Shown here piece by piece: positions 1 to 64,000 of a stretch of DNA of 64,000 nucleotides (positions are counted from its first letter, which is position 1; each line of letters opens with the position of its first letter). Both the position numbers and the translations under genes were made by a program. The notes beneath the pieces were generated by a model, which saw only the letters and a list, made by a program, of their open reading frames with translations, was not told where the DNA came from and did no database searches. This DNA is from an uncultured Bacilli bacterium. Lineage in GTDB: Bacteria; Bacillota_I; Bacilli_A; RF39; UBA660. The stretch lies in contig CALVQK010000002.1 in assembly GCA_944358305.1 (NCBI GenBank), forward strand, positions 1 to 64,000, in the 5' to 3' direction.

Positions 1-167
1 AGATCTCCCTTCTTACCATAAGTAATCATTTTATCAACAGCTTTTCTAACTTCTTTAGCTCTTGTTTCAGTAGTTGTAATTTGTCCATTCATAATTACTT
101 GTTTTGTAAGAGTTGCTAACATACTTCTTCTGTGTTTATTATCAACGCCTAATTTTCTATATGCCAT
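1..167 (-). CDS. rplQ: 50S ribosomal protein L17, N-terminal part (runs off window)
   Basis: The N-terminal 55 residues, beginning [17 protein letters not shown], match bacterial L17, a 50S protein near the exit tunnel. The ATG at 165-167 follows an AGGAGG-type site. The gene continues beyond position 1, so the C-terminus is not visible. It is the last visible gene of the alpha operon, 11 nt after the rpoA stop codon, which is the usual rpoA-rplQ order in Bacilli. Confidence 0.95.
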
Positions 168-178
168 AATTTACCTCC

Positions 179-1129
179 TTAATCATCATCTCTTAGGTCA
201 AGCCCTAATTCTTTAATCTTATCTAATACCTCTTTTAATGATTTCTTTCCTAAGTTACGGATTTTCATCATATCATTTTCACTTTTGTTAACTAAGTCTT
301 GTAATGTATGAACACCTGCTCTTTTTAGACAGTTATATGCTCTTACTGAGAAGTCTAAATCTTCAATAGAAGTTTCTAAAGCCTTAGTCTTAGGATCTTC
401 AGTCTTTTCAATCATCATACCACTTACATTAGAAATATCACTTAATTCAGTAACTAATTTAAAGTGTTCAATTAAAATCTTTGCAGCTAGGGCGATAGAT
501 TCTTCTGGTTTAATAGATCCATTTGTCCAAACTTCCATTACTAATTTGTCATAACTTTCATCTTGTCCAACTCTAGCGCTTTCTACTTCATATGATACTC
601 TTTCAATTGGAGAATAGATTGCATCCATGGCAATAAAACCATTTTTCTTATCATCTTCTCTTAAATTAGAATCTTCACTCTTAACATAACCACGACCATT
701 AGTAACGATCATTTGCATGTTAAGGCTTCCTCCTTTAGCAAGAGTAGCGATGACATGATCCTTGTTGATTATTTCAATATCAGCATCTGTTTCAATGTCG
801 CCTGCTGTTACTACTCCTTCTCCAACTTTATTAAGAGTAATAATCTTAGTATCTTCTGTATGATTTTTAACAACTACACCTTTTAAATTAAGGATAATTG
901 TAGTTACATCTTCAATAACTCCATCTATAGTTTGGAACTCATGTAATACACCATCAATCTTAACAGCACTAATAGCACTACCAGGTAATGATGATAACAT
1001 TACTCTTCTTAAAGCATTTCCTAAAGTTGTACCAAAACCTCTTTCTAATGGTTCTAGTTCAAATTTTCCATAGAAATTATTTTCTACATAATCAGTAATT
1101 TTATAAACTGGTTTTTCAAATTCTATCAA
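179..1129 (-). CDS. rpoA: DNA-directed RNA polymerase subunit alpha
   Basis: RNA polymerase alpha subunit (316 aa): assembles the core enzyme and contacts promoter UP elements and activators. The N-terminal dimerisation domain has the PLERGFGTTLGNALRR motif near residues 28-43. The C-terminal domain (about 250-310) has the helix-hairpin-helix signature RNLGKKSLKEV. An upstream in-frame ATG would add 25 residues, but they lie inside rpsK. The start is instead the TTG at 1129, which gives the family N-terminus (M)IEFEKP and sits 9 nt after GGGAGG. The gene lies 19 nt after rpsK in the alpha operon. Confidence 0.97.
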   Translation of the reverse strand: MIEFEKPVYKITDYVENNFYGKFELEPLERGFGTTLGNALRRVMLSSLPGSAISAVKIDGVLHEFQTIDGVIEDVTTIILNLKGVVVKNHTEDTKIITLNKVGEGVVTAGDIETDADIEIINKDHVIATLAKGGSLNMQMIVTNGRGYVKSEDSNLREDDKKNGFIAMDAIYSPIERVSYEVESARVGQDESYDKLVMEVWTNGSIKPEESIALAAKILIEHFKLVTELSDISNVSGMMIEKTEDPKTKALETSIEDLDFSVRAYNCLKRAGVHTLQDLVNKSENDMMKIRNLGKKSLKEVLDKIKELGLDLRDDD

Positions 1130-1148
1130 TTTATTAACCTCCCTTTTA

Positions 1149-1532
1149 TTATCCACGAGGACGCTTTGGTGGACGACATCCGTTGTGTGGAATTGGTGTA
1201 ACATCTGTAATTCCTGTTACTTCAAGACCTGCTGTTTGAAGTGATCTAATTGCTGTTTCTCTTCCTGGTCCTAATCCTTTAACAAATACTTCTACTTTAC
1301 GCATTCCCATATCATATGCTGCTTTACCAGCTTGTTCTGAAGCCATACCTGCTGCGAATGGTGTTGATTTTTTACTTCCTTTAAAACCTAAAGCGCCAGC
1401 TGAAGCCCAACTTACAGTATTACCTTCTTTATCTGTAATAGTAATAATTGTATTATTAAAAGTTGCACCAATATGAACTACACCTTCAGGTATATTCTTT
1501 TTAACTTTTCTTTTTCTTGTTTTATAAGCCAT
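1149..1532 (-). CDS. rpsK: 30S ribosomal protein S11
   Basis: S11 (127 aa) is a platform protein of the 30S subunit near the E site. The sequence shows the conserved [13 protein letters not shown] segment and the basic C-terminus [12 protein letters not shown]. It follows rpsM by 13 nt with an AGGAGG site and is full length. Its place between rpsM and rpoA is the standard alpha-operon order. Confidence 0.97.
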
Positions 1533-1545
1533 AATAACCTCCTAA

Positions 1546-1911
1546 CTATTTCTTCTTGTTAGCTACTACTTTTCCTCTACCCTTACGAGTACGAGCGTTT
1601 CTATTAGTTCTTTGACCTCTTACAGGTAAACCTCTTTTATGACGAGTTCCCTCATATGAATTAATTTCCATTTTAGTTTTAATATTCATACTAACTTCAC
1701 GACGTAAATCACCTTCAGTTGGATGTTTATTAATTTCATCTCTTAAGGCAATTAATTCATCTTGTGTTAAGTCTCCTGCTTTTTTAGTTGGGTCTACTTT
1801 AGCATTTTTACATATTTTCTTTGCTAAACTTCTACCAATTCCATAGATATATGTAAGTGAAATACATATATGTTTGTCATTTGGAATATCTACACCTTTA
1901 ATACGTGCCAT
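1546..1911 (-). CDS. rpsM: 30S ribosomal protein S13
   Basis: S13 (121 aa) sits in the 30S head and contacts the P-site tRNA and the 50S subunit. It begins [13 protein letters not shown], carries the H2TH-type region [11 protein letters not shown] and ends in a basic tail ([10 protein letters not shown]), all typical of the family. It lies 15 nt after rpmJ with a clear ribosome binding site. Confidence 0.97.
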
Positions 1912-1926
1912 AACTTCTCCTCCTTA

Positions 1927-2040
1927 TTAACCTTGTACTTGTTTGTGTTTTGGATTTTCACAGATTACTCTGATTTTACCTTTTCTTCTTACTATTTTGC
2001 ATTTTGGGCAAATTTTCTTAACACTTGCTCTTACTTTCAT
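1927..2040 (-). CDS. rpmJ: 50S ribosomal protein L36
   Basis: A 37-residue gene reading [20 protein letters not shown] then [17 protein letters not shown]. The CPxC, later C and H pattern is the zinc-binding form of L36 (C+ type). It lies between infA and rpsM, where rpmJ is found in Bacilli, with an AGGAGGGAT site before the ATG at 2040. Confidence 0.96.
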
Positions 2041-2054
2041 TTTTATCCCTCCTA

Positions 2055-2270
2055 TTATTTACGATAGGTAATACGCCCACGTGTTAAATCATAAGGTGAT
2101 AGTTCTAACATAACGGTATCCCCCGGTAAGATGCGAATGTAGTTCATTCGTATTTTACCAGAAACGTGAGCTTCTACGATATGTCCATTTTCTAGTTTTA
2201 CTTTGAACTTACCACCTGGTATAATTTCTAGAACTTTACCTTCAACTTCAATAACATCATCTTTAGCCAT
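2055..2270 (-). CDS. infA: Translation initiation factor IF-1
   Basis: IF-1 (71 aa) is a single S1/OB-fold protein that occupies the A site during initiation. The sequence [13 protein letters not shown], the [11 protein letters not shown] segment and the end RGRITYRK match the family closely. The chosen ATG at 2270 gives the conserved MAKDD start. An ATG at 2276 sits in a GTGATG overlap with the map stop codon and would add MA; spacing to the AGGAG (10 versus 4 nt) does not decide. Translation is likely coupled to map. Confidence 0.95.
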
Positions 2271-2275
2271 AGCCA

Positions 2276-3022
2276 TCACTCTCCTGTTAAAATCTCTACT
2301 CCATCATTAGTAATCGCAATTGTATGTTCAAAATGTGCTGATAATGAGGAGTCTATAGTAACAACAGTCCAATCATTATCTTCTACATAAATGTCTGGAC
2401 TACCTAAAGTTAACATTGGTTCAATGGCAATAACCATGCCATCTCTAATTTTAGGCCCTGTTCCTTTAGTACCATAGTTTGGAACATCAGGTGATTCATG
2501 AACACTAGTTCCAACACCATGTCCTACTAATTCTTTAACGACACCTAAGTTATGTTCTTTAGCATATTTTTCAATAGCATAACCGATGTCACCAATTCTA
2601 TTACCAACTTTTGCTTGTTTAATGCCTTCATATAAAGCTTTCTCTGTATGTTCTAATAGGTATTTAGCATCATCACTAACATTACCTACAGTATAAGTCC
2701 AAGCTGAATCGCCATGATAGCCTTTATAACAAGCTCCTATATCTATAGATATTATATCACCATCTTGCAAAACTCTTTCACTTGGAAAGCCATGAACAAC
2801 TTCATCATTAATGCTTATACAAAGTGTTGAAGGAAAACCTTCATAGCCTTTGAATGATGGTGTTGCACCTTTACTTCTTATGAATTCTTCAGCTTTTTGA
2901 TCTAATTCTTTTGTTTTTATACCAGCTTTAATAAAGGGGCGTAAATACTGATGAGTAAGATAGACAATATGTCCAGCTTCTTTTAATAATTCTATTTCTC
3001 GTTTACTTTTTAAAGTAATCAC
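2276..3022 (-). CDS. map: Methionine aminopeptidase, type I
   Basis: Removes the initiator methionine from nascent proteins in the cytoplasm. The 248-aa protein has the pita-bread metalloprotease ligands D94, D105, H168, E201 and E232, plus the substrate-contacting H77, with the motifs DIGA, GDSAWTY, VGHGVG and IEPM. It has no N-terminal zinc extension (type Ia). It sits 3 nt after adk and overlaps infA, the conserved adk-map-infA order of Bacilli. Confidence 0.96.
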
Positions 3023-3025
3023 TAT

Positions 3026-3685
3026 TTACATCCCCTCTTTTAAAACTTTATCGATTTCTTTAGCAACTGACTCTACAGAGTCATTTCCATTGATTACATA
3101 TAATATACCTTTTTTAGCATAATAGTCAAGTAGTGGTTTTGTTTTTTCCATATATAAATCATATCTGTGTTTAAATGATGTAATATTATCATCATTCCTT
3201 TGATATAATCTATGACCACACTTATCACAAATTGATTCTACTTTTGGTTTTTCATTATCTGAATTAATGTTATAAACGGTTCCACACTCTTCGCATATTC
3301 TTCTTCCGGTAATTCTTTTCTCTAAAGTCTCCTCATCAATATCTAGTCTAATAACATAACCTAATTCTTGATTAAGGTTTGAGAGAATTTCATCATATTT
3401 ATATGCTTGTTCAATATTTCTTGGAAAACCATCTAAAACATAACCATTTTTACAATCATCAAGGGATAGTCTATTATATAATAACTCATAAGTTATTTCA
3501 TCTTTTACAAGACTACCACTATCTAATACTTCTCTAATATATCTACCTAATTCACTATCTTTTTTAGCTTCATCTCTTAAGATATCTCCTGTAGAGATAT
3601 GTGGTAGATTATATTTTTTTTCTATAATCGCACTTTGAGTCCCCTTACCAGCGGCAGGAGGAGCAATAAAGATTATATTTTTCAT
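3026..3685 (-). CDS. adk: Adenylate kinase (variant P-loop)
   Basis: Catalyses ATP + AMP = 2 ADP. The 219-aa protein has the LID domain with a four-cysteine zinc site (CEEC at about residues 133-136, CDKC about 20 later), as in Gram-positive long adenylate kinases, and the DGFPR AMP-binding motif. The P-loop is unusual: residues 8-16 are APPAAGKGT, where the family has GAPGAGKGT, so two conserved glycines are alanines. The ATP-binding lysine (K14) is kept. It overlaps secY by 4 nt (ATGA), giving translational coupling. Confidence 0.93.
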   Translation of the reverse strand: MKNIIFIAPPAAGKGTQSAIIEKKYNLPHISTGDILRDEAKKDSELGRYIREVLDSGSLVKDEITYELLYNRLSLDDCKNGYVLDGFPRNIEQAYKYDEILSNLNQELGYVIRLDIDEETLEKRITGRRICEECGTVYNINSDNEKPKVESICDKCGHRLYQRNDDNITSFKHRYDLYMEKTKPLLDYYAKKGILYVINGNDSVESVAKEIDKVLKEGM

Positions 3686-4947
3686 CTTCTACTATAACCC
3701 TTCTTATAATTTCTAGAAAGAAGACTTCCTTCTATTTGTTTATAAGTTTCTAAGGCAACTCCTACAACGATAAGTAAACCTGTACCACCAATACTAACAC
3801 TAGTAGGTAAGCTTGTTACATTAGAAAATATTATTGGTAAGGCTACAATTATCGCTAAGAAGATAGAACCTAGACAAGTTATTCTTGTTAAGACTTTAGA
3901 TAAGTAAGTCTTAGTTTCATCGCCTGGTCTAATTCCTGGAATATAGCCACCACTTTCTTGAAGATTTTTAGCAAATTCATCTGGCTTAAAAGTCATATAT
4001 GTATATACAAATCCAAATAGGAAAATAAATATTACATAAATTATGAATCCTACAGGTGTTGTATAAGTTAAATAGTTTTGTACAAATAAATTAAATCCTT
4101 CATTATTAATTAAACCAGCAATTATTCCTGGAATAGCCATTAAGCTTGATGCAAATATCACAGGTACAACCCCAGCGGTATTTACTTTAATTGGAACATA
4201 TGATGCAGCGCTTTGTTTAAAACTTGTTGATTTATTTGCATATTGAATTGGAACTTTACGCTCTGCCATTTGAACAAAGATAACGCCAATTATGATCGCA
4301 AAATAAATTATAGTAAATAAGATAAACTTAACTACTCCTAATGTTATTTCTTGAGCAGTTCCATCAAATACTACTAAACCTTGGAACGCATCTATGAACA
4401 TTTGTGGTAGAGTAGCAATAATACCTGCCATGATAATTAAACTTAAACCATTTCCGATACCTTTAGCAGTAATTCTATCCCCTAGCCAAAGTAGAAAGGC
4501 TGTTCCTGCTGTTAAGACTATTGATATATATAAATATTCAGAAGCTGAAGCAGTCCTACCTAAGAACATAAATGAGAATGCATATCCTTGAATAAAGGCA
4601 AATAGGATTCCCATATATCTTGAGTAAGTATTTATCTTTTGTCTACCAACATGTCCTTGTTTTCTTAATTCTTGAAAATAGGGAATTAGTTCACCTAGTA
4701 GTTGCATTACAATCGTTGCTGTAATATAAGGCATTACACCTAAAGCAAAAATTGAAAAGTTTTGTAAGGCACCACCACCCATAGTATTAACTAATTCTAG
4801 GAAACCTAAATTACTAGTAATACTATCAGTTCCAGGTACTTGAATAGTTGTTCCAATTATAAATATAGCTAATGCTACTAAAGTAAAACCAATTCTTTTT
4901 AATAAGTCTCTATTTGTAGGCTTAAATAATTGCTTTAATAGAGGCAT
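3682..4947 (-). CDS. secY: Protein translocase subunit SecY
   Basis: Channel subunit of the SecYEG translocon (421 aa, about ten hydrophobic membrane segments). It shows the family features GTTIQVPGTD after TM1, the plug region with GGGALQNFSIFALGVMPYI, and the cytoplasmic loop motif MAERKVPIQYA. It lies 1 nt after rplO. Its partners secE (41.6 kb) and secA (55 kb) are in the same window. Confidence 0.97.
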   Translation of the reverse strand: MPLLKQLFKPTNRDLLKRIGFTLVALAIFIIGTTIQVPGTDSITSNLGFLELVNTMGGGALQNFSIFALGVMPYITATIVMQLLGELIPYFQELRKQGHVGRQKINTYSRYMGILFAFIQGYAFSFMFLGRTASASEYLYISIVLTAGTAFLLWLGDRITAKGIGNGLSLIIMAGIIATLPQMFIDAFQGLVVFDGTAQEITLGVVKFILFTIIYFAIIIGVIFVQMAERKVPIQYANKSTSFKQSAASYVPIKVNTAGVVPVIFASSLMAIPGIIAGLINNEGFNLFVQNYLTYTTPVGFIIYVIFIFLFGFVYTYMTFKPDEFAKNLQESGGYIPGIRPGDETKTYLSKVLTRITCLGSIFLAIIVALPIIFSNVTSLPTSVSIGGTGLLIVVGVALETYKQIEGSLLSRNYKKGYSRR

Positions 4948-4948
4948 T

Positions 4949-5392
4949 TTAGATCACCTCGGCTTTACTTCCTGATTCTTCGATTTTTATAATAGCACTC
5001 TTAGAGAATCTATTAGCTTGAATTGTAATTTTTTTGTTTAAAGTTCCATTTCCTAATACTTTAATTCCATTAAGTTGTTTTTTAACAATTCCTTTTTCTT
5101 TAAGTAATGCTGGTGTAACAACATCGCCATCATTAAATACATTTAAATCTCCGACATTGATAACTGCATATACTGTTTTAAAATCATGATTACTAAATCC
5201 TCTTTTTGGAAGTCTTCTATATAATGGTAATTGTCCACCTTCGAATACTGGTGAAACTCCACCACCGCTACGAGCATTTTGTCCTTTTTGACCACGTCCT
5301 GATGTTTTACCAAGACCTGAACCAGATCCACGTCCTACTATCTTTTTACGGAAAGTAGCACCTTCATTTTTCTTTAATTCATGTAACTTCAT
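4949..5392 (-). CDS. rplO: 50S ribosomal protein L15
   Basis: L15 (147 aa) has the glycine-rich basic N-terminal extension ([19 protein letters not shown]) that threads into 23S rRNA, followed by the L15e/L18e-type fold. Its ATG overlaps the rpsE stop by one base. In most bacteria rpmD (L30) lies between rpsE and rplO; here there is no room for it. Confidence 0.97.
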
Positions 5393-5901
5393 TATCCTAA
5401 AATCTCCTCTACACTTTTACCACGTAATGCTGCAACTTCTTCAACAGTTTTAATACTCTTAAGTCCATTAATTGCGGCATTAGCCATATTTAATTTAGTT
5501 CTAGCTCCAAGAGATTTTGATACAACATCACGAACTCCAGCTAGTTCAAGGACAGCTCTTACACTACCACCAGCAATGATACCAGTACCTTCTTTAGCAG
5601 GTTTTAACATCACTTTAGCGGCACCACTTACACCAATTACTTCGTGAGTAATAGTTCTTCCATCAATTAAATCTATAGTAATCATATTTTTATTAGCATC
5701 TTGAATTGCCTTCTTAATAGCATCTGGTACTTCAAAAGCTTTACCAGTACCGATACCAACATGTCCTTTACGATCTCCAACTACAACAACTGCTGAAAAA
5801 CGACGTTGACGTCCACCTTTGGTAACTTTAACTACACTTTTAAGTTGAACGACTAGTTCTTCGAATTGTTTTTCTTTGGCATCGTTTGTTTGTTTTTGCA
5901 T
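5392..5901 (-). CDS. rpsE: 30S ribosomal protein S5
   Basis: S5 (169 aa) acts in decoding fidelity. Its double-stranded-RNA-binding N-terminal half carries the [16 protein letters not shown] motif, followed by the S5-C domain ([17 protein letters not shown]). An N-terminal extension of about 15 residues ([15 protein letters not shown]) resembles that of other low-GC Bacilli. It directly abuts rplO, with L30 absent. Confidence 0.97.
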
Positions 5902-5912
5902 ATTTACCCTCC

Positions 5913-6275
5913 TTAGAACTCTAGTCCATTTTCACGTGCTGCATCTGCTAATGCTTTAACACGTCCGTGATAAAGATATCCACCTCTATCAAATACTACT
6001 TTATTAATACCAGCTTCTTTACATTTTTTAGCAATACTAGTACCAACAGCAGTAGCTGCTTCAATGTTTGATTTATTATTTAAATTTAAATCTTTATCTC
6101 TAGAAGAAGCAGATACTAAAGTAGTAGAACTCTCATCATCTATAACTTGTGCATAGATTGCAGTATTAGATCTAAATACATTTAATCTTGGAATTTCGCT
6201 TGTTCCACTTAAATGAGTTCTAATTCTAGCATGACGCACCTTGCGCATACTATTTCTTGACTTTTTACTAATCAT
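5913..6275 (-). CDS. rplR: 50S ribosomal protein L18
   Basis: L18 (120 aa) binds 5S rRNA in the central protuberance. The basic N-terminus ([20 protein letters not shown]) and the C-terminal [17 protein letters not shown] segment are characteristic. It has full length and standard spc-operon position between rplF and rpsE. Confidence 0.96.
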
Positions 6276-6298
6276 ATATTTCTCTCCTTCCTACTAGC

Positions 6299-6829
6299 CT
6301 AAGCAGCTTTCTTTCCTTCTTTACGTCTAATATGTTCATCTTTATAACGAATACCTTTACCCTTATATGGTTCAGGACGACGTACTTTTCTTACGTTGGC
6401 AGCAAATTCACCAACTAAGGCTTTATCAATACCTTTAACAGTTATTTCTGTATTAGATGATGCTTCTACAGTAAGCCCTTCAGGTATAGTCATTTCTACA
6501 GGATGAGAATAACCTGCATTAATAGTTAATTTTTTACCACTTACATTGAAACGATATCCAACACCTACTATTTCTAGTCCCTTCTCATATCCTTTAGTTA
6601 CACCTGTAATCATATTTTGAAGAAGTGCATTCATTGTTCCATGCATTGCTTTTACTGCATCGCTTACTCTTGTTAATGTTATCTCATTATCTTTTTGTTC
6701 CATTGAAATACCTTTCAACATCTTTTGGCTCAAGCTTCCCTTTGGGCCAGTAACTGTTACGATTCCATTCTCTTCAATAACTGTTACTCCTGCGGGAACT
6801 TCAATTTTACGATTTCCAATACGGCTCAT
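6299..6829 (-). CDS. rplF: 50S ribosomal protein L6
   Basis: L6 (176 aa) consists of two tandem L6 domains near the factor-binding site. It begins MSRIGNRKIEVPAGV and ends with the conserved PEPYKGKGIRYKDEHIRRKEGK motif. It has a good AGGAGG site and sits between rpsH and rplR as expected. Confidence 0.97.
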   Translation of the reverse strand: MSRIGNRKIEVPAGVTVIEENGIVTVTGPKGSLSQKMLKGISMEQKDNEITLTRVSDAVKAMHGTMNALLQNMITGVTKGYEKGLEIVGVGYRFNVSGKKLTINAGYSHPVEMTIPEGLTVEASSNTEITVKGIDKALVGEFAANVRKVRRPEPYKGKGIRYKDEHIRRKEGKKAA

Positions 6830-6844
6830 TCAAAACACCTCCTT

Positions 6845-7246
6845 TTACCATACATAAGCTAAGACTTCGCCACCAAGTTTTTGTCTTCTTGCTTCTTTAT
6901 CGGTCATAATTCCCTTAGATGTAGAAATGATTGCAATTCCTAGTCCATTTAAAACTCTTGGAACTTCATCATTTTTAGCATATACTCTAAGACCTGGTTT
7001 AGAAATTCTCTTTAAGCCTGTTATTACTCTTTCTTTATTTTCACCATATTTTAATGTTAGAACAATTGTACCTTGTACATCATTTTTTTCTAACTTGTAA
7101 TCTTTAATAAATCCTTCTTCTTTTAAAATTCTTGCTATTTCTAATTTTAATTTTGATGAAGGAACTTTTACTTCTTCATAACGCATAGCATTAGCATTAC
7201 GAATACGAGTTAACATATCTGCAATTGTATCTGTAACTACAGCCAT
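6845..7246 (-). CDS. rpsH: 30S ribosomal protein S8
   Basis: S8 (133 aa) binds the central domain of 16S rRNA and in E. coli is the spc-operon repressor. The start at 7246 ([18 protein letters not shown]) follows AAAGGAGG. A longer in-frame reading would run into rpsN and is rejected. The C-terminal [20 protein letters not shown] signature is intact. Confidence 0.97.
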
Positions 7247-7262
7247 CTTTTTTCCTCCTTTT

Positions 7263-7448
7263 CTACCAGCTTGATTTTTTAACGCCTGGTATTTGTCCTT
7301 TATAAGCCAATTCACGGAAGCAAATACGGCAGATTCCAAATTTACTCATAACTGCATGAGGTCTGCCACAACGTGCACAACGAGTGTATTCACGTACTTT
7401 GTATTTTGGCTTTCTACTTTGTTTTACAACCATACTTTTTCTTGCCAT
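7263..7448 (-). CDS. rpsN: 30S ribosomal protein S14, zinc-binding type Z
   Basis: Short 61-aa S14. The C-x2-C...C-x2-C pattern (CARC and CRIC, about residues 24-43) shows the zinc-binding form typical of Gram-positive bacteria rather than the long zinc-free form. It lies between rplE and rpsH in the spc operon. Confidence 0.96.
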
Positions 7449-7461
7449 CTTTTACCCTCCA

Positions 7462-7998
7462 TTACTTTCTAAAAGGAATTCCTAAACCTTTTAATAAGTC
7501 ATAAGCTTCTTCATTAGTTTTAGCAGTTGTTACGAATATAATATCCATACCACGTACTTTTACTATTTCATCATAGTTTATTTCACTAAAGATTAATTGT
7601 TCTTTAATACCTAATGTATAATTACCACGACCATCGAAAGATTTTGGATTAACTCCTCTAAAATCACGAACTTGTGGAAGTGAGATAGAAATTAGTTTAT
7701 CAACAAAGTTATACATGCTATCACTTCTAAGTGTTACTTTACAACCGATTTTTTGTCCTTCTCTTATTTTGAAACCAGCGATAGATTTCTTAGCTTTTGT
7801 AACTACTGGTTTTTGTCCTGAGATTTTTTCAAGGTCAGATACTGCTGCATCTAATAATTTAGAGTTTGTAGTAGCATCTCCAACACCCATATTGATAACA
7901 ACTTTTTCTAGTTTTGGTACTTCCATTATAGATTTATAACCATATTTACTCATAAGAGCTGGAACTACTTCTTTAGTATATTTTTCTTTTAATGTCAT
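7462..7998 (-). CDS. rplE: 50S ribosomal protein L5
   Basis: L5 (178 aa) binds 5S rRNA and forms the B1b bridge to the 30S head. The start at 7998 ([15 protein letters not shown]) is favoured by a GGAGG 7 nt upstream; an ATG at 8016 would overlap the rplX stop. The C-terminal [17 protein letters not shown] motif is conserved. Confidence 0.97.
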
Positions 7999-8015
7999 TA
8001 TATAACCTCCTTCCA

Positions 8016-8324
8016 CTAATCTAGTACTTCTTTAGACTTTGTACTTATTCTTACTTTTTTTCCATTTTTATCTGTTGTATGAGCAATTCTTGTACCTTTT
8101 TTAGTCTTAGGATCAATTATCATAACATTTGATGCATTAATAGGAGCTTCTATTTCAAGAATTCCACCTGATGCTTGTCCTGTAGGTTTTTGGTGTTTCT
8201 TAACGATATGTACACCTTCTACAATAACCTTATTTTCATCTTTAAGTGTTCTGATTATTTTTCCTTCTTTACCTTTATCGGCACCGCTTATAACAACGAC
8301 TTTATCTCCAACTTTTAACTTCAT
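8016..8324 (-). CDS. rplX: 50S ribosomal protein L24
   Basis: L24 (102 aa) is an assembly initiator protein with an N-terminal KOW domain ([19 protein letters not shown]). It has full length, a strong AGGAGG site, and sits between rplN and rplE. Confidence 0.96.
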
Positions 8325-8335
8325 AACTTTCCTCC

Positions 8336-8704
8336 TTATAGTACTTCTTTCGCAAGACTTACTATCTTCATATAGTCTTTATCACGAAGTTCACGTGCTA
8401 CTGGACCAAAGACACGAGTTCCGACTGGGCTTTTATCATCTCTAATGATTACACATGCGTTATCATCAAATTTGATATAACTACCATCTTCACGTCTTAC
8501 TCCTCTTTTACTTCTTACGATTACAGCTTTTACAACTTTACCTTTAGGAAGTGGTGAATTTGGTATAGCATTTTTAACGGTTCCAACAACTACATCTCCG
8601 ATATTTCCAGTTTTAACATGACTTCCTCCTAGCACTCTGATTACTAATAATTCACGTGCTCCTGAGTTGTCTGCAACTTTTAATCTACTTTCTTGTTGTA
8701 ACAT
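8336..8704 (-). CDS. rplN: 50S ribosomal protein L14
   Basis: L14 (122 aa) lies at the subunit interface. [19 protein letters not shown] and the [10 protein letters not shown] segment near the C-terminus are characteristic of the family. It has standard position after rpsQ. Confidence 0.97.
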
Positions 8705-8729
8705 AGATTATCCTCCTTTACCTTAAGAG

Positions 8730-8990
8730 TTATAGAATAACTGCTTCTTTTACGATTTCTTTTAAGTAGAAATGTTTAGTCTTAGAAATTGGTTTAGTTT
8801 CAACGATTCTAACTACATCTCCTACTTTTGCTTTATTTGTTTCATCGTGTACACTGTATTTTTTAGATGATTTAACTCTTTTGTGATATTTTGGGTGCAT
8901 TTTATGTGTTTCAACTAAAACTGTAATAGTTTTATTGTTTTTAGTACTAACAACTTTACCAACTAATTCATGTGTCATTTTCTTTTCCAT
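8730..8990 (-). CDS. rpsQ: 30S ribosomal protein S17
   Basis: S17 (86 aa) is an OB-fold primary binder of 16S rRNA. It shows [19 protein letters not shown] and the [13 protein letters not shown] end region. A second in-frame ATG four codons on (MTHELVG) is possible, but the first has the better-spaced ribosome binding site. Confidence 0.95.
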
Positions 8991-9001
8991 AAATTTACCT
9001 C

Positions 9002-9223
9002 CTAATCAGCTTTACTGGCATTAACTGCCTTTTCTTCGTTTTCACGTTCTTTTAAAACGGTCTTTAGTCTTGCTACTTGGTGTCTTAATTCTCTTAATCT
9101 AGAAGGTTTCTCAAGGTTTCCCATAGCACTACTGAATCTTAAGTTAAATAATTCTTCTTTAGATTCTTTTAATTTTGCATTTATTTCTTCATTTGATAGT
9201 TCTCTAATTTCTTTAACCTTCAT
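9002..9223 (-). CDS. rpmC: 50S ribosomal protein L29
   Basis: L29 (73 aa) is a small helical protein at the tunnel exit near the SRP-binding site. The start at 9223 gives the family N-terminus [14 protein letters not shown] and overlaps the rplP end by 11 nt, which suggests coupled translation. The [13 protein letters not shown] core helix is typical. Confidence 0.96.
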
Positions 9224-9644
9224 TAGTAACACCACCTTCTTCTTTCTTTACAAATTTGCAAGTAATTGGTAATTTATGGCTTGCTAGTCTTAATGCTTCA
9301 CGAGCAACTTCTTCAGAAACTCCTGCTACTTCAAACATAATTTTTCCTTCTTTAACTACTGCTACCCATTCTTCAACATTACCTTTACCTTTACCTTGAC
9401 GTGTACCGATTGGTTTTTTAGTTAATGGCATATGTGGGAAAATATTGATCCATACTTTACCACCACGTTTCATGTAACGAGTCATAGCAACACGAGCTGC
9501 TTCTATTTGATTAGCTGTGATCCATGCTCCTTCTTTTGCTTGTAAGCCATATTCACCAAAATGTAATTCACGATTACCTCTAGATTTGCCTTCGTAAGGT
9601 AATCTGTGAACACGACGATATTTAGTTCTTGATGGAATTAACAT
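9213..9644 (-). CDS. rplP: 50S ribosomal protein L16
   Basis: L16 (143 aa) lies near the A site. [14 protein letters not shown] and the [20 protein letters not shown] motif are diagnostic. It lies 1 nt after rpsC and overlaps rpmC, so the rpsC-rplP-rpmC segment is tightly packed. Confidence 0.97.
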
Positions 9645-9645
9645 T

Positions 9646-10332
9646 CTAATTACCTCCTTTAGCTTTTCTAGTGTTTCTTTCTTCTTTACTTTCTTTATTT
9701 TTGTTTTTTAAGATTTCACCTTTGTAAATCCATACTTTTACACCGATTTTACCAAATGTTGTATCAGCTTCACTTGTAGCATAATCAACATCAGCTCTTA
9801 AAGTATGTAGAGGAATAGTTCCTTCTGTATAACCTTCGCTACGAGCCATGTCTGCTCCACCTAAACGTCCTGATACTTTTGTTTTAATACCTTTAGCACC
9901 AGCTTTCATAGCATTTCTGATAGCACGTTTTTGAGCCATTCTGAATGATGCTCTGTTTGTAATTTGACTTGCAATTGAATCTGCAACTAACTGTGCGTTA
10001 AGGTCTGCTTTTTTAATATCAACGATTGATACTTGTACATTTTCACCAACGACTTTTGATAGTTTATCCTTAAGTTTTGTGATTTCTTCACCACCACGAC
10101 CGATGATTACACCAGGACGTGATGTATGGATAGAAACTTCACATTTCTTTGGAGTTCTTTCTATTTCAACCTTGGCAATTCCTGCATTCTTAAGATTTTT
10201 TTCAAGATAGTTTCTAATTTTAATATCGTTTACTAATACCTTAGAAACATCTTCTTTAGGAGCATACCATTTAGCTTCCCAATCTTTATTAATGCCAAGT
10301 CTTAGTCCGTTTGGATTAACTTTTTGTCCCAT
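9646..10332 (-). CDS. rpsC: 30S ribosomal protein S3
   Basis: S3 (228 aa) helps form the mRNA entry tunnel. It has the KH domain with the GxxG loop ([12 protein letters not shown]) and the C-terminal domain [16 protein letters not shown]. It ends in a basic, low-complexity tail ([16 protein letters not shown]). Confidence 0.97.
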
Positions 10333-10347
10333 TATAGTTCCTCCTTA

Positions 10348-10680
10348 TTATTTTGTAGCCACTACGATAACAATGTGACTTGTTCTTTTATCTTTATGTC
10401 CGATGCGACCACGTGAATCGAATAATACTCTTTTCATAACAGGTCCGGCATCAACACGTGCTTCCTTTACATATAAATCTTCTGCATTTAGTCCGTTGTT
10501 ATTTACAGCGTTGGCAACAGCTGAATTTAAGACTTTTTTAGTAAGGATAGCTGCTTTTTTATTTGTATTTTCTAATATTGCTAGAGCATCACTTACTTTT
10601 TTGCCACGAATAGTATCGATTACTAAACGAGCTTTAATAGGTGATATTCTTTGCATTTTAGCAATTGCTTTTGCTTCCAT
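10348..10680 (-). CDS. rplV: 50S ribosomal protein L22
   Basis: L22 (110 aa) lines the polypeptide exit tunnel. It shows ISPIKARLVIDTIRGK and the C-terminal beta-hairpin region FDSRGRIGHKDKRTSHI. It has full length and the normal position between rpsS and rpsC. Confidence 0.97.
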   Translation of the reverse strand: MEAKAIAKMQRISPIKARLVIDTIRGKKVSDALAILENTNKKAAILTKKVLNSAVANAVNNNGLNAEDLYVKEARVDAGPVMKRVLFDSRGRIGHKDKRTSHIVIVVATK

Positions 10681-10702
10681 TTTAACATCCTCCTAGTCTC
10701 TT

Positions 10703-10969
10703 TTATTTTTTGTCAGAGCCATGTCCACCATTTTTACGAGTTAAAGCAAATTCTCCTAATTTGTGTCCAACCATGTCTTCAGTAACATAAACGGGGATAA
10801 ATTCTTTACCGTTATGAACTGCAAAGGTGTGGCCGATAAATTCAGGAAAGATAGTAGAACGGCGTGACCAAGTTTTAATTACTTCTTTTTTTCCACTTTT
10901 ATTTAATTCTTGAACCTTTTTTAATAGTCTTGGAAATACATAAGGTCCTTTCTTTAAACTTCTAGCCAT
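10703..10969 (-). CDS. rpsS: 30S ribosomal protein S19
   Basis: S19 (88 aa) lies in the head of the 30S subunit and pairs with S13. [11 protein letters not shown] and the [19 protein letters not shown] core are diagnostic. It lies after rplB with an AGGAGG site. Confidence 0.97.
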
Positions 10970-10980
10970 GTTTTATCCTC

Positions 10981-11811
10981 CTATTTACTATTACGACGAC
11001 GAACAATAAATTTGTCAGTCTTTTTATTATTTCTTGTTTTATATCCAAGAGCAGGTTTACCCCATGGAGTAAGAGGTGCCTTACGTCCAACTGGAGCGCG
11101 TCCTTCACCACCACCATGTGGATGGTCATTAGGGTTCATAACAGAACCACGAACTGTTGGGCGAATACCCATATGACGTTTACGTCCTGCTTTACCAAGC
11201 TTAACTAGGGATGCATCTTCATTACCAACAACACCAATAGTAGCCATACATGTTCCAAGTACTTTTCTTTGTTCTCCACTTGATAGTCTAATCATTACAT
11301 ATTTACCTTCGCGGCCAAGAATTTGAGCAGAACTACCAGCACTTCTTGCTAAAGCAGCTCCTTTACCTGGTCTAAGTTCAATGTTGTGGATTACTGTACC
11401 TACTGGAATATTCATAATAGGAAGAGCATTTCCTACTTTAATATCTACGTTTTCACCAGATACTACTTTATCTCCTACTTTTAAATCTTTAGGAGCGATT
11501 ATATATCTTTTTTCACCATCTAAATAGTTAATTAATGCAATATTTGCTGTTCTATTTGGATCGTATTCAATACTTGCTACAACACCAGTAATATCTTTTT
11601 TATCTCTTTTGAAATCGATAAGACGATATTTTCTTTTAACGCCACCACCTTGATGACGAACTGTTATTTTTCCTTGATTGTTACGACCAGAGTTTTTCTT
11701 AAGTGTTACTGTTAAGCTTTTCTCTGGAGTAGATTTAGTAATCTCTTCATTTGTTAGAGTACTCATTTTTCTACGTCCTGGTGTAGTAGGTTTATAATTT
11801 CTAATTGCCAT
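10981..11811 (-). CDS. rplB: 50S ribosomal protein L2
   Basis: L2 (276 aa) is required for subunit association and peptidyl-transferase activity. The catalytic-region histidine lies in the conserved [18 protein letters not shown] loop, and the C-terminus ([13 protein letters not shown]) is intact. It has standard S10-operon position. Confidence 0.98.
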
Positions 11812-11827
11812 ATTTTATTTCCTCCTT

Positions 11828-12109
11828 CTAACCAAGATCAATTTGTTCACCATCAGCTAGAGTTACAATAGCTTTCTTATATCTATTTGTAAGTCCAGTA
11901 TAGCGACCAACTCTTCTTTTTTTAGGTTTTACATTTAATGTTCTTATTTCTTTAACATGTACTTTAAAGATTTTTTCAATAGCTTGTTTAATTTCTATTT
12001 TATTAGCTTTAGAAGAAACCTTAAATACATATTGATTTTTCTCTCCTAGAGCACCACTTTTTTCAGTAACTACAGGAGCTTTAATTATTTCTAAGTATTT
12101 AGTATCCAT
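11828..12109 (-). CDS. rplW: 50S ribosomal protein L23
   Basis: L23 (93 aa) lies at the tunnel exit and is the docking site for trigger factor and SRP. It begins (MDTKYLE)IIKAPVVTEKS and has the basic VKPKKRRVGRYTG loop. Its ATG overlaps the rplD stop by one base. Confidence 0.96.
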   Translation of the reverse strand: MDTKYLEIIKAPVVTEKSGALGEKNQYVFKVSSKANKIEIKQAIEKIFKVHVKEIRTLNVKPKKRRVGRYTGLTNRYKKAIVTLADGEQIDLG

Positions 12110-12735
12110 TATTTAAGAGCCTCCTCTATCTTTTTAATAGCTTCACTTGTAAAGACTACAACATCAGAGTTAACTAAGTCTAAAACATTTAATTCATTAG
12201 CTGCTATTAAAGCTACATTTGGAATGTTTCTAGATGCTAAAATTACATTTTCTGTAAAATCATCTACTACAAATAATACTTTCTTATCAGCTATTTTTAA
12301 TGTATTTAATAAAGTCATCATTTCTTTTGTTTTTGGAGTAGTGAATGTTAACTCTTCCATAACGATTACTTCATTATCATTAAATTTATGACTTAAAGCA
12401 CTCTTTAGAGCAAGTCTTCTTTCTTTACGATTTTGTTTTTTGCTGTAATCTCTTGGTACTGGAGTTCCATAACGGCCACCGCCTACCCATTGTACAGCTC
12501 TAATAGAACCTTGACGTGCATGTCCAGTTCCTTTTTGTCTCCAAGGTTTACGTCCACCACCGCTAACTTCAGAACGGTTTTTAGTAGAGTGTGTACCTTG
12601 TCTTAATGATGCTCTTGCTAAAATAATTGCATCATATAATACTTTATCATTAGGGGTAATAGAAAATACTTCTTCATTTAATTTTAAATCATTTACTTTT
12701 TCACCTTTAAGATTTAAAAGATCTATCTTTTTCAT
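12109..12735 (-). CDS. rplD: 50S ribosomal protein L4
   Basis: L4 (208 aa) has an extended loop reaching the exit tunnel, seen as the KPWRQKGTGHARQGSIRA segment. In E. coli L4 also represses the S10 operon. The start at 12735 (MKKIDLLNLKGEKV) follows AAAGGAGG; an in-frame ATG six codons upstream lacks a ribosome binding site. Confidence 0.97.
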   Translation of the reverse strand: MKKIDLLNLKGEKVNDLKLNEEVFSITPNDKVLYDAIILARASLRQGTHSTKNRSEVSGGGRKPWRQKGTGHARQGSIRAVQWVGGGRYGTPVPRDYSKKQNRKERRLALKSALSHKFNDNEVIVMEELTFTTPKTKEMMTLLNTLKIADKKVLFVVDDFTENVILASRNIPNVALIAANELNVLDLVNSDVVVFTSEAIKKIEEALK

Positions 12736-12789
12736 ACTTTTTCCTCCTTTCACTACACAATATTTAAATTCAATTATAGGTAGTGATGA

Positions 12790-13563
12790 TTATTCGTTTG
12801 TAGTCTCTGTAGACTCAGTAGATGCAGTAGCTTCCTCTACTACTTCTTCAGTATCAGTATTTTCTTCTACTTCAGTAGTAGTCTCAGCTTCTTTCATTTC
12901 TTCATAAGTGATTAAGTCTTTTGCAGGGTTTTTCTTACCTGGTTTTTTAACTGCTGTTTTAATAACAACTAAGCTTTCTTTTGGTCCAGGTACATTACCT
13001 TTAATTAAAATTACATTATTTTCTAAGTCTACTGCTACTATTTCTAGATTTTGAACAGTAGCGTTTACATTACCCATTTGTCCTGGTAATTTCTTACCTT
13101 TTAATACGTGCATTGGTCTCATTGTTCCTAATGAACCTACTCCACGATGATATTGTGAACCGTGTCCCATAGGTCCACGACTTTGATTGTGACGTTTGAT
13201 TACACCTTGGAAACCTTTTCCTTTGCTAACTCCACTAACGTCTACAATTTCACCAGCTTCAAATACGCTAGCATCTAATACTTGTCCTAAAGTGTAATCA
13301 GCTACATTAACGCCTTTTATTTCTCTTAAGAAGCGCTTAGGTTCAGTATTAGCTTTTTTAGTATGACCCATTTTTGGTTTGTTGCTTATTTTTTCTCTAA
13401 CTGTTTCATAGCCTAATTGAATAGCTTCATAACCATCTGTTTCGTTAGTTTTGATTTGTGTAACAACATTAGGTTCAACTTCTACAACAGTTACAGGAAT
13501 AAGTTTACCTTCAGTAGTGAATACTTGAGTCATTCCTTTTTTTCTACCTAAGATTCCTTTCAT
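12790..13563 (-). CDS. rplC: 50S ribosomal protein L3 with acidic C-terminal tail
   Basis: L3 (257 aa) is an early 50S assembly protein next to the peptidyl-transferase centre. It begins [15 protein letters not shown] and has the central loop [14 protein letters not shown]. The start at 13563 is 8 nt from AGGAGG; the alternative ATG at 13569 is only 2 nt away. Family members usually end soon after the [11 protein letters not shown] region; here about 45 more residues follow, rich in E, T and S (for example [13 protein letters not shown]). The tail is not known to be functional. Confidence 0.96.
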
Positions 13564-13580
13564 TTTCATTTCCTCCTATT

Positions 13581-13892
13581 TTAGATTGTTTTGATTTTAA
13601 TATCGACACCACTTGGTAAATCAAGATGAGCTAGAGCATCAATCGTTTCTTTACTAGGGTTCTTAATGTCAATTAATCTCTTGTGTGTTCTTCTTTCGAA
13701 TTGTTCACGACTATCTTTATATTTGTGAACAGCTCTTAGAATTGTGAATTTCTCAATTTCAGTTGGTAGAGGTACAGGTCCAACTATATCTCCTCCACTT
13801 CTTTTGATTGTTTCAACGATTTTAGTTACAGCATTGTCAAGAATTCTGTGATCATATGCTTTTAACTTAATACGAATCTTTTGTGTTGACAT
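13581..13892 (-). CDS. rpsJ: 30S ribosomal protein S10
   Basis: S10 (103 aa) is the first gene of the superoperon; in other bacteria it also partners with NusB in antitermination. It shows [15 protein letters not shown] and the [16 protein letters not shown] loop. A long structured leader and a promoter lie upstream. Confidence 0.97.
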
Positions 13893-14011
13893 TGTTTACG
13901 TCCTCCCTTCGCCTATATCTAGTATAGACTTGCTCCGTGTGAATAACCCGATAGCTAGTTAACAACTTAACCTGGCGTATCGACAACCTCCCACATCTAA
14001 GCAGTCACACG
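13893..14011 (-). ncRNA. S10 superoperon 5' leader RNA (candidate)
   Basis: About 120 nt lie between the predicted transcription start (near 14011) and rpsJ. Read on the minus strand, GTGTGA (14010-14005) can pair with TCACAC (13942-13937), closing a large structure. Inside it are ATGTGGGAGG (13996-13987) and ACGCCAG (13978-13972). The GGGAGG is too far from rpsJ to be its ribosome binding site, which is the separate GGGAGG just before the ATG. A regulatory leader controlled by a ribosomal protein is likely by position; which protein binds is not known. Confidence 0.55.
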
Positions 14012-14017
14012 TAATTA

Positions 14018-14046
14018 ATGATATCATATAAATCGTTGAAATACAA
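14018..14046 (-). promoter_or_regulatory. Promoter of the S10 superoperon
   Basis: On the minus strand, -35 TTGTAT (14046-14041) and -10 TATCAT (14023-14018) are separated by exactly 17 nt, about 125 nt upstream of rpsJ. The divergent plus-strand promoter starts 30 nt away. Confidence 0.7.
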
Positions 14047-14075
14047 GCGTTTTTTTGAAATATTTTGCAAAAAAG

Positions 14076-14104
14076 TTGACAGCTTAATTTTAAAAATAGA
14101 TAAT
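14076..14104 (+). promoter_or_regulatory. Promoter of the DUF1835-like gene
   Basis: Perfect -35 TTGACA (14076-14081), 17-nt spacer, -10 GATAAT (14099-14104), 35 nt before the ATG at 14139. Confidence 0.7.
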
Positions 14105-14138
14105 TAAATAAATTATATTAAAGTGAAAGGAAAAGTTT

Positions 14139-14753
14139 ATGGTGTCCGAAAATAAAATTAGTAGTAAAAACACAGAACAAGTAGATGTTTATTTTGGGGT
14201 AGCTGCTTTTGCTACTCTTAGTAAAAGCGAGCTTATTAATAATGATTTATATGAATTTTATGAAGATTTTACTATAGGCAGTATTAAAGATGTAGATATT
14301 CCTATAAATATTGATAAAGATAAAACTGTTAGAATTTGGAGTAGCAAAAATAATACTCAAGAGTATTTAAACTTTCTTTACTTTTGTTATAAGCTTCCTA
14401 ACAAGATATCTGTTGTATTTGCAAATGAGTATAACAAATATCTATCTACTGTTGGAGCGATATTACCAGATAAAATTAAAGAATTATTAAAGTATGAGCA
14501 TAAGCTTACTAAAGAAGAAAAAGATAAATATAAAGATGAATGGATAAAATTAACTAATGAAAATAGTGAAATGAGACTTTTTGAAAACGGTAAAATTATT
14601 AGTACTGACTATGACTATTTAGACGAGTATATTGATAAGTATTATGATGATAGTAACATAAATCATACTATTGCTGTACTTATGGCTAATGATATTGACA
14701 ATAACTTTAGTGATACTATTTACAAATTTTTGATCGAAAGAAAACAAAATTAG
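14139..14753 (+). CDS. Hypothetical protein, possibly DUF1835/DUF3658-like
   Basis: 204-aa acidic soluble protein with no signal peptide or membrane segment. Two parts recall the DUF1835/DUF3658 family: an N-terminal region ending in DFTIGSIKDVD (family LSIGPI) and a later WIKLTNENSEMRLFENGKII segment (family pattern W..L..ENS.LR....GK). No catalytic residues can be named and the biochemical role of that family is not established. The gene is alone on the plus strand with its own promoter and terminator, divergent from the ribosomal operon. Confidence 0.6.
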   Translation: MVSENKISSKNTEQVDVYFGVAAFATLSKSELINNDLYEFYEDFTIGSIKDVDIPINIDKDKTVRIWSSKNNTQEYLNFLYFCYKLPNKISVVFANEYNKYLSTVGAILPDKIKELLKYEHKLTKEEKDKYKDEWIKLTNENSEMRLFENGKIISTDYDYLDEYIDKYYDDSNINHTIAVLMANDIDNNFSDTIYKFLIERKQN

Positions 14754-14782
14754 AGCGCTTAATAGCACTCTAATTTTTTTTA
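14747..14782 (+). terminator. Intrinsic terminator after the DUF1835-like gene
   Basis: AATTAGAGCGC pairs with GCACTCTAATT (one mismatch), followed by an eight-T run. It overlaps the end of the gene. Confidence 0.85.
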
Positions 14783-14840
14783 GAAACTAATTTAAATATT
14801 AATCTTTTTATTAATATTAATTTGTATACAATGTATTATT

Positions 14841-15365
14841 TTAAATGGTTTTAGAATTTGAGTTTACTTTTTCTTGTAGTATAGGAACAATTTCATCCTT
14901 AATATCATATGGTACGTCAAAATTATGATAATTAATATGTACTTTTTCATAATTACCAAATATAGATTTATTAGTAGATATTAACTGTAAACAACTTTCT
15001 GCTGCTTCTTTCGTTATTTCTTCACTATTACTTGGAAATAGTAAAATGACATCATCAGCAGAGGTTTCACTTCCTAAGCCATAACTTTCTTTAACATCAC
15101 TTTCCTTAACTCCAAGATAAACAATATGATTAAGTGATGTAAGTTCTTTTGAACCAATAAGGGTATCTACAATATTATGATTGTCATCTTCTAAATATTT
15201 ACGTAAATATGATGTAAAAATATCACTGTGATTTTCTTCATCCTTTACATCAACAAATTTTCCATCTTTTGTTATTATATAACCACCAGTTAAAACTGAT
15301 ACAAAATCCTTTTCCTCTGTTCTAAACTCAAAAGTATCGCCATTAATTGTTTTTAATTCTGCCAT
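14841..15365 (-). CDS. Hypothetical acidic cytoplasmic protein
   Basis: 174 aa, strongly acidic, without membrane segments or a motif I recognise. The start at 15365 (MAELKTINGDTFEF) is set by GGAGG 5 nt upstream; a reading from 15377 would include that site. It is a single gene between two plus-strand genes. The N-terminus (TFEFRTEEKDFVSVLTGG) and the even alternation of charged and hydrophobic residues suggest a small globular fold; no function is assigned. Confidence 0.7.
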   Translation of the reverse strand: MAELKTINGDTFEFRTEEKDFVSVLTGGYIITKDGKFVDVKDEENHSDIFTSYLRKYLEDDNHNIVDTLIGSKELTSLNHIVYLGVKESDVKESYGLGSETSADDVILLFPSNSEEITKEAAESCLQLISTNKSIFGNYEKVHINYHNFDVPYDIKDEIVPILQEKVNSNSKTI

Positions 15366-15490
15366 AATTTCCTCCATGCTATAAGAATATCATATTTATG
15401 AAAAAAAATATAGCTTTCTAATTTATTTACTCTTAATAATTTTTTTGCTAATATTTTTATATAAATTCTCATTATATGAAGGTGATAGAA

Positions 15491-16384
15491 TTGAAAAAAG
15501 ATATAGATTTACATATTCATACTAATTTATCTGATGGAGAGCTAACTCCTAAAGAAATAATTGATAGAGCTGTTAGTAATGATGTTAGTATTGTTTCAAT
15601 TGCTGATCATGATACGATAGAAGCTTATAATGATAATTTATTTAGTTATGCAAAAAAGAAAAACATACAGATTATTAGAGCAGTAGAAATTTCTACTAAA
15701 TATCATGGTAAAGGTGTACATGTACTAGGATATAATTTTGACATTAACAATAAAAAGTTGACTGACAAATTATATGTTATTAGAAATGCTAGACATATTT
15801 ATTTACATAATGTTGCAGCAAAGCTTAAAAAACTTGGATATATTGTTGATGTAAATTCACTTGATAAAATTGAGGCAGTTACTAAAGCTCATATTGCTCT
15901 TAATATTATAGAAAATAAAGATAATAATAAATTACTATTGAAAACTTTTGGCTATATACCAGATAAAGGTGAATTTATTGAAACAATAATGAATGAAAGT
16001 TGTCCAGCATATGTAGAAAAAGAAACTATAAGTCCTATGGAAGCTAGTAGTTTGATAAAAGAAGCTGGTGGCAAAGTAATTCTTGCTCATCCTGCCTGCT
16101 ATAAATATGAAGATGGCTTAACTGATAAAGAGATATTAAATTTAATTAATGATATGAAAGCAGACGGGATAGAATCTAATTACATATATATAGATAAAAA
16201 CAATAATAAAATTAATGAAGTTAATCATTGGAATGCTTTTGCTAAGCAATATAATTTAATAACTACAATAGGTTCTGATTTTCATAAAGCTGATAATATT
16301 CATCCTGATATTGGTTTAGTTAATGAAGATATTAAATTAAATGATAATGAGATTAATTCTATTATTGATAACCTTTTAAATTAA
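15491..16384 (+). CDS. PHP-domain phosphoesterase (RNase AM / YciV-like)
   Basis: 297-aa PHP-superfamily metal-dependent phosphoesterase. The motifs appear in order: DLHIHTNLSDG (motif I), ADHDT (II), VEISTKYHGKGVHVLGY (III), ILAHPACY and GSDFHKAD (C-terminal). The length and layout fit stand-alone PHP proteins such as RNase AM / 3',5'-nucleotide bisphosphate phosphatase, which degrade short RNA or nucleotide bisphosphates. The exact substrate is inferred. The start is the TTG at 15491, 6 nt after GAAGGTG; the ATG at 15476 has no ribosome binding site. Confidence 0.85.
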   Translation: MKKDIDLHIHTNLSDGELTPKEIIDRAVSNDVSIVSIADHDTIEAYNDNLFSYAKKKNIQIIRAVEISTKYHGKGVHVLGYNFDINNKKLTDKLYVIRNARHIYLHNVAAKLKKLGYIVDVNSLDKIEAVTKAHIALNIIENKDNNKLLLKTFGYIPDKGEFIETIMNESCPAYVEKETISPMEASSLIKEAGGKVILAHPACYKYEDGLTDKEILNLINDMKADGIESNYIYIDKNNNKINEVNHWNAFAKQYNLITTIGSDFHKADNIHPDIGLVNEDIKLNDNEINSIIDNLLN

Positions 16385-16385
16385 G

Positions 16386-16415
16386 TTTTTCCACATTTTT
16401 GTGGAAAACTTTTTT
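16386..16415. terminator. Bidirectional terminator between PHP gene and dinB
   Basis: GTTTTTCCACA and TGTGGAAAAC pair around a T-rich loop, followed by CTTTTTT on the plus strand and a matching A run for the other strand. It separates two convergent genes. The arms are also DnaA-box-like (TTTTCCACA / TGTGGAAAA). Confidence 0.8.
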
Positions 16416-16416
16416 A

Positions 16417-17625
16417 TTATCTTTTTTCTATATTGTAATTTTCTTCTTTCTTACTAGCCCTTATAACACTGCCTTTTCCATATTTTTTAATAATGCTATC
16501 CATTACTTCTTCTACTTTATCATAAGCTTTAACATTAGATTCTTCAAATAAAGACATCTGACTAATTGCTTTTTCTTTTAAATCGCTTAGTCTTATGCCT
16601 ATATTTCTAATAGGATCTTCTTTCCAACTAGCTTCAAAAACCCGTTTAACACCTTTATAGATTTCTTCTGTTACATTAGTAGGATTATCTAAAGTAATTT
16701 GATGAGAATAGTTTTTAAACAGATTATTTCTATAAGTAACGGCAATAGTTGCAGTATATAGTTTTTGATCTCTTAAAGTAAAAGAGACTTCTTCTGTTTC
16801 ACTAAATAATATTTTTAATAAGTCTTCTTTTCTCGTTACATCATAGGGTAAAGTTCTTGAAATACTAATACATTTATTTTTAGCGTTTCTTGGTTCTACT
16901 TTACTATAATCAATTCCTAATGCTGCTTCTTTAAAGTAATCGCCTTGACTTTTAAAATGTCTTCTTAGTAAGTTGATATTAGCTTCTGCTAAATCTTTAA
17001 TTGTATATATTCCTAATTCATTTAATTTTTTAGCAGAACTTTTACCTAACATAAATAAATCATTTACTTTTAGAGGCCACATTTTAGTTTTTATTTCATC
17101 TAAATAAAGAGTATGAACTTTATCTGGTTTTTCAAAATCACTAGCCATTTTAGCGCAAAGTTTATTCTCACCTATACCTACATTGACAGTAAAACCAAAC
17201 TTTTCTTTAATTTCATCTTTTATTTTATGAGCTAATTTTACATAATCGTTACCATAAAGAAGAGATGTCCCCGTAAGGTCAAGAAAACATTCATCAATTG
17301 AATACTGTTCAATTATAGGAGTATAGCTAGCTAGGTAATTATATAATTTTTTAGACTCTTCTTTATAAAAAGCGTAGTTAGGAGGAAATACTTGTAAGTT
17401 TTTACATTTACTTCTTGCACTATATAAAGTCTCAGCGGTTACAATTCCATATTTCTTGGCAATTGGGCTTTTAGCAAGAACAATACCGCGTCTTGCCTTT
17501 TCATCTCCTCCTATTACAGAAGGAATTTTTCTAATATCTTGTTTAAAGCCATGATTAAGCAAGTAAATTGCAGTCCAAGATAAAAAAGCATTATTAACAT
17601 CTATATGGAAAATAATTCTTTTCAT
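16417..17625 (-). CDS. dinB: Y-family DNA polymerase (DinB/UmuC type)
   Basis: Error-prone translesion polymerase (402 aa). The palm motifs are FHIDVNNAF (first Asp) and SIDECFLDLT (catalytic Asp-Glu). The helix-hairpin-helix region is MLGKSSAKKLNELGIYTI, and a little-finger domain follows. Near the C-terminus QMSLFEE resembles a clamp-binding QxxLF peptide. The start at 17625 follows AAAAGGAGG; an in-frame ATG 48 nt upstream lies in the promoter. It is a monocistronic gene with its own promoter. Confidence 0.92.
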   Translation of the reverse strand: MKRIIFHIDVNNAFLSWTAIYLLNHGFKQDIRKIPSVIGGDEKARRGIVLAKSPIAKKYGIVTAETLYSARSKCKNLQVFPPNYAFYKEESKKLYNYLASYTPIIEQYSIDECFLDLTGTSLLYGNDYVKLAHKIKDEIKEKFGFTVNVGIGENKLCAKMASDFEKPDKVHTLYLDEIKTKMWPLKVNDLFMLGKSSAKKLNELGIYTIKDLAEANINLLRRHFKSQGDYFKEAALGIDYSKVEPRNAKNKCISISRTLPYDVTRKEDLLKILFSETEEVSFTLRDQKLYTATIAVTYRNNLFKNYSHQITLDNPTNVTEEIYKGVKRVFEASWKEDPIRNIGIRLSDLKEKAISQMSLFEESNVKAYDKVEEVMDSIIKKYGKGSVIRASKKEENYNIEKR

Positions 17626-17644
17626 AAAATTCCTCCTTTTCTCT

Positions 17645-17673
17645 ATGATATAATACATTAGTTCTATTTTCAA
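17645..17673 (-). promoter_or_regulatory. Promoter of dinB
   Basis: On the minus strand, -35 TTGAAA (17673-17668), 17-nt spacer, -10 TATCAT (17650-17645). No LexA-type or DinR-type operator is obvious. Confidence 0.65.
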
Positions 17674-17674
17674 T

Positions 17675-17702
17675 AGAAAAAAATAACCAATTACTGGTTA
17701 TT
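17675..17702 (-). terminator. Terminator after gpmI
   Basis: On the minus strand AATAACCAG pairs with TGGTTATT, followed by a TTTTTTC run. It ends the DUF4143-metalloprotein-gpmI unit. Confidence 0.8.
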
Positions 17703-17704
17703 GA

Positions 17705-17727
17705 TTTTCCACAATTAATGTGGATAA
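17705..17727. repeat. Inverted DnaA-box-like pair (copy 2)
   Basis: TTTTCCACA (17705-17713), 5-nt spacer, TGTGGATAA (17719-17727). The second half is a perfect DnaA box; the first has one mismatch to TTATCCACA. It lies just downstream of the gpmI stop codon. Confidence 0.7.
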
Positions 17728-17731
17728 ACTT

Positions 17732-19228
17732 TTATATTAAGTTATTTCCAGTCATTTCTTCTGGCTTTTCTATATCCATGTATTTTAATATTGTAGGAGC
17801 AATATCTCCTAATTTACCTGTTTTTATTTCTTTGATATTATGGTCAGTAATGATAAATGGTACAGGACTAGTTGTGTGAGCAGTTATAACTTCTCCCTTA
17901 TCATCTTCCATAATTTCAGAATTACCATGATCTGCGGTTATAAACATAGTAAAGTCTTTCTCCTTACTTGCTTCATATAGTCTGCCAATATTTTCATTAA
18001 CCGCTTTTACAGCTTCAACAACTTTATCAAATTTACCAGTATGTCCTACCATATCACAGTTAGCGAAGTTTAGAATAATTAAATCATATTTATCCATTAC
18101 TTCTATTAACTTATCAGTTACTTCATAAGCACTCATAGCAGGATACATATCATAAGTTGCGACATCTTTCCTTGGTACAATTATTTTATCTGTATTAGGG
18201 ATATCCTTTTCTTCTCCTCCATCAAAGAAATATGTAACATGAGGATATTTACTAGCTTCTGCTATCCTTAATATCTTTAGTCCTTTTGATGCTGCATATT
18301 CTCCTAAAGTATTAGTTAGATGCATTGGAGGAAAAGCGGGGGTTGCAATAACAGTATGTTCTGGAGTCATAATCGTAACTAGTTTTACATTTTTAAAATC
18401 TACCCTTGGAAACTCTTTAAAGTCTTTATTAGTTAGAGCAGTAAATGTTTGAGTAATACGATCTGGTCTAAAGTTAAGCATTACCATACCATCATTTTCT
18501 TTTAAATTTCCATCATCTATTAATTTAGCAGGGACAATAAACTCATCCATAATATTTTGTTTATATGAGTCTTCTATATAATCTTTATATGAATCTATTT
18601 TTACTCCCTCTCCATGCACTAATAAATCATAATACTTCTCAGTAACATTCCACATTCTTTCTCTATCCATAGAATAATATCTTCCCGAAATATCTGCTAG
18701 TTTACCAAAACCTAATTCATTTAGTTTATTAGTTAACTCATCTAAGAATTTAAGGGCAACATCTGGAAGAGTATCTCTACCATCTAGAAAAGCATGAACA
18801 TAGACATTATGGAAGTTCTCTTTTTTACATAAGTCTAACATTGCAAAGAAGTGATTTATATGAGAATGAACTCCTCCATCACTTAATAAGCCAAATAAAT
18901 GAAGGTTTGAATTATTTTCTTTACAGTGATTAATTATATCTAATAAGGCTTTATTTTTAAAGAAACTACCATCTTCTATAGCATGATTAATTTGCATAAG
19001 AGGTTGATCTACAACTCTACCTGCACCAATATTTAAATGTCCTACTTCACTATTACCCATTTGGCCAGCAGGAAGACCTACTGCTTCCCCACTTGCTTCT
19101 AAGGTAGTGTGGGGATACTCCTTCCATAAATTTATTATATTTTCTGGATTAGCAGCAATTACAGCATTACCTTTCTTTTCTTCTCTATAACCAAAACCAT
19201 CTATAATTGTTAATAATACTTTTTTCAT
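17732..19228 (-). CDS. gpmI: 2,3-bisphosphoglycerate-independent phosphoglycerate mutase
   Basis: Interconverts 3- and 2-phosphoglycerate in glycolysis using Mn2+. The 498-aa protein has the alkaline-phosphatase-fold motifs: TIIDGFGYREEKKGNAV at the start, the nucleophile Ser in QMGNSEVGHLNIGAG (about residue 62), the phosphotransfer domain with GRDTLPDVA, and the metal sites NFANCDMVGHTG and ADHGNSE. It overlaps the metalloprotein gene upstream by 4 nt (ATGA). Confidence 0.96.
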   Translation of the reverse strand: MKKVLLTIIDGFGYREEKKGNAVIAANPENIINLWKEYPHTTLEASGEAVGLPAGQMGNSEVGHLNIGAGRVVDQPLMQINHAIEDGSFFKNKALLDIINHCKENNSNLHLFGLLSDGGVHSHINHFFAMLDLCKKENFHNVYVHAFLDGRDTLPDVALKFLDELTNKLNELGFGKLADISGRYYSMDRERMWNVTEKYYDLLVHGEGVKIDSYKDYIEDSYKQNIMDEFIVPAKLIDDGNLKENDGMVMLNFRPDRITQTFTALTNKDFKEFPRVDFKNVKLVTIMTPEHTVIATPAFPPMHLTNTLGEYAASKGLKILRIAEASKYPHVTYFFDGGEEKDIPNTDKIIVPRKDVATYDMYPAMSAYEVTDKLIEVMDKYDLIILNFANCDMVGHTGKFDKVVEAVKAVNENIGRLYEASKEKDFTMFITADHGNSEIMEDDKGEVITAHTTSPVPFIITDHNIKEIKTGKLGDIAPTILKYMDIEKPEEMTGNNLI

Positions 19229-20286
19229 ATGCTTTTTCCTCCTTTTTCTTTATCTTTTTGGTATTCACTAAAATAATTAATTAAATTTTTGCTATAGTCT
19301 ATTATAACTTCGTTAGTAATACCCCATTTACTATAATCAGGAATACTATCTTTTGGAAACTTTGTTTTTAACAATTCTTTATATTCTTTTAAACCTTCTT
19401 TTTCATTATCAATCATCTTTTTAGCAAAAACAGCTGATATTAAATAACTTTTTACTGTTAGAAATCTTTCTATTATATCCCTGGTTCTATTTTTTACATC
19501 TTGGAACTCCAACTTTGCTGTTTCAGTAAGAGAAAAGTAATTAGGATTTTGTTTGCAAGCGATTATAATAGTTTTCTTTGCTAATGTTAAAAGATTAATT
19601 AAAGCATCCATGTTGCCCTCTAGAGTGTCTTTATATATTTCTAAAGCCGTTGCTGGAACTTCGCCACTATATGGATAGCTAGAGATATTATAACCATTTA
19701 TCTTGTTATCTATGGTGTGGACAACTTCATGTAATAATATACTACTTTTAGGTGGAGACATAATATAAGATTCTTTAAATGTAGTTAATTCAAAATTTAC
19801 AGCTTTATATTTTGATAGTTCGCTATCTTTATACCCTGTAGATAAGTAAAGGTGATCTTTATCATTAATAACGCTTAAAATAGCATTACCTAATTCAGGA
19901 TCATTTATTTTCCTTGCAAAATCTACAACTTCATTAATGCATTCTTCTTCAGAAGATAATGGCCGAGTATCTTTAAGATCTATATATGGAATTAGTGCTA
20001 AGTTTTTACACAACTCAAAAGAATATTTTAAATCTACTAATACATGAAAAAATTCTAAGGACTCATAGTTTTCACATTTTTTTGTGTCTCTTTTCAAAGA
20101 CAACTTTTTTAGAAATAATAAAGGATCATTATATAATGTAATTCTTCTGCCCTTAAGTAATTCTAACATTTTTAGAATAGTAATTTTATCAACTAATATT
20201 TCGGATTTTTTCTTTTTATTTCTTGTGTTTTTAAACAGTTCATCTAAATATTTTAACTTTGCTTCTAAATCTTGTTTATTCCACAT
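19225..20286 (-). CDS. Putative HEXXH zinc metallopeptidase-like protein
   Basis: 353 aa and mostly helical. One active-site-like region stands out: LLHEVVHTIDN (HEXXH) followed 18 residues later by GEVPATALE. A glutamate after HEXXH in an E-V-x-x-T-x-x-E setting recalls the M3 (oligoendopeptidase F-like) zinc site. The protein is shorter than true M3 enzymes (about 600 aa), so this is a distant relation at best. The ATG at 20286 is used; an in-frame GTG at 20295 is possible, and neither has a strong ribosome binding site. It follows the DUF4143 ATPase and precedes gpmI. Confidence 0.6.
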   Translation of the reverse strand: MWNKQDLEAKLKYLDELFKNTRNKKKKSEILVDKITILKMLELLKGRRITLYNDPLLFLKKLSLKRDTKKCENYESLEFFHVLVDLKYSFELCKNLALIPYIDLKDTRPLSSEEECINEVVDFARKINDPELGNAILSVINDKDHLYLSTGYKDSELSKYKAVNFELTTFKESYIMSPPKSSILLHEVVHTIDNKINGYNISSYPYSGEVPATALEIYKDTLEGNMDALINLLTLAKKTIIIACKQNPNYFSLTETAKLEFQDVKNRTRDIIERFLTVKSYLISAVFAKKMIDNEKEGLKEYKELLKTKFPKDSIPDYSKWGITNEVIIDYSKNLINYFSEYQKDKEKGGKSI

Positions 20287-20301
20287 ATTAAGCACTGCTT
20301 T

Positions 20302-21579
20302 CTAATATAATTGTTCATTTAAACAAAATATTGCATAAATTGGTAGATACCTAACATTTTTCTTCGAACTAAAATTATTTTCAGTAATACGGAAAGCCTC
20401 TGTTACTATATATTTTTTCATAAAGACTGATAGGCTTTTTACTTTAGATCCTTGTTTTGTAGCAAGTTCTATAGGAATAATTTTACCCATTCTATTTTGA
20501 ATAACAAAGTTTACTTCAGCTTTTCCTTCTGATTGATAATAATATAGAGAATAACCCGCTTCTACTAAAGTATGAGCGATATGATTTTCATATAGAGCTT
20601 GTTTAATATTATCATCTACTGCTAATCTATCTTTAGTTAGATTATACCTCATACTTAAAAGGCCATCATCTGGTAAATATAATTTAAAACTATCAAGTTC
20701 ACGGCAACTAGATAAAGGGGACTTTGCTACTCTTATTTTATATGAACGATATACTAATTGATTAGTTACTAGAAAGTTAATAGAATTTTCAAATTCTTTA
20801 GCTCGTCTACCATAGCCTAGAAGACCATATTGAAATTTTTTATTTTCTTTTTCTAGTTGTTTAGGAATACTTTCCATAACTTCAATACCACGTTCTATAT
20901 CTATTAAATTCTTGCTGTTTAATAATTCACTCTTATTAATATCAAAGACTCTTTCTTTAATACTATCTAAATAACCATAGTGACATTTATTAGCATAGGC
21001 CTCTACTACTTCAGGAAGACCTCCAGTCACTAAATAGTCATAAAAGAAATCTAAAGCTTTAGTATGAACACTACAGCTACGATGATTATCATAAGCATAT
21101 CTTATTTTATCAGCTGTTTCTTTTTCATCTATAGCCCACAAAAATTCTTCATAGTCCATTTCTGTCATGATCTTATATTGAAATTCTTCGCCTCTAAACT
21201 TTAATAGAGAATCTCTACTTGATGTTATAGCGATGACATGATAATCATTTTTATCATAACCAAATAGTTTGATACCTTTAATAATCTCTTCATCTGTTAC
21301 ATTATCAAAGATTATTAGAGTATCATTTTTAACAATAGGAACTTCTGATATTATACTTAAAGCTTCTGCTAGCCTTGTAATAGATCTTTCTTTTTTAAAC
21401 AAGTCTTTTAAAACAGTATTATGATCTGTATTAAAATAAGCGACATACTGATAGTTAGCTTTACCAAAGTCTAAAGCTGTATAGGTTTTACCTACTTGTC
21501 TTGTTCCAATTATTAATAATGGTTTTCTTATTAAATCTGTTTTCCATTTCAATAAGAACTTATTTATTTTTCGTTCCAT
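20302..21579 (-). CDS. AAA+ ATPase with DUF4143 (AAA_14 family)
   Basis: 425 aa. The N-terminal AAA_14 domain has Walker A GTRQVGKT (about residues 26-33), Walker B LIIFDNV and a sensor-like ITSSRDSL. The C-terminal half is a DUF4143 domain with a nuclease-like fold, seen as AEVNFVIQNRMGKIIPIELATK. Such proteins are widespread in gut Firmicutes and are thought to be mobile or defence-related, but their role is not settled. It has a strong promoter of its own. Confidence 0.85.
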   Translation of the reverse strand: MERKINKFLLKWKTDLIRKPLLIIGTRQVGKTYTALDFGKANYQYVAYFNTDHNTVLKDLFKKERSITRLAEALSIISEVPIVKNDTLIIFDNVTDEEIIKGIKLFGYDKNDYHVIAITSSRDSLLKFRGEEFQYKIMTEMDYEEFLWAIDEKETADKIRYAYDNHRSCSVHTKALDFFYDYLVTGGLPEVVEAYANKCHYGYLDSIKERVFDINKSELLNSKNLIDIERGIEVMESIPKQLEKENKKFQYGLLGYGRRAKEFENSINFLVTNQLVYRSYKIRVAKSPLSSCRELDSFKLYLPDDGLLSMRYNLTKDRLAVDDNIKQALYENHIAHTLVEAGYSLYYYQSEGKAEVNFVIQNRMGKIIPIELATKQGSKVKSLSVFMKKYIVTEAFRITENNFSSKKNVRYLPIYAIFCLNEQLY

Positions 21580-21612
21580 TTAGTGTAGTCACCTCCCACA
21601 TCTTCTAATATA

Positions 21613-21641
21613 AGTATATATTTATTCTTTTGTTTAGTCAA
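21613..21641 (-). promoter_or_regulatory. Promoter of the DUF4143 ATPase unit
   Basis: On the minus strand, -35 TTGACT (21641-21636), 17-nt spacer, -10 TATACT (21618-21613), close to consensus, 34 nt before the ATG. Confidence 0.8.
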
Positions 21642-21688
21642 TATTTTTGCAAAATAAAAAGACTACTACTGCTCGTCTTAATAACTTA

Positions 21689-22465
21689 CTACTGTCTAAT
21701 TGCATCTTGATGAAATTCAAGACGAAGTTTATCTGCGACTGTGACAATAAACTCTGAATTAGTTGGTTTAGCTTTATCAATATCAACACTATGTCCAAAG
21801 ATATCTTCCATTAGCTGCCAATTACCACGATTCCAACTTACTTCTATAGCATGTCTTATAGCACGTTCAACACGAGATACGGTTGTATCAAACTTCTCTG
21901 CTATATCAGGATATAGTTCTTTAGTAATACCTCCTATTACTTCAGGATGTTCATAAAGAACAGTTATACCTTCTCTTATATATTGATAACCTTTAATATG
22001 TGATGGTACGCCTAACTCATGAAGAATCTTTGTTATTGATACCTGTAGATTATTATATTTCATATCAATAGTCTTCTTATCATAACTATTTTTACTACTA
22101 CACTCTAAGATTCTCTTTTCTAATTCAGTTAATTCAAAAGGTTTCAATATGAAGTAACTTATACCTAACTCACTAGCTTCTCTTATAACTTCTTGAGTAT
22201 TAAATGAAGTTAAAACTATTACTTTCTTATCAAGTCTTTTTTCTTTCATTTCCTTTAGCACACTCATACCATCTTTATTAGGCATAATTAGATCAAGGAC
22301 TATTACATCATACTCATTCTGATTATTTTCAATCAGTTTTAATCCCTCTATTCCATCATTAGCGGTAAGAGTAATAGCGACTTCTTTATTATCTTTAAAG
22401 TACTCTTTAACCATTTTAACTAGTTCAATATTATCATCAATCATTAATACGTTGGTCTTTTTCAT
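21689..22465 (-). CDS. spo0A: Stage 0 sporulation protein A (master response regulator)
   Basis: 258 aa. The receiver domain (1-120) has D10/D11, phosphoacceptor D58 in VLDLIMP, LTS and LKPF. The C-terminal domain (about 150-258) is the Spo0A DNA-binding domain: [20 protein letters not shown], then [20 protein letters not shown] with the recognition-helix [12 protein letters not shown]. It binds TGTCGAA-type boxes and governs entry into sporulation. The start at 22465 follows GAAGGAGAG. Its presence implies a spore-forming ancestry; no phosphorelay or spore gene is in the window. Confidence 0.97.
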
Positions 22466-22498
22466 TTTCTCTCCTTCCATATACTACCACGCATTTTA

Positions 22499-22504
22499 AT
22501 TATA
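22499..22504 (-). promoter_or_regulatory. -10 box of spo0A promoter
   Basis: Perfect TATAAT on the minus strand, about 35 nt upstream of the ATG. No good -35 is seen at 17 nt, so activation by a bound regulator is plausible. Confidence 0.5.
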
Positions 22505-22544
22505 TAACAGATAATAAAAATTTAACAGAGTAAAAAAAGAGAGA

Positions 22545-22556
22545 TTTTGTCGAAAA
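22545..22556 (+). promoter_or_regulatory. Putative 0A box upstream of spo0A
   Basis: TTTTGTCGAAAA contains a perfect TGTCGAA, the core of the Spo0A-binding site. It lies between the tpiA terminator and the spo0A -10, centred about 60 nt upstream of the likely transcription start. The flanking T and A runs extend the match beyond the core heptamer. Confidence 0.6.
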
Positions 22557-22580
22557 AGAAAAAGGCTATTATTAAGCCTT
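22555..22580 (-). terminator. Terminator after tpiA
   Basis: AAGGC and GCCTT pair on the minus strand, followed by TTTCTTTTT. The stem begins inside the tpiA stop codon. Confidence 0.8.
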
Positions 22581-23265
22581 ATAGTTTGTTAAGAAACTCC
22601 TGCAAAGAAGGAAGTTTTAAAGATATTCCTCCTAATAAAAAGCCATCTATATCTTTGACTTGTTTTAATTCATCAATATTCTTTTCATTAGCACTACCAC
22701 CGTATAGTATTTTCTTATGATATGTTTCTTTTAACATAGTAGTTACTTTTTCAATATCTTCATTAGTTGGAACAATACCTGTTCCGATAGCAAAGATTGG
22801 TTCATAAGCAATAATAAAATCTTTTGATTTATCTATATCACTTAATAGATAGTCCATATCTTTTTTTATTTTATCTACATATTCACCATTTTTATGTTCT
22901 TCTAAAGAATCCCCTATACAAATAATGGGAATTAAGTCATTAGAAAAAGCTTGTTCTAACTTTTGCTTACTTATATCAAGATTCTCATTCATCTTAGTTG
23001 TTCTTTCACTATGGTTAATTAAAGTATACTTTGCTCCTAAAGATCTAATGGCTTTAGCAGTAACTTCGCCCGTATATGCTCCCATATCTTTACTACTTAC
23101 ATCCTGTGATGCGTATGTTAAATTGCTTGGTATTAATGATAAATAGCATACGCTAGGTATTAAAATCATTTCATGGTTATAAGTATTTAAGTTTTTATAA
23201 GCATCTAGGTAACTTAATAGTTCTTCTTTAGTAAAATTACTTTTATGATTTAGAGCTACTATCAT
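22579..23265 (-). CDS. tpiA: Triosephosphate isomerase (short form)
   Basis: Interconverts dihydroxyacetone phosphate and glyceraldehyde 3-phosphate. The catalytic residues are present: Lys8 in NHK, His in INHSERT, Glu in AYEPIFAIGTG, and the phosphate loop YGGSANEKN. At 228 aa it is about 20 shorter than the usual 250. Family NWK is NHK and HSERR is HSERT, so it is a divergent member. It overlaps the upstream glycosyltransferase gene by 23 nt, implying cotranscription with it and pgk. Confidence 0.93.
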   Translation of the reverse strand: MIVALNHKSNFTKEELLSYLDAYKNLNTYNHEMILIPSVCYLSLIPSNLTYASQDVSSKDMGAYTGEVTAKAIRSLGAKYTLINHSERTTKMNENLDISKQKLEQAFSNDLIPIICIGDSLEEHKNGEYVDKIKKDMDYLLSDIDKSKDFIIAYEPIFAIGTGIVPTNEDIEKVTTMLKETYHKKILYGGSANEKNIDELKQVKDIDGFLLGGISLKLPSLQEFLNKL

Positions 23266-24505
23266 TTTTATTACCTTCCTTCCATTTGTTTTTTATTTTA
23301 TCCACAATTCTTGTGGATAATGCTTGTTTCTTATTATGTTTAGTAATAGCAACTTTATAAACTTCTAAGACAGAATCAGCAAAACTAGATAGAGAATACT
23401 TTTTAATGGAACTTTCAGTTTTATCTGTTAAGTTTTCTAATTCTAATTTATTAGTAGCTAATTCTTCTACTATTTGTAAGCAGTCTTTTTCATTTTTAAA
23501 GATACGGCCATTAAAATTATCTACAACTACACTTTTAAAGGCATCATCATCAATACATATAACAGGAAGTGAAGCTGCTAAGGCTTCAATGACAGTTAGC
23601 CCCTGCGTTTCGGTAGTTGAAGCGGTTATAAAAGCATTACAAACATGATAGTAGTTTGGCATATCATTCCAAGCAACTTTTCCTGTAAATTTTATCCTAT
23701 CATCAAGGCCTTTTTCTTTAACTTCTTTTTTATACTTCTCTTCATCAGGACCATAACCTACTATTAAAAGTTTAATACTTTTATTTTTTGTTTTTTCTAT
23801 AATATCAAATAGAAAAGGAACATTCTTTTCTTGAGCAAGTCGCCCTACAAATAGCATAACAAAATCTTTTCTTTTATAACCTAAATCATGTTTTAATTTT
23901 AAAACTTTTAATTTATCACTATTCTCTTTATAAAATCTAGAAGCATCTAAGCCTGTAGGGACAATATATATATCTTTATCATAATGATATTCATCTCTAA
24001 ATAAATGATAGGTTTTTACTGTTGGCACTATAAAAGCATCTGCTGTATTGTCACAATAGAATTTACTTATATATTCAACTGCTTTCTTACACCCTAAATC
24101 AAAATATTTAATATTTCTTGAAACATACCAAGTATAATCTTTATACATAGTGTGATAAGTATGAACTAAGGGGATATTATATTGTTTAGCAAATAGTCTT
24201 GCAAATATTCCCATACTAAGTTCAGTATGAGAGTGGATTATTTCTAAGTTCCATGATTTAATTTGATTTATTACTTTTAAAGGGTAAATGCTAGACATTC
24301 TGTAATCATAAATTCCTAAAGGGATTCCTGGAATTCGGAGTATTTTTTCTTTTTCATCATAGTCATAGGTCTTACTATCTTGTCCAACAGTAACTATATA
24401 GACTGTATGACCTTTTTGCTCAAGAGCTTTTTTCAAAGTTTCAACGCTAGTTACTACTCCATTAACGGAAGGTACATAAGCATCTGTAAATAGACCTATT
24501 CTCAT
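23243..24505 (-). CDS. GT4 glycosyltransferase, likely diacylglycerol glucosyltransferase type
   Basis: 420 aa, GT-B fold. The N-terminal acceptor half begins MRIGLFTDAYVPSVNGVVTSV, very like the 1,2-diacylglycerol 3-glucosyltransferases of Acholeplasma and Streptococcus. The C-terminal half has FVGRLAQEKN and ASTTETQGLTVIEALAASLPV, the EX7E nucleotide-sugar site. The likely role is making membrane glycolipid or a lipoteichoic-acid anchor; the acceptor is inferred from resemblance only. It sits between pgk and tpiA, an unusual place. Its C-terminal coding region contains a perfect inverted pair of DnaA boxes. Confidence 0.85.
   Translation of the reverse strand: MRIGLFTDAYVPSVNGVVTSVETLKKALEQKGHTVYIVTVGQDSKTYDYDEKEKILRIPGIPLGIYDYRMSSIYPLKVINQIKSWNLEIIHSHTELSMGIFARLFAKQYNIPLVHTYHTMYKDYTWYVSRNIKYFDLGCKKAVEYISKFYCDNTADAFIVPTVKTYHLFRDEYHYDKDIYIVPTGLDASRFYKENSDKLKVLKLKHDLGYKRKDFVMLFVGRLAQEKNVPFLFDIIEKTKNKSIKLLIVGYGPDEEKYKKEVKEKGLDDRIKFTGKVAWNDMPNYYHVCNAFITASTTETQGLTVIEALAASLPVICIDDDAFKSVVVDNFNGRIFKNEKDCLQIVEELATNKLELENLTDKTESSIKKYSLSSFADSVLEVYKVAITKHNKKQALSTRIVDKIKNKWKEGNKNDSSSKS
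23298..23320. repeat. Perfect inverted pair of DnaA boxes (copy 3)
   Basis: TTATCCACA (23298-23306), 5-nt spacer, TGTGGATAA (23312-23320), both exact matches to the DnaA consensus. They lie inside the 3' coding part of the glycosyltransferase gene. Confidence 0.75.
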
Positions 24506-24529
24506 AAGTTCTCCTCCTTTAGTAATATT

Positions 24530-25708
24530 TTATTTTTCAGGAATATTTTTTAGCCCTGGTAAATCTTTTCCTTCTAAGTATTCTAAGGTTGCGCCTCCAC
24601 CTGTTGAGATATGATATAGTTTATCCGTTACATTACAAGATGAGGCTGCTGCAACTATATCTCCTCCACCAAGTACTGTTTTAGCATTAATTTCAGTTAA
24701 GTAAGTTAATACATCATTTGTACCTTTAACATAGCTTTTAAACTCATATACACCTAGTGGTCCATTCCACATAACTGTTTTAGCATTACTTAAGTTATTT
24801 TTAAAGATATTAACAGTATTAGGACCAATATCTAAGCCCATTTCACTATCAGTTAATTCTGTTATATCTTTAACAGTTCCTTCAGTATCTTCATACTTAT
24901 CATTACAAACTACATCTACTGGTAAGATAATTTTATCTTCATTTTCTTTTAATATTTTTTTACAGAAGTCAAGGGACTCTTCATCTAATAGAGAGTTACC
25001 AATATTATACCCTTCTGCTTTTAGGAAAGTAAAAGCCATTCCTCCTCCAATTAAGATCTTATCACATTTAGGAAGTAAATTCTCAATCAGTCCTATCTTA
25101 TCACTTACTTTAGCACCTCCTAATATTATCATAAACGGTCTATCAGGATTAAAAAGATAAGATAAAGCATTTAATTCTTTTTCAACAAGTAAGCCTACAC
25201 AACTTGGTAAATAAGTACTTATACCTACATTTGAAGCATGAGCACGATGTAGAGTACCAAAGGCATCGTTAATGAAGATATCTCCTAAACTTGCCCAGTA
25301 TTTAGCAAGGCTCATATCACAACCACTTTCTTTTTTACCATCTAAATCTTCATAACGTGTATTTTGCATTAGAACGATATCTCTATCTTGCATATTAGAG
25401 ACAGCTTGTTCTAGCTCTTCTCCTCTTGTAGAATTTACAAAAGTTACATTTTTATCTAGTAGTTCGCTAAGTCTTTTAGCAACAACACTAAGATCATTCT
25501 TAGTTTTATCTTCTTCTGTTTTTACGCGTCCTAAGTGGGACATTAAAATTATTTTAGCATTATGTTCTAGACAGTATTTAATAGTAGGTAAACTCTTTAC
25601 TATTCTGGTATCATCAGTAATTTTTCCTTCTTTAATAGGAACATTAAAATCACATCTAATTATTACTTTTTTATTATTAATATCAAAATCTTTAATTGTT
25701 TTTTTCAT
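24530..25708 (-). CDS. pgk: Phosphoglycerate kinase
   Basis: Makes ATP from 1,3-bisphosphoglycerate. 392 aa with the N-terminal substrate site RCDFNVPIKEGKITDDTRI, the basic patch SHLGR, the hinge, and the C-terminal nucleotide site NGPLGVYE and GGGDIVAA; GGAT follows near the end. It has its own promoters after the gap terminator and is followed by the glycosyltransferase and tpiA. Confidence 0.97.
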   Translation of the reverse strand: MKKTIKDFDINNKKVIIRCDFNVPIKEGKITDDTRIVKSLPTIKYCLEHNAKIILMSHLGRVKTEEDKTKNDLSVVAKRLSELLDKNVTFVNSTRGEELEQAVSNMQDRDIVLMQNTRYEDLDGKKESGCDMSLAKYWASLGDIFINDAFGTLHRAHASNVGISTYLPSCVGLLVEKELNALSYLFNPDRPFMIILGGAKVSDKIGLIENLLPKCDKILIGGGMAFTFLKAEGYNIGNSLLDEESLDFCKKILKENEDKIILPVDVVCNDKYEDTEGTVKDITELTDSEMGLDIGPNTVNIFKNNLSNAKTVMWNGPLGVYEFKSYVKGTNDVLTYLTEINAKTVLGGGDIVAAASSCNVTDKLYHISTGGGATLEYLEGKDLPGLKNIPEK

Positions 25709-25731
25709 ATAGTTATTTTCCTCCTAATATT

Positions 25732-25795
25732 ATTGTAGTATTTTTCTTATATTTTTTCAATGTTTCTTATATTTATAACAATATTGTAATGTCAA
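25732..25795 (-). promoter_or_regulatory. Two tandem promoters of pgk
   Basis: On the minus strand the distal promoter has TTGACA (25795-25790), 18 nt, TATAAG (25771-25766). The proximal one has TTGAAA (25760-25755), 17 nt, TACAAT (25737-25732). Confidence 0.65.
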
Positions 25796-25819
25796 AAGAA
25801 AAAGAGCTTTAAGCTCTTA
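25796..25819 (-). terminator. Terminator after gap
   Basis: AAGAGCTTTAAGCTCTT is a perfect palindrome followed on the minus strand by TTTCTTTT. The stem overlaps the gap stop codon (25817-25819). Confidence 0.85.
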
Positions 25820-26821
25820 TAGGTTAGCAACGTATTTAGCTACTCTTATATACTGAGCAGTATAACTCATTTCATTATCATACCATGCTACTACTTTAAC
25901 TAATTGTTCTCCATCTACTTCACTAATTGATGTAAGTAGACTATCAACTAAACTTCCATAGTGCATACCGATTGTATCACTTGAAACTATTGGATCAGTT
26001 GTATATCCTAATGTTTCATTAGCACTATTTTTAAGGGCTTCATTTATTTCTTCAACAGTAGTGTTTTTGTTTAATTTTAATACTAAGTCAACAACGGAAC
26101 CTGTTGTTACAGGAACTCTCATAGCTGTTCCTTCCATTTTTCCTTCAAGGTTAGGTAATACTTTACCAATAGCTGAAGCTGCTCCAGTTGATGCTGGAAC
26201 AATATTAGCAGCACTTGCTCTACCACGGCGAGCATAGATTCCTTTTTTATGAGCTACATCTAATGTTGCTTGGTCATTTGTATAAGCATGTACTGTTGTC
26301 ATATATCCTTGTTTAATACCAAAATTATCATCCATTACTTTTAAAACAGGTGCTAGACAGTTAGTTGTACAGCTAGCAGCAGAGATAATCTTTTCGCTTC
26401 CATCTAATATGTCATGATTAACATTATAGACAACAGTTTTCACATCGCCTTTAGCAGGTGCTGATATTATTACTTTTTTAGCTCCAGCATTGATATGTGC
26501 CATTGCCTTTTCTTCGCTAGTAAATTTACCGGTACATTCTAAGACAATATCAATATCTAAATCTTTCCAAGGTAAAAGACTAGGATCTGTTTCTGCATAT
26601 ACTTTAATCTTTTTATCTCCTACTACGATATTATCTCCTTCAAAAGATATTTCATCAGCTCTATATCTTCTGTGAGATGTATCATATTTAAGTAAGTAAG
26701 CAAGTTGTTCTGCATCTGTTAAATCATTAATAGCTACTACTTCCATTTCTGGATCTTCATCTAATAATCTAAATGCTAACCTTCCTATTCTTCCAAACCC
26801 ATTAATTGCAACTTTTTTCAT
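25817..26821 (-). CDS. gap: Glyceraldehyde-3-phosphate dehydrogenase
   Basis: NAD-dependent glycolytic enzyme (334 aa). It has the Rossmann start [13 protein letters not shown], the active-site [12 protein letters not shown] (nucleophile Cys), the catalytic His region [11 protein letters not shown], and the C-terminal [11 protein letters not shown]. It starts 9 nt after the small membrane-protein gene, so it may be read from the HAD-gene promoter. Confidence 0.97.
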
Positions 26822-26829
26822 ATTCTTTC

Positions 26830-27015
26830 TTATTCCTCCTCTTCATCACTTGGTACAAACCAACCATCTTCATTTTCAACCACTTTCGTTGGCGAATCTT
26901 TTTCAACACCATTATTGTAGGCTAAAACCATAACGGCTATTAGAATAACAATAAATATTCCTATAAATATTAACATTGTACTCATTCCAAAGCCTCTATT
27001 ATTAAGTTTAACCAT
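26830..27015 (-). CDS. Small single-pass membrane protein, prepilin-like N-terminus
   Basis: 61 aa: a short basic start, [13 protein letters not shown], a hydrophobic segment of about 20 residues (16-35), then an acidic tail ending VPSDEEEE. The KxNNRGF followed by a hydrophobic helix looks like a class III or pseudopilin prepilin-peptidase site (cleavage G|F), but the usual Glu at position 5 is Thr. It may equally be a plain membrane peptide. It lies between the HAD gene and gap in one unit. I know of no function. Confidence 0.65.
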
Positions 27016-27030
27016 TTCATCACCTTCTTA

Positions 27031-27633
27031 TTAAATTATTTCAATAGCAGCGAATTTATTTATTATTTCTTGATATATTTGATACCAAGAGTATACTCTA
27101 ATTACATTTTTACCCGTACAGTCCTGGTTATATGGAGCATCAAAAACCATAACAGGGATAATTTTGGAAATGTCATTAACATTACTAGCTTTATCTTCTA
27201 TCATTAAATCTAGCCCTATGCTTAGGCATTTTTCTCTTTTATTACTTGTATTAATTACAAGTTCATCATATTCAATATTATTTTTATTTAACCATGATTT
27301 CACGTAATAATCAATCATACCACTATATTGATGAGTTAAATATTGATTATCTCTTGCTGATAAAATTATAATCTTATGACCATCTTTTCGTAATTTATGA
27401 ATAACTTCACTAGCATAAGGACGAGGCGGTATAGCAATTAATAAATCAAAGATATATTGGCGCCAAAATTCATTGTTTTCATCTGCGCTAAGCTTAAATT
27501 GCTCTTCCATGTAATATCCTTTAGGGTTAAAACCGCGATTTATATTTTGCTCAAGACAAAATTTTGATCCACAAGCAAAATGCCATTCTGCTACGTCATT
27601 TAATACACCATCTAAATCAACACCTATACGCAT
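27031..27633 (-). CDS. HAD-family 5'(3')-deoxyribonucleotidase-like phosphatase
   Basis: 200 aa. The first HAD motif DLDGVLND is at the N-terminus, followed by the threonine/serine motif LSARD and the C-terminal metal motif LMIEDKASN. The size and the GVDLDGVLND start resemble the NT5C / YqfW group of 5'-nucleotidases acting on deoxynucleotides. The substrate is inferred. The start at 27633 is chosen because it gives MRIGVDLDG after AAAGGGA. Confidence 0.78.
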   Translation of the reverse strand: MRIGVDLDGVLNDVAEWHFACGSKFCLEQNINRGFNPKGYYMEEQFKLSADENNEFWRQYIFDLLIAIPPRPYASEVIHKLRKDGHKIIILSARDNQYLTHQYSGMIDYYVKSWLNKNNIEYDELVINTSNKREKCLSIGLDLMIEDKASNVNDISKIIPVMVFDAPYNQDCTGKNVIRVYSWYQIYQEIINKFAAIEII

Positions 27634-27721
27634 TTTAACCAATCCCTTTCTATATTATTTTAACAGAGGTTTGAGAAAAAGGAAATAGATGTTTGTAAAA
27701 TTGACAGTTATTATCCTAAGG

Positions 27722-27753
27722 AAAAGAAAAAGGAATAGGTAAAACCTATTCCA
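27722..27753 (-). terminator. Terminator after rpoC
   Basis: GGAATAGGT and ACCTATTCC pair perfectly with a short loop, then TTTTTCTTTTCC on the minus strand. The rpoC stop codon (27746-27748) is inside the stem. Confidence 0.88.
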
Positions 27754-30700
27754 TAAATTCATCTTCTAATTTTTCTAAAGGTTCTTCATCAGAAAATTCA
27801 TCTTCTAAAGTATATTCTATATCACGATATTTTTTAAGACCAGTTCCAGCAGGTATTAATTTACCAATTAGAACATTTTCTTTTAGACCTTCTAGGTGAT
27901 CAACTTTACCATGAATAGCAGCATCTGTTAATATTCTTGTTGTTTCTTGGAATGAAGCCGCTGATAAGAATGAATCTGTTTCAAGAGAAGCTTTAGTAAT
28001 ACCAAGTAATACTGGACGACCTGTAGCAGGACGTTTACCACTAATGATTACTTCTTTATTTCCTTCTGTAAACTCTCTAAAGTTAACTAGAGAACCAGGT
28101 AAGAATTTAGTATCTCCACCTTCAACGATTCTAATCTTAGAAATCATACGACGAGCGATAATTTCAATATGTTTATCAGCAATATCAACACCTTGAGAAC
28201 GATAAGTATTTTGTACTTCTTTCAAGATGTATTCTTGAGTTGTAATTGGATCTGTTACATCTAGTAATTCTTTAGGTGAGATAGCTCCTTCTGTTAATTT
28301 ATCTCCACAAGATACTGTATCTCCTTTTTCGACACAAAGTTTAGCACCATAGTTAGTAACATGTTCTTTAGTTTCAACTTTATTAGTAATACTAATTTTA
28401 TATTTACCATGATCTTCAGTAATTTTTGTAACCTTACCATCAATTTCCGCAATAGTAGCTTTACCTTTAGGATTTCTTGCTTCAAATAATTCTTGAACAC
28501 GTGGAAGACCTTGAGTAATATCTTCACCACCAGCAACTCCACCTGTATGGAATGTACGCATGGTAAGCTGTGTTCCTGGTTCACCAATTGATTGAGCAGC
28601 CATAACTCCGACAGCTTCACCAATTTCAACGACATTACCAGTTGCAAGATTTCTACCATAACATTTACGACAAACACCTTTTTCAGTATTACATGTTAGA
28701 ATTGATCTTATTTCTACTTCTTCAATTCCAGCAGCTATTATTTTATCAGCTTTTGCTTCTGTGATATATTCATCTTTATCAACAATTACTTCTTTTGTTT
28801 CAGGATTAATTACTTTCTTGCTAGCAAAACGACCAACAATACGATCATATAGGCTTTCAATAACTGAACCTGTTTTTTCATTAACAAAATCTCTTGCTAT
28901 AATTCCTTCTTCTGTTCCACAATCATCTTCTTTAACAATTATATCTTGAGATACATCAACAAGACGACGTGTTAAGTAACCTGAGTCTGCAGTTTTTAAT
29001 GCTGTATCAGCACTACCTTTTCTGGCAGAGTGAGTTGATAAGAAGAATTCTGATACTGATAGTCCTTCTTTAAAGTTTGAGATAACTGGTATTTCGATTG
29101 GGTCTCCATTTGGTTTTTGCATTAGTCCACGCATACCAGCAACTTGAGTAAACTGTGAAATACTACCACGTGCTTTAGAGTGCATCATGATGAAGATTGG
29201 GTTATCTACTTGTTCTTTAGAGATTTCTTCAAGTTCTGCTTGAACTTTATCTTTAACTCCATACCAAGTTTCAATAACTTTTTCATGGCGTTCTTCTTCA
29301 GTAATTAAACCACGAGTATATTGTTTATTAATTTTATTAACTAAAGCTTGTCCTTCATCAATATATTCTTGTTTATGTTCACTTGTTGCAACATCGCTCA
29401 TTGAAATAGTAATACCAGCAATAGTTGAATAATAGAAACCTAAGTCTTTCATCTTATCAAGCATTTCAGATGTTTCAGTAGTTTTATAACGTTTAAATAC
29501 TTGATCTATTACTTTTTCTAATGTTCCTTTAGCGAAAGGACTAACTAGAGGCATTTTGCTAATTGCTTCTTTAATATCTGTTCCTTTCTTAAGGAAATAT
29601 TTATTTGGTGTAATATTTTGAATATTATCATCTGTTGGTTCATTAATATAAGGGAATGAATCTGGTAGGATTTCATTAAATTTAATTTTACCAACTGTTG
29701 TTATTAAATATTTACCTTTTTGTGATGAAGTAAATAATTTATATTTAAATGAATCAACTGGGATAGCTATTCTTGTATGAAGAGTTATCTCACGTCTTTC
29801 ATAAGCCATTAGGGCTTCATTAGAATCTTTAAATACTCTTCCTTCACCATCTTCGCCAGCTTTTTCCATAGTTATGTAATAGTTACCTAAAACCATGTCT
29901 TGCGCTGGAGTAACGATTGGTTTTCCATCTGAAGGTTTCAAGATATTTCCTGAACCTAACATTAGCATTCTTGCTTCTGCTTGCGCTTCTTCTGATAATG
30001 GTACATGGACTGCCATTTGGTCTCCATCGAAGTCAGCATTGAAAGCAGGACAAACTAATGGATGTAGTCTTATCGCTTTACCACCAACTAGAATAGGTTC
30101 AAAGGCTTGAATACCTAATCTATGTAGTGTAGGAGCACGGTTTAATAATACAGGGTGTTCTTTAATTACATCTTCAACAATATCCCAAACTACAGGGTCT
30201 CTATTTTCAATTAAACGTTTAGCAGCTTTGATATTGTGAGCAATATCGCGATCTACTAGGCCATTAATAACGTGAGGTTTAAATAATTCTAGGGCCATTT
30301 CTTTTGGAATACCACATTGATACATCTTTAGTGATGGTCCAACAACGATAACAGAACGGCCAGAATAGTCAACACGTTTACCCAATAAGTTTTGACGGAA
30401 ACGTCCTTGTTTACCTTTTAACATGCTAGAAAGTGATTTCAACGCACGATTTCCTGCACCTGTTACACTTCTACCACGACGTCCATTATCGAATAGAGCA
30501 TCTACTGCTTCTTGTAACATTCTCTTTTCATTTTGAATGATGATACCAGGAGCACCTAAATCGATAAGTTTCTTTAAACGATTATTACGGTTAATAACAC
30601 GACGATATAAATCATTTAAGTCACTTGTCGCAAAACGTCCACCATCTAGTTGAATCATAGGACGAAGTTCAGGTGGTATTACAGGAATACAATCTAAAAT

Positions 30701-31378
30701 CATCCATTCTGGTTTTTGATTTGAACGGTAAAAAGCATCAAGAACATCTAGTCTTTTTAAAAGTCTCGTTCTTTTCTGTCCTTGAGCAGTTTCAAGTTCT
30801 TTATTAATTTCATCAATATCATGTTTTAAATCTACTTTTTTAAGTAATTCTTTAATTGCTTCAGCACCCATACCTACTTTGAAACCATTACCATATTTTT
30901 CATAGTAAGCACGATATTCTTTTTCAGATAATGTTTGTTTATCTTCTAAAGGAGCATTACCTTTATCAATTACAACATAACTAACAAAGTATAATACTTC
31001 TTCAAGATCTCTTGGACTCATATCAAGAACAAGTCCCATTCTTGAAGGCACTCCTTTAAAGAACCAGATATGAGAGACAGGACTAGCAAGTTCAATATGT
31101 CCCATTCTCTCACGTCTTACTTTAGATTTTGTTACTTCAACACCGCAACGATCACAAACGATATTTTTATAACGAACTCTTTTATATTTTCCACAGGCAC
31201 ATTCGTAATCTTTAGTTGGTCCAAAGATTTTTTCACAGAACAAGCCATCACGTTCTGGACGAAGAGTACGATAGTTAATAGTTTCTGGTTTTTTTACTTC
31301 ACCATAACTCCATTCACGAATTTTTTCAGGAGATGCGATACCAATTCTTATAGCATCAAATTTATTTACTTCTATCAT
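27746..31378 (-). CDS. rpoC: DNA-directed RNA polymerase subunit beta'
   Basis: Catalytic subunit of RNA polymerase (1210 aa). It has the N-terminal zinc site CACGKY...CDRC (about residues 60-78), the active-site Mg motif [12 protein letters not shown], the bridge-helix region, the second zinc site (CGTEE...CRKCYGR), and the trigger-loop-containing [12 protein letters not shown]. It begins one base into the rpoB stop (TAATG), so the two are coupled. Confidence 0.98.
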
Positions 31379-34300
31379 TATTCTTCATCTCCTTTACTAA
31401 GTTCGTTTTCTACATCTATGATATTTTCTTCATCTGCTTCTTTAGAAACTTCTTCTTTTTCTTCTGTACTTATTTTAGTTATATTAACCTCTTCATTTAA
31501 AGGTTCACTATTATCTTCATCGCTTTCTTCTATCTGTTTTAGTCCTAAGGCTTCTCCATCTTCATTGATGATAGATATATCTAGTCCTAAAGCTTGGAAT
31601 TCTTTCATTAATACTCTAAATGATTCTGGAACTCCTGCTCTATTTACTTCTTCACCTTTAACTATTGATTCATATACTTTAACACGACCAATGACATCGT
31701 CTGATTTAACAGTCATCATTTCTTGAAGAGTATAGGCTGCACCATAAGCATATAGAGCCCAAACTTCCATTTCTCCGAATCTTTGTCCACCGAACTGAGC
31801 TTTACCTCCAAGTGGTTGTTGAGTTACTAGTGAATAAGGTCCAGTACTTCTTGCATGTAGTTTATCATCTACCATGTGATGTAGTTTAATCATGTACATT
31901 ACACCAACAGAGATACGGTTATCAAATGGCTCACCTGTACGTCCATCGTATAGAACTGTTTTACCATCTTTATCCATTCCAGCTTCTTCCATGATTTCTT
32001 CAATATCATCGATATGCGCACCATCGAAGACTGGTGTTGCGATATGTACGCCTAATTTCTTAGCAGCCATACCCATATGTAATTCTAGGATTTGTCCTAA
32101 GTTCATACGAGATGGAACACCTTGTGGGTTAAGCATAATATCTACTGGACGTCCATCTGGTAAGTAAGGCATATCTTCTTGAGGTAAGATTAGGGAAATA
32201 ACACCTTTATTACCATGACGACCTGACATTTTATCTCCTACTTGGATTTTACGTTTTTGAATAATGTAAACTCTAATTACTTTAGATACACCTGCTGGTA
32301 GTTCATCATTATCTTTACGAGAGTAAATCTTAATATCATGAACAATACCGTCTCCACCGTGAGGTACACGAAGGGAAGTATCTCTTACTTCACGAGTCTT
32401 TTCACCAAATATTGCATGTAATAGTTTTTCTTCGCTAGATAACTCAGCCATTCCTTTTGGTGTTACTTTACCAACTAGGATATCTCCTTCTTTAACTTCA
32501 GTACCAATTGTTACGATACCATTTTCATCAAGGTTTTTCTTAGCTTCTTCACTAACGTTTGGAATATCACGAGTAATTTCTTCTGGTCCTAATTTAGTTT
32601 CACGGCATTGCATCTCATAGTCTTCTAGATGTAGAGATGTATATTTATCATCTTTAACTAGGTTTTCATTAAGGATTACAGCATCCTCATAGTTATATCC
32701 ATTGTAAGTCATGAAAGCGACTACAACGTTTTTACCTAAAGCAAGTTCTCCGTTATCACAACTATTCCCATCAGCGATAATATCACCCATTTTTACTTTG
32801 TCGCCAACTCTAACGATTGGTCTTTGATGTGAACAAATACTAGAGTTTGCAAGTTCAAAGTTTGCTAAATAATATGTATCTTTACCTTTAGCATTAGCGA
32901 TAACTATCTTCTTAGCATCAACGTAGTCAACAATACCATCTGCTTTAGCGATTACACATACACCTGAATCTTTAGCAGCGACATGTTCAACACCTGTTCC
33001 AATGAATGGAGCTTCTGTTTTTAATAGTGGCATTGCTTGACGTTGCATGTTAGCACCCATCAAAGCACGAGTTGCATCATCATGCTCTAGGAATGGAATA
33101 CAACTTGTCGTTACTGATACAACTTGTTGAGGTGATACGTCAATGTAATCAACTTGTTCTGGTTTAGCAAGAATGTTTTCATCACGGAATCTTGCTGCAA
33201 CTGTTTTATCTATAATAACATTATCTTCATTAGTATTAACTGTTGATTGAGAAATAATATAATCTTGTTCTTCATCTGCTGTTAAGTAAACTACTTCATC
33301 TGTTATTTTACAATTTTCTACTTTACGATATGGAGTCATAATAAATCCATATTCATCTATTTTAGCATAACTTGCAAGTGAAGTTATAAGTCCAATGTTT
33401 TGTCCTTCAGGTGACTCAATAGGACATATTCTACCATAGTGAGAAGCATTAACGTCACGTACTTCTACACCGGCTCTATCACGAGAAAGTCCACCTGGTC
33501 CTAATGCTGACAAACGACGTTTGTTAGTAAGTTCGGCAATAGGGTTAGTTTGATCCATGAATTGTGATAATTGAGAAGAACCAAAGAATTCTTTCATAGC
33601 AGCAGTAACTGGTCTAATATTAATTAATGTTTTAGGAGTTACTTCTTCCATTTCTTGAGTAGTCATTCTTTCACGAATAACTCTTTCCATACGGGAAATA
33701 CCAATTCTAAATTGATTTTGTAATAATTCTCCTACTTGTCTAATACGACGATTACCTAAATGATCAATTTCATCATAATTACCTACACCATGTAATAAGT
33801 TTAAGTAATAAGATACAGCAGCATAAACATCAGAAATTGTTAAACGTTTAGAATCAATTGTTTGGTCATTACCGATAACAATTAGTTTTTTCTTCTTATC
33901 ATTTGGATCAAGAATTGTAACTTTTTGAATCTTATTATAAGTATCTAGTTCATCATTAATTTTAACTTCTTCTACACCATAACCATTTGCAAAGATTTCT
34001 CTTAAATCTTCTAAAATATCTTTAGTTACAACTGTACCTTTAGCAAATTTAGTTTCTCCATCTACAATAATATCTTCTGCTAATGTTTGATTTAAAAGAC
34101 GATCAACGATATTTAATTTACGATTAAATTTATAACGTCCTACTTTAGCAAGATCATATCTAAATTCATCAAAGAATCTAGTTATAATATGGTTTTTAGA
34201 TGAATCTAGTGTTGCTGGTTCACCTGGTCTTAATTTTTCATAGATTTCAATTAAAGCTTCATCTAAGTTTTTAGTAGCATCTTTTGCAATAGTATTTTTA

Positions 34301-34950
34301 AGAAAATCATCTTCACCAAATAGTTTTAAAATATCATCATCACTAGAAAGGCCAAAAGCACGTAATAATGTTGTCAATGTTACTTTTCTAGTTCTATCGA
34401 TTCTTACATATAATACATCTCTAGCATCTGCTTCAAACTCTAACCAAGTACCACGAGTTGGTATAATTTGTGATGTAATTAATTCACGACCATTTTTATC
34501 AATTTCACGATTATAATAAACACTAGGAGAACGTACCAATTGAGATACAATAACACGTTCTGCACCATTTATTATGAAAGTTCCACTATCAGTCATGATA
34601 GGCATATCACCAAGGAAAATTTCTTGTTCTTTTACTTCACCTGTCTCACGATTAAAAAGACGCACTTCTACTTTTAGTGGTGCTGCATAAGTAGTTTCTC
34701 TATCTTTGCTAGCTTTAATAGAGTATCTTGGTTCTTCAAAATGATAATCTCCAAATTCTAAAGATAGTGTTCCTGAGAAATTTTCTACTGGAAATAAATC
34801 TTCAAAAACTTCTTTGATTCCAGTTGTTATAAACCAGTCATATGATTTTTTCTGAATCTCTAATAAGTCCTTTAGTTCATAAGTATTTCTTATTCTTGAA
34901 TAATTTCTTCTTTTACGTTTTTTTCCATATTCTACAATTTTATATGACAC
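31378..34950 (-). CDS. rpoB: DNA-directed RNA polymerase subunit beta (acidic C-terminal tail)
   Basis: Beta subunit (1190 aa) with the rifampicin region [33 protein letters not shown] split over its usual blocks, [10 protein letters not shown], and the C-terminal clamp motif [13 protein letters not shown]. After the normal end (about residue 1150) there is an acidic tail rich in E, D and S (ending LSKGDEE). Translation starts at GTG (34950) with GGGGTG upstream. The rif cluster appears wild type for H and S positions (rifampicin-binding NKR present). Confidence 0.97.
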
Positions 34951-35020
34951 TAAAATTCACCCCATTACCATAGTTTTTTACATTTTATTATTTAAAAAAA
35001 TAATACATTGCCAATTTATA

Positions 35021-35049
35021 TTATTAGCATAACTTTATCAACAAGTCAA
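35021..35049 (-). promoter_or_regulatory. Promoter of rpoB-rpoC
   Basis: On the minus strand, -35 TTGACT (35049-35044), 17 nt, -10 TAATAA (35026-35021) preceded by TGC (extended -10). The -35 overlaps the end of the rsmC-like gene. Confidence 0.7.
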
Positions 35050-35636
35050 CATGTTTTTGCTTTAATTATAAAAAAACCTTTACTTTTATTAACAATACTT
35101 ACATCATAATAGTTTTTTAAGTCGGATATTACCGATTTAGCGCCTTGATCTTTTCTTATTACTAAATATAGAGTGCCTTCATTCATTAAATAATCTTTGG
35201 CTTTTAGTAATATCTCATAGACGACTTTCTTTCCCGCTCTAATCGGGGGATTGGTAATAATTGTTTGATATTTCCTTGTGACCTTTTCATAACAATTACT
35301 TTCAAATGCGTTTATATTAGAACACTTATTTTCTTTAATATTTCTTTTTGATAAATGCAATGCTCTTCTATTAACATCTATCATGTCTACTTCTAAATTA
35401 GTTTTTTTATTAACAACTATTCCTAGTACCCCGTAACCGCAACCAACGTCAAGAATCGGCCCTTTTAATTCTTCATAAGGTAGCGATTCCAAAAGCAATC
35501 TACTACCATAATCGAGTCCTCGTTTTGCAAAAATCCCATTGTCCGTATAAAAAATATAGTTTTGATCAAATAAAGTAGTCGTGGTTTTTTTTAAATTACT
35601 AGGGAGATTCTGGTCATTTTCAAAGTAATGACTCAT
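35046..35636 (-). CDS. 16S rRNA methyltransferase, RsmC/YbxB-like
   Basis: 196-aa class I SAM methyltransferase. Motif I is DVGCGYGVLG (about residues 64-73), the acidic loop is MIDVNRRAL, and the catalytic NPPI motif is followed by RAGK, the form used by base-N2-guanine methyltransferases such as RsmC (16S G1207). B. subtilis ybxB, its likely counterpart, also sits just before rpoB. The start at 35636 (MSHYFEN) follows GAGGTG; a longer reading (MGCLF...) would start inside the leader hairpin. Confidence 0.88.
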   Translation of the reverse strand: MSHYFENDQNLPSNLKKTTTTLFDQNYIFYTDNGIFAKRGLDYGSRLLLESLPYEELKGPILDVGCGYGVLGIVVNKKTNLEVDMIDVNRRALHLSKRNIKENKCSNINAFESNCYEKVTRKYQTIITNPPIRAGKKVVYEILLKAKDYLMNEGTLYLVIRKDQGAKSVISDLKNYYDVSIVNKSKGFFIIKAKTC

Positions 35637-35656
35637 TAACATCACCTCAAAACAAA

Positions 35657-35700
35657 GAAAGAGACAACCCATTATACAAAAGTATATAGTTTGTCTCCTT
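35657..35700 (-). promoter_or_regulatory. Leader hairpin upstream of the rsmC-like gene (possible attenuator)
   Basis: On the minus strand GGAGACAA (35698-35691) pairs with TTGTCTC (35667-35661), with an inner TATAC/GTATA stem. A T-rich run (TTTCTTTGTTTT) follows. It starts about 6 nt after the predicted transcription start, so it looks like an early terminator or 5' stabilising hairpin. Confidence 0.5.
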
Positions 35701-35710
35701 TCGTATTGCT

Positions 35711-35739
35711 ATAATACACTATTTTTTTAATTTCGTCAA
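35711..35739 (-). promoter_or_regulatory. Promoter of the rsmC-like gene
   Basis: On the minus strand, -35 TTGACG (35739-35734), 17 nt, -10 TATTAT (35716-35711). Confidence 0.75.
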
Positions 35740-35754
35740 CTATTTTTTTAGATT

Positions 35755-36393
35755 TTAGTAGCAAGTTATTCTTATTATAATTGTAATCATTGTTACTAGA
35801 AGGTATAGTGTTGAAATCATAAAAAGAAGATAACTGAGGATGTGATGGTTTAACAATTTATTTTTTATAGTATCTATTATAAATCTCAATAATGCAAAAA
35901 TTATAAGTATAATTATTGGTAGTGATAGTAATGATAGATAAATTAAATGACCATTATTTGCAAGTGCCAACGAATAAAAGAAGGGAAAACAAATGCTGAT
36001 ACCTGCAAAAATACTAAAATATAAATTTAGAATTAATGATAACAAAGATAGTTTTTTATAATATAAAAATAAAGATAAAGGAATAAAGATAATTAACCAC
36101 AATGGATAATTAGTTATAATTTTATAAAGAAAAGGATAAGATTCAACATAAGTAAAATAATAATAATTAGAAAAGTATGCAATTGCTATTAAAAATATAC
36201 TTATTAATAAAAGTATTATTTCTTTTTTTAAAACAAAAGGCTTGTTTTTGGCATCATCTTTAAAACTTGCATAGGGACTTTTCTTTAAATCTACTTCTTT
36301 TATATCCTTGTAAATTTCTTTATTTATACTACCACAGTATGGGCAACTAAAAAGATTATCTTTATATTCTTTTTTACAATTAGGGCAATTCAT
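35755..36393 (-). CDS. Zinc-ribbon membrane protein of unknown function
   Basis: 212 aa. The N-terminal zinc ribbon has CPNC (residues 3-6) and CPYC (17-20), followed by a linker to residue 53 and then about five hydrophobic segments to the C-terminus. The cytoplasmic zinc ribbon plus a multi-pass domain is common in Firmicutes hypothetical proteins (zinc_ribbon_2 type). No catalytic motif is seen. It lies 4 nt after the NUDIX gene, so the two are probably cotranscribed. Confidence 0.75.
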   Translation of the reverse strand: MNCPNCKKEYKDNLFSCPYCGSINKEIYKDIKEVDLKKSPYASFKDDAKNKPFVLKKEIILLLISIFLIAIAYFSNYYYFTYVESYPFLYKIITNYPLWLIIFIPLSLFLYYKKLSLLSLILNLYFSIFAGISICFPFFYSLALANNGHLIYLSLLSLPIIILIIFALLRFIIDTIKNKLLNHHILSYLLFMISTLYLLVTMITIIIRITCY

Positions 36394-36397
36394 ATGT

Positions 36398-36937
36398 TTA
36401 CTTTAAATAATTATTTAGGATCTTTTCAAGAAAGTTCCACGGCCCTATTTTTTTAGTTATATCTTTGTAATCGTTATCTATCATATTTAATATCTCATCT
36501 TTAGTAAAAAACTTAACTTTAGAAACTTCTTCTTTTTGAAGAATAATTTCAGATATATCTATTTCTTTAGTGATTAAATAACACTCATTAAAATGCTTAT
36601 TTATTATGTCTTTATTTGTATCAACAGATATAGATCCTACTAAATATTTTATATCATTATCTGTTATATCTAAGCCAAGTTCTTCTTTTGTTTCTCTTAT
36701 TAAAGCTTGTCTACCAAATTCTCCTGATAGAACATGGCCTCCTATTGTTACATCCCATTTGTTTGGCCACTGTTTTTTAGTAGCGCTTCTTTTTTGCAAT
36801 AATATTTCTTTTTTGTCATTAATTATGAAAGCATAAACAGCCCGATGCCACAAACCTTTTTCGTGGCATTCTTTTCTTGTAGCTATCTCTCCAGTAAATT
36901 CTCCCCATTCATTTAAAACATCAAATCTTTCTTCCAT
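36398..36937 (-). CDS. NUDIX hydrolase, isopentenyl-diphosphate isomerase-like (YfcD type)
   Basis: 179 aa. The Nudix box GGHVLSGEFGRQALIRETKEELG fits GX5EX7REUXEEXGU (it spans about residues 67-89). The N-terminus (RFDVLNEWGEFTGEIATRKECH) and WHRAV segment are those of the YfcD/Idi-like subgroup rather than MutT. Substrate unknown; IPP isomerase residues cannot be confirmed by eye. Confidence 0.85.
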   Translation of the reverse strand: MEERFDVLNEWGEFTGEIATRKECHEKGLWHRAVYAFIINDKKEILLQKRSATKKQWPNKWDVTIGGHVLSGEFGRQALIRETKEELGLDITDNDIKYLVGSISVDTNKDIINKHFNECYLITKEIDISEIILQKEEVSKVKFFTKDEILNMIDNDYKDITKKIGPWNFLEKILNNYLK

Positions 36938-36978
36938 ATTTTTCTCCTTTTGTTTAGTGTAACATTTTTTTTAGCAAT

Positions 36979-37012
36979 TTAAAAGAAGCTTATTACTTAA
37001 GCTTCTTTTATA
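36979..37012 (-). terminator. Terminator after the membrane-anchored protein gene
   Basis: AAAAGAAGCTTAAG and the near-complement AAGCTTCTTTT form a stem; the T run is short (CTTTTAAATT). Confidence 0.65.
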
Positions 37013-37024
37013 GATTAACTACAA

Positions 37025-37711
37025 CTAGCTGTTTAAAAATTCTCTCAAATCATAAAGAGTTCCATCTTCAGTTTGAGCTAGAACAGTAACACTGCTACTG
37101 GCATTAGAAGTAGCATTTGCTGTATAGAATTTAACAACATCTGTTAAGTTGTTAAAAGTTTCATAAGTTGTTAGTCCATCTACACCACTAGTTGATAGTG
37201 TCTGATAAACCGGAATATATGACACAGTTCCATCTTCCATTAAAAATAGAATAATATCACCTGTGCTATCTTGTCCTATACCACCAAAAAATACATCTTT
37301 AACTTTTTGAGTAAAGTTAACTGTTTGGTTTTCATAGACACCTTCTTCTACACCAGTTAGATCCCAATTTAATGCATAAGTATTAGAAAGATTTGCTCTA
37401 TTATAACTTAGCGTTGCTACTGTACCAGATTCATTTAGTGTAATATTAATGCTTCCATTGTAATTAGCTAAAGCATATGAATCTGCTGTGCCATTAGTAA
37501 TATTACTTGCATCGAAATCTAAAGAATAGTCTGCAATATTTTCATTTTCTTCCTTTTCTACCTCTTCAGTTTTATTAGTATCTTCACTACGTACTTTATA
37601 GTAAGCACTATAAACACCAATAAAGGCAATGATACAAATAATAAGAGCTAGTAATAAACCTATACATATATTAAGACCTATATGTTTCTTTTTTTTCTCT
37701 TTTCCTTTCAC
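37025..37711 (-). CDS. Membrane-anchored extracytoplasmic protein of unknown function
   Basis: 228 aa: basic start (KGKEKKKKH), one hydrophobic segment at about residues 13-35, an acidic linker (EEVEKEENE), then an Asn/Thr/Ser-rich outer domain. The domain includes NGTADSYALANYNGSINI and DGTVSYIPVY, and suggests repeated beta strands. The architecture is a signal anchor plus secreted domain; no known family was recognised. It is probably a single gene, bounded by terminators and the TnpB relic. Confidence 0.7.
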   Translation of the reverse strand: MKGKEKKKKHIGLNICIGLLLALIICIIAFIGVYSAYYKVRSEDTNKTEEVEKEENENIADYSLDFDASNITNGTADSYALANYNGSINITLNESGTVATLSYNRANLSNTYALNWDLTGVEEGVYENQTVNFTQKVKDVFFGGIGQDSTGDIILFLMEDGTVSYIPVYQTLSTSGVDGLTTYETFNNLTDVVKFYTANATSNASSSVTVLAQTEDGTLYDLREFLNS

Positions 37712-37799
37712 ATATACTCCTCCTCTATTATTAAGTTTAACACAAATAATAAAAAAAAGAGAAAATAATATTTCTCCATATGTAAACTTTGCAATTAAT

Positions 37800-37955
37800 T
37801 TAGAACAAATAAAACAAAATAAATTTTGTTTTTACCTTGTCGTTACCTCCAAAGTTTCCTACTTCATTGATAGAGTAACCTCCATTCTCCATAGGCTTAA
37901 ATTCCGATAGTTGCTACCGTACTTGAGTATTATTTATTCTTATTAAACTTTATTT
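37800..37955 (-). ncRNA. Omega-RNA-like 3' region of the IS605-type TnpB relic
   Basis: Downstream of the tnpB remnant, the minus strand carries TAGCAACTATCGGAATTTAA, then GCCTATGGAGAATGGAGG and GAAGTAGGAAACTTTGGAGG. These words (AATTTAAGCC..GGAGA.., GAAGxAGGAAACTTT) recur in the 3' ends of Firmicutes IS605/IS607 tnpB genes, where the guide RNA is encoded. With the protein broken, the RNA has no cognate partner here. Confidence 0.55.
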
Positions 37956-37970
37956 TATCTAAAACATTAC

Positions 37971-38427
37971 CTATATTATACTTTCTAAATTATAGTGTAA
38001 CTTTAATCCTTCTAATAATATGTTTAAACTTGCATTTATATCTCTATCATTATATATTCCACATTTTGGACAATCATACTCTCTTATACTTAAATCTTTC
38101 AATTCTTCATTTTTATAGCCACAGTAAGAACATATCTGGCTACTTGGATAATAAATAATAATACTTACCTTTTATCTTACTCTTCTATTCTATTAGAGAG
38201 CATAATTTATTAAAACTGGCATCTGATAGACTTTTATTAAATACTTTTACTTTTTCTAGTTCTTTTAAATCTTTACATAGATCATAGGCTTTATTTACAC
38301 CATTTTTCTTCTCATAATCCAAATAGTGGTTATATACAAACCGACTACATCCAAAAGTCTTATGTATTAATATTCTTTGTTCTTCATTTGGATATAACCT
38401 AAATTTATATGCTCTATATATTTTCAT
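37971..38427 (-). pseudogene. tnpB: Decayed IS605-type TnpB (internal deletion)
   Basis: Two pieces in different frames. 38427-38185 encodes the TnpB N-terminus (MKIYRAYKFRLYPNEEQ, then FNKLCSLIE and stop). 38171-37971 encodes the C-terminus: [15 protein letters not shown]...CPKCG (zinc finger) and [12 protein letters not shown] (last catalytic Asp region). About 250 residues between them, including the first RuvC Asp and Glu, are missing. It is an inactive relic of a transposon-associated RNA-guided nuclease gene; no tnpA is nearby. Confidence 0.85.
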
Positions 38428-38454
38428 ATGACGAACCCTCTTTCTTGTAACTCA

Positions 38455-38484
38455 AGTGTATCATATAAAAAATATGTTCGTCAA
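38455..38484 (-). promoter_or_regulatory. Promoter of the TnpB relic
   Basis: On the minus strand, -35 TTGACG (38484-38479), 18 nt, -10 TACACT (38460-38455). Confidence 0.55.
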
Positions 38485-38520
38485 TATCTTTTTCATAATT
38501 TTGTATAACTTTCCTATTAT

Positions 38521-38547
38521 AAAAAAAGAAGCTAATTACTTAACTTC
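38521..38547 (-). terminator. Terminator after rplL
   Basis: GAAGTTAA and TTAGCTTC pair, followed by a seven-T run. The stop codon of rplL (38536-38538) is in the loop side of the stem. Confidence 0.85.
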
Positions 38548-38907
38548 AACAGTAGCACCAGCTTCTTCTAATTTTGCTTTAATTTCATTAGCTTCTTCAA
38601 CAGAAATGTTTTCTTTAATTGGTGAACCAGCATTATCAACTAAATCTTTAGATTCTTTTAATCCTAATCCTGTAATTTCACGAACTACTTTGATTACTGC
38701 AACTTTAGCAGCTCCTGCATCAGTGATAGATACAGTAACTGTAGATGGAGCAGCATCTTCAGTAGCAGCAGCTCCTGGAGCAGCAACTGCAACAGCTGAT
38801 GGATCTACACCAAACTCTTCTTTCATTGCGTCTACTAATTCTTTAATTTCTAAAAGATTCATTTCTTTTAATGAGCTAATAAATTCTTCTTTTGTTAATT
38901 TTGCCAT
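38536..38907 (-). CDS. rplL: 50S ribosomal protein L7/L12
   Basis: 123-aa stalk protein that recruits translation GTPases. N-terminal dimerisation domain [20 protein letters not shown], an alanine-rich hinge (residues 40-55), and the C-terminal domain [20 protein letters not shown]. The start at 38907 follows TTTTCCTCC read as AGGAGG on the minus strand; an ATG 42 nt upstream lacks one. It is preceded by rplJ as usual. Confidence 0.97.
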
Positions 38908-38926
38908 TTTATTTTCCTCCTCTAAA

Positions 38927-39421
38927 TTAATTTTCTTCTTTTTGTTCACTATATAAATTTAAGCAGATAGATAGGTCGCGAACAAGTCCTATCATACCAC
39001 CGGCTAGCATAGTAAGTAAGCCATCTCTTGATGGGATCTTTGCATATTCAGCAAGTTTTGCTTGGTCTGCAACTTCACCATCAATATAACCAATCTTTAA
39101 AGTTAATGCTTCATGGTCTTTAGCAAAATCTGATAATACTTTGATTGGAGCTATTTGATCAGTACTATAAGCAAAAGCACTTGGGCCTTCTAAAGCTTCA
39201 GTTACATCAATGTTTAAATCATTAAATGCTCTAGCCATTAAAGTATTTTTATATACTTTATAAGAGGCTCCTGCTTCTCTTAAAGCACGTCTTAGCTCTT
39301 TTATCTCAGCATCTGTAAGGCCACGATAATCAAATAATACGAAAGTTGCATTATTATTTACATTATCTTTAATTTCATCAATAACTTCTTGCTTCTTTGC
39401 TAAGATTTTTTGATTAGCCAT
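38927..39421 (-). CDS. rplJ: 50S ribosomal protein L10
   Basis: L10 (164 aa) is the stalk base that holds L7/L12 dimers. N-terminal rRNA-binding part [17 protein letters not shown] and [18 protein letters not shown]; the C-terminal helix ([14 protein letters not shown]) binds L7/L12. Expression is probably under the L10 leader directly upstream. Confidence 0.96.
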
Positions 39422-39434
39422 TTTCTTCCCTCCT

Positions 39435-39590
39435 ATTTTCTGTTAGTCAGTTTAAATAGTCCCTAGAAAGTTTAAAAGTTCTTGAGAATTTCCCCCAAGA
39501 ACTTTATTTATAAGAATAGTCCTCGGTAGGATTTACGTTTTTACCTACTGTCTTGGGTACTTCTAACTGATTTCTCACTTATTATATTCT
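39435..39590 (-). ncRNA. L10 (rplJL) leader RNA
   Basis: On the minus strand the leader holds CCCAAGACAGTAGGTA and CCTACCGAGGAC, the pattern of the L10 leader where the L10-(L12)4 complex binds, and then a strong stem-loop AAGTTCTTG / CAAGAACTT followed by TTTAAACTTT. The order and the position between rplA and rplJ match the known autoregulatory leader (Rfam ribosomal L10 leader). Confidence 0.88.
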
Positions 39591-39598
39591 ATAATCTT

Positions 39599-40297
39599 CT
39601 ATTTGTCAAAAGAATTAATTTGAATCTTAATTCCAGGACCCATAGTAGATGAAATAGATATGTTTTTAATATAATCTCCTTTTACTGTAGCTGGCTTAAC
39701 TTTAATAATTGCACTTACTACAGCATTTAAGTTTGCTAGTAAATCTTCTTCACTAAATGATACTTTACCAATGATAGTATGAATATTACCAAAACTGTCT
39801 GTACGGTATTCAACACGTCCTGCTTTAGCATCTGATACAGCTTTTGCTACATCTGTTGTTACAGTTCCTGTTTTAGGGTTAGGCATTAATCCTTTTGGCC
39901 CTAAAATACGTCCTAATCTACCAAGTAAAGGCATCATATCTGGAGTTGCAATCATAGTATCAAATTCAAACCAATTTTCATTAGCAATTTTATCTAAATA
40001 ATCTTGATCGCCAACATAGTCTGCTCCTGCAGCTTCTGCTTTTTTAGCATTATCACCTTTAGCAATAACTAATACACGATTTGTTTTACCAGTTCCTTTA
40101 GGTAGAACAATAGCACCTCTTAGTTGTTGATCTGCTTTTTTAGTATCAAGATTTAAATTCATTGCTATTTCAACTGAAGAGTCAAATTTAGTTACACTAG
40201 TTTCTTTTACTAATTTAACTGCTTCTTCTTTAGTATATAATTTGTTCTTTTCTACTTTAGTTGCAGCTTCATTATATTTCTTACTTCTCTTTTTCAT
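39599..40297 (-). CDS. rplA: 50S ribosomal protein L1
   Basis: L1 (232 aa) forms the mobile L1 stalk. It has [46 protein letters not shown] and [14 protein letters not shown]. It lies downstream of rplK, with a putative L1-binding RNA element in the gap. Confidence 0.97.
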
Positions 40298-40298
40298 T

Positions 40299-40378
40299 AT
40301 TTTTCCTCCTTATGTGGTTATTCGGGTAAGCAATTAGTGTTACATCCTCCCACATAGGTATAACCTATATGTTTAGTT
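40299..40378 (-). promoter_or_regulatory. Putative L1-binding RNA element between rplK and rplA
   Basis: On the minus strand TATGTGG (40356-40350) pairs with CCACATA (40317-40311). Together with GGGAGG next to the first arm this resembles the L1-binding stem of 23S rRNA (GGTGGGAGG ... ATACCACC). In many bacteria L1 represses its own operon through such a mimic. Confidence 0.55.
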
Positions 40379-40379
40379 C

Positions 40380-40820
40380 TTAATCTTCTTTCTTTTCTTC
40401 TACGGCAACACCCATGTTTTTAGCAGTTCCAATAACAGTTTTCTTAGCTGCTTCTAAATCATAGCAGTTTAAGTCTTTTAATTTTGTTTCTGCAATTTCT
40501 GTTACTTGAGCGTCTGTTAAGGTTGCAACTGTTTCATTTTTTCCTTTAGTTGAACCTTTATTAATTTTAGCAACTTTCTTAATTAAGAATGCTGCTGGTG
40601 GAGTTTTAATTACAAAGTCAAAGCTTCTATCTTCATAAATAGAAATTTCAACTGGTAAAATATCTCCCATTTTATCTCTTGTTGCATCATTATATTTTGT
40701 ACAGAATTCTTGTAAGTTAATTCCGGCAGGTCCTAAAACTGTACCAACTGGTGGAGCTGGTGTTGCTTTTCCTGCAGGTATTTGTAACTTTATTTTCTTT
40801 ACAACTTCTTTCTTTGCCAC
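40380..40820 (-). CDS. rplK: 50S ribosomal protein L11
   Basis: L11 (146 aa) binds the GTPase centre and is needed for the stringent response. (V)AKKEVVKKIKLQIPAGKATPAPPVG and DRSFDFVIKTPPAAFLIKK are diagnostic. Translation starts at GTG 40820, not the upstream ATG; AAAGGATG precedes it. It is the first gene of the unit and has a long 5' leader. Confidence 0.96.
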   Translation of the reverse strand: MAKKEVVKKIKLQIPAGKATPAPPVGTVLGPAGINLQEFCTKYNDATRDKMGDILPVEISIYEDRSFDFVIKTPPAAFLIKKVAKINKGSTKGKNETVATLTDAQVTEIAETKLKDLNCYDLEAAKKTVIGTAKNMGVAVEEKKED

Positions 40821-40961
40821 GAAAAACACATCCTTTCTTACTCGTTTTCGCGAGTGGTTATAATAGCTTTTCAATATCAAGATTGTTTAATCTCGACGTT
40901 TTTGCAGTTAATGCACTTTTTTGCTTCCCACTAATATTAATCTATATAAAATTAATATAGC
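40821..40961 (-). promoter_or_regulatory. 5' leader of rplK (about 140 nt)
   Basis: The leader runs from the promoter to the GTG start. It contains small hairpins (CTCGCGAAAACGAG near 40850; GCAGTTAATGC near 40905) and AT-rich stretches. A regulatory role is possible by length, but I see no clear family. Confidence 0.4.
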
Positions 40962-40967
40962 TCCTAA

Positions 40968-40996
40968 ATAATAGCATAGTTTTTTTTATTTGACAA
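40968..40996 (-). promoter_or_regulatory. Promoter of rplK-rplA with flanking inverted repeat
   Basis: On the minus strand, -35 TTGTCA (40996-40991), 17 nt, -10 TATTAT (40973-40968). AGCATAGTTT (41011-41002) and AAACTATGCT (40982-40973) form a 10-bp inverted repeat around the -35, reaching into the end of nusG. Confidence 0.7.
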
Positions 40997-41003
40997 GACT
41001 AAA

Positions 41004-41537
41004 CTATGCTTTTTGTATTTGTGTTAATTCAACTTCTACTTGAGTTTCTTGTCCAAACAAGTCAACATTAAGAACAATTTTCTCATTAGCACTATCTACT
41101 TCTTCAATAACTCCATACATATCTGTAAATGGGCCATCAATAATTTTAACTTTTGTACCAGGTTTTAATTCTTTGTCAATATCAATTCTACTGATGCCCA
41201 TATTCTTTAAGATATGATCTACTTCACTAGGTTGTAATGGAGTAGGTTTAGCTCCTTTACCACTTGAGCCAATGAAACCTGTAACACCAGGTGTATTACG
41301 AACAATATACCAAGCTTCATCTGTCATAATCATTTCAACCAAGATATAACCTGGGAATAACTTTTTAACTTTTGTCTTCTTAACGCCATCTTTTATTTCA
41401 GTTTCCTCTTGTTCTGGAACTATTACTCTAAATATATAATCTTGCATATTCATTGATTCAGCACGCATTAAAAGTTTTTCTTGAACTTTTTTCTCATGTC
41501 CTGAATAAGTATTAACAACATACCACTGTTTTTCCAT
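41004..41537 (-). CDS. nusG: Transcription termination/antitermination factor NusG
   Basis: NusG (177 aa) binds the beta' clamp and links RNA polymerase to Rho, NusE or the ribosome. N-terminal NGN domain (WYVVNTYSGHEKKV, FPGYILVEM, GVTGFIG) and C-terminal KOW domain (PGTKVKIIDGPFTDMYG). The start at 41537 (MEKQWYV) is 9 nt from AAAGGA. Confidence 0.96.
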   Translation of the reverse strand: MEKQWYVVNTYSGHEKKVQEKLLMRAESMNMQDYIFRVIVPEQEETEIKDGVKKTKVKKLFPGYILVEMIMTDEAWYIVRNTPGVTGFIGSSGKGAKPTPLQPSEVDHILKNMGISRIDIDKELKPGTKVKIIDGPFTDMYGVIEEVDSANEKIVLNVDLFGQETQVEVELTQIQKA

Positions 41538-41552
41538 AATCATGATTCCTTT

Positions 41553-41822
41553 CTAATTACCTAATGAATGTAGGGCTGCTAAAATTACATCTATTAAATA
41601 GAAGAATAATGAACAACAAATAATAAATATTATTACTGCAATAGAATATTTAACCATTTCTTTTTTTGATGGCCATTTTACTCTTTTGAATTCTGTCTTA
41701 ACGCCTTTAACGAAGTTAGCTATTTTCGTAAAAACATTTACCTTTTCTTTCTTTTTAGATTTGGTAGAAGTTTTTTTATTCTCTTTTTTAATTTCTTTAA
41801 TTTCTTCTTTTTTCTTTGCCAT
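41553..41822 (-). CDS. secE: Protein translocase subunit SecE
   Basis: SecE (89 aa): an N-terminal Lys/Glu-rich segment, the amphipathic helix GVKTEFKRVKWPSKKEMVKY, and one transmembrane helix at the C-terminus. It clamps SecY. It lies directly upstream of nusG. rpmG (L33), often found before secE, is not present here. Confidence 0.93.
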   Translation of the reverse strand: MAKKKEEIKEIKKENKKTSTKSKKKEKVNVFTKIANFVKGVKTEFKRVKWPSKKEMVKYSIAVIIFIICCSLFFYLIDVILAALHSLGN

Positions 41823-41855
41823 ATACACATCTTCCTTTGTATTTTTTTCTAAAAG

Positions 41856-41910
41856 AAAAACACTTCTCAGTGCTTAAGCTTACATTACCACAAAGTGTTT
41901 CTTTAGTCAA
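41856..41910 (-). promoter_or_regulatory. Promoter of secE-nusG overlapping a stem-loop
   Basis: On the minus strand, -35 TTGACT (41910-41905), 17 nt, -10 TAATGT (41887-41882). AAAGAAACACTT and AAGTGTTTTTCTTT could pair around the -10, and the later T run makes the same structure look like the terminator of the upstream TPR gene. Confidence 0.6.
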
Positions 41911-41923
41911 CAATTTTTAAATA

Positions 41924-43480
41924 TTAATTTCCAGAAAAACTTCCTTGGTTTATATATAATGTCTTTCTTTTGGCAATTCCTTCAATAGTTTTTCTTTGGT
42001 TAGGCTCCTTATTTTCTTTTAGAAGCTGCTCTATTCTTTTATTAGCTTCTATTATTCTACCCTTTCTATACATTTCTTTAATTATTTCTAATTGTTCACA
42101 TAATTCTCTATCATCACTAATTTCATTATATTCATCATCAAAAAATTCTTCTGTTAGCATTAAATTATGAGATATTGCATATTTGCGAGTATCAAAAGTT
42201 CTATCTTGTCTTTTATGTTTTATTAATCTATCTATTTTAATATCTTCAAAGTCAATATTAAAAGTGTTAATAATTAGTTGCTGCAAGTCTCTAATTTTCT
42301 TTGCTGATTTTATTTTTTTATTAGAAACTTCTATTGCAGCTAGATATAGTAATGTTTCTAAATATTTCTTGCCACCATTTTCTATATAAATTTTAAAATA
42401 TTTAGAAGCCTCTTCTTGATTTTTATTCTTATATAATATTTTGCCTATATAATAATCAAAAATTGGATGATTTGTAATATATTTACCATAAGTGTAATAA
42501 TCATAGGCTGTAGGCAGGTTATTAGCCTGATAATACTCACGTCCTTTTTGTATGGCTTTAGCGTATACTTCTTTTTGTTCTTTTCCTAATTCTTGATAAG
42601 CTTTTTCTTCATTTATTTTATTTTTTAAATATAATATTTGTGGCTCATATTTTGGATTTTTAGGTGATAAGTCTTTTAATAACTTAATAGCTATTTCAAG
42701 ATCTTCTTCAATCATTTTATCTATGATTACTAGTTGTTGTTTTATATCTAGGTTCCCTATTATTAAATTTTTTTCTGCTTTATTATCTGAACTATCTGTT
42801 AGTCTACTTAAAATATCATTTTTTTCATTAGGAATTTGCATATTAGTATCATTTACTTTCTCTTTTAATCTTATTGCTAATAGTAATATTTTTTCTATAT
42901 CAACTAACATGTTTTGGGCATTAACAATGTCATTCAAGCTTTCTAATTCTACTACTAACTTATTATATTCTCGATTATTGAAAGCTATTATTGCCTTATG
43001 ATAAGTTTCTAAAGCGTTTTTGTCTAAAAATTTATATTCATATAATTGATCTGTTATGGCTACTTGGTAATCTGTTTTAAAGTATAATAATGGGGCTTTT
43101 TCTAAATCTAGAATAATTTCTAGCATTGTTAATGGCAAACCTATTTCTACTTTTTTATTTCGATACTTTTCCTTATACTTAAATAAATCTAAATAAGCAT
43201 CTTCAAAATTATCTTCTAATACATCAATTTTGTAAAGGTGATAATATGTACTAGCTTGATCATAACCATTACTAATCATATTTATTAAGAAATATTTTGC
43301 TTCAGCTATAATATTAAATTTTAATAATATTTTTGCCATGGTTAAATCATAATATTGATTGTCTATTCCCTCTTCTTTTAATTTATTTAACAAATAAATA
43401 GCCTTTCTCCATTCATGTGGTTGTGTCTCTTTGGCATAAATTATCTTTTTTATCTTTATTTTAATTTTTTCTGCTTCCAT
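41924..43480 (-). CDS. TPR-repeat-like helical protein
   Basis: 518 aa, cytoplasmic, lysine- and asparagine-rich, with repeated helix pairs typical of tetratricopeptide proteins. Examples are YFLINMISNGYDQASTYYHL and GREYYQANNLPTAYDYYTYG, followed by NQEEASKYFKIYIENGG. No enzyme motif and no signal peptide. It probably serves as a protein-binding scaffold, but no partner can be named. It is separate from uvrB (upstream, with an intervening AT-rich gap) and from secE. Confidence 0.7.
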   Translation of the reverse strand: MEAEKIKIKIKKIIYAKETQPHEWRKAIYLLNKLKEEGIDNQYYDLTMAKILLKFNIIAEAKYFLINMISNGYDQASTYYHLYKIDVLEDNFEDAYLDLFKYKEKYRNKKVEIGLPLTMLEIILDLEKAPLLYFKTDYQVAITDQLYEYKFLDKNALETYHKAIIAFNNREYNKLVVELESLNDIVNAQNMLVDIEKILLLAIRLKEKVNDTNMQIPNEKNDILSRLTDSSDNKAEKNLIIGNLDIKQQLVIIDKMIEEDLEIAIKLLKDLSPKNPKYEPQILYLKNKINEEKAYQELGKEQKEVYAKAIQKGREYYQANNLPTAYDYYTYGKYITNHPIFDYYIGKILYKNKNQEEASKYFKIYIENGGKKYLETLLYLAAIEVSNKKIKSAKKIRDLQQLIINTFNIDFEDIKIDRLIKHKRQDRTFDTRKYAISHNLMLTEEFFDDEYNEISDDRELCEQLEIIKEMYRKGRIIEANKRIEQLLKENKEPNQRKTIEGIAKRKTLYINQGSFSGN

Positions 43481-43620
43481 TTTACTTTCATCCTTCTACT
43501 ATGTTCAAGATATACTTTATATTTGAAACTTCAACATAGATTTTTAATATATTTTTTAGCAAGTAGTTATATACATATTTGTTAATATATGTTTTATTAT
43601 ATTACTTTTTTAACAACTGT

Positions 43621-43670
43621 TGTGGAAAAATAAAATATATTTGTTGTTTTTCCACAGAAATTGTGGATTA
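43621..43670. repeat. Cluster of three DnaA-box-like sequences (copy 4)
   Basis: TGTGGAAAA (43621-43629), then an inverted pair TTTTCCACA (43648-43656) and TGTGGATTA (43662-43670) with a 5-nt spacer. It lies in the intergenic region after uvrB. Confidence 0.65.
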
Positions 43671-43683
43671 CTATTTTTCAACT

Positions 43684-45636
43684 TTATTCACTCTTCATTT
43701 CAAATAAAGCATTTCTTAGTTCCATTGCACGCTCAAAGTCAAGATTTTTAGCAGCTTCTTTCATTTCTTGTTCAATTCTTTCAATTTCTAACATCTTTTC
43801 TTGTTTTGTTAACTTTTTCTTAGGTTTAGGAGAATCTTTTGTATCAACATTACTAATAACTTCTCTTATTTCTTTTTCTATTGTTTTAGGAATTATGCCA
43901 TGTTTTTTATTATATGCTTCTTGGATTTCACGACGACGTTTTGTCTCTTTAATTGCTTTATCCATAGAGTCTGTAATATTGTCTCCATACATGATAACAT
44001 GGCCATTAGCATTTCTGGCACAACGTCCTATTGTTTGGATAAGACTTCTCTCACTTCTTAAGAATCCTTCTTTATCGGCATCTAATATAGCGATTAAGGA
44101 AACTTCTGGAATATCTATTCCTTCGCGCAAAAGATTTATTCCTACAACGACATCGTAAATACCACATCTTAAATCATGAATAATTTGAAGGCGTTCTAAG
44201 GTTTTAATCTCAGTATGAAGATATGCTACTTTTATATCTAAATCTTTTAAGTAATTAGTTAATTCTTCACTCATTCTAATAGTTAAGGTGGTAATTAGGA
44301 CTCTTTCATTTTTCTTAATACGTTCATTTATTTCTCCTACTAAATCATCTATTTGTCCTTCTGTCTTTCTAACTTCAATAGCTGGATCAAGGAGGCCTGT
44401 AGGTCTAATGATCTGTTCAACATACGCTCCATGAGTCTTTTCAAGTTCATAATCACCTGGCGTTGCAGATACATAAATGGCTTGCTTTATTTTCTTTTCA
44501 AATTCATCGAACTTTAAAGGACGGTTATCAAGGGCACTAGGCAATCTAAATCCATAATCAACTAAGTTTTGTTTTCTTGCTCTATCACCATTATACATTC
44601 CTCTTACTTGAGGTAGGGTTACATGAGATTCATCTACTATTAAAAGATAATCATCTCCAAAGAAATCCATTAAAGTCGTTGGTGTTTCTCCAGGCTTACG
44701 TCCTGCCATAGGTGCTGAATAGTTTTCAATACCGTGACAGAAACCTGTTTCTTCTAGCATTTCTAAATCATAGTTAGTTCGTTGTTCAAGACGTTCTGCA
44801 GCAAGAAGTTTATTTTGACTTTTAAGTTCTTCTAAACGTTCCCCTAACTCTTTTTTTATCCTTTTAATCGCTTCTTTTAATTTATCATCACTAATTACAA
44901 AGTGACTAGCTGGGAATATACTAACATTTTTCTTGTTAGAAATTACTGTTCCTGTTAAAACATCTATTTCACTAATTCTATCTATTTCACTACCAAAGAA
45001 TTCTATTCTATAACCAGTTTGATTTTGATTAGTAGGAATTATTTCTAAGACATCTCCCCTTACTCTAAAGGTACCACGATGAAAGTCTAAGTCGTTTCTT
45101 GCGTATTGCATTTCTACAAGCTTTACTAAAACTTCATTACGTTCTATTTCTTCACCTACTCTTAAAGTTAACATTTTATTTTTATATTCTTCTACTTCTC
45201 CAATACCATAGATACAAGAAACACTAGCGACAACAATAGTATCTTTCGATGATAGCAATGCTGATGTTGCAGCATGACGAAGTTCATCTATTTCATCATT
45301 TATGGAAGAATCTTTTTCAATATAGGTATCAGTACTTGGAACATATGCTTCTGGTTGATAATAATCATAGTATGAGACAAAGTACTCAACATTATTTTCA
45401 GGGAATAATTCTTTCATCTCGGAATAAAGTTGACCTGCTAGAGTTTTGTTGTGTGCAAGGATTAAAGTTGGTTTATTAACTTCTTTTATAACATTAGCCA
45501 TTGTAAAAGTTTTACCTGTTCCTGTCGCACCTAATAAGACTTGTTCTTTTTTACCTTCTTTAATACCTTCGACTAGTTCTTTTATAGCTTCTGGCTGATC
45601 ACCACTGGGTTTAAATCCTGATACTAATTTGAACAT
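43684..45636 (-). CDS. uvrB: Excinuclease ABC subunit B
   Basis: Damage-recognition helicase of nucleotide excision repair (650 aa). Walker A GATGTGKT, the beta-hairpin [21 protein letters not shown], helicase motif [15 protein letters not shown], and the C-terminal UVR domain that contacts UvrC. The start at 45636 follows GGGAGG. uvrA, which often follows uvrB, is not in this window. Confidence 0.97.
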
Positions 45637-45735
45637 ATTTTTCCTCCCTTTATATAATAAACCTGGTAACATATTTTAACACTTATTTTACAATAAAACA
45701 AGAAATTGTTAATTTGATGTTTTTATAATTTCTAA

Positions 45736-46062
45736 TTAAGATATTTTAGTACCATTTTCTACTTTACTATCTAAATTTAGTAAAACTACACCTTTGTTAG
45801 TTACAACTCCTAATACCAATACTTCACTTGTTACTTCTGCAATATGAATAGGTTTAAAATTCACTACAGCAATTATCTGTTTACCTATTAGATCTTCAGG
45901 ACTATAAAGATCTGTAATCTGTGCTGATGATTTTTTGATTCCTAATGGGCCAAAATCTATTTTTAACTTATATGCTTTCTTTTTTGCTCCTTTATTAACA
46001 CTTGCTTCCATAATAGTTCCGACTCTTAAGTCAACTTTTTTAAAGTCTTCTAATGTTATCAT
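45736..46062 (-). CDS. csaA: CsaA-type tRNA-binding-domain protein (secretion chaperone)
   Basis: 108-aa single EMAP/tRNA-binding domain: DFKKVDLRVGTIMEASVNKGAKKKAYKL and the NFKPIHIAEVTSEVLVLG core. CsaA is a small homodimeric chaperone with weak tRNA and SecA-related functions; its precise role remains unclear. The start at 46062 (MITLEDF) is set by AAAGGA. Confidence 0.85.
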   Translation of the reverse strand: MITLEDFKKVDLRVGTIMEASVNKGAKKKAYKLKIDFGPLGIKKSSAQITDLYSPEDLIGKQIIAVVNFKPIHIAEVTSEVLVLGVVTNKGVVLLNLDSKVENGTKIS

Positions 46063-46078
46063 ATTTATCCTTTCTATT

Positions 46079-46103
46079 ATTAAAAGCATAGGATGCCCTA
46101 TGC
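46079..46103 (-). terminator. Terminator after the M23 hydrolase gene
   Basis: AAAGCATAGG pairs with CCTATGCTTT across a four-base loop; the T run after it is short. Confidence 0.75.
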
Positions 46104-46111
46104 TTTATATT

Positions 46112-47308
46112 TTAACGACCACTCCACCATACTCTTAAGCCTGATGGGAAACCTATATATTGTCTTGGATTGATTGTACTATTTTGATATGTTGCCCAAG
46201 TACAACCTCCACCAGCATGCCAATCACATGTTGTAAGTTCTAGATGTAAATGAGCGCCAAATGAATAACCAGTATTACCCATACGTCCTATTACATCACT
46301 TGGATTTACAATGTCTCCAACATTAACATACCAAGAAGAAAGATGAGCATAAGTTGAATATAAATATCTGCCATTTACATAATGTCTTATCTTTAACACT
46401 AAAGCACCATAATCATCATAATATTTTGCAAAAACTACACCTGTGGCAATTGGGTGAATTTCAATAGTTTTATTAGTATTAGATAAATCTATTCCTAAAT
46501 GGCCAGCATTCATCCATTCTTGTGTAACATATCCACTTTCCATTGGTCTATAAAATCCTGATGCTGATGGTGGAACAATATTTCCTGAACCACCACTACT
46601 ACTTGCATTATTCCTCTCATATCTAATTTGACATGAAGTAAGATTTTCAGTTTCGCTACATCCTATACTTTCATAATATTCTATTTGTTTTTCAGCTTCT
46701 TCTTTTTGTTGCTCTATACTTGGCATTGCATCTTTAATAGCAGCTGTTTCTGCATTGATCTTAGCTTGCTCTGCTTCTAGTTCTGTAGTTAGTTGTTCAA
46801 GTTCTTGATTTTTCTTTGCAAGCTCTTCTTTTCTTTGTTCATTTTCTTCTACTAATTGTGTAAGCTCGTCCATGATTTGATCATTATATTCAGTTAATTG
46901 CTCAACAATAGCCATACGATAAACCATATCTGTTACACTTGTTGCTCCAAAGATATACTCTAGATAAGCATTCTCTCCTTCACTTACTTGAAGATATTGA
47001 AATAAAGACTTACTTTGCTCACTTTTTTCTTCTATTTCAGCATTTGATTCCTCTATTTCTTGCTCTAAAACCTCTGTCTCACTTTCTATTTCGCTTATTT
47101 GGCTTTCTATATCAGCAATGTTTTTTTGAATTTCAGCAACCTCAGCATCATTAGCAGCGATTTGATTATTTTTACTATCTAAATCTGCAGTAAACTCTTC
47201 TACTTCTTGTCTTAATTCGCTTAAAGTACTTGCAGCAGCATTAGTATTAATTGGGACTAGAAATACTGCTAATAATATTAGTAAAAAAGCAGGAATTGTT
47301 TTTTTCAT
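46112..47308 (-). CDS. Secreted M23 peptidoglycan hydrolase, EnvC/PcsB-like
   Basis: 398 aa. Signal peptide (MKKTIPAFLLILLAVFLVPI to NTNAA), a long coiled coil (about residues 30-210, rich in E/K/Q), and a C-terminal M23 (lysostaphin-type) domain with GHLGIDL, YAHLSSW and HLHLE (zinc His/Asp residues). It lies 23 nt after ftsX. FtsEX drives such coiled-coil hydrolases in other bacteria (PcsB, EnvC), so it is the likely FtsEX partner acting at the septum. Confidence 0.9.
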   Translation of the reverse strand: MKKTIPAFLLILLAVFLVPINTNAAASTLSELRQEVEEFTADLDSKNNQIAANDAEVAEIQKNIADIESQISEIESETEVLEQEIEESNAEIEEKSEQSKSLFQYLQVSEGENAYLEYIFGATSVTDMVYRMAIVEQLTEYNDQIMDELTQLVEENEQRKEELAKKNQELEQLTTELEAEQAKINAETAAIKDAMPSIEQQKEEAEKQIEYYESIGCSETENLTSCQIRYERNNASSSGGSGNIVPPSASGFYRPMESGYVTQEWMNAGHLGIDLSNTNKTIEIHPIATGVVFAKYYDDYGALVLKIRHYVNGRYLYSTYAHLSSWYVNVGDIVNPSDVIGRMGNTGYSFGAHLHLELTTCDWHAGGGCTWATYQNSTINPRQYIGFPSGLRVWWSGR

Positions 47309-47331
47309 TAATCACATCACCTCTTTTATTC

Positions 47332-48231
47332 TTATATTTTTAAGTATTTTCTAACAGCAGAAGCTGATCCTATCATACCCACAATTATACCTATTACTAG
47401 GACAATTCCTGATACCATATATATAAATGGCTCTGGTTCAATTAGAGTGATCATTCTACTGTAAAGGTATCCATCAAAATGATTATATAGGGCAATGTAT
47501 CCAAAACACACGATCAGTATTGGAATGATTGAACCAAATAATCCTAATACCATACCTTCTACTATAAATGGAGTTTTAATTGTAAAATTAGAGGCTCCTA
47601 CTAGACGCATAATTGATATTTCTCTTTTTCTTGAAAAGATTGTTAATTTAATTGTGTTTATGATTAAAAATACAGTTACAAGTACTAAAGCAATAACCAT
47701 ACCATATGAAACATTTTGAGCTGCTTCAAAGGCAGAAATTAAATTATCTACCATTCCTTCCCCATAACGGACAGAGCTTACTTTATCTAGTTTCTCAATA
47801 CGTTCTGCTGTATTAGAAATTTTTTCAACATCTTTAACTTTTACTTGAAAAGTATCTTTTAGGGGATTATCTTCCTCACTCCAAGTACTCATTACTTCAT
47901 TAAATACTTCATTTTCTTTGCTCATCTCTTCTTTAATAGCAGATTTACTTTGATATGTTAGAGACTCTACATTAGTCATACTTTCTAAACTTTCTCTTAT
48001 ATCATTTACTTGTTCTTCAGTTGTATCATTATCGAGGAAAACTACTATCGTTAAGTCTTTTTCCATTTCTCTTGTAAAACTTTGGACATTAAAAGTTACA
48101 ATAATTGAAATAGCTACTATAATTAAAGTAATTGTGATACAAGAAATAGAAGCTAGAGAAAGGCTGAAATTTCTAAAGACACTTTTAAAAGCATCTCTAA
48201 TACTTCTTCTTAACATTCTAAAAAATTTCAT
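47332..48231 (-). CDS. ftsX: Cell-division protein FtsX
   Basis: 299-aa membrane subunit of the FtsEX ABC complex: N-terminal TM1, a large outer domain (about 50-170), then three TM helices with the FtsX-family stretch NTIKLTIFSRKREISIMRLVGASNFTI split over two segments. It transmits ATP hydrolysis by FtsE to outer hydrolases. Its start overlaps ftsE by 4 nt. Confidence 0.95.
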   Translation of the reverse strand: MKFFRMLRRSIRDAFKSVFRNFSLSLASISCITITLIIVAISIIVTFNVQSFTREMEKDLTIVVFLDNDTTEEQVNDIRESLESMTNVESLTYQSKSAIKEEMSKENEVFNEVMSTWSEEDNPLKDTFQVKVKDVEKISNTAERIEKLDKVSSVRYGEGMVDNLISAFEAAQNVSYGMVIALVLVTVFLIINTIKLTIFSRKREISIMRLVGASNFTIKTPFIVEGMVLGLFGSIIPILIVCFGYIALYNHFDGYLYSRMITLIEPEPFIYMVSGIVLVIGIIVGMIGSASAVRKYLKI

Positions 48232-48917
48232 TCTTCATAGCCTCCTTTCTCAAGATGCTTAATAAGCCTACCATCTTTTAGGAGAATAACTTCTTTTTTC
48301 ATTTTATTAACTATTTCTTTATCGTGCGTAGCCATGATAATGGTAGTACCACATGTTTTATTTATTTCTTCTAGAACTTTAACAATTTCCATACTACGAT
48401 CTGGATCAAGGTTTCCTGTTGGCTCATCACATAATAGTATTCTTGGCTCATTAACAATTGCTCTTGCTATTGCAACACGTTGTTGTTCTCCTCCTGATAA
48501 TTGATCTGGATAGTTATGAATTTTAGCTTTTAGACCTACTAATTCTAAGGCTTTTAAAACTTTTTTTCTAGTTTCTTGTTTAGTAGCTCCTATAGCTTCC
48601 ATCGTAAAAGCAACATTTTCATAAACAGTTAATTTAGGTAAAAGACGATAGTCTTGGAAGACTATACCTAGTTTTCTTCTTAATTTATATACTTTACTGT
48701 TTCTTAATTTTGCAACATTAATACCACCTACTATTATCTCTCCGCTAGTTGGCTTTTCTTCACGGTAAAGCATCTTAATAAAAGTACTTTTACCAGATCC
48801 TGAACCTCCTATTACAAAAACAAAAGATCCTTTTTTTATATTAATGCTTAAATCATAGATAGCAGTTACACCATTTTTATATTGTTTATTTACATTTTTG
48901 ACTCTAATTAAATCCAT
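48228..48917 (-). CDS. ftsE: Cell-division ATP-binding protein FtsE
   Basis: 229-aa ABC ATPase: Walker A GGSGSGKST, signature LSGGEQQRVAIARAI, Walker B LLCDEPTG, H-loop ATHD. It binds FtsX. The start at 48917 follows GGATG at moderate spacing. In B. subtilis FtsEX is also needed for timely sporulation. Confidence 0.96.
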   Translation of the reverse strand: MDLIRVKNVNKQYKNGVTAIYDLSINIKKGSFVFVIGGSGSGKSTFIKMLYREEKPTSGEIIVGGINVAKLRNSKVYKLRRKLGIVFQDYRLLPKLTVYENVAFTMEAIGATKQETRKKVLKALELVGLKAKIHNYPDQLSGGEQQRVAIARAIVNEPRILLCDEPTGNLDPDRSMEIVKVLEEINKTCGTTIIMATHDKEIVNKMKKEVILLKDGRLIKHLEKGGYEE

Positions 48918-48940
48918 TGACATCATCCTATTCACAGTTA

Positions 48941-48959
48941 AGTATAACATATTTCGACA
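48941..48959 (-). promoter_or_regulatory. ftsE promoter with a 0A-box-like heptamer
   Basis: On the minus strand an extended -10 TGTTATACT (48946-48941 for TATACT) is preceded by TGTCGAA (48959-48953), which sits in the -35 region. It is the only candidate for a Spo0A site at this gene; a 7-mer match could be chance. Confidence 0.45.
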
Positions 48960-49017
48960 TCTTATGTATATAGTAAATTATTGGCAGTTTGACAAGCATA
49001 GACAAAAAAAGAGAATA

Positions 49018-49800
49018 TTATTTTATTTTTATTCCCATCTCATCGAAAATAAGTTTTGCTTCTCTTAAAATCGTACTTTTTGCAGAATATTGTTTTAAAG
49101 GTTTTACATCAGCATTCAGTCTTAAGGTTATTTTACCGTCGTTATATTCCTGTACACCTTTATAATGTACTTCTTCTACTAAATCTTCTATCTTTTCGTT
49201 ACAGGATTTAATAACTTTATCAAGAGCCTTCTCTACTTTTTTTAAATCTATATCACTTGAAAAAGTAAAATCAACGGTTGTTTTAGATGATACTTTCGAA
49301 TAATTTATAATATCCCCGATATTTCTATTTGCATAGACTCTAACATCTCCTAAATAGTTTCTAACTTTCGTACTTTTTAGCCCAACACTACTTACTGTTC
49401 CTCTAAAACCATCTATTTCTACTATATCTCCTACATTATATTGGTCATCTAAAATAATAAATAAACCTGCTATCAAATCTTTTAACATATCTTGAAGAGC
49501 TAAGCCAACAACAACTGCTACTATACCTAAACCAGCAAGGAAGGCAGTAACTTTAACGCCAAAAAGTCCTAAGATAATAATTACATCAATTAAAACAAAA
49601 ATATACTTCAAGCAACTTATAAATAATGTTAATAAAGTAAATCTTCTTTTTTGCATTGCTGTCGCTCTATGTTTTTTTCGTTCAATATATTGACGGGTAC
49701 AAGATGACAAAAAATTATAAATTAGTATTGTTAAAATAACAACAATTAAAATACCCCAAAACTGGATTGATAAAAATACTTTTTCAAATAACTCTAACAT
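49018..49800 (-). CDS. MscS-family mechanosensitive channel
   Basis: 260 aa: three TM helices (about 12-30, 60-80, 85-110), the pore helix with FLAGLGIVAVVVGLALQDMLKD, then the cytoplasmic beta domain (QYNVGDIVEIDGFRGTVSSVGLKST). It releases solutes under hypo-osmotic shock. A run of eight G (minus strand) lies about 90 nt upstream. Confidence 0.93.
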   Translation of the reverse strand: MLELFEKVFLSIQFWGILIVVILTILIYNFLSSCTRQYIERKKHRATAMQKRRFTLLTLFISCLKYIFVLIDVIIILGLFGVKVTAFLAGLGIVAVVVGLALQDMLKDLIAGLFIILDDQYNVGDIVEIDGFRGTVSSVGLKSTKVRNYLGDVRVYANRNIGDIINYSKVSSKTTVDFTFSSDIDLKKVEKALDKVIKSCNEKIEDLVEEVHYKGVQEYNDGKITLRLNADVKPLKQYSAKSTILREAKLIFDEMGIKIK

Positions 49801-49888
49801 ATTACCACTCTTTCCTATATTTATATTTAAAAAATAGAAAAGTTTAAATAGGCGATAATAGTAGTATTAAAAAGTATTTATTAAACGA

Positions 49889-49896
49889 CCCCCCCC
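49889..49896. repeat. Homopolymer C8 tract (G8 on the minus strand)
   Basis: Eight consecutive C in an AT-rich intergenic region, about 90 nt upstream of the mscS start. Tracts of this length can slip in replication. See findings. Confidence 0.7.
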
Positions 49897-49979
49897 AGGT
49901 AACTATTTGTGAATTTGTTAGCATTTTAAAACACCACTTTCTTTTAGATCTTTATTGTTATATTTAGTATAGCACAAAA

Positions 49980-50010
49980 ATGAAAAAAGGTTGCATAAAT
50001 ATGCACCTTG
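49980..50010 (-). terminator. Terminator after the 135-aa gene
   Basis: On the minus strand AAGGTGCATA pairs with TATGCAACCTT, followed by TTTTTTC. It lies in the first copy of the direct repeat. Confidence 0.75.
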
Positions 50011-50033
50011 TTAACTTAATTAGACAAACTAAA
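49998..50033 (+). repeat. Direct repeat, copy A
   Basis: 36 bp from AATATGCACCTTG to AAACTAAA; 33 of 36 positions match copy B at 50557-50592. The two copies bracket the 135-aa gene. Confidence 0.8.
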
Positions 50034-50076
50034 TAGACTATTAACTTTTTCTTTAACTTGCATTTCAACCTAGAAA

Positions 50077-50484
50077 CTAATCTTTTCTACTATTAATTTC
50101 CTTATATGTCCCGTTTACATCTTGATAAAGTTTTTCATTTATAATTTTGTAAAAATGAATCTTTGTTTTTAAAATATTTTTAAGTTTTTCTAAGGAATCT
50201 CTTATATCTTGTTCAGTAAGATTATTATTATATTCTATTAGCTTAGATAAAGCAATAAAAGCCCCATCATCTTTTATTATTCTAATATTAAAGCAATTAA
50301 ACTCTCCTTCAAAATAAATCGTATAAGAATTAGGTATATATTTAAGCTTTAATTTAAACCAACCATGATGATTAAAAGCTGTTTCTATTTCTTCCATCAC
50401 TATGTCATTTTCAAATTGTTGAGATATTTCTTTTTTTATATATTCTATGGCTTCTTGGCCTATCAGATATTTACTTAATCCCAT
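50077..50484 (-). CDS. Hypothetical protein (135 aa), orphan
   Basis: Soluble protein starting MGLSKYLIGQEAIEYIKKE with an aromatic-rich middle (FNHHGWFKLKLKYIPNSYTIYFEGEFN). No motif recognised. The ATG at 50484 is about 11 nt from AAGGAG; an in-frame TTG at 50496 is directly at that site and is too close. The gene is bracketed by the two copies of a direct repeat, which suggests insertion or local duplication. Confidence 0.6.
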   Translation of the reverse strand: MGLSKYLIGQEAIEYIKKEISQQFENDIVMEEIETAFNHHGWFKLKLKYIPNSYTIYFEGEFNCFNIRIIKDDGAFIALSKLIEYNNNLTEQDIRDSLEKLKNILKTKIHFYKIINEKLYQDVNGTYKEINSRKD

Positions 50485-50556
50485 GTTATAAATCAACTCC
50501 TTCTATAAATATATATTAAACAATATATCAATCTTTTTTGTGCAGAAAGTTACATG

Positions 50557-50592
50557 AATATGTGCCTTGTTAACTTAATTAGATAAACTAAA
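50557..50592 (+). repeat. Direct repeat, copy B
   Basis: 36 bp, 33 identical to copy A. It includes the last codons and stop of the first YitT-family gene. Confidence 0.8.
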
Positions 50593-51442
50593 CGCCGCCT
50601 TTTACTTCATAAGCATCTGTTACAATAAAAAAGGCCTTGGGATCTATTTCTTTGATTCCTTCTTTTAGTTTAAAATAATCTCTTGTAGGGACAACTGCTA
50701 ATAATACTCTTCTTTTCTTTTTTAAAAAGCCACCCTTTACATCAAAAATAGTAACAGTATGATGCAACGTGTTAATTAGGTATTCTTTTACTTTTTCTTC
50801 TTTACTTGTCGTTATATAAAAAGCTTTATTTTTGGAAATACCTAATATTACTTTATCAATTACGACACCACTAATATATATAATTATAAAAGCATATAAC
50901 ATCATATTGAAGCCAAAATAAGATCCTCCTATTAAAACTACAATAAAATTAATTACCATAGTACTTTTCGCAAGAGAGATATGAAAATATTTATAAACTA
51001 TTTGGCTTATAATATTTAAGCCACCATTACTAAAACCCACTTTATACATAAGGCCATTAGTTATTCCTAGAAGTATTCCTATTAAAATACTAATTAAGAT
51101 TAAATCTGATGTATCTATTACAATAAAGCGAGCGATAGGCTCTGTTAAAGAAACAAATAGGGGATAAATAAGAGTAGCGACTAGGGAACCTGCAGTTTGA
51201 TCTAATCCTAAAAATAAATAACTTATACCTAATAAAATAAGAGATCCTACTAATATGATTAAAGATGGAGAAATATCAAAGATATGATTTATAATAATAG
51301 CTACACCATTCATTCCACCTGTTACTAGATTAGTAGGATATAATAAGAGATTAAAGACTAAAGCTGAAATAAAAAGACTAAATATCAATACTCCATATCT
51401 ATACCATAGTTTAGTTTTGTCTATTTTTAATAGTCTAGACAT
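50588..51442 (-). CDS. YitT-family membrane protein with DUF2179 domain (copy 1)
   Basis: 284 aa with five or six TM segments (about residues 15-190, including VTGGMNGVAIIINHIFD) and a C-terminal cytoplasmic DUF2179 domain ending KEGIKEIDPKAFFIVTDAYEVKGG. B. subtilis yvjA, of the same family, also lies after prfB. The start at 51442 overlaps nothing and is 1 nt from the stop of its paralogue. Transported substrate unknown. Confidence 0.85.
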   Translation of the reverse strand: MSRLLKIDKTKLWYRYGVLIFSLFISALVFNLLLYPTNLVTGGMNGVAIIINHIFDISPSLIILVGSLILLGISYLFLGLDQTAGSLVATLIYPLFVSLTEPIARFIVIDTSDLILISILIGILLGITNGLMYKVGFSNGGLNIISQIVYKYFHISLAKSTMVINFIVVLIGGSYFGFNMMLYAFIIIYISGVVIDKVILGISKNKAFYITTSKEEKVKEYLINTLHHTVTIFDVKGGFLKKKRRVLLAVVPTRDYFKLKEGIKEIDPKAFFIVTDAYEVKGGV

Positions 51443-51443
51443 A

Positions 51444-52292
51444 CTAAGCACCACCTTTTACTTCATAAGAATCCATAACGACAAAGAAAGCATCTTTATC
51501 AATCATATGAATTCCTTCTTTTAACTTATAATATTCCCTTGTTGGAACAACACTCATTAAGACTGTTTGATTTTTGCTATTATAACCACCTTTAGCAATG
51601 AATTCTGTGACACCATGATGTAATTCATCTATAACAAAGTTTTTAACTTCTTTTTCTTTACTAGTAATGATATAAAATGCTTTTGAATCTGATATACCTA
51701 ATACTACTTTATCAGTAAGAGTAGATATTAAATAAAGAATAATTAAAGAGTACATTAAGTGATTAAAACCAAAGACAAAAGCACCTAGTACAATGATTAA
51801 ACCATCTGTAAAAAACATACTATTACCAAGACTTATTTTAAATATTTTAGAAACGATCATATTTAGAATATCAGTACCACCAGTTGAATAACCTGCTCTA
51901 AAAATTAAACCAGCACCTATTCCTTGTAATACGCCTCCAAAAACAGCTATTAAGATCATTTCACTTTCTTTAAAACTAATATAAGTAGATAAGTGTTCTG
52001 TTAAGCTTACAAAAACGGGAAAAAGAATTGAACCTAATATTGTCGCTTTAGTTTTTTCTTTTCCTAAAACCAAGAACGATAATATAATTAGGAAAACGTT
52101 TGCAACTGAGATGATTGTTGAAGGATTAAGACCAAAGAAATACTTTAATATTAATGAGAAACCACTAACCCCTCCTGCTACTAAATTATTAGGAGACATA
52201 AAAAGATTAAAAGCTAATGCTACTAAAAAGCAACCTATAATAAATTCAATTAATTCTTTAATTTTAATTTTAGGCTTAATCGCTTCTTTCAT
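51444..52292 (-). CDS. YitT-family membrane protein with DUF2179 domain (copy 2)
   Basis: 282 aa, a tandem paralogue of the gene just downstream: NLVAGGVSGFSLILKYFFG in TM2, SKAFYIITSKEKEV in the linker, and KEGIHMIDKDAFFVVMDSYEVKGG at the end. The last 30 residues of the two are almost the same, so a tandem duplication is likely. It overlaps prfB by 17 nt. Confidence 0.85.
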   Translation of the reverse strand: MKEAIKPKIKIKELIEFIIGCFLVALAFNLFMSPNNLVAGGVSGFSLILKYFFGLNPSTIISVANVFLIILSFLVLGKEKTKATILGSILFPVFVSLTEHLSTYISFKESEMILIAVFGGVLQGIGAGLIFRAGYSTGGTDILNMIVSKIFKISLGNSMFFTDGLIIVLGAFVFGFNHLMYSLIILYLISTLTDKVVLGISDSKAFYIITSKEKEVKNFVIDELHHGVTEFIAKGGYNSKNQTVLMSVVPTREYYKLKEGIHMIDKDAFFVVMDSYEVKGGA

Positions 52293-53389
52293 TTAGTCCT
52301 CCTTTTAGACTACTTTCAATAAAACTATCTAAAGATCCATCTAAAACACCTTTAGTATCACTAGTTTCATAACCTGTACGATGGTCTTTGACTAATGAAT
52401 AAGGATGTAAAATATAACTTCTAATTTGACTTCCAAAATCTATATTAGATTGAACTCCTTTTTCTTTAGCTAATTCTTGTTCTTTTTTTTGTTCTTCTAA
52501 TACATATAATTTGCTTTTTAGCACTTGTAAAGCTGTCTCTTTATTTTGAATTTGACTTCTTTCATTTTGACAAGTTACAACTATTTTGGTAGGTAAGTGA
52601 GTGATACGAACAGCACTATCTGTTGTATTTACTCCTTGTCCACCTGCTCCAGTTGATCTATAAACATCTATTTTTAAATCTTTTTCATTTATATCTATTT
52701 TTATCTCTTTAGAAATTTCTGGAGTTACATCAATACTAGCAAAGGAAGTATGACGTCTATTAGAAGAATCAAATGGTGATAGTCTTACTAAGCGATGTAC
52801 TCCTTTTTCATTTTTTAAATAACCATAAGCATAGTCTCCTTTTACTTTAAAGGAAACACTTTTAATTCCTGCTTCTTCACCAGCTTGATAATCAAGAAGT
52901 TCAATTTTAAAGTTCTTCTTCTCACAATATCTTGTATACATTCTATAAAGCATTGAAGCCCAGTCACATGACTCTGTTCCTCCTGCGCCAGGATGAATTT
53001 CAACAATACAGTTATTTTTATCATATGGTTTGTTAAATAAAAGATATATACTTAATTCTTTTAAGTCAGCTTTTATTCTCTTATTATCTTCTTCAATAGT
53101 ATCTAATAAGTCTTTATCATTTTCTTCATCAAGCATTTCTAAAAGTTCTAAAGAATCTGATATTTTTTTCTTTAAGTCAATTAGCTTTGAAGTTTGATCT
53201 TTTAGACTTTTAAGTTCACTTATAATAGACTCTGCTTTAGTATTATCATTCCAAAAACCTTCTTTTGTTGTTTCTTGTTCTAATTTTTCTTGTTCTTTTA
53301 ATTTGTTATCAGCGTCAAAGTGACCTCCATAAACTTAATATTTCTTCTTTTTCATTTGTTAATTCCTTTAATAGTTCAAATTTACTCAT
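52276..53389 (-). CDS. prfB: Peptide chain release factor 2, with programmed +1 frameshift
   Basis: RF2 (about 370 aa in total) recognises UAA and UGA. Frame 1 (53389-53315) encodes MSKFELLKELTNEKEEILSL WRSL and a TGA. A GGAGG lies 3 nt before CTT TGA C, the classical frameshift site; ribosomes move to the second frame (53316-52276). The anticodon motif is SPF and the catalytic motif is GAGGQGVN. The internal stop keeps RF2 under autoregulation. Confidence 0.97.
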
Positions 53390-53412
53390 CTTTACCAACT
53401 CTCTTTATTAGT

Positions 53413-53441
53413 ATTATACAAGATATTTATTTTTATAACAA
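53413..53441 (-). promoter_or_regulatory. Promoter of prfB
   Basis: On the minus strand, -35 TTGTTA (53441-53436), 17 nt, -10 TATAAT (53418-53413). Confidence 0.75.
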
Positions 53442-53450
53442 AATATTTTT

Positions 53451-53480
53451 TTGTATATTTATTTTAATAATGCATATATT
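53451..53480 (+). promoter_or_regulatory. Candidate promoter of the small RNA
   Basis: TTGTAT (53451-53456), 18 nt, TATATT (53475-53480). It is divergent from the prfB promoter. Confidence 0.5.
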
Positions 53481-53486
53481 ATTAAT

Positions 53487-53565
53487 GAGGAAGGTTCACT
53501 GTTAAGTGTGAAGATCCTCTATATTATAGATTGAACTGTTAGATTTGTTCTAGCAGTTCTTTTTT
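53487..53565 (+). ncRNA. Candidate stand-alone small RNA (about 79 nt)
   Basis: The plus strand holds three consecutive hairpins. The first is GAGGA...TCCTC with an inner TTCAC/GTGTGAA stem (53487-53519). The second is TCTATA/TATAGA (about 53518-53531). The third is an 11-bp stem GAACTGTTAGA / TCTAGCAGTTC (53533-53559) followed by six T. A promoter lies directly upstream. No reading frame of useful length with a ribosome binding site is present, and it lies between the divergent prfB and the convergent kinase gene. No RNA family was recognised. Confidence 0.6.
53533..53565 (+). terminator. Terminator of the candidate small RNA
   Basis: Perfect 11-bp stem with a G-T pair, 5-nt loop, then TTTTTT. 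The opposite strand has no T run, so it acts on plus-strand transcription. Confidence 0.8.
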
Positions 53566-54343
53566 ATTTTCTTTTAATTGTATTAGATAAATCTAAGGAT
53601 GGTAAAAGGGTAGAAAAATACTCTACATCTTCTTTATTTTCTAATCTTTTAAAATAATCATATAAAGTATGATTATTTAAAGGAGCGATTACTTTATTAT
53701 ATAGTTCTTTTATATTTATAGCATGTGTTTCTTTCGATATGAATATTTCTAAATCCATATCTAATAATAATGACAGACTAGAAATCATCGTTTTGATATT
53801 ATCGGTATATTTGGAAGCAAGATTTATTTTATTTGAGTTTTCATCAGGCATGATTAAATAACATTGTTGAAATTTATATTCATCACCAGGAAATCTCATA
53901 TAGTCTAAATCTATTAGATAACCATTACCATTAGTAGATACTAAAAAATTATCTGAATGAATATCTCCTAAATAGATGTTATTTTGATGAAGAAAGCTTA
54001 AAGCTTTATAAACATCATTTATAGCTTTTATTTTTGTTTTTAAATCTAAATTTTTACCAATTGCATTTCTAAATGTTAAGGAATCAGGGATAAACTCCAT
54101 AATATAACCGGAAAAGCTTCCATTTATATAAATTTTATCATAAATTTGAGGAGTATTTGGTATAGGCATATTTATCCTAAAATCTACATTACGTTCCACT
54201 TCGTCCTGAAAAGAATAAAAATCTCTAAATACTTTGTAAATAACTTTATTGTTAACTATATATATGTAACCGCCATTATTATGAGTATCAACAGACAGAT
54301 TTAGTAATGGTAATTTTTCTAACTCTTGTTCTGTTATGTTCAT
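53564..54343 (-). CDS. Protein-kinase-fold protein (eukaryotic-like, small)
   Basis: 259 aa. N-terminal lobe: nucleotide-binding Lys in VIYKVF. Catalytic loop LGDIHSDNFLV (HRD-like GDIHSDN with the Asp) and a DFG-like IDLDYMRF. It resembles small aminoglycoside- or lipopolysaccharide-kinase-like proteins more than serine/threonine kinases with extracellular domains. No membrane segment. The substrate is unknown. Its presence between secA and prfB breaks the usual order. Confidence 0.75.
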   Translation of the reverse strand: MNITEQELEKLPLLNLSVDTHNNGGYIYIVNNKVIYKVFRDFYSFQDEVERNVDFRINMPIPNTPQIYDKIYINGSFSGYIMEFIPDSLTFRNAIGKNLDLKTKIKAINDVYKALSFLHQNNIYLGDIHSDNFLVSTNGNGYLIDLDYMRFPGDEYKFQQCYLIMPDENSNKINLASKYTDNIKTMISSLSLLLDMDLEIFISKETHAINIKELYNKVIAPLNNHTLYDYFKRLENKEDVEYFSTLLPSLDLSNTIKRK

Positions 54344-54403
54344 CTAGTCATCTCTCTTTCAAAATAATATTATAACAATTGTTTATGATAAAGTCTATGT
54401 AAC

Positions 54404-54434
54404 AAAAAAGTATTAACCTTTTTGTTAATACTTA
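54404..54434 (-). terminator. Terminator after the second NUDIX gene
   Basis: On the minus strand AGTATTAAC pairs with GTTAATACT, followed by TTTTTTG. Confidence 0.85.
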
Positions 54435-54460
54435 GTAATTTTATTTCTAATAATACTCTA

Positions 54461-54868
54461 TCAAATTAATCCTAAATCTTCTAACATTTGTTTATGATCA
54501 TATGCTAGTGGCATTGTTCTTATTTCTTCTTTTGTAAACCATTTTACTTCATCGCATTCACTTACAGGTTTAGGTGTACCGCTAATAATATCACAGGTGT
54601 GTGGTAGGCATATAAATGTTTTTGTGGGATGTCTACCAATTCTATCATAATATTTACCTACAAATTTAATATTGCCAAGTTCAACACCAATTTCTTCCAT
54701 GGCCTCTCTTTTTAGGGCATCTTTTACTTCTTCTCCCCACTCTATAGCACCTGCTATTAAGCCCCAGTAGCCAGTATAAGCACCTGCTGTCCTATGCATT
54801 AATAATATTTCGCCTTTATCATTTGTGATGATACCATCTACACCTACATATGGATGATCTGGTTTCAT
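54461..54868 (-). CDS. NUDIX hydrolase, ADP-ribose/MutT type
   Basis: 135 aa. Nudix box GAIEWGEEVKDALKREAMEEIG (family GX5EX7REUXEEXGU). The N-terminus HPYVGVDGIITNDKGEILL and the C-terminal SECDEVKWFTKEEI are those of NUDIX hydrolases acting on ADP-ribose or nucleotides. It lies between secA and the kinase gene, an insertion relative to the usual hpf-secA-prfB order. Confidence 0.85.
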   Translation of the reverse strand: MKPDHPYVGVDGIITNDKGEILLMHRTAGAYTGYWGLIAGAIEWGEEVKDALKREAMEEIGVELGNIKFVGKYYDRIGRHPTKTFICLPHTCDIISGTPKPVSECDEVKWFTKEEIRTMPLAYDHKQMLEDLGLI

Positions 54869-54929
54869 ATTTTTTCCTTCTTTCCTTTATTTCATTTTAT
54901 CAAATTCATTATATACAGTATACAGCAAG

Positions 54930-57422
54930 TTATTTTCCGCAACATTGTTTATATTTTTTACCGCTTCCACAAGGACAAGGATCGTTTCTACCTACTTTTT
55001 TTACTTTTTTAGGAGTTTTCTTTGTATCTTTTACATCATTAGTCTTTTGATCTTTAGCTACTTGTTTTCTTTCAATATTCTGTCTAATTTCTGCTTTTAA
55101 TAAGAATACTGTTATATCTCTATCTATTTTTTGAAGCATATCATCAAATAGTTCATAACCTTCTGTAGTATATGCTCTTAAAGGATCTTCTTGTCCATAT
55201 CCGCGAAGATAAATACCTTCTCTTAAATGAGACATAGCATTAATTTGTTCCATCCAGTAATTATCTATAACTTGTAATGATAATGCTTTTTCAAATTCAT
55301 TACTAATTTCTACTGGAACTTCTTTAATTTTATGTTCATATTCATCTTTTGCTTTATCATAAAGATATTCTATAATTTCATCTGCACTTCTATTTTCAAG
55401 TTCTACTTTAGTAATATCATTTTTAAGTAAGTTTTCATTGGCGAATTCTGTAATACTTTGTAATTCTTCATCAGTAATAACACTATCGGCATTTCTAGAT
55501 TTAACTAGATCTGTAACATGGTTATGAATAGAGTTTAATACTGTCTCATGAATTGATTCGCTATCTAAAATTTCATTACGTTTACCATACATGATTTCTC
55601 TTTGGGTATTCATAACATCATCATATTGTAGTAAATGTTTTCTGGCATCAAAGTTATTTCCTTCAACTCTTTTTTGAGCAGTAGAAATAGCTTTAGTAAA
55701 AGTCTTACTTTGAATAGCTTGGTCCCCAAAGCCAAAGCTTTTCATCATCTCTCTAATTCTTTCACTACCAAATCTAATCATTAAGTCATCTTCCATAGAA
55801 ACAAAGAACTGTGTATAACCTGGATCCCCTTGACGACCAGAACGTCCTCTTAACTGATTATCAATACGACGTGATTCATGACGCTCTGTACCTATTACAC
55901 ATAAACCACCAAGTTCTCTTATTTCATCTGATAGCTTAATATCAGTACCACGACCAGCCATATTAGTAGCAATTGTAACTGACCTATGTTCTCCTATTTT
56001 AGAAATAATCTCAGCTTCACGAGCATGGTTTTTAGCATTTAATATTTCGTGAGGAATATGAGCTTTCTTTAATAAGTCACTTATTAGTTCACTTGTTTCA
56101 ATCGCTATAGTACCAATTAAAACTGGCTGTCCTTTATCATAACGGTTTTTAACCTCATTAATAATTGCTTTATATTTAGCACTTCTTGTTGCAAAAACTA
56201 AGTCAGGCGCATCTACTCTTACAATTGGTTTATTAGTAGGTATTTCAATAACATACATATTATAAATATCTCTAAACTCTTCTTCTTCTGTTTTAGCAGT
56301 ACCAGTCATACCTGATAGTTTTTTATACATTCTAAATAAATTTTGGAAGGTAATTGTAGCTAAAGTTTTAGTTTCCCTATTAATATGAACTCCTTCTTTA
56401 GCTTCTATAGCTTGATGTAAGCCATCACTATAGGCTCTTCCTTTCATTAAACGTCCTGTAAATTGATCTACTATTACTACTTCATCATCTTGAACAACAT
56501 AGTCTACATCTTTTTTCATAGCATAGTTAGCACGTAGGGCTTGGTTAATATAATGAAGTAAAGTAGCATTTTCTATTTCATATAAATTTTTAATTTTAAA
56601 CATATGCTCTGCTTTTTCGCTACCAGCATCAGTTAACGAAACACTAATTGTACTTTTACCTGTTTCATCACAGATATAATCAGTATCTTCTTTAAGAGAT
56701 TTAGCAAACTTATCGGCATCTATATATAGGTTGGCACTATGTTGTGCACCTCCTGATATTATTAATGGAGTTCTAGCTTCATCAATTAGAATAGAGTCAA
56801 CTTCATCAACGATAGCAAAGTTTAGAGGACGTTGTACTCTATTTTCTTTTCTAATTACCATATTATCTCTTAAGTAATCAAATCCTATTTCATTATTAGT
56901 TGAATATAAAATATCGCAGTTATAAGCTTCTTGTTTTTCTTTAGGAGACATATCTCTTGTATTAACACCTACTGTTAGACCAAGAAAACGATGTATTCCT
57001 CCCATCCAGTCAGCATCACGAGTAGCAAGATATTCATTAACTGTAATAATATGAACACCTTTTCCTTCTAAGGCATTAAGATAAGCTGGTAAAACACAAG
57101 TTAAAGTTTTACCTTCACCAGTTTTCATCTCTGCTATATTGCCATAGTGAATTGCTAGCGCACCTAATACTTGAACATAGAAAGGTTTTTCTCCGATAAC
57201 ACGGTATGCTGCTTCACGTGCTACTGCAAAAGCTTCTACCAAAATATCTTCTAAAGTTTCTCCATTAGCTAATCTTTCTTTGAACTCTTCTGTCTTATGT
57301 TTAAGTTCTTCATCACTTAATTTAGCCATTTCTTCATCAAGAGCTACTACTTTGTCAGCTTGGGCTGTAAATTTTTTTAATTCTTTATATTCATGATCAA
57401 ATAACTTTGTAAATAATCCCAT
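54930..57422 (-). CDS. secA: Preprotein translocase ATPase SecA
   Basis: 830 aa. DEAD motor with Walker A MKTGEGKT and DEVDS (Walker B). PPXD, helical scaffold and wing domains follow. The extreme C-terminus is the SEC-C zinc site RNDPCPCGSGKKYKQCCGK. It powers translocation through SecYEG. It lies downstream of hpf, as in Bacillus. Confidence 0.97.
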   Translation of the reverse strand: MGLFTKLFDHEYKELKKFTAQADKVVALDEEMAKLSDEELKHKTEEFKERLANGETLEDILVEAFAVAREAAYRVIGEKPFYVQVLGALAIHYGNIAEMKTGEGKTLTCVLPAYLNALEGKGVHIITVNEYLATRDADWMGGIHRFLGLTVGVNTRDMSPKEKQEAYNCDILYSTNNEIGFDYLRDNMVIRKENRVQRPLNFAIVDEVDSILIDEARTPLIISGGAQHSANLYIDADKFAKSLKEDTDYICDETGKSTISVSLTDAGSEKAEHMFKIKNLYEIENATLLHYINQALRANYAMKKDVDYVVQDDEVVIVDQFTGRLMKGRAYSDGLHQAIEAKEGVHINRETKTLATITFQNLFRMYKKLSGMTGTAKTEEEEFRDIYNMYVIEIPTNKPIVRVDAPDLVFATRSAKYKAIINEVKNRYDKGQPVLIGTIAIETSELISDLLKKAHIPHEILNAKNHAREAEIISKIGEHRSVTIATNMAGRGTDIKLSDEIRELGGLCVIGTERHESRRIDNQLRGRSGRQGDPGYTQFFVSMEDDLMIRFGSERIREMMKSFGFGDQAIQSKTFTKAISTAQKRVEGNNFDARKHLLQYDDVMNTQREIMYGKRNEILDSESIHETVLNSIHNHVTDLVKSRNADSVITDEELQSITEFANENLLKNDITKVELENRSADEIIEYLYDKAKDEYEHKIKEVPVEISNEFEKALSLQVIDNYWMEQINAMSHLREGIYLRGYGQEDPLRAYTTEGYELFDDMLQKIDRDITVFLLKAEIRQNIERKQVAKDQKTNDVKDTKKTPKKVKKVGRNDPCPCGSGKKYKQCCGK

Positions 57423-57513
57423 TTATAAAACATCTCCTTGCATAAAGTATTTTATCAAAAAATAGAAACAATAAAAAGGCTTTATGCTCATTTTCTTTAA
57501 CTTTTATATAAAA

Positions 57514-57541
57514 AAGAATGATATAAAAATATCATTCTTAC
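57514..57541 (-). terminator. Terminator after hpf
   Basis: On the minus strand AAGAATGATA pairs with TATCATTCTT, followed by TTTTATA. It ends hpf before the secA promoter region. Confidence 0.85.
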
Positions 57542-57556
57542 TTTGTTATTAAGATT

Positions 57557-58084
57557 TTATTCAGCTTCTATTATACCGTAGCCACCATTTTTTCTTTTAT
57601 AAACAACAGCCTCTTTATCAGTATCAACATTTTTAAATAAGTAAAAGGCATGGCCTAATAATTCTAATTGAAGAATAGCTTCTTCTTCGTCCATTGGTTT
57701 TACTTCTATTTTTTTATGTTTAATAATATTGTTTTCTTCATGTTCTTCTTCTTCAATATCTACGATACTAAAATCTATCTTTGTCTTAGCTTCTTTAGCT
57801 TTAATCTTTGTTTTGTTTTTTCTAATTTGACGTTCAATAACATCTATAGCTTTATCAACTGATGCATAGAAATCATCTTGAGTCTCCTCAGATCTAATAA
57901 TAAAATTGTGAAGTGGAATAGTAATTTCGACAGTTTGCATATGCCCTTTAACTTTCACTACTACGTTAGCACGTACATCGCTACTATTTTCTAGATATTT
58001 TTCTAGTCTTTTTAACTTTTCATTAATGTAGTCTTTCATAGCTTTGGTTACTTCAATTTTGTCACCACGAATAATAATTTCCAT
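57557..58084 (-). CDS. hpf: Ribosome hibernation promoting factor, long form
   Basis: 175 aa. The N-terminal domain (MEIIIRGDKIEVTKAMKDYINEKL) binds the 30S decoding region. The C-terminal domain (PMDEEEAILQLELLGHAFYLFKN) dimerises to make 100S ribosomes, as in Gram-positive long HPF. The start at 58084 follows AAGGAAGG. It has its own promoter overlapping the csp terminator. Confidence 0.95.
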   Translation of the reverse strand: MEIIIRGDKIEVTKAMKDYINEKLKRLEKYLENSSDVRANVVVKVKGHMQTVEITIPLHNFIIRSEETQDDFYASVDKAIDVIERQIRKNKTKIKAKEAKTKIDFSIVDIEEEEHEENNIIKHKKIEVKPMDEEEAILQLELLGHAFYLFKNVDTDKEAVVYKRKNGGYGIIEAE

Positions 58085-58105
58085 ATTATCACCTTCCTTA
58101 GCATT

Positions 58106-58134
58106 ACTATAACACAAAAGGGCAAAAAAACCAA
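58106..58134 (-). promoter_or_regulatory. Promoter of hpf
   Basis: On the minus strand, -35 TTGGTT (58134-58129), 17 nt, -10 TATAGT (58111-58106). The -35 lies in the stem of the csp terminator. Confidence 0.65.
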
Positions 58135-58154
58135 CTATTTTGATAAAGCTGGTT
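58122..58154 (-). terminator. Terminator after csp
   Basis: AACCAGCT and AGTTGGTT pair with two G-T pairs, followed by seven T on the minus strand. The csp stop codon (58135-58137) is inside the stem. Confidence 0.8.
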
Positions 58155-58353
58155 CTTTTATTGGTGTTACGTCGACTGCTTGGTATCCCTTACTAGTTTC
58201 AAGTAATGTAAATTCTACATATTGACCTTCAGCTAATGTCTTATAACCGTCACAATTAATAGTTGAATAATGAACAAAAATATCTTCGTTTTCTTTGTAC
58301 TCAATAAAGCCATACCCTTTTTCATTATTGAACCATTTTACTTTTCCAATCAC
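58135..58353 (-). CDS. csp: Cold-shock protein (CspA family)
   Basis: 72 aa, single OB-fold with RNP1 KGYGFIEY and RNP2-like DIFVHYS. It is an RNA chaperone. Translation starts at GTG 58353 (MIGKVKWFNNEKGYGFI), 6 nt after GGAGGTG; other in-frame starts upstream are in the ribosome binding site. A leader of about 70 nt precedes it, as in many cold-shock genes. Confidence 0.95.
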   Translation of the reverse strand: MIGKVKWFNNEKGYGFIEYKENEDIFVHYSTINCDGYKTLAEGQYVEFTLLETSKGYQAVDVTPIKEPALSK

Positions 58354-58430
58354 TAGGCTCACCTCCACATCTTTTATTATTCATTAGGTGGCTACTTCTT
58401 TTTTCAAACGATGTGTTTCCATTATAGCAA

Positions 58431-58439
58431 TAGCAAGTT
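58431..58439 (-). promoter_or_regulatory. Extended -10 of the csp promoter
   Basis: On the minus strand TGCTATAAT (TATAAT at 58436-58431, TGC immediately upstream). It leaves a 5' leader of about 70 nt before the GTG. Confidence 0.55.
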
Positions 58440-58521
58440 GATTATTGAGGGATTTGCCGCTAATTGTTATTATGCGACCTTAAATGGTTTAAATAATAAA
58501 AAAATATGTCGATATTACACT

Positions 58522-58593
58522 TTATAGCTCGAAATAACTCTTTTAAAGAACAGTTTATTTTTTTATTAATTAAAGAGCTATAATGACTATAGC
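58522..58593 (+). promoter_or_regulatory. agrB promoter region with nested inverted repeats
   Basis: -10 TATAAT at 58579-58584, no good -35. TTATAGCTC (58522-58530) and GAGCTATAA (58575-58583) form a long-range inverted repeat. GCTATA (58577-58582) and TATAGC (58588-58593) make a second, shorter one. ACAGTTTAT (58549-58557) resembles a LytTR half-site. The layout suits regulation by the AgrA-like LytTR protein. Confidence 0.5.
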
Positions 58594-58605
58594 ATAGGAG
58601 GAAGT

Positions 58606-59202
58606 ATGAAAGAAGTATTTTTAAATCATACTATGAACTTTATTGTAAGGAATGCTAGTAATCAAAAAGAATTAAGTGAAGAGGAGAAAGAAAAATTATC
58701 TTATGGTTTAGAAAGCATTTATATAACAATAACAAAATTAGCATTTTTAAATATTATTGCATTGTTATTAGGTATTTGGAATGTTTTTATAATTTCTTTA
58801 TTTTTATTTAATTTTCTTAGATTTTTTGCCTTTGGAGTTCATGCTACTAATTCAAAAGATTGTTTTATTTCTTCTTCGGTTTTATTGGTAATAGTTCCTT
58901 TTTTAATAAGCAGAGTTGAAATTCCTTTTTGGGGATTAATATTAATATGTCTGTTTTCTATATTTTCTTTTATAATTTATGCTCCTGCTGACACTATAAA
59001 AAGACCTTTAACTAATAAGAAAAAAAGATTTATAAGGAAAATATTGGCAACAATACTAGCGATTGTATATTCTTATTTTATTATTTTTTTTCCTAATATA
59101 AGAATCTTTTTCATTAATGCATTAGTTATAGAAACTATAATGATTTTACCCATTACTTATAAGATATTAGGTACAACTTATAATAATTACAAAAAGATTT
59201 AA
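58606..59202 (+). CDS. agrB: AgrB-like autoinducer-peptide processing protease
   Basis: 198-aa membrane protein with about five or six TM segments. The catalytic pair is H79 (FGVHATNS) and C86 (DCFIS), 7 residues apart as in Staphylococcus (H77/C84). YAPADTIKRPLTNKKKR follows, also typical. AgrB cleaves AgrD and forms the thiolactone ring. It starts 8 nt after AGGAGG. agrD is 46 nt downstream. Confidence 0.95.
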   Translation: MKEVFLNHTMNFIVRNASNQKELSEEEKEKLSYGLESIYITITKLAFLNIIALLLGIWNVFIISLFLFNFLRFFAFGVHATNSKDCFISSSVLLVIVPFLISRVEIPFWGLILICLFSIFSFIIYAPADTIKRPLTNKKKRFIRKILATILAIVYSYFIIFFPNIRIFFINALVIETIMILPITYKILGTTYNNYKKI

Positions 59203-59248
59203 ACATATAGTGTTTAAATAAATTAGTTTTTTAAAAGGAGGTAGTATT

Positions 59249-59368
59249 TTGAAAAAAAGAATGGCTAAAATTTTAGCAGCAGTTGCAATGTTAACTACAG
59301 CTACTGCTAGTGTTGGTTGTATTATACTTTGTATAGATGAGCCAAAAGCATTAAAAAATATGGATTAA
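59249..59368 (+). CDS. agrD: AgrD-like autoinducing peptide precursor (39 aa)
   Basis: Begins with TTG, 8 nt after AAAAGGAGG, and reads MKKRMAKILAAVAMLTTATA then SVGCIILCIDEPKALKNMD. There is a basic amphipathic leader, a Cys24-IIL-Cys28 core and an acidic DEPK tail, which is the AgrD layout. The ring is probably made by Cys24. The cleavage point (after Cys28 or Ile29) is ambiguous, giving a 5- or 6-residue ring; a second Cys in the core is unusual. It is missed if only ATG starts or longer frames are considered. Confidence 0.88.
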   Translation: MKKRMAKILAAVAMLTTATASVGCIILCIDEPKALKNMD

Positions 59369-59372
59369 AAAG

Positions 59373-59406
59373 GATAAATGATTTATTTCATTTATCCCTT
59401 TTATTA
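59373..59406. terminator. Bidirectional terminator between agrD and agrC
   Basis: AAGGATAAATGA pairs with TCATTTATCC, followed by CTTTT on the plus strand and CCTTTTT on the minus strand. It serves the convergent agrBD and agrCA units. Confidence 0.8.
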
Positions 59407-59438
59407 ATAAAAAAGATGAAATTATCAGATTTAATAAT

Positions 59439-60725
59439 TTACTTCACTAAAATTTTTTGGATAAAATAGTCATTTAGAAACATTTGGTCTGTTTCAATCC
59501 ATTTGTTTTTGTTTATTAATTTATTAGCATAATATAAACCTTTTCCATGATTTTCTCCTTTAGTACTAAAACCTTTTAGTTTCATACTTTTTATTGAAAT
59601 TATATTATTGTAACTGTTAGATATAACAAAATTTATATTTTCATTTGTTTCATATACCTCAAGTGAAACTATTTTTTTAGTTGAATTTTGGGCTGCCTCT
59701 AAAGCATTATCTAAATATATGCCTAATAAAATGCAAATATTACGAATTTCTTTATCTGAAAGTTTTTTTAATTTATTTGTAATTTTGGGACTAACTTCTA
59801 CTATCATTTTTACCTTTTTGTTTTTTGCTATAGCTATTTTATAATAAAGTAAACCTTTTAAGCCACCTTTTGGAATGTTTTTAAAATCTTCTATGGCTTT
59901 ATCATCAATAATAATACTAAATTTTAACATTTCGTCAATTTTATTAATAATACTTTTATTTTTTGTCATGTCTCTTATAATTGATAAATTATTCTTTAAT
60001 TCATGTCTATATAATTGTTCATCATCTATCCAATTTTCAAAGTTTTGTGTATAGTCAAATAGAATATTATATTCATTATTAAGTTTTTGATAATTATTTT
60101 TTTCGTCTATATAAAAATAAGATAATATTATAAAGATAAATATACTTAAGAAAGTTATTGTATAATATGTATTTAATTTAAATATTGCTGTGATATTATA
60201 ATATAGTAACGAAATTGCAAATATTATTAAAATAACAAAAATTACTAGTTTTATATAATTATTATCATATGCTTTATTACATAGAGATTTTATTTTCTTT
60301 TTAAAAAATGGTATTTCTGATACTAATATAGCTCCTGCATTTACATATATATTATTTAATATTGCTATAGGCACATTGGTTCTTACAAAATTATAAGTAA
60401 AAAATTTTAATTCTATTGAAGTGCCTATTAAATCTATTATTGTAATTAATATTAAAATGTAACCACTAACTATTATTGAGGATACTGTACTTATATCAAA
60501 TTTTTTCTTAAATACAATTATATATGAGAAAAACATTAGTAGAAATGCTAAAGAATTATATTTTTCTTGATATAATAAAGAGATAGGAAGAATTATAAAA
60601 AATATGCTTATTATACCTGTTATAGAAAAAATTTTTTCACTACTATCAAATATTCTTTTTGATATAAAAAGTCCTGTTATTGCTAATGATAACGAACCAA
60701 CAATTCTAATTATCGCTAGTGACAT
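59439..60725 (-). CDS. agrC: AgrC-like sensor histidine kinase (GHKL type)
   Basis: 428 aa. Six or seven N-terminal TM segments (about residues 1-205) form the peptide sensor. The phosphoacceptor His is in RHELKNNLSIIRD, followed by the N-box LLGIYLDNALEAAQ and the G-box region KGFSTKGENHGKGLYYANKL of the HATPase_c_5 (GHKL) domain. It overlaps agrA by 20 nt and is probably read from the same promoter. Confidence 0.92.
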   Translation of the reverse strand: MSLAIIRIVGSLSLAITGLFISKRIFDSSEKIFSITGIISIFFIILPISLLYQEKYNSLAFLLMFFSYIIVFKKKFDISTVSSIIVSGYILILITIIDLIGTSIELKFFTYNFVRTNVPIAILNNIYVNAGAILVSEIPFFKKKIKSLCNKAYDNNYIKLVIFVILIIFAISLLYYNITAIFKLNTYYTITFLSIFIFIILSYFYIDEKNNYQKLNNEYNILFDYTQNFENWIDDEQLYRHELKNNLSIIRDMTKNKSIINKIDEMLKFSIIIDDKAIEDFKNIPKGGLKGLLYYKIAIAKNKKVKMIVEVSPKITNKLKKLSDKEIRNICILLGIYLDNALEAAQNSTKKIVSLEVYETNENINFVISNSYNNIISIKSMKLKGFSTKGENHGKGLYYANKLINKNKWIETDQMFLNDYFIQKILVK

Positions 60726-61437
60726 ACTCTATCAACTCCTTTTTACCAGATCTAGATATTAAATTAGTACTCATACCATTAACAAATAATACTTCATTTT
60801 CTTTGGTATTATATGTCATTATTTTATCGACATTTAGTATTAGACTTTTATGTACTTTTAAAAATCTCTTATCTAAATGTTTTGTAATTGCATTTAAAGT
60901 GAATGGTGCTTTGAAAGTGCCATAAGTTGCGTGAATTATACATCTTTTACTATCTTGTTCTTTTTCAATAAAGATAATATTTTTTAATTCAATTTTATAT
61001 AATGTATAATTATATTCATAACTAAGACATTTTTCTCTACTGTTATATTGTTTGTAAATTATTTTTAGAGTCTCTTTTAACTTAGCTTTACAATTATCAA
61101 ACTTACTTATAAAGTCTAGTAGATATAACCTATTAGATAAAGCTTCATATCTATATTCTGCAAAGGCAGTTACAATTATAATAATAGAATTCCAATCATC
61201 TAGTTCTTCTCTTATGAATCTAGCAGCATCTAGACCTGAGCCATTTTTAGTTTTAATATCAAAGAAATAGACCTTAAAACCTAATTCTTTTCTAGCTGTT
61301 GCTTCAAACTCTTCTTCATAACTGTCATACTCATATTTGTTGTACTCAATATCATAGTTCATCATAAATTTGTCAATTTCATTAATTATTAATTCTCTAA
61401 ATTCCTTTTCATCATCACATACAATAAAATTTAACAC
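60706..61437 (-). CDS. agrA: AgrA-like LytTR response regulator
   Basis: 243 aa. The receiver domain has CDDE (acidic pair) and phosphoacceptor Asp in YFFDIKTKNGSG. The C-terminal LytTR DNA-binding domain has KNIIFIEKEQDSKRCII and FLKVHKSLILNVDKI. Translation starts at GTG 61437, after AAAGGAGGAGG; an upstream ATG at 61482 is rejected. The gene sits first in the agrA-agrC unit. Confidence 0.93.
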   Translation of the reverse strand: MLNFIVCDDEKEFRELIINEIDKFMMNYDIEYNKYEYDSYEEEFEATARKELGFKVYFFDIKTKNGSGLDAARFIREELDDWNSIIIIVTAFAEYRYEALSNRLYLLDFISKFDNCKAKLKETLKIIYKQYNSREKCLSYEYNYTLYKIELKNIIFIEKEQDSKRCIIHATYGTFKAPFTLNAITKHLDKRFLKVHKSLILNVDKIMTYNTKENEVLFVNGMSTNLISRSGKKELIEYVTSDN

Positions 61438-61472
61438 TACTACCTCCTCCTTTATACTGCACATACCCTTAA

Positions 61473-61478
61473 ATTTTA
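61473..61478 (-). promoter_or_regulatory. Extended -10 of the agrA-agrC promoter
   Basis: On the minus strand TAAAAT (61478-61473) is preceded by TGG, an extended -10; a TTGACA upstream is too far for a normal spacer. Confidence 0.4.
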
Positions 61479-61505
61479 CCATATATTTCCATATTAGAGG
61501 AATTT

Positions 61506-61545
61506 TGTCAAAAAAAAATAGGTGTTATTTAGCCCTATTTTTTTG
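61506..61545 (-). terminator. Terminator after the TagO-like gene
   Basis: AAAATAGG (minus strand, 61541-61534) pairs with CCTATTTT (61522-61515), with the stop codon in the loop, then a long T run. Confidence 0.85.
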
Positions 61546-62649
61546 TTTCTTTGTTTTGGGTTCTTTTTTTATTGCTTCGCCTACTTTTTCAATAATATTA
61601 TCAGTTACTTCTTTATTCTTTTTAGAAATGACTGTCGTTCTTAGAACAAACCAAACGACAATAATAAAGATAATTATATATAATATTTTACCCATAAAAG
61701 GATCTTTCAAAGAATAGAATATTGAAGCGAAAGCAAAGAGAAGATTAAAGCCATAAATAATTAAAACTGTTGTTCTTTGAGAGAAGTTCATTCCTAATAA
61801 TTGATGATGAATATGTTCTTTATCTGGACTAAATGGTGCTTGATGTTTTAAGAGTCTTCTTATAATGGCAAATAACGTATCTAGTATTGGTATACCTAAA
61901 ATCATTAGTGGTACAAATAAACTTGTTAACGCCGGTCCTTTAAATTCTAATAGCGTAATTACTGCTATCATAAAGCCTAAATACATCGCACAGTCGCCGC
62001 AGAATATTTTAGCTGGATAGAAATTATGTAGTAAAAATCCTAATGTCGCTCCTAACATGATAAATGTTAAAATCATAACTAAACTGCCACTACGTCCTTG
62101 AAAGAAACCAATTATTCCGATAGTTAGAAAGAATATACTACTAATACCACCGCTTAAACCATCTAAACCATCAATTAAATTTATTATATTGACACATGCT
62201 ACTATAAAGAGGATTGTTAAAGGATAGGAGAACCAGCCAAAATTTATAGTATACCCAAAAGCAGTAATATTATTTAGAAGGAAACCACCATAAAACACAA
62301 GGATAGAAGCGGCAATTATTTGACCTATTAATTTACTTCTAGCTCTTATAGATTTAATATCATCAGCTATTCCTGTTAAAATTATAATAAAACTACCTAT
62401 TAAAATAGAGTTCATTTGAACACTTTCTGTTCCAAATAGCATATAACCGATTAAAAAAGCCAAAAATATTCCTACTCCTCCCAACTTAGGGGTAGCTTTA
62501 GTATGAATGTGACGATGTCCTTCATCATTTCTAGGAATATCCATTGCGCCGATATGCCTTGCTATTCTTTTCATAAATGGCATTATTAATGCAGAACATA
62601 TAAAAGTCGTTACAACAATCTTTATAGTATCTATTATTTCTTGATTCAT
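61525..62649 (-). CDS. tagO: Undecaprenyl-phosphate N-acetylglucosaminyl 1-phosphate transferase (TagO/WecA-like)
   Basis: 374 aa with about eleven TM segments. Loop motifs of the MraY/WecA family: HIHTKATPKLGGVGIFL, INLIDGLDGLSGGIS, and FCGDCAMYLGF. It links GlcNAc-1-P to undecaprenyl phosphate, the first step of wall teichoic acid or related polymers. Gene symbol by analogy. It has a strong promoter and is separate from mreB. Confidence 0.88.
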   Translation of the reverse strand: MNQEIIDTIKIVVTTFICSALIMPFMKRIARHIGAMDIPRNDEGHRHIHTKATPKLGGVGIFLAFLIGYMLFGTESVQMNSILIGSFIIILTGIADDIKSIRARSKLIGQIIAASILVFYGGFLLNNITAFGYTINFGWFSYPLTILFIVACVNIINLIDGLDGLSGGISSIFFLTIGIIGFFQGRSGSLVMILTFIMLGATLGFLLHNFYPAKIFCGDCAMYLGFMIAVITLLEFKGPALTSLFVPLMILGIPILDTLFAIIRRLLKHQAPFSPDKEHIHHQLLGMNFSQRTTVLIIYGFNLLFAFASIFYSLKDPFMGKILYIIIFIIVVWFVLRTTVISKKNKEVTDNIIEKVGEAIKKEPKTKKQKNRAK

Positions 62650-62672
62650 AGTTCGTCCTCTTTTCTAAAATA

Positions 62673-62701
62673 ATTATAACAATTTGAAAAAAGTTTTACA
62701 A
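62673..62701 (-). promoter_or_regulatory. Promoter of the TagO-like gene
   Basis: On the minus strand, -35 TTGTAA (62701-62696), 17 nt, -10 TATAAT (62678-62673). Confidence 0.75.
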
Positions 62702-62837
62702 CTGTCATAAATACTTGATTTTGACTTAATGAATATTTTACTTCTATATAAATTACTATTAAAAGTTTTAAATATATAATTTAAGCCCTTTTTACTTTTG
62801 AAATAAAGATGTTTTTCATATTATAACAAATTTCAGC

Positions 62838-62866
62838 AAAAAGAAAAAGCCACTATATAGTGACTA
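62838..62866 (-). terminator. Terminator after mreB
   Basis: AGTCACTA and TAGTGGCT pair with T-G wobble, followed by TTTTCTTTTT. The mreB stop codon (62864-62866) overlaps the base of the stem. Confidence 0.8.
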
Positions 62867-63856
62867 ATTATCTTCTAGTAATTTAATGTTATCAAGTAGA
62901 ACTCCAGTACCTTCCACAACACATGTTAGAGGACTATCAGCTATTAGAACTGGAACTTTTAATTCCTTTTTTAATACCTCATTTAATCCTTTAAGCATTG
63001 AACCTCCACCAGTTAAAATTATACCTTTATCAACAATGTCTGCAGATAATTCTGGAGGTGTTTGTTCTAAGACATTAGTTGCAGCTTTTATTATTTTATA
63101 AATAGATTCATGTAATGCTTCTTCAGTTTCAGTCTCATTTATTTCTATTGTATTAGGTAAGCCTGTTACTAAATCTCTTCCTCTTACTTCAAGCTTATTC
63201 TTTTTATCTGGTTCATAAAGGTTGGCAAACTCTATCTTAATATCTTCTGCAGTCTTTTCACCTATTAATAATTTATATTTATCTTTAATGTATTTAACAA
63301 TATCTTGATCAAAGACATTACCAGCGATACGAACTGAAGCACTATTAACTATATCATTTAGAGAAAGAATAGCTATATCAGTAGTACCTCCACCAATATC
63401 TATTACCATATTAGCACTAGGTTTAGAAATATCCATACCTGCACCGATTGCTGCTACTTTAGGTTCTTCTTCTAAGAATACTCTTCTTGCTCCAGTACGT
63501 TCTGCTGCTTCTTTAATAGCATTTTTCTCAACTGGAGTTACATTGGTAGGACAACAAATTAAGATTCTAGGTCTTGATAAAAAGTTCCTAGCATGGATTT
63601 TTCTAATAAAATAATCTAACATTATTTCAGTAATCTCAAAATCAGCTATTACACCATCCTTCATTGGCTTAATAGCTTTTACTTTTTCAGGAGTTCTTCC
63701 TAACATTTCACTAGCTTCTTTACCTACAGCAACTACTTTCTTATTGTCTGTATCGATTGCTACAACACTAGGTTCATTTAAGACAATTCCTTCTCCTTTT
63801 ATGTAAATTAAAACATTTGCAGTTCCTAAATCTATACCTATATCTTTTGATAACAT
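62864..63856 (-). CDS. mreB: Rod-shape-determining protein MreB/Mbl
   Basis: 330-aa bacterial actin homologue directing cell-wall synthesis. Phosphate-1 motif IGIDLGTANVLIY, phosphate-2 DIGGGTTDIA, adenosine motif GIILTGGGSMLKGL, and the membrane-proximal RNFLSRPRILICCP. It could be MreB or the Mbl paralogue; the symbol is a family label. Isolated from mreC and mreD in the visible sequence. Confidence 0.93.
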   Translation of the reverse strand: MLSKDIGIDLGTANVLIYIKGEGIVLNEPSVVAIDTDNKKVVAVGKEASEMLGRTPEKVKAIKPMKDGVIADFEITEIMLDYFIRKIHARNFLSRPRILICCPTNVTPVEKNAIKEAAERTGARRVFLEEEPKVAAIGAGMDISKPSANMVIDIGGGTTDIAILSLNDIVNSASVRIAGNVFDQDIVKYIKDKYKLLIGEKTAEDIKIEFANLYEPDKKNKLEVRGRDLVTGLPNTIEINETETEEALHESIYKIIKAATNVLEQTPPELSADIVDKGIILTGGGSMLKGLNEVLKKELKVPVLIADSPLTCVVEGTGVLLDNIKLLEDN

Positions 63857-63920
63857 CTTATCACGTCCTTTTACTGTTAATATTTTAGCAGAAATATAAT
63901 CTAATGTAAATTACTTTCTT

Positions 63921-63946
63921 TGAAAAAAAACGGCTGTTACTCCGTT
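63921..63946 (-). terminator. Terminator after the partial C-terminal gene
   Basis: AACGG and CCGTT pair around AGTAACAG (including the stop codon), followed by eight T on the minus strand. Confidence 0.75.
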
Positions 63947-64000
63947 TCTTCATTAGTGTTAGTATTTTCATCTGTATTATCAGAAGTTGTACCATTAGAA
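63937..64000 (-). CDS. C-terminal end of an unidentified protein (partial)
   Basis: The last 20 codons before a TAA at 63937-63939: SNGTTSDNTDENTNTNEETE. It is a low-complexity Asn/Thr/Glu/Asp tail, which gives no family. The rest lies beyond the window. Confidence 0.7.
   Translation of the reverse strand, partial: SNGTTSDNTDENTNTNEETE

Follow-up and report, generated by a model that had tools for sequence, protein, structure and literature searches.

Among the small RNAs of Firmicutes, RsaE and RoxS are examples of trans-acting RNAs that work independently of Hfq. The candidate RNA described here lies in a 64,000-nucleotide stretch of the genome of an uncultured Bacilli bacterium (GCA_944358305.1, contig CALVQK010000002.1, hereafter the window). 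It resembles sRNAs of the RsaE/RoxS type in its predicted short stand-alone transcript, its own promoter, a 5' hairpin, a single-stranded stretch and an intrinsic terminator. It differs from them in that it has no C-rich (UCCC-like) open seed; its conserved open stretch is AUAGAU. To our knowledge, no small RNA is known for these small-genome, uncultured gut Bacilli.

The window RNA is like 6S RNA (RF00013) in being a small, apparently stable non-coding RNA but shows no similarity otherwise, and it is close in size to the small bacterial SRP RNA (RF00169) but lacks the domain IV motif. The idea that it substitutes for either was rejected, as both are present elsewhere in most of the RNA-bearing genomes tested. 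A separate 6S RNA candidate was found in seven of eight genomes (five above the Rfam cut-off), and none was seen in the draft genome to which the window belongs; a separate SRP RNA was found in seven of eight, the window's own among them. In the small genome G068, two separate 6S RNA candidates score above that cut-off (C3:151703-151867 and C6:26563-26726).

A human-microbiome survey described 3161 intergenic structured-RNA candidates (PMC8040213), which are likewise conserved structured RNAs of gut bacteria. Its main text makes no mention of prfB, release factor, Tenericutes or RF39. We found no published description of the RNA in the literature; judged by that main text, an anonymous listing among the 3161 candidates is possible. 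The RNA is best called a new family of small regulatory RNA, a known kind.

A predicted small RNA gene beside prfB

Positions 53487-53565 of the plus strand look like the gene of a stand-alone small RNA with a predicted length of about 79 nt. The initial annotation had proposed such an RNA, the UTR of neither neighbour and without a known family, and the proposal survived every test run. The locus comprises the following features.

53451..53456, plus strand: -35 element TTGTAT, separated from the -10 element by 18 nt; T, G and A are kept at -36, -34 and -32 in 97 aligned loci
53475..53480, plus strand: -10 element TATATT (TANNNT in the family); T-12, A-11 and T-7 carry about 1.6 bits each over 97 loci, with alignment A3 as further evidence
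53487..53565, plus strand: predicted small RNA, 79 nt counted from the G at 53487, the predicted +1, through the last T of the T-tract, called on fold z, covariance-model matches and the lack of an Rfam family
53487..53491, plus strand: P1 5' strand GAGGA, pairing with 53515-53519; changes on both sides (A-U to G-C, G-C to A-U)
53492..53494, plus strand: internal loop, 5' side, AGG (GGG in 4 of 97 loci)
53495..53499, plus strand: P2 5' strand UUCAC, pairing with 53508-53512; A-U to G-C on both sides in loci L061 and L063
53500..53507, plus strand: apical loop UGUUAAGU, 6 to 10 nt long among loci and of variable sequence
53508..53512, plus strand: P2 3' strand GUGAA, from the covariation table
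53513..53514, plus strand: internal loop, 3' side, GA, invariant in alignment A3
53515..53519, plus strand: P1 3' strand UCCUC, from the covariation table
53526..53531, plus strand: AUAGAU linker motif between hairpin and terminator, in 97 of 97 loci and in the divergent homologue L192
53533..53565, plus strand: intrinsic terminator with an 11-bp stem that includes one U-G pair, a 5-nt loop and six T

The RNA reads GAGGA-AGG-UUCAC-UGUUAAGU-GUGAA-GA-UCCUC, then UAUAUUAUAGAUU, then GAACUGUUAGA-UUUGU-UCUAGCAGUUC-UUUUUU. The 79-nt stretch folds at -28.2 kcal/mol, far more stably than its shuffles (-13.95 +/- 2.66; z = -5.4), none of 200 being as good. The minus strand reaches a z of -5.8, so fold energy does not separate the strands, and the strand call rests on the promoter, the T-tract and the wobble pairs described below. 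Three consecutive hairpins had initially been described; hairpins are present at that place, but there are two of them, a single one at 53487-53519 and the terminator.

The sigma-70-type promoter (TTGTAT, 18 nt, TATATT) places the +1 on the first G of the hairpin. Promoter-like matches around the window RNA occur at chance level, and the consensus is weak in a single sequence. The predicted promoter is convincing because it is conserved: a TTG-like signal at -36 to -34 and TANNNT at -12 to -7 recur across 97 loci, where T-12, A-11 and T-7 are the best-conserved upstream positions. The candidate promoter of the initial annotation, weak by consensus, is thus borne out by comparison.

The terminator DNA (53533-53565) is GAACTGTTAGA-TTTGT-TCTAGCAGTTC followed by TTTTTT. 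It is the only terminator-like site in the 2 kb around the RNA (0.3 +/- 0.6 in shuffles). The terminator itself had been recognized correctly, with its 11-bp stem and six T; it is not perfect as then described, since the stem has 10 Watson-Crick pairs and one U-G pair. A same-strand terminator scored right after the RNA in 92 of the 97 loci, with unrelated stem sequences. On visual inspection most of the five misses do have a hairpin that resembles a terminator, and one of the five (L118) is truncated at the contig end. Even within the genus the terminator is swapped outright (GAACTGTTAGA... versus AGGAGCC...GGCTCCT) while the hairpin is near constant. Wobbles read on the plus strand are 26 G-U against 3 A-C in these stems, and this G-U excess indicates that the RNA reads from the plus strand.

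A covarying hairpin and an invariant open motif

The comparative set for alignment, promoter, terminator and synteny consists of 97 distinct loci. Conservation of the predicted RNA is far above chance. Sequence and comparison establish its gene layout and strand, a covarying 5' hairpin, the invariant single-stranded AUAGAU linker, vertical inheritance within one clade and the fixed linkage to prfB.

The 33-nt hairpin consists of two 5-bp helices parted by the asymmetric AGG/GA internal loop. Its apical loop is 8 nt long in 80 loci, 7 nt in 13, 6 nt in two and 10 nt in two. Across 32 distinct sequences, every cell of the ten hairpin pairs (100%) is a standard pair, and three of the ten covary (two in P1 and one in P2), a level reached by none of 500 shuffles nor by slid controls. 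The other seven pairs never vary, and the case for covariation therefore rests on three pairs. Hairpin pairing is retained across the 97 loci.

The AUAGAU motif is invariant in all 97 loci and lies at most 16 nt after P1. The pattern used to search genome_contigs did not contain AUAGAU, so the constancy of the motif among those loci is not built in. The covariance model R1 spans the linker, and loci gained through R1 are therefore not independent evidence for it. The linker is A/U-rich, and pairing by it would be weak.

We found no conserved reading frame in the 97 RNA loci, in agreement with the earlier statement that the stretch has no supported one. Two mini-ORFs were considered and rejected. 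One of six codons from the GUG in P2 (GUG AAG AUC CUC UGU AUA UAG) is preserved as GUG plus six codons in only 64 of 97 loci; about a third of the loci have another length or no GUG (GCG in two). The other, from an NTG overlapping the +1, is not preserved across loci. The window RNA had no match at the gathering score among 4227 Rfam families, and searching at E values up to 10 gave chance hits only, in keeping with the initial annotation, which recognized no family.

Distribution

Within the genus, at least 18 genomes carry the element by a BLAST search with 161 bp. Among 385 genomes of the order, the model R1, built from hairpin and linker, matched 37, every one from a single family of gut Bacilli. 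With the weak matches set aside (G185 C23, G090, G104 and G398; 25 to 30 bits versus at least 47 bits elsewhere, taken as chance), about 34 remain as genuine. With the broader model R2, matches across 395 genomes of the class are confined to that same family.

An exact-pattern scan of genome_contigs (257 Gb) returned at least 118 stretches. Among the matches listed, R2 confirmed 58 of the 80 stretches tested, and by their labels the confirmed ones are nearly all gut Bacilli, Erysipelotrichaceae or Tenericutes MAGs, with one Candidatus Onthousia faecavium. Records labelled uncultured Clostridiales fall inside the same clade by prfB placement, and many labels of R2-confirmed stretches name animal gut samples. 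The other 22 of the 80 were not confirmed by R2, carry labels that point to other phyla and were discarded. A phage or mobile origin was also rejected: there is no phage match, and two pattern hits on viral contigs fail model confirmation.

A single-locus, vertically inherited RNA that is kept beside prfB across about a dozen genera and has an open motif of six invariant letters gives a defined handle on whether these gut Bacilli use RNA regulation, and on what. With 97 distinct loci, it is also a clean candidate for a new Rfam family.

Linkage to prfB and the neighbouring genes

The RNA is divergent from prfB (start codon at 53387-53389, minus strand) and convergent with a kinase-like gene, the layout given by the initial annotation.

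52276..53389, minus strand: prfB (release factor 2), with PCRF and RF-1 domains; divergent neighbour
53315-53328, minus strand: prfB +1 programmed frameshift site GGAGG-UCA-CUU-UGA, kept in 86 RNA-bearing loci
53413..53441, minus strand: prfB promoter candidate, TTGTTA, 17 nt, TATAAT (10 of 12 positions agree with the consensus), adjoining the RNA promoter back to back

The gene prfB lies upstream and head-to-head in 92 of 97 loci, within 600 nt in 86 and at 1 to 4.4 kb in six. Three of the five loci in which prfB was not seen stop short at the locus end; the other two (L106 and L035) are free of prfB over a flank of about 1.5 kb. The RNA is intact in these two and in the six loci with a distant prfB. 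On the other side, 84 of 90 loci have a convergent gene as the next ORF (100 aa or longer) and five a co-directional one; this convergence argues against a leader or riboswitch. The downstream gene in the window is kinase-like by a weak Pkinase match below the Pfam cut-off, and the T-tract ends inside its stop codon (53564-53566). Downstream of prfB, two tandem YitT-like membrane proteins are encoded at 50588-52292 (minus strand); linkage of the first one to prfB is conserved across genera.

In a tree of 54 PrfB proteins, all RNA-bearing rows, a divergent homologue and two RNA-less genomes (G048 and G059) form one group with support of 97/94. The tree is midpoint-rooted and its inner order is partly open; it fits one predicted origin of the RNA and two losses. 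Its apparent absence from a further genome (G184) reflects a contig end beside prfB.

The divergent homologue (genome G043, L192:2741-2845) occupies the same place beside prfB and has GAGGAAC...GUUCCUC, UUGUUUAUAGAUU and a terminator. It retains P1, the AUAGAU linker and the promoter spacing; P2 and the internal-loop sequence are missing. Its inner hairpin differs, one more hairpin precedes the terminator, and it scores 26 bits with R2. This element is likely a divergent form of the RNA, and if the two are homologous, the linker would be the most durable part of the RNA.

Proposed function and alternative explanations

We infer a regulatory role for the RNA. The reading we favour, with a probability of about 0.55, is that of a stand-alone, Hfq-independent, trans-acting sRNA of about 79 nt, transcribed away from prfB from a housekeeping-type promoter of its own up to an intrinsic terminator. 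Sequence and conservation agree on a promoter and a terminator of its own and on no downstream gene being served. Hfq (PF17209) was not detected in any of the ten genomes tested, while controls were detected. The RNA would act in trans. Its 5' hairpin would cap and stabilize it, and the conserved AGG/GA internal loop probably gives it a surface for binding. Between the two hairpins the AUAGAU linker would stay open and be the site at which a partner makes contact: an mRNA most likely, through short base pairing, or else a protein. The terminator, whose sequence is freely replaced, would merely end and protect the RNA.

Action in trans is read from layout and conservation, that is from anatomy. 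The target searches used genome G068, almost in full, and some 1.3 Mb of G382, from two genera, with genes called and 591-592 orthologue pairs, and scored linker, P1 and hairpin against gene start regions. No convincing conserved mRNA target emerged among 591 orthologue pairs of the two genera. Target scores are modestly shared between orthologues (Spearman 0.12 to 0.28), which we read as mostly reflecting the common Shine-Dalgarno sequence in these predictions. The AUCUAU complement of the linker recurs in both genomes at rplN only (0.12 expected). In the window genome AATCTAT at 8703-8709 (minus strand) overlaps the rplN start codon, as it does in G068 and G382. The AAUCUAU match is absent from most other RNA-bearing genomes, and rplN was rejected as a conserved target.

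The empty antisense search in two genera would also suit an RNA that binds protein, in which the hairpin with its AGG/GA loop, perhaps together with AUAGAU, binds a protein that is RNA-binding or associated with ribosomes and titrates or guides it, base pairing being irrelevant. Both sides of the internal loop are conserved beyond the needs of pairing while the apical loop is free, and with its A/U-rich sequence AUAGAU would not make a strong seed. The homologue in L192, however, keeps its place beside prfB with P1 and AUAGAU and has neither P2 nor the internal-loop sequence, and we consider this reading possible but on the whole unlikely. A further reading would make the RNA a new class of sRNA tied to translation termination, contacting a protein or the ribosome through the AGG/GA loop and AUAGAU rather than by ordinary antisense pairing, and standing head-to-head with prfB throughout the history of this small-genome gut Bacilli clade; we hold this to be doubtful.

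That prfB stands head-to-head with the RNA in 92 of 97 loci, its promoter candidate back to back with that of the RNA and the predicted start sites about 80 bp apart, could instead point to a cis element, whether transcription or a DNA site that tunes the prfB promoter or an RNA that pairs with the prfB mRNA. With the prfB 5' region, the frameshift site included, the linker pairs barely better than shuffles do (mean z -0.58), the frameshift control of prfB is kept whether the RNA is present or absent, and the RNA persists intact where prfB is distant or missing from the flank, which together make a cis role improbable. An orphan riboswitch or attenuator, that is a ligand-binding leader with a conditional terminator, would account for a structured 5' domain directly before a terminator. 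It is quite improbable given the mostly convergent downstream ORFs and the wholesale swapping of terminator sequences, and no consistent complementarity to the hairpin was apparent in the few terminator stems inspected visually. The hairpin is, as DNA, an inverted repeat, and a regulator-binding palindrome followed by a terminator, with no RNA gene, was considered as well. Between loci the distance from arm to arm ranges over 6 to 10 nt, an asymmetric loop interrupts the repeat, and promoter, linker and same-strand terminator come with it as a fixed set; this explanation is hardly credible. The trans-acting sRNA stays our preferred reading of the locus.

Other RNA elements in the window

Two known ribosomal protein leaders are encoded elsewhere in the window, both on the minus strand. 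An S10-Clostridia ribosomal protein leader lies at 13909-14007 (35.9 bits, with a Rfam gathering score of 35.1 bits), and a Ribosomal protein L10 leader (RF00557) at 39463-39575 (52.8 bits).
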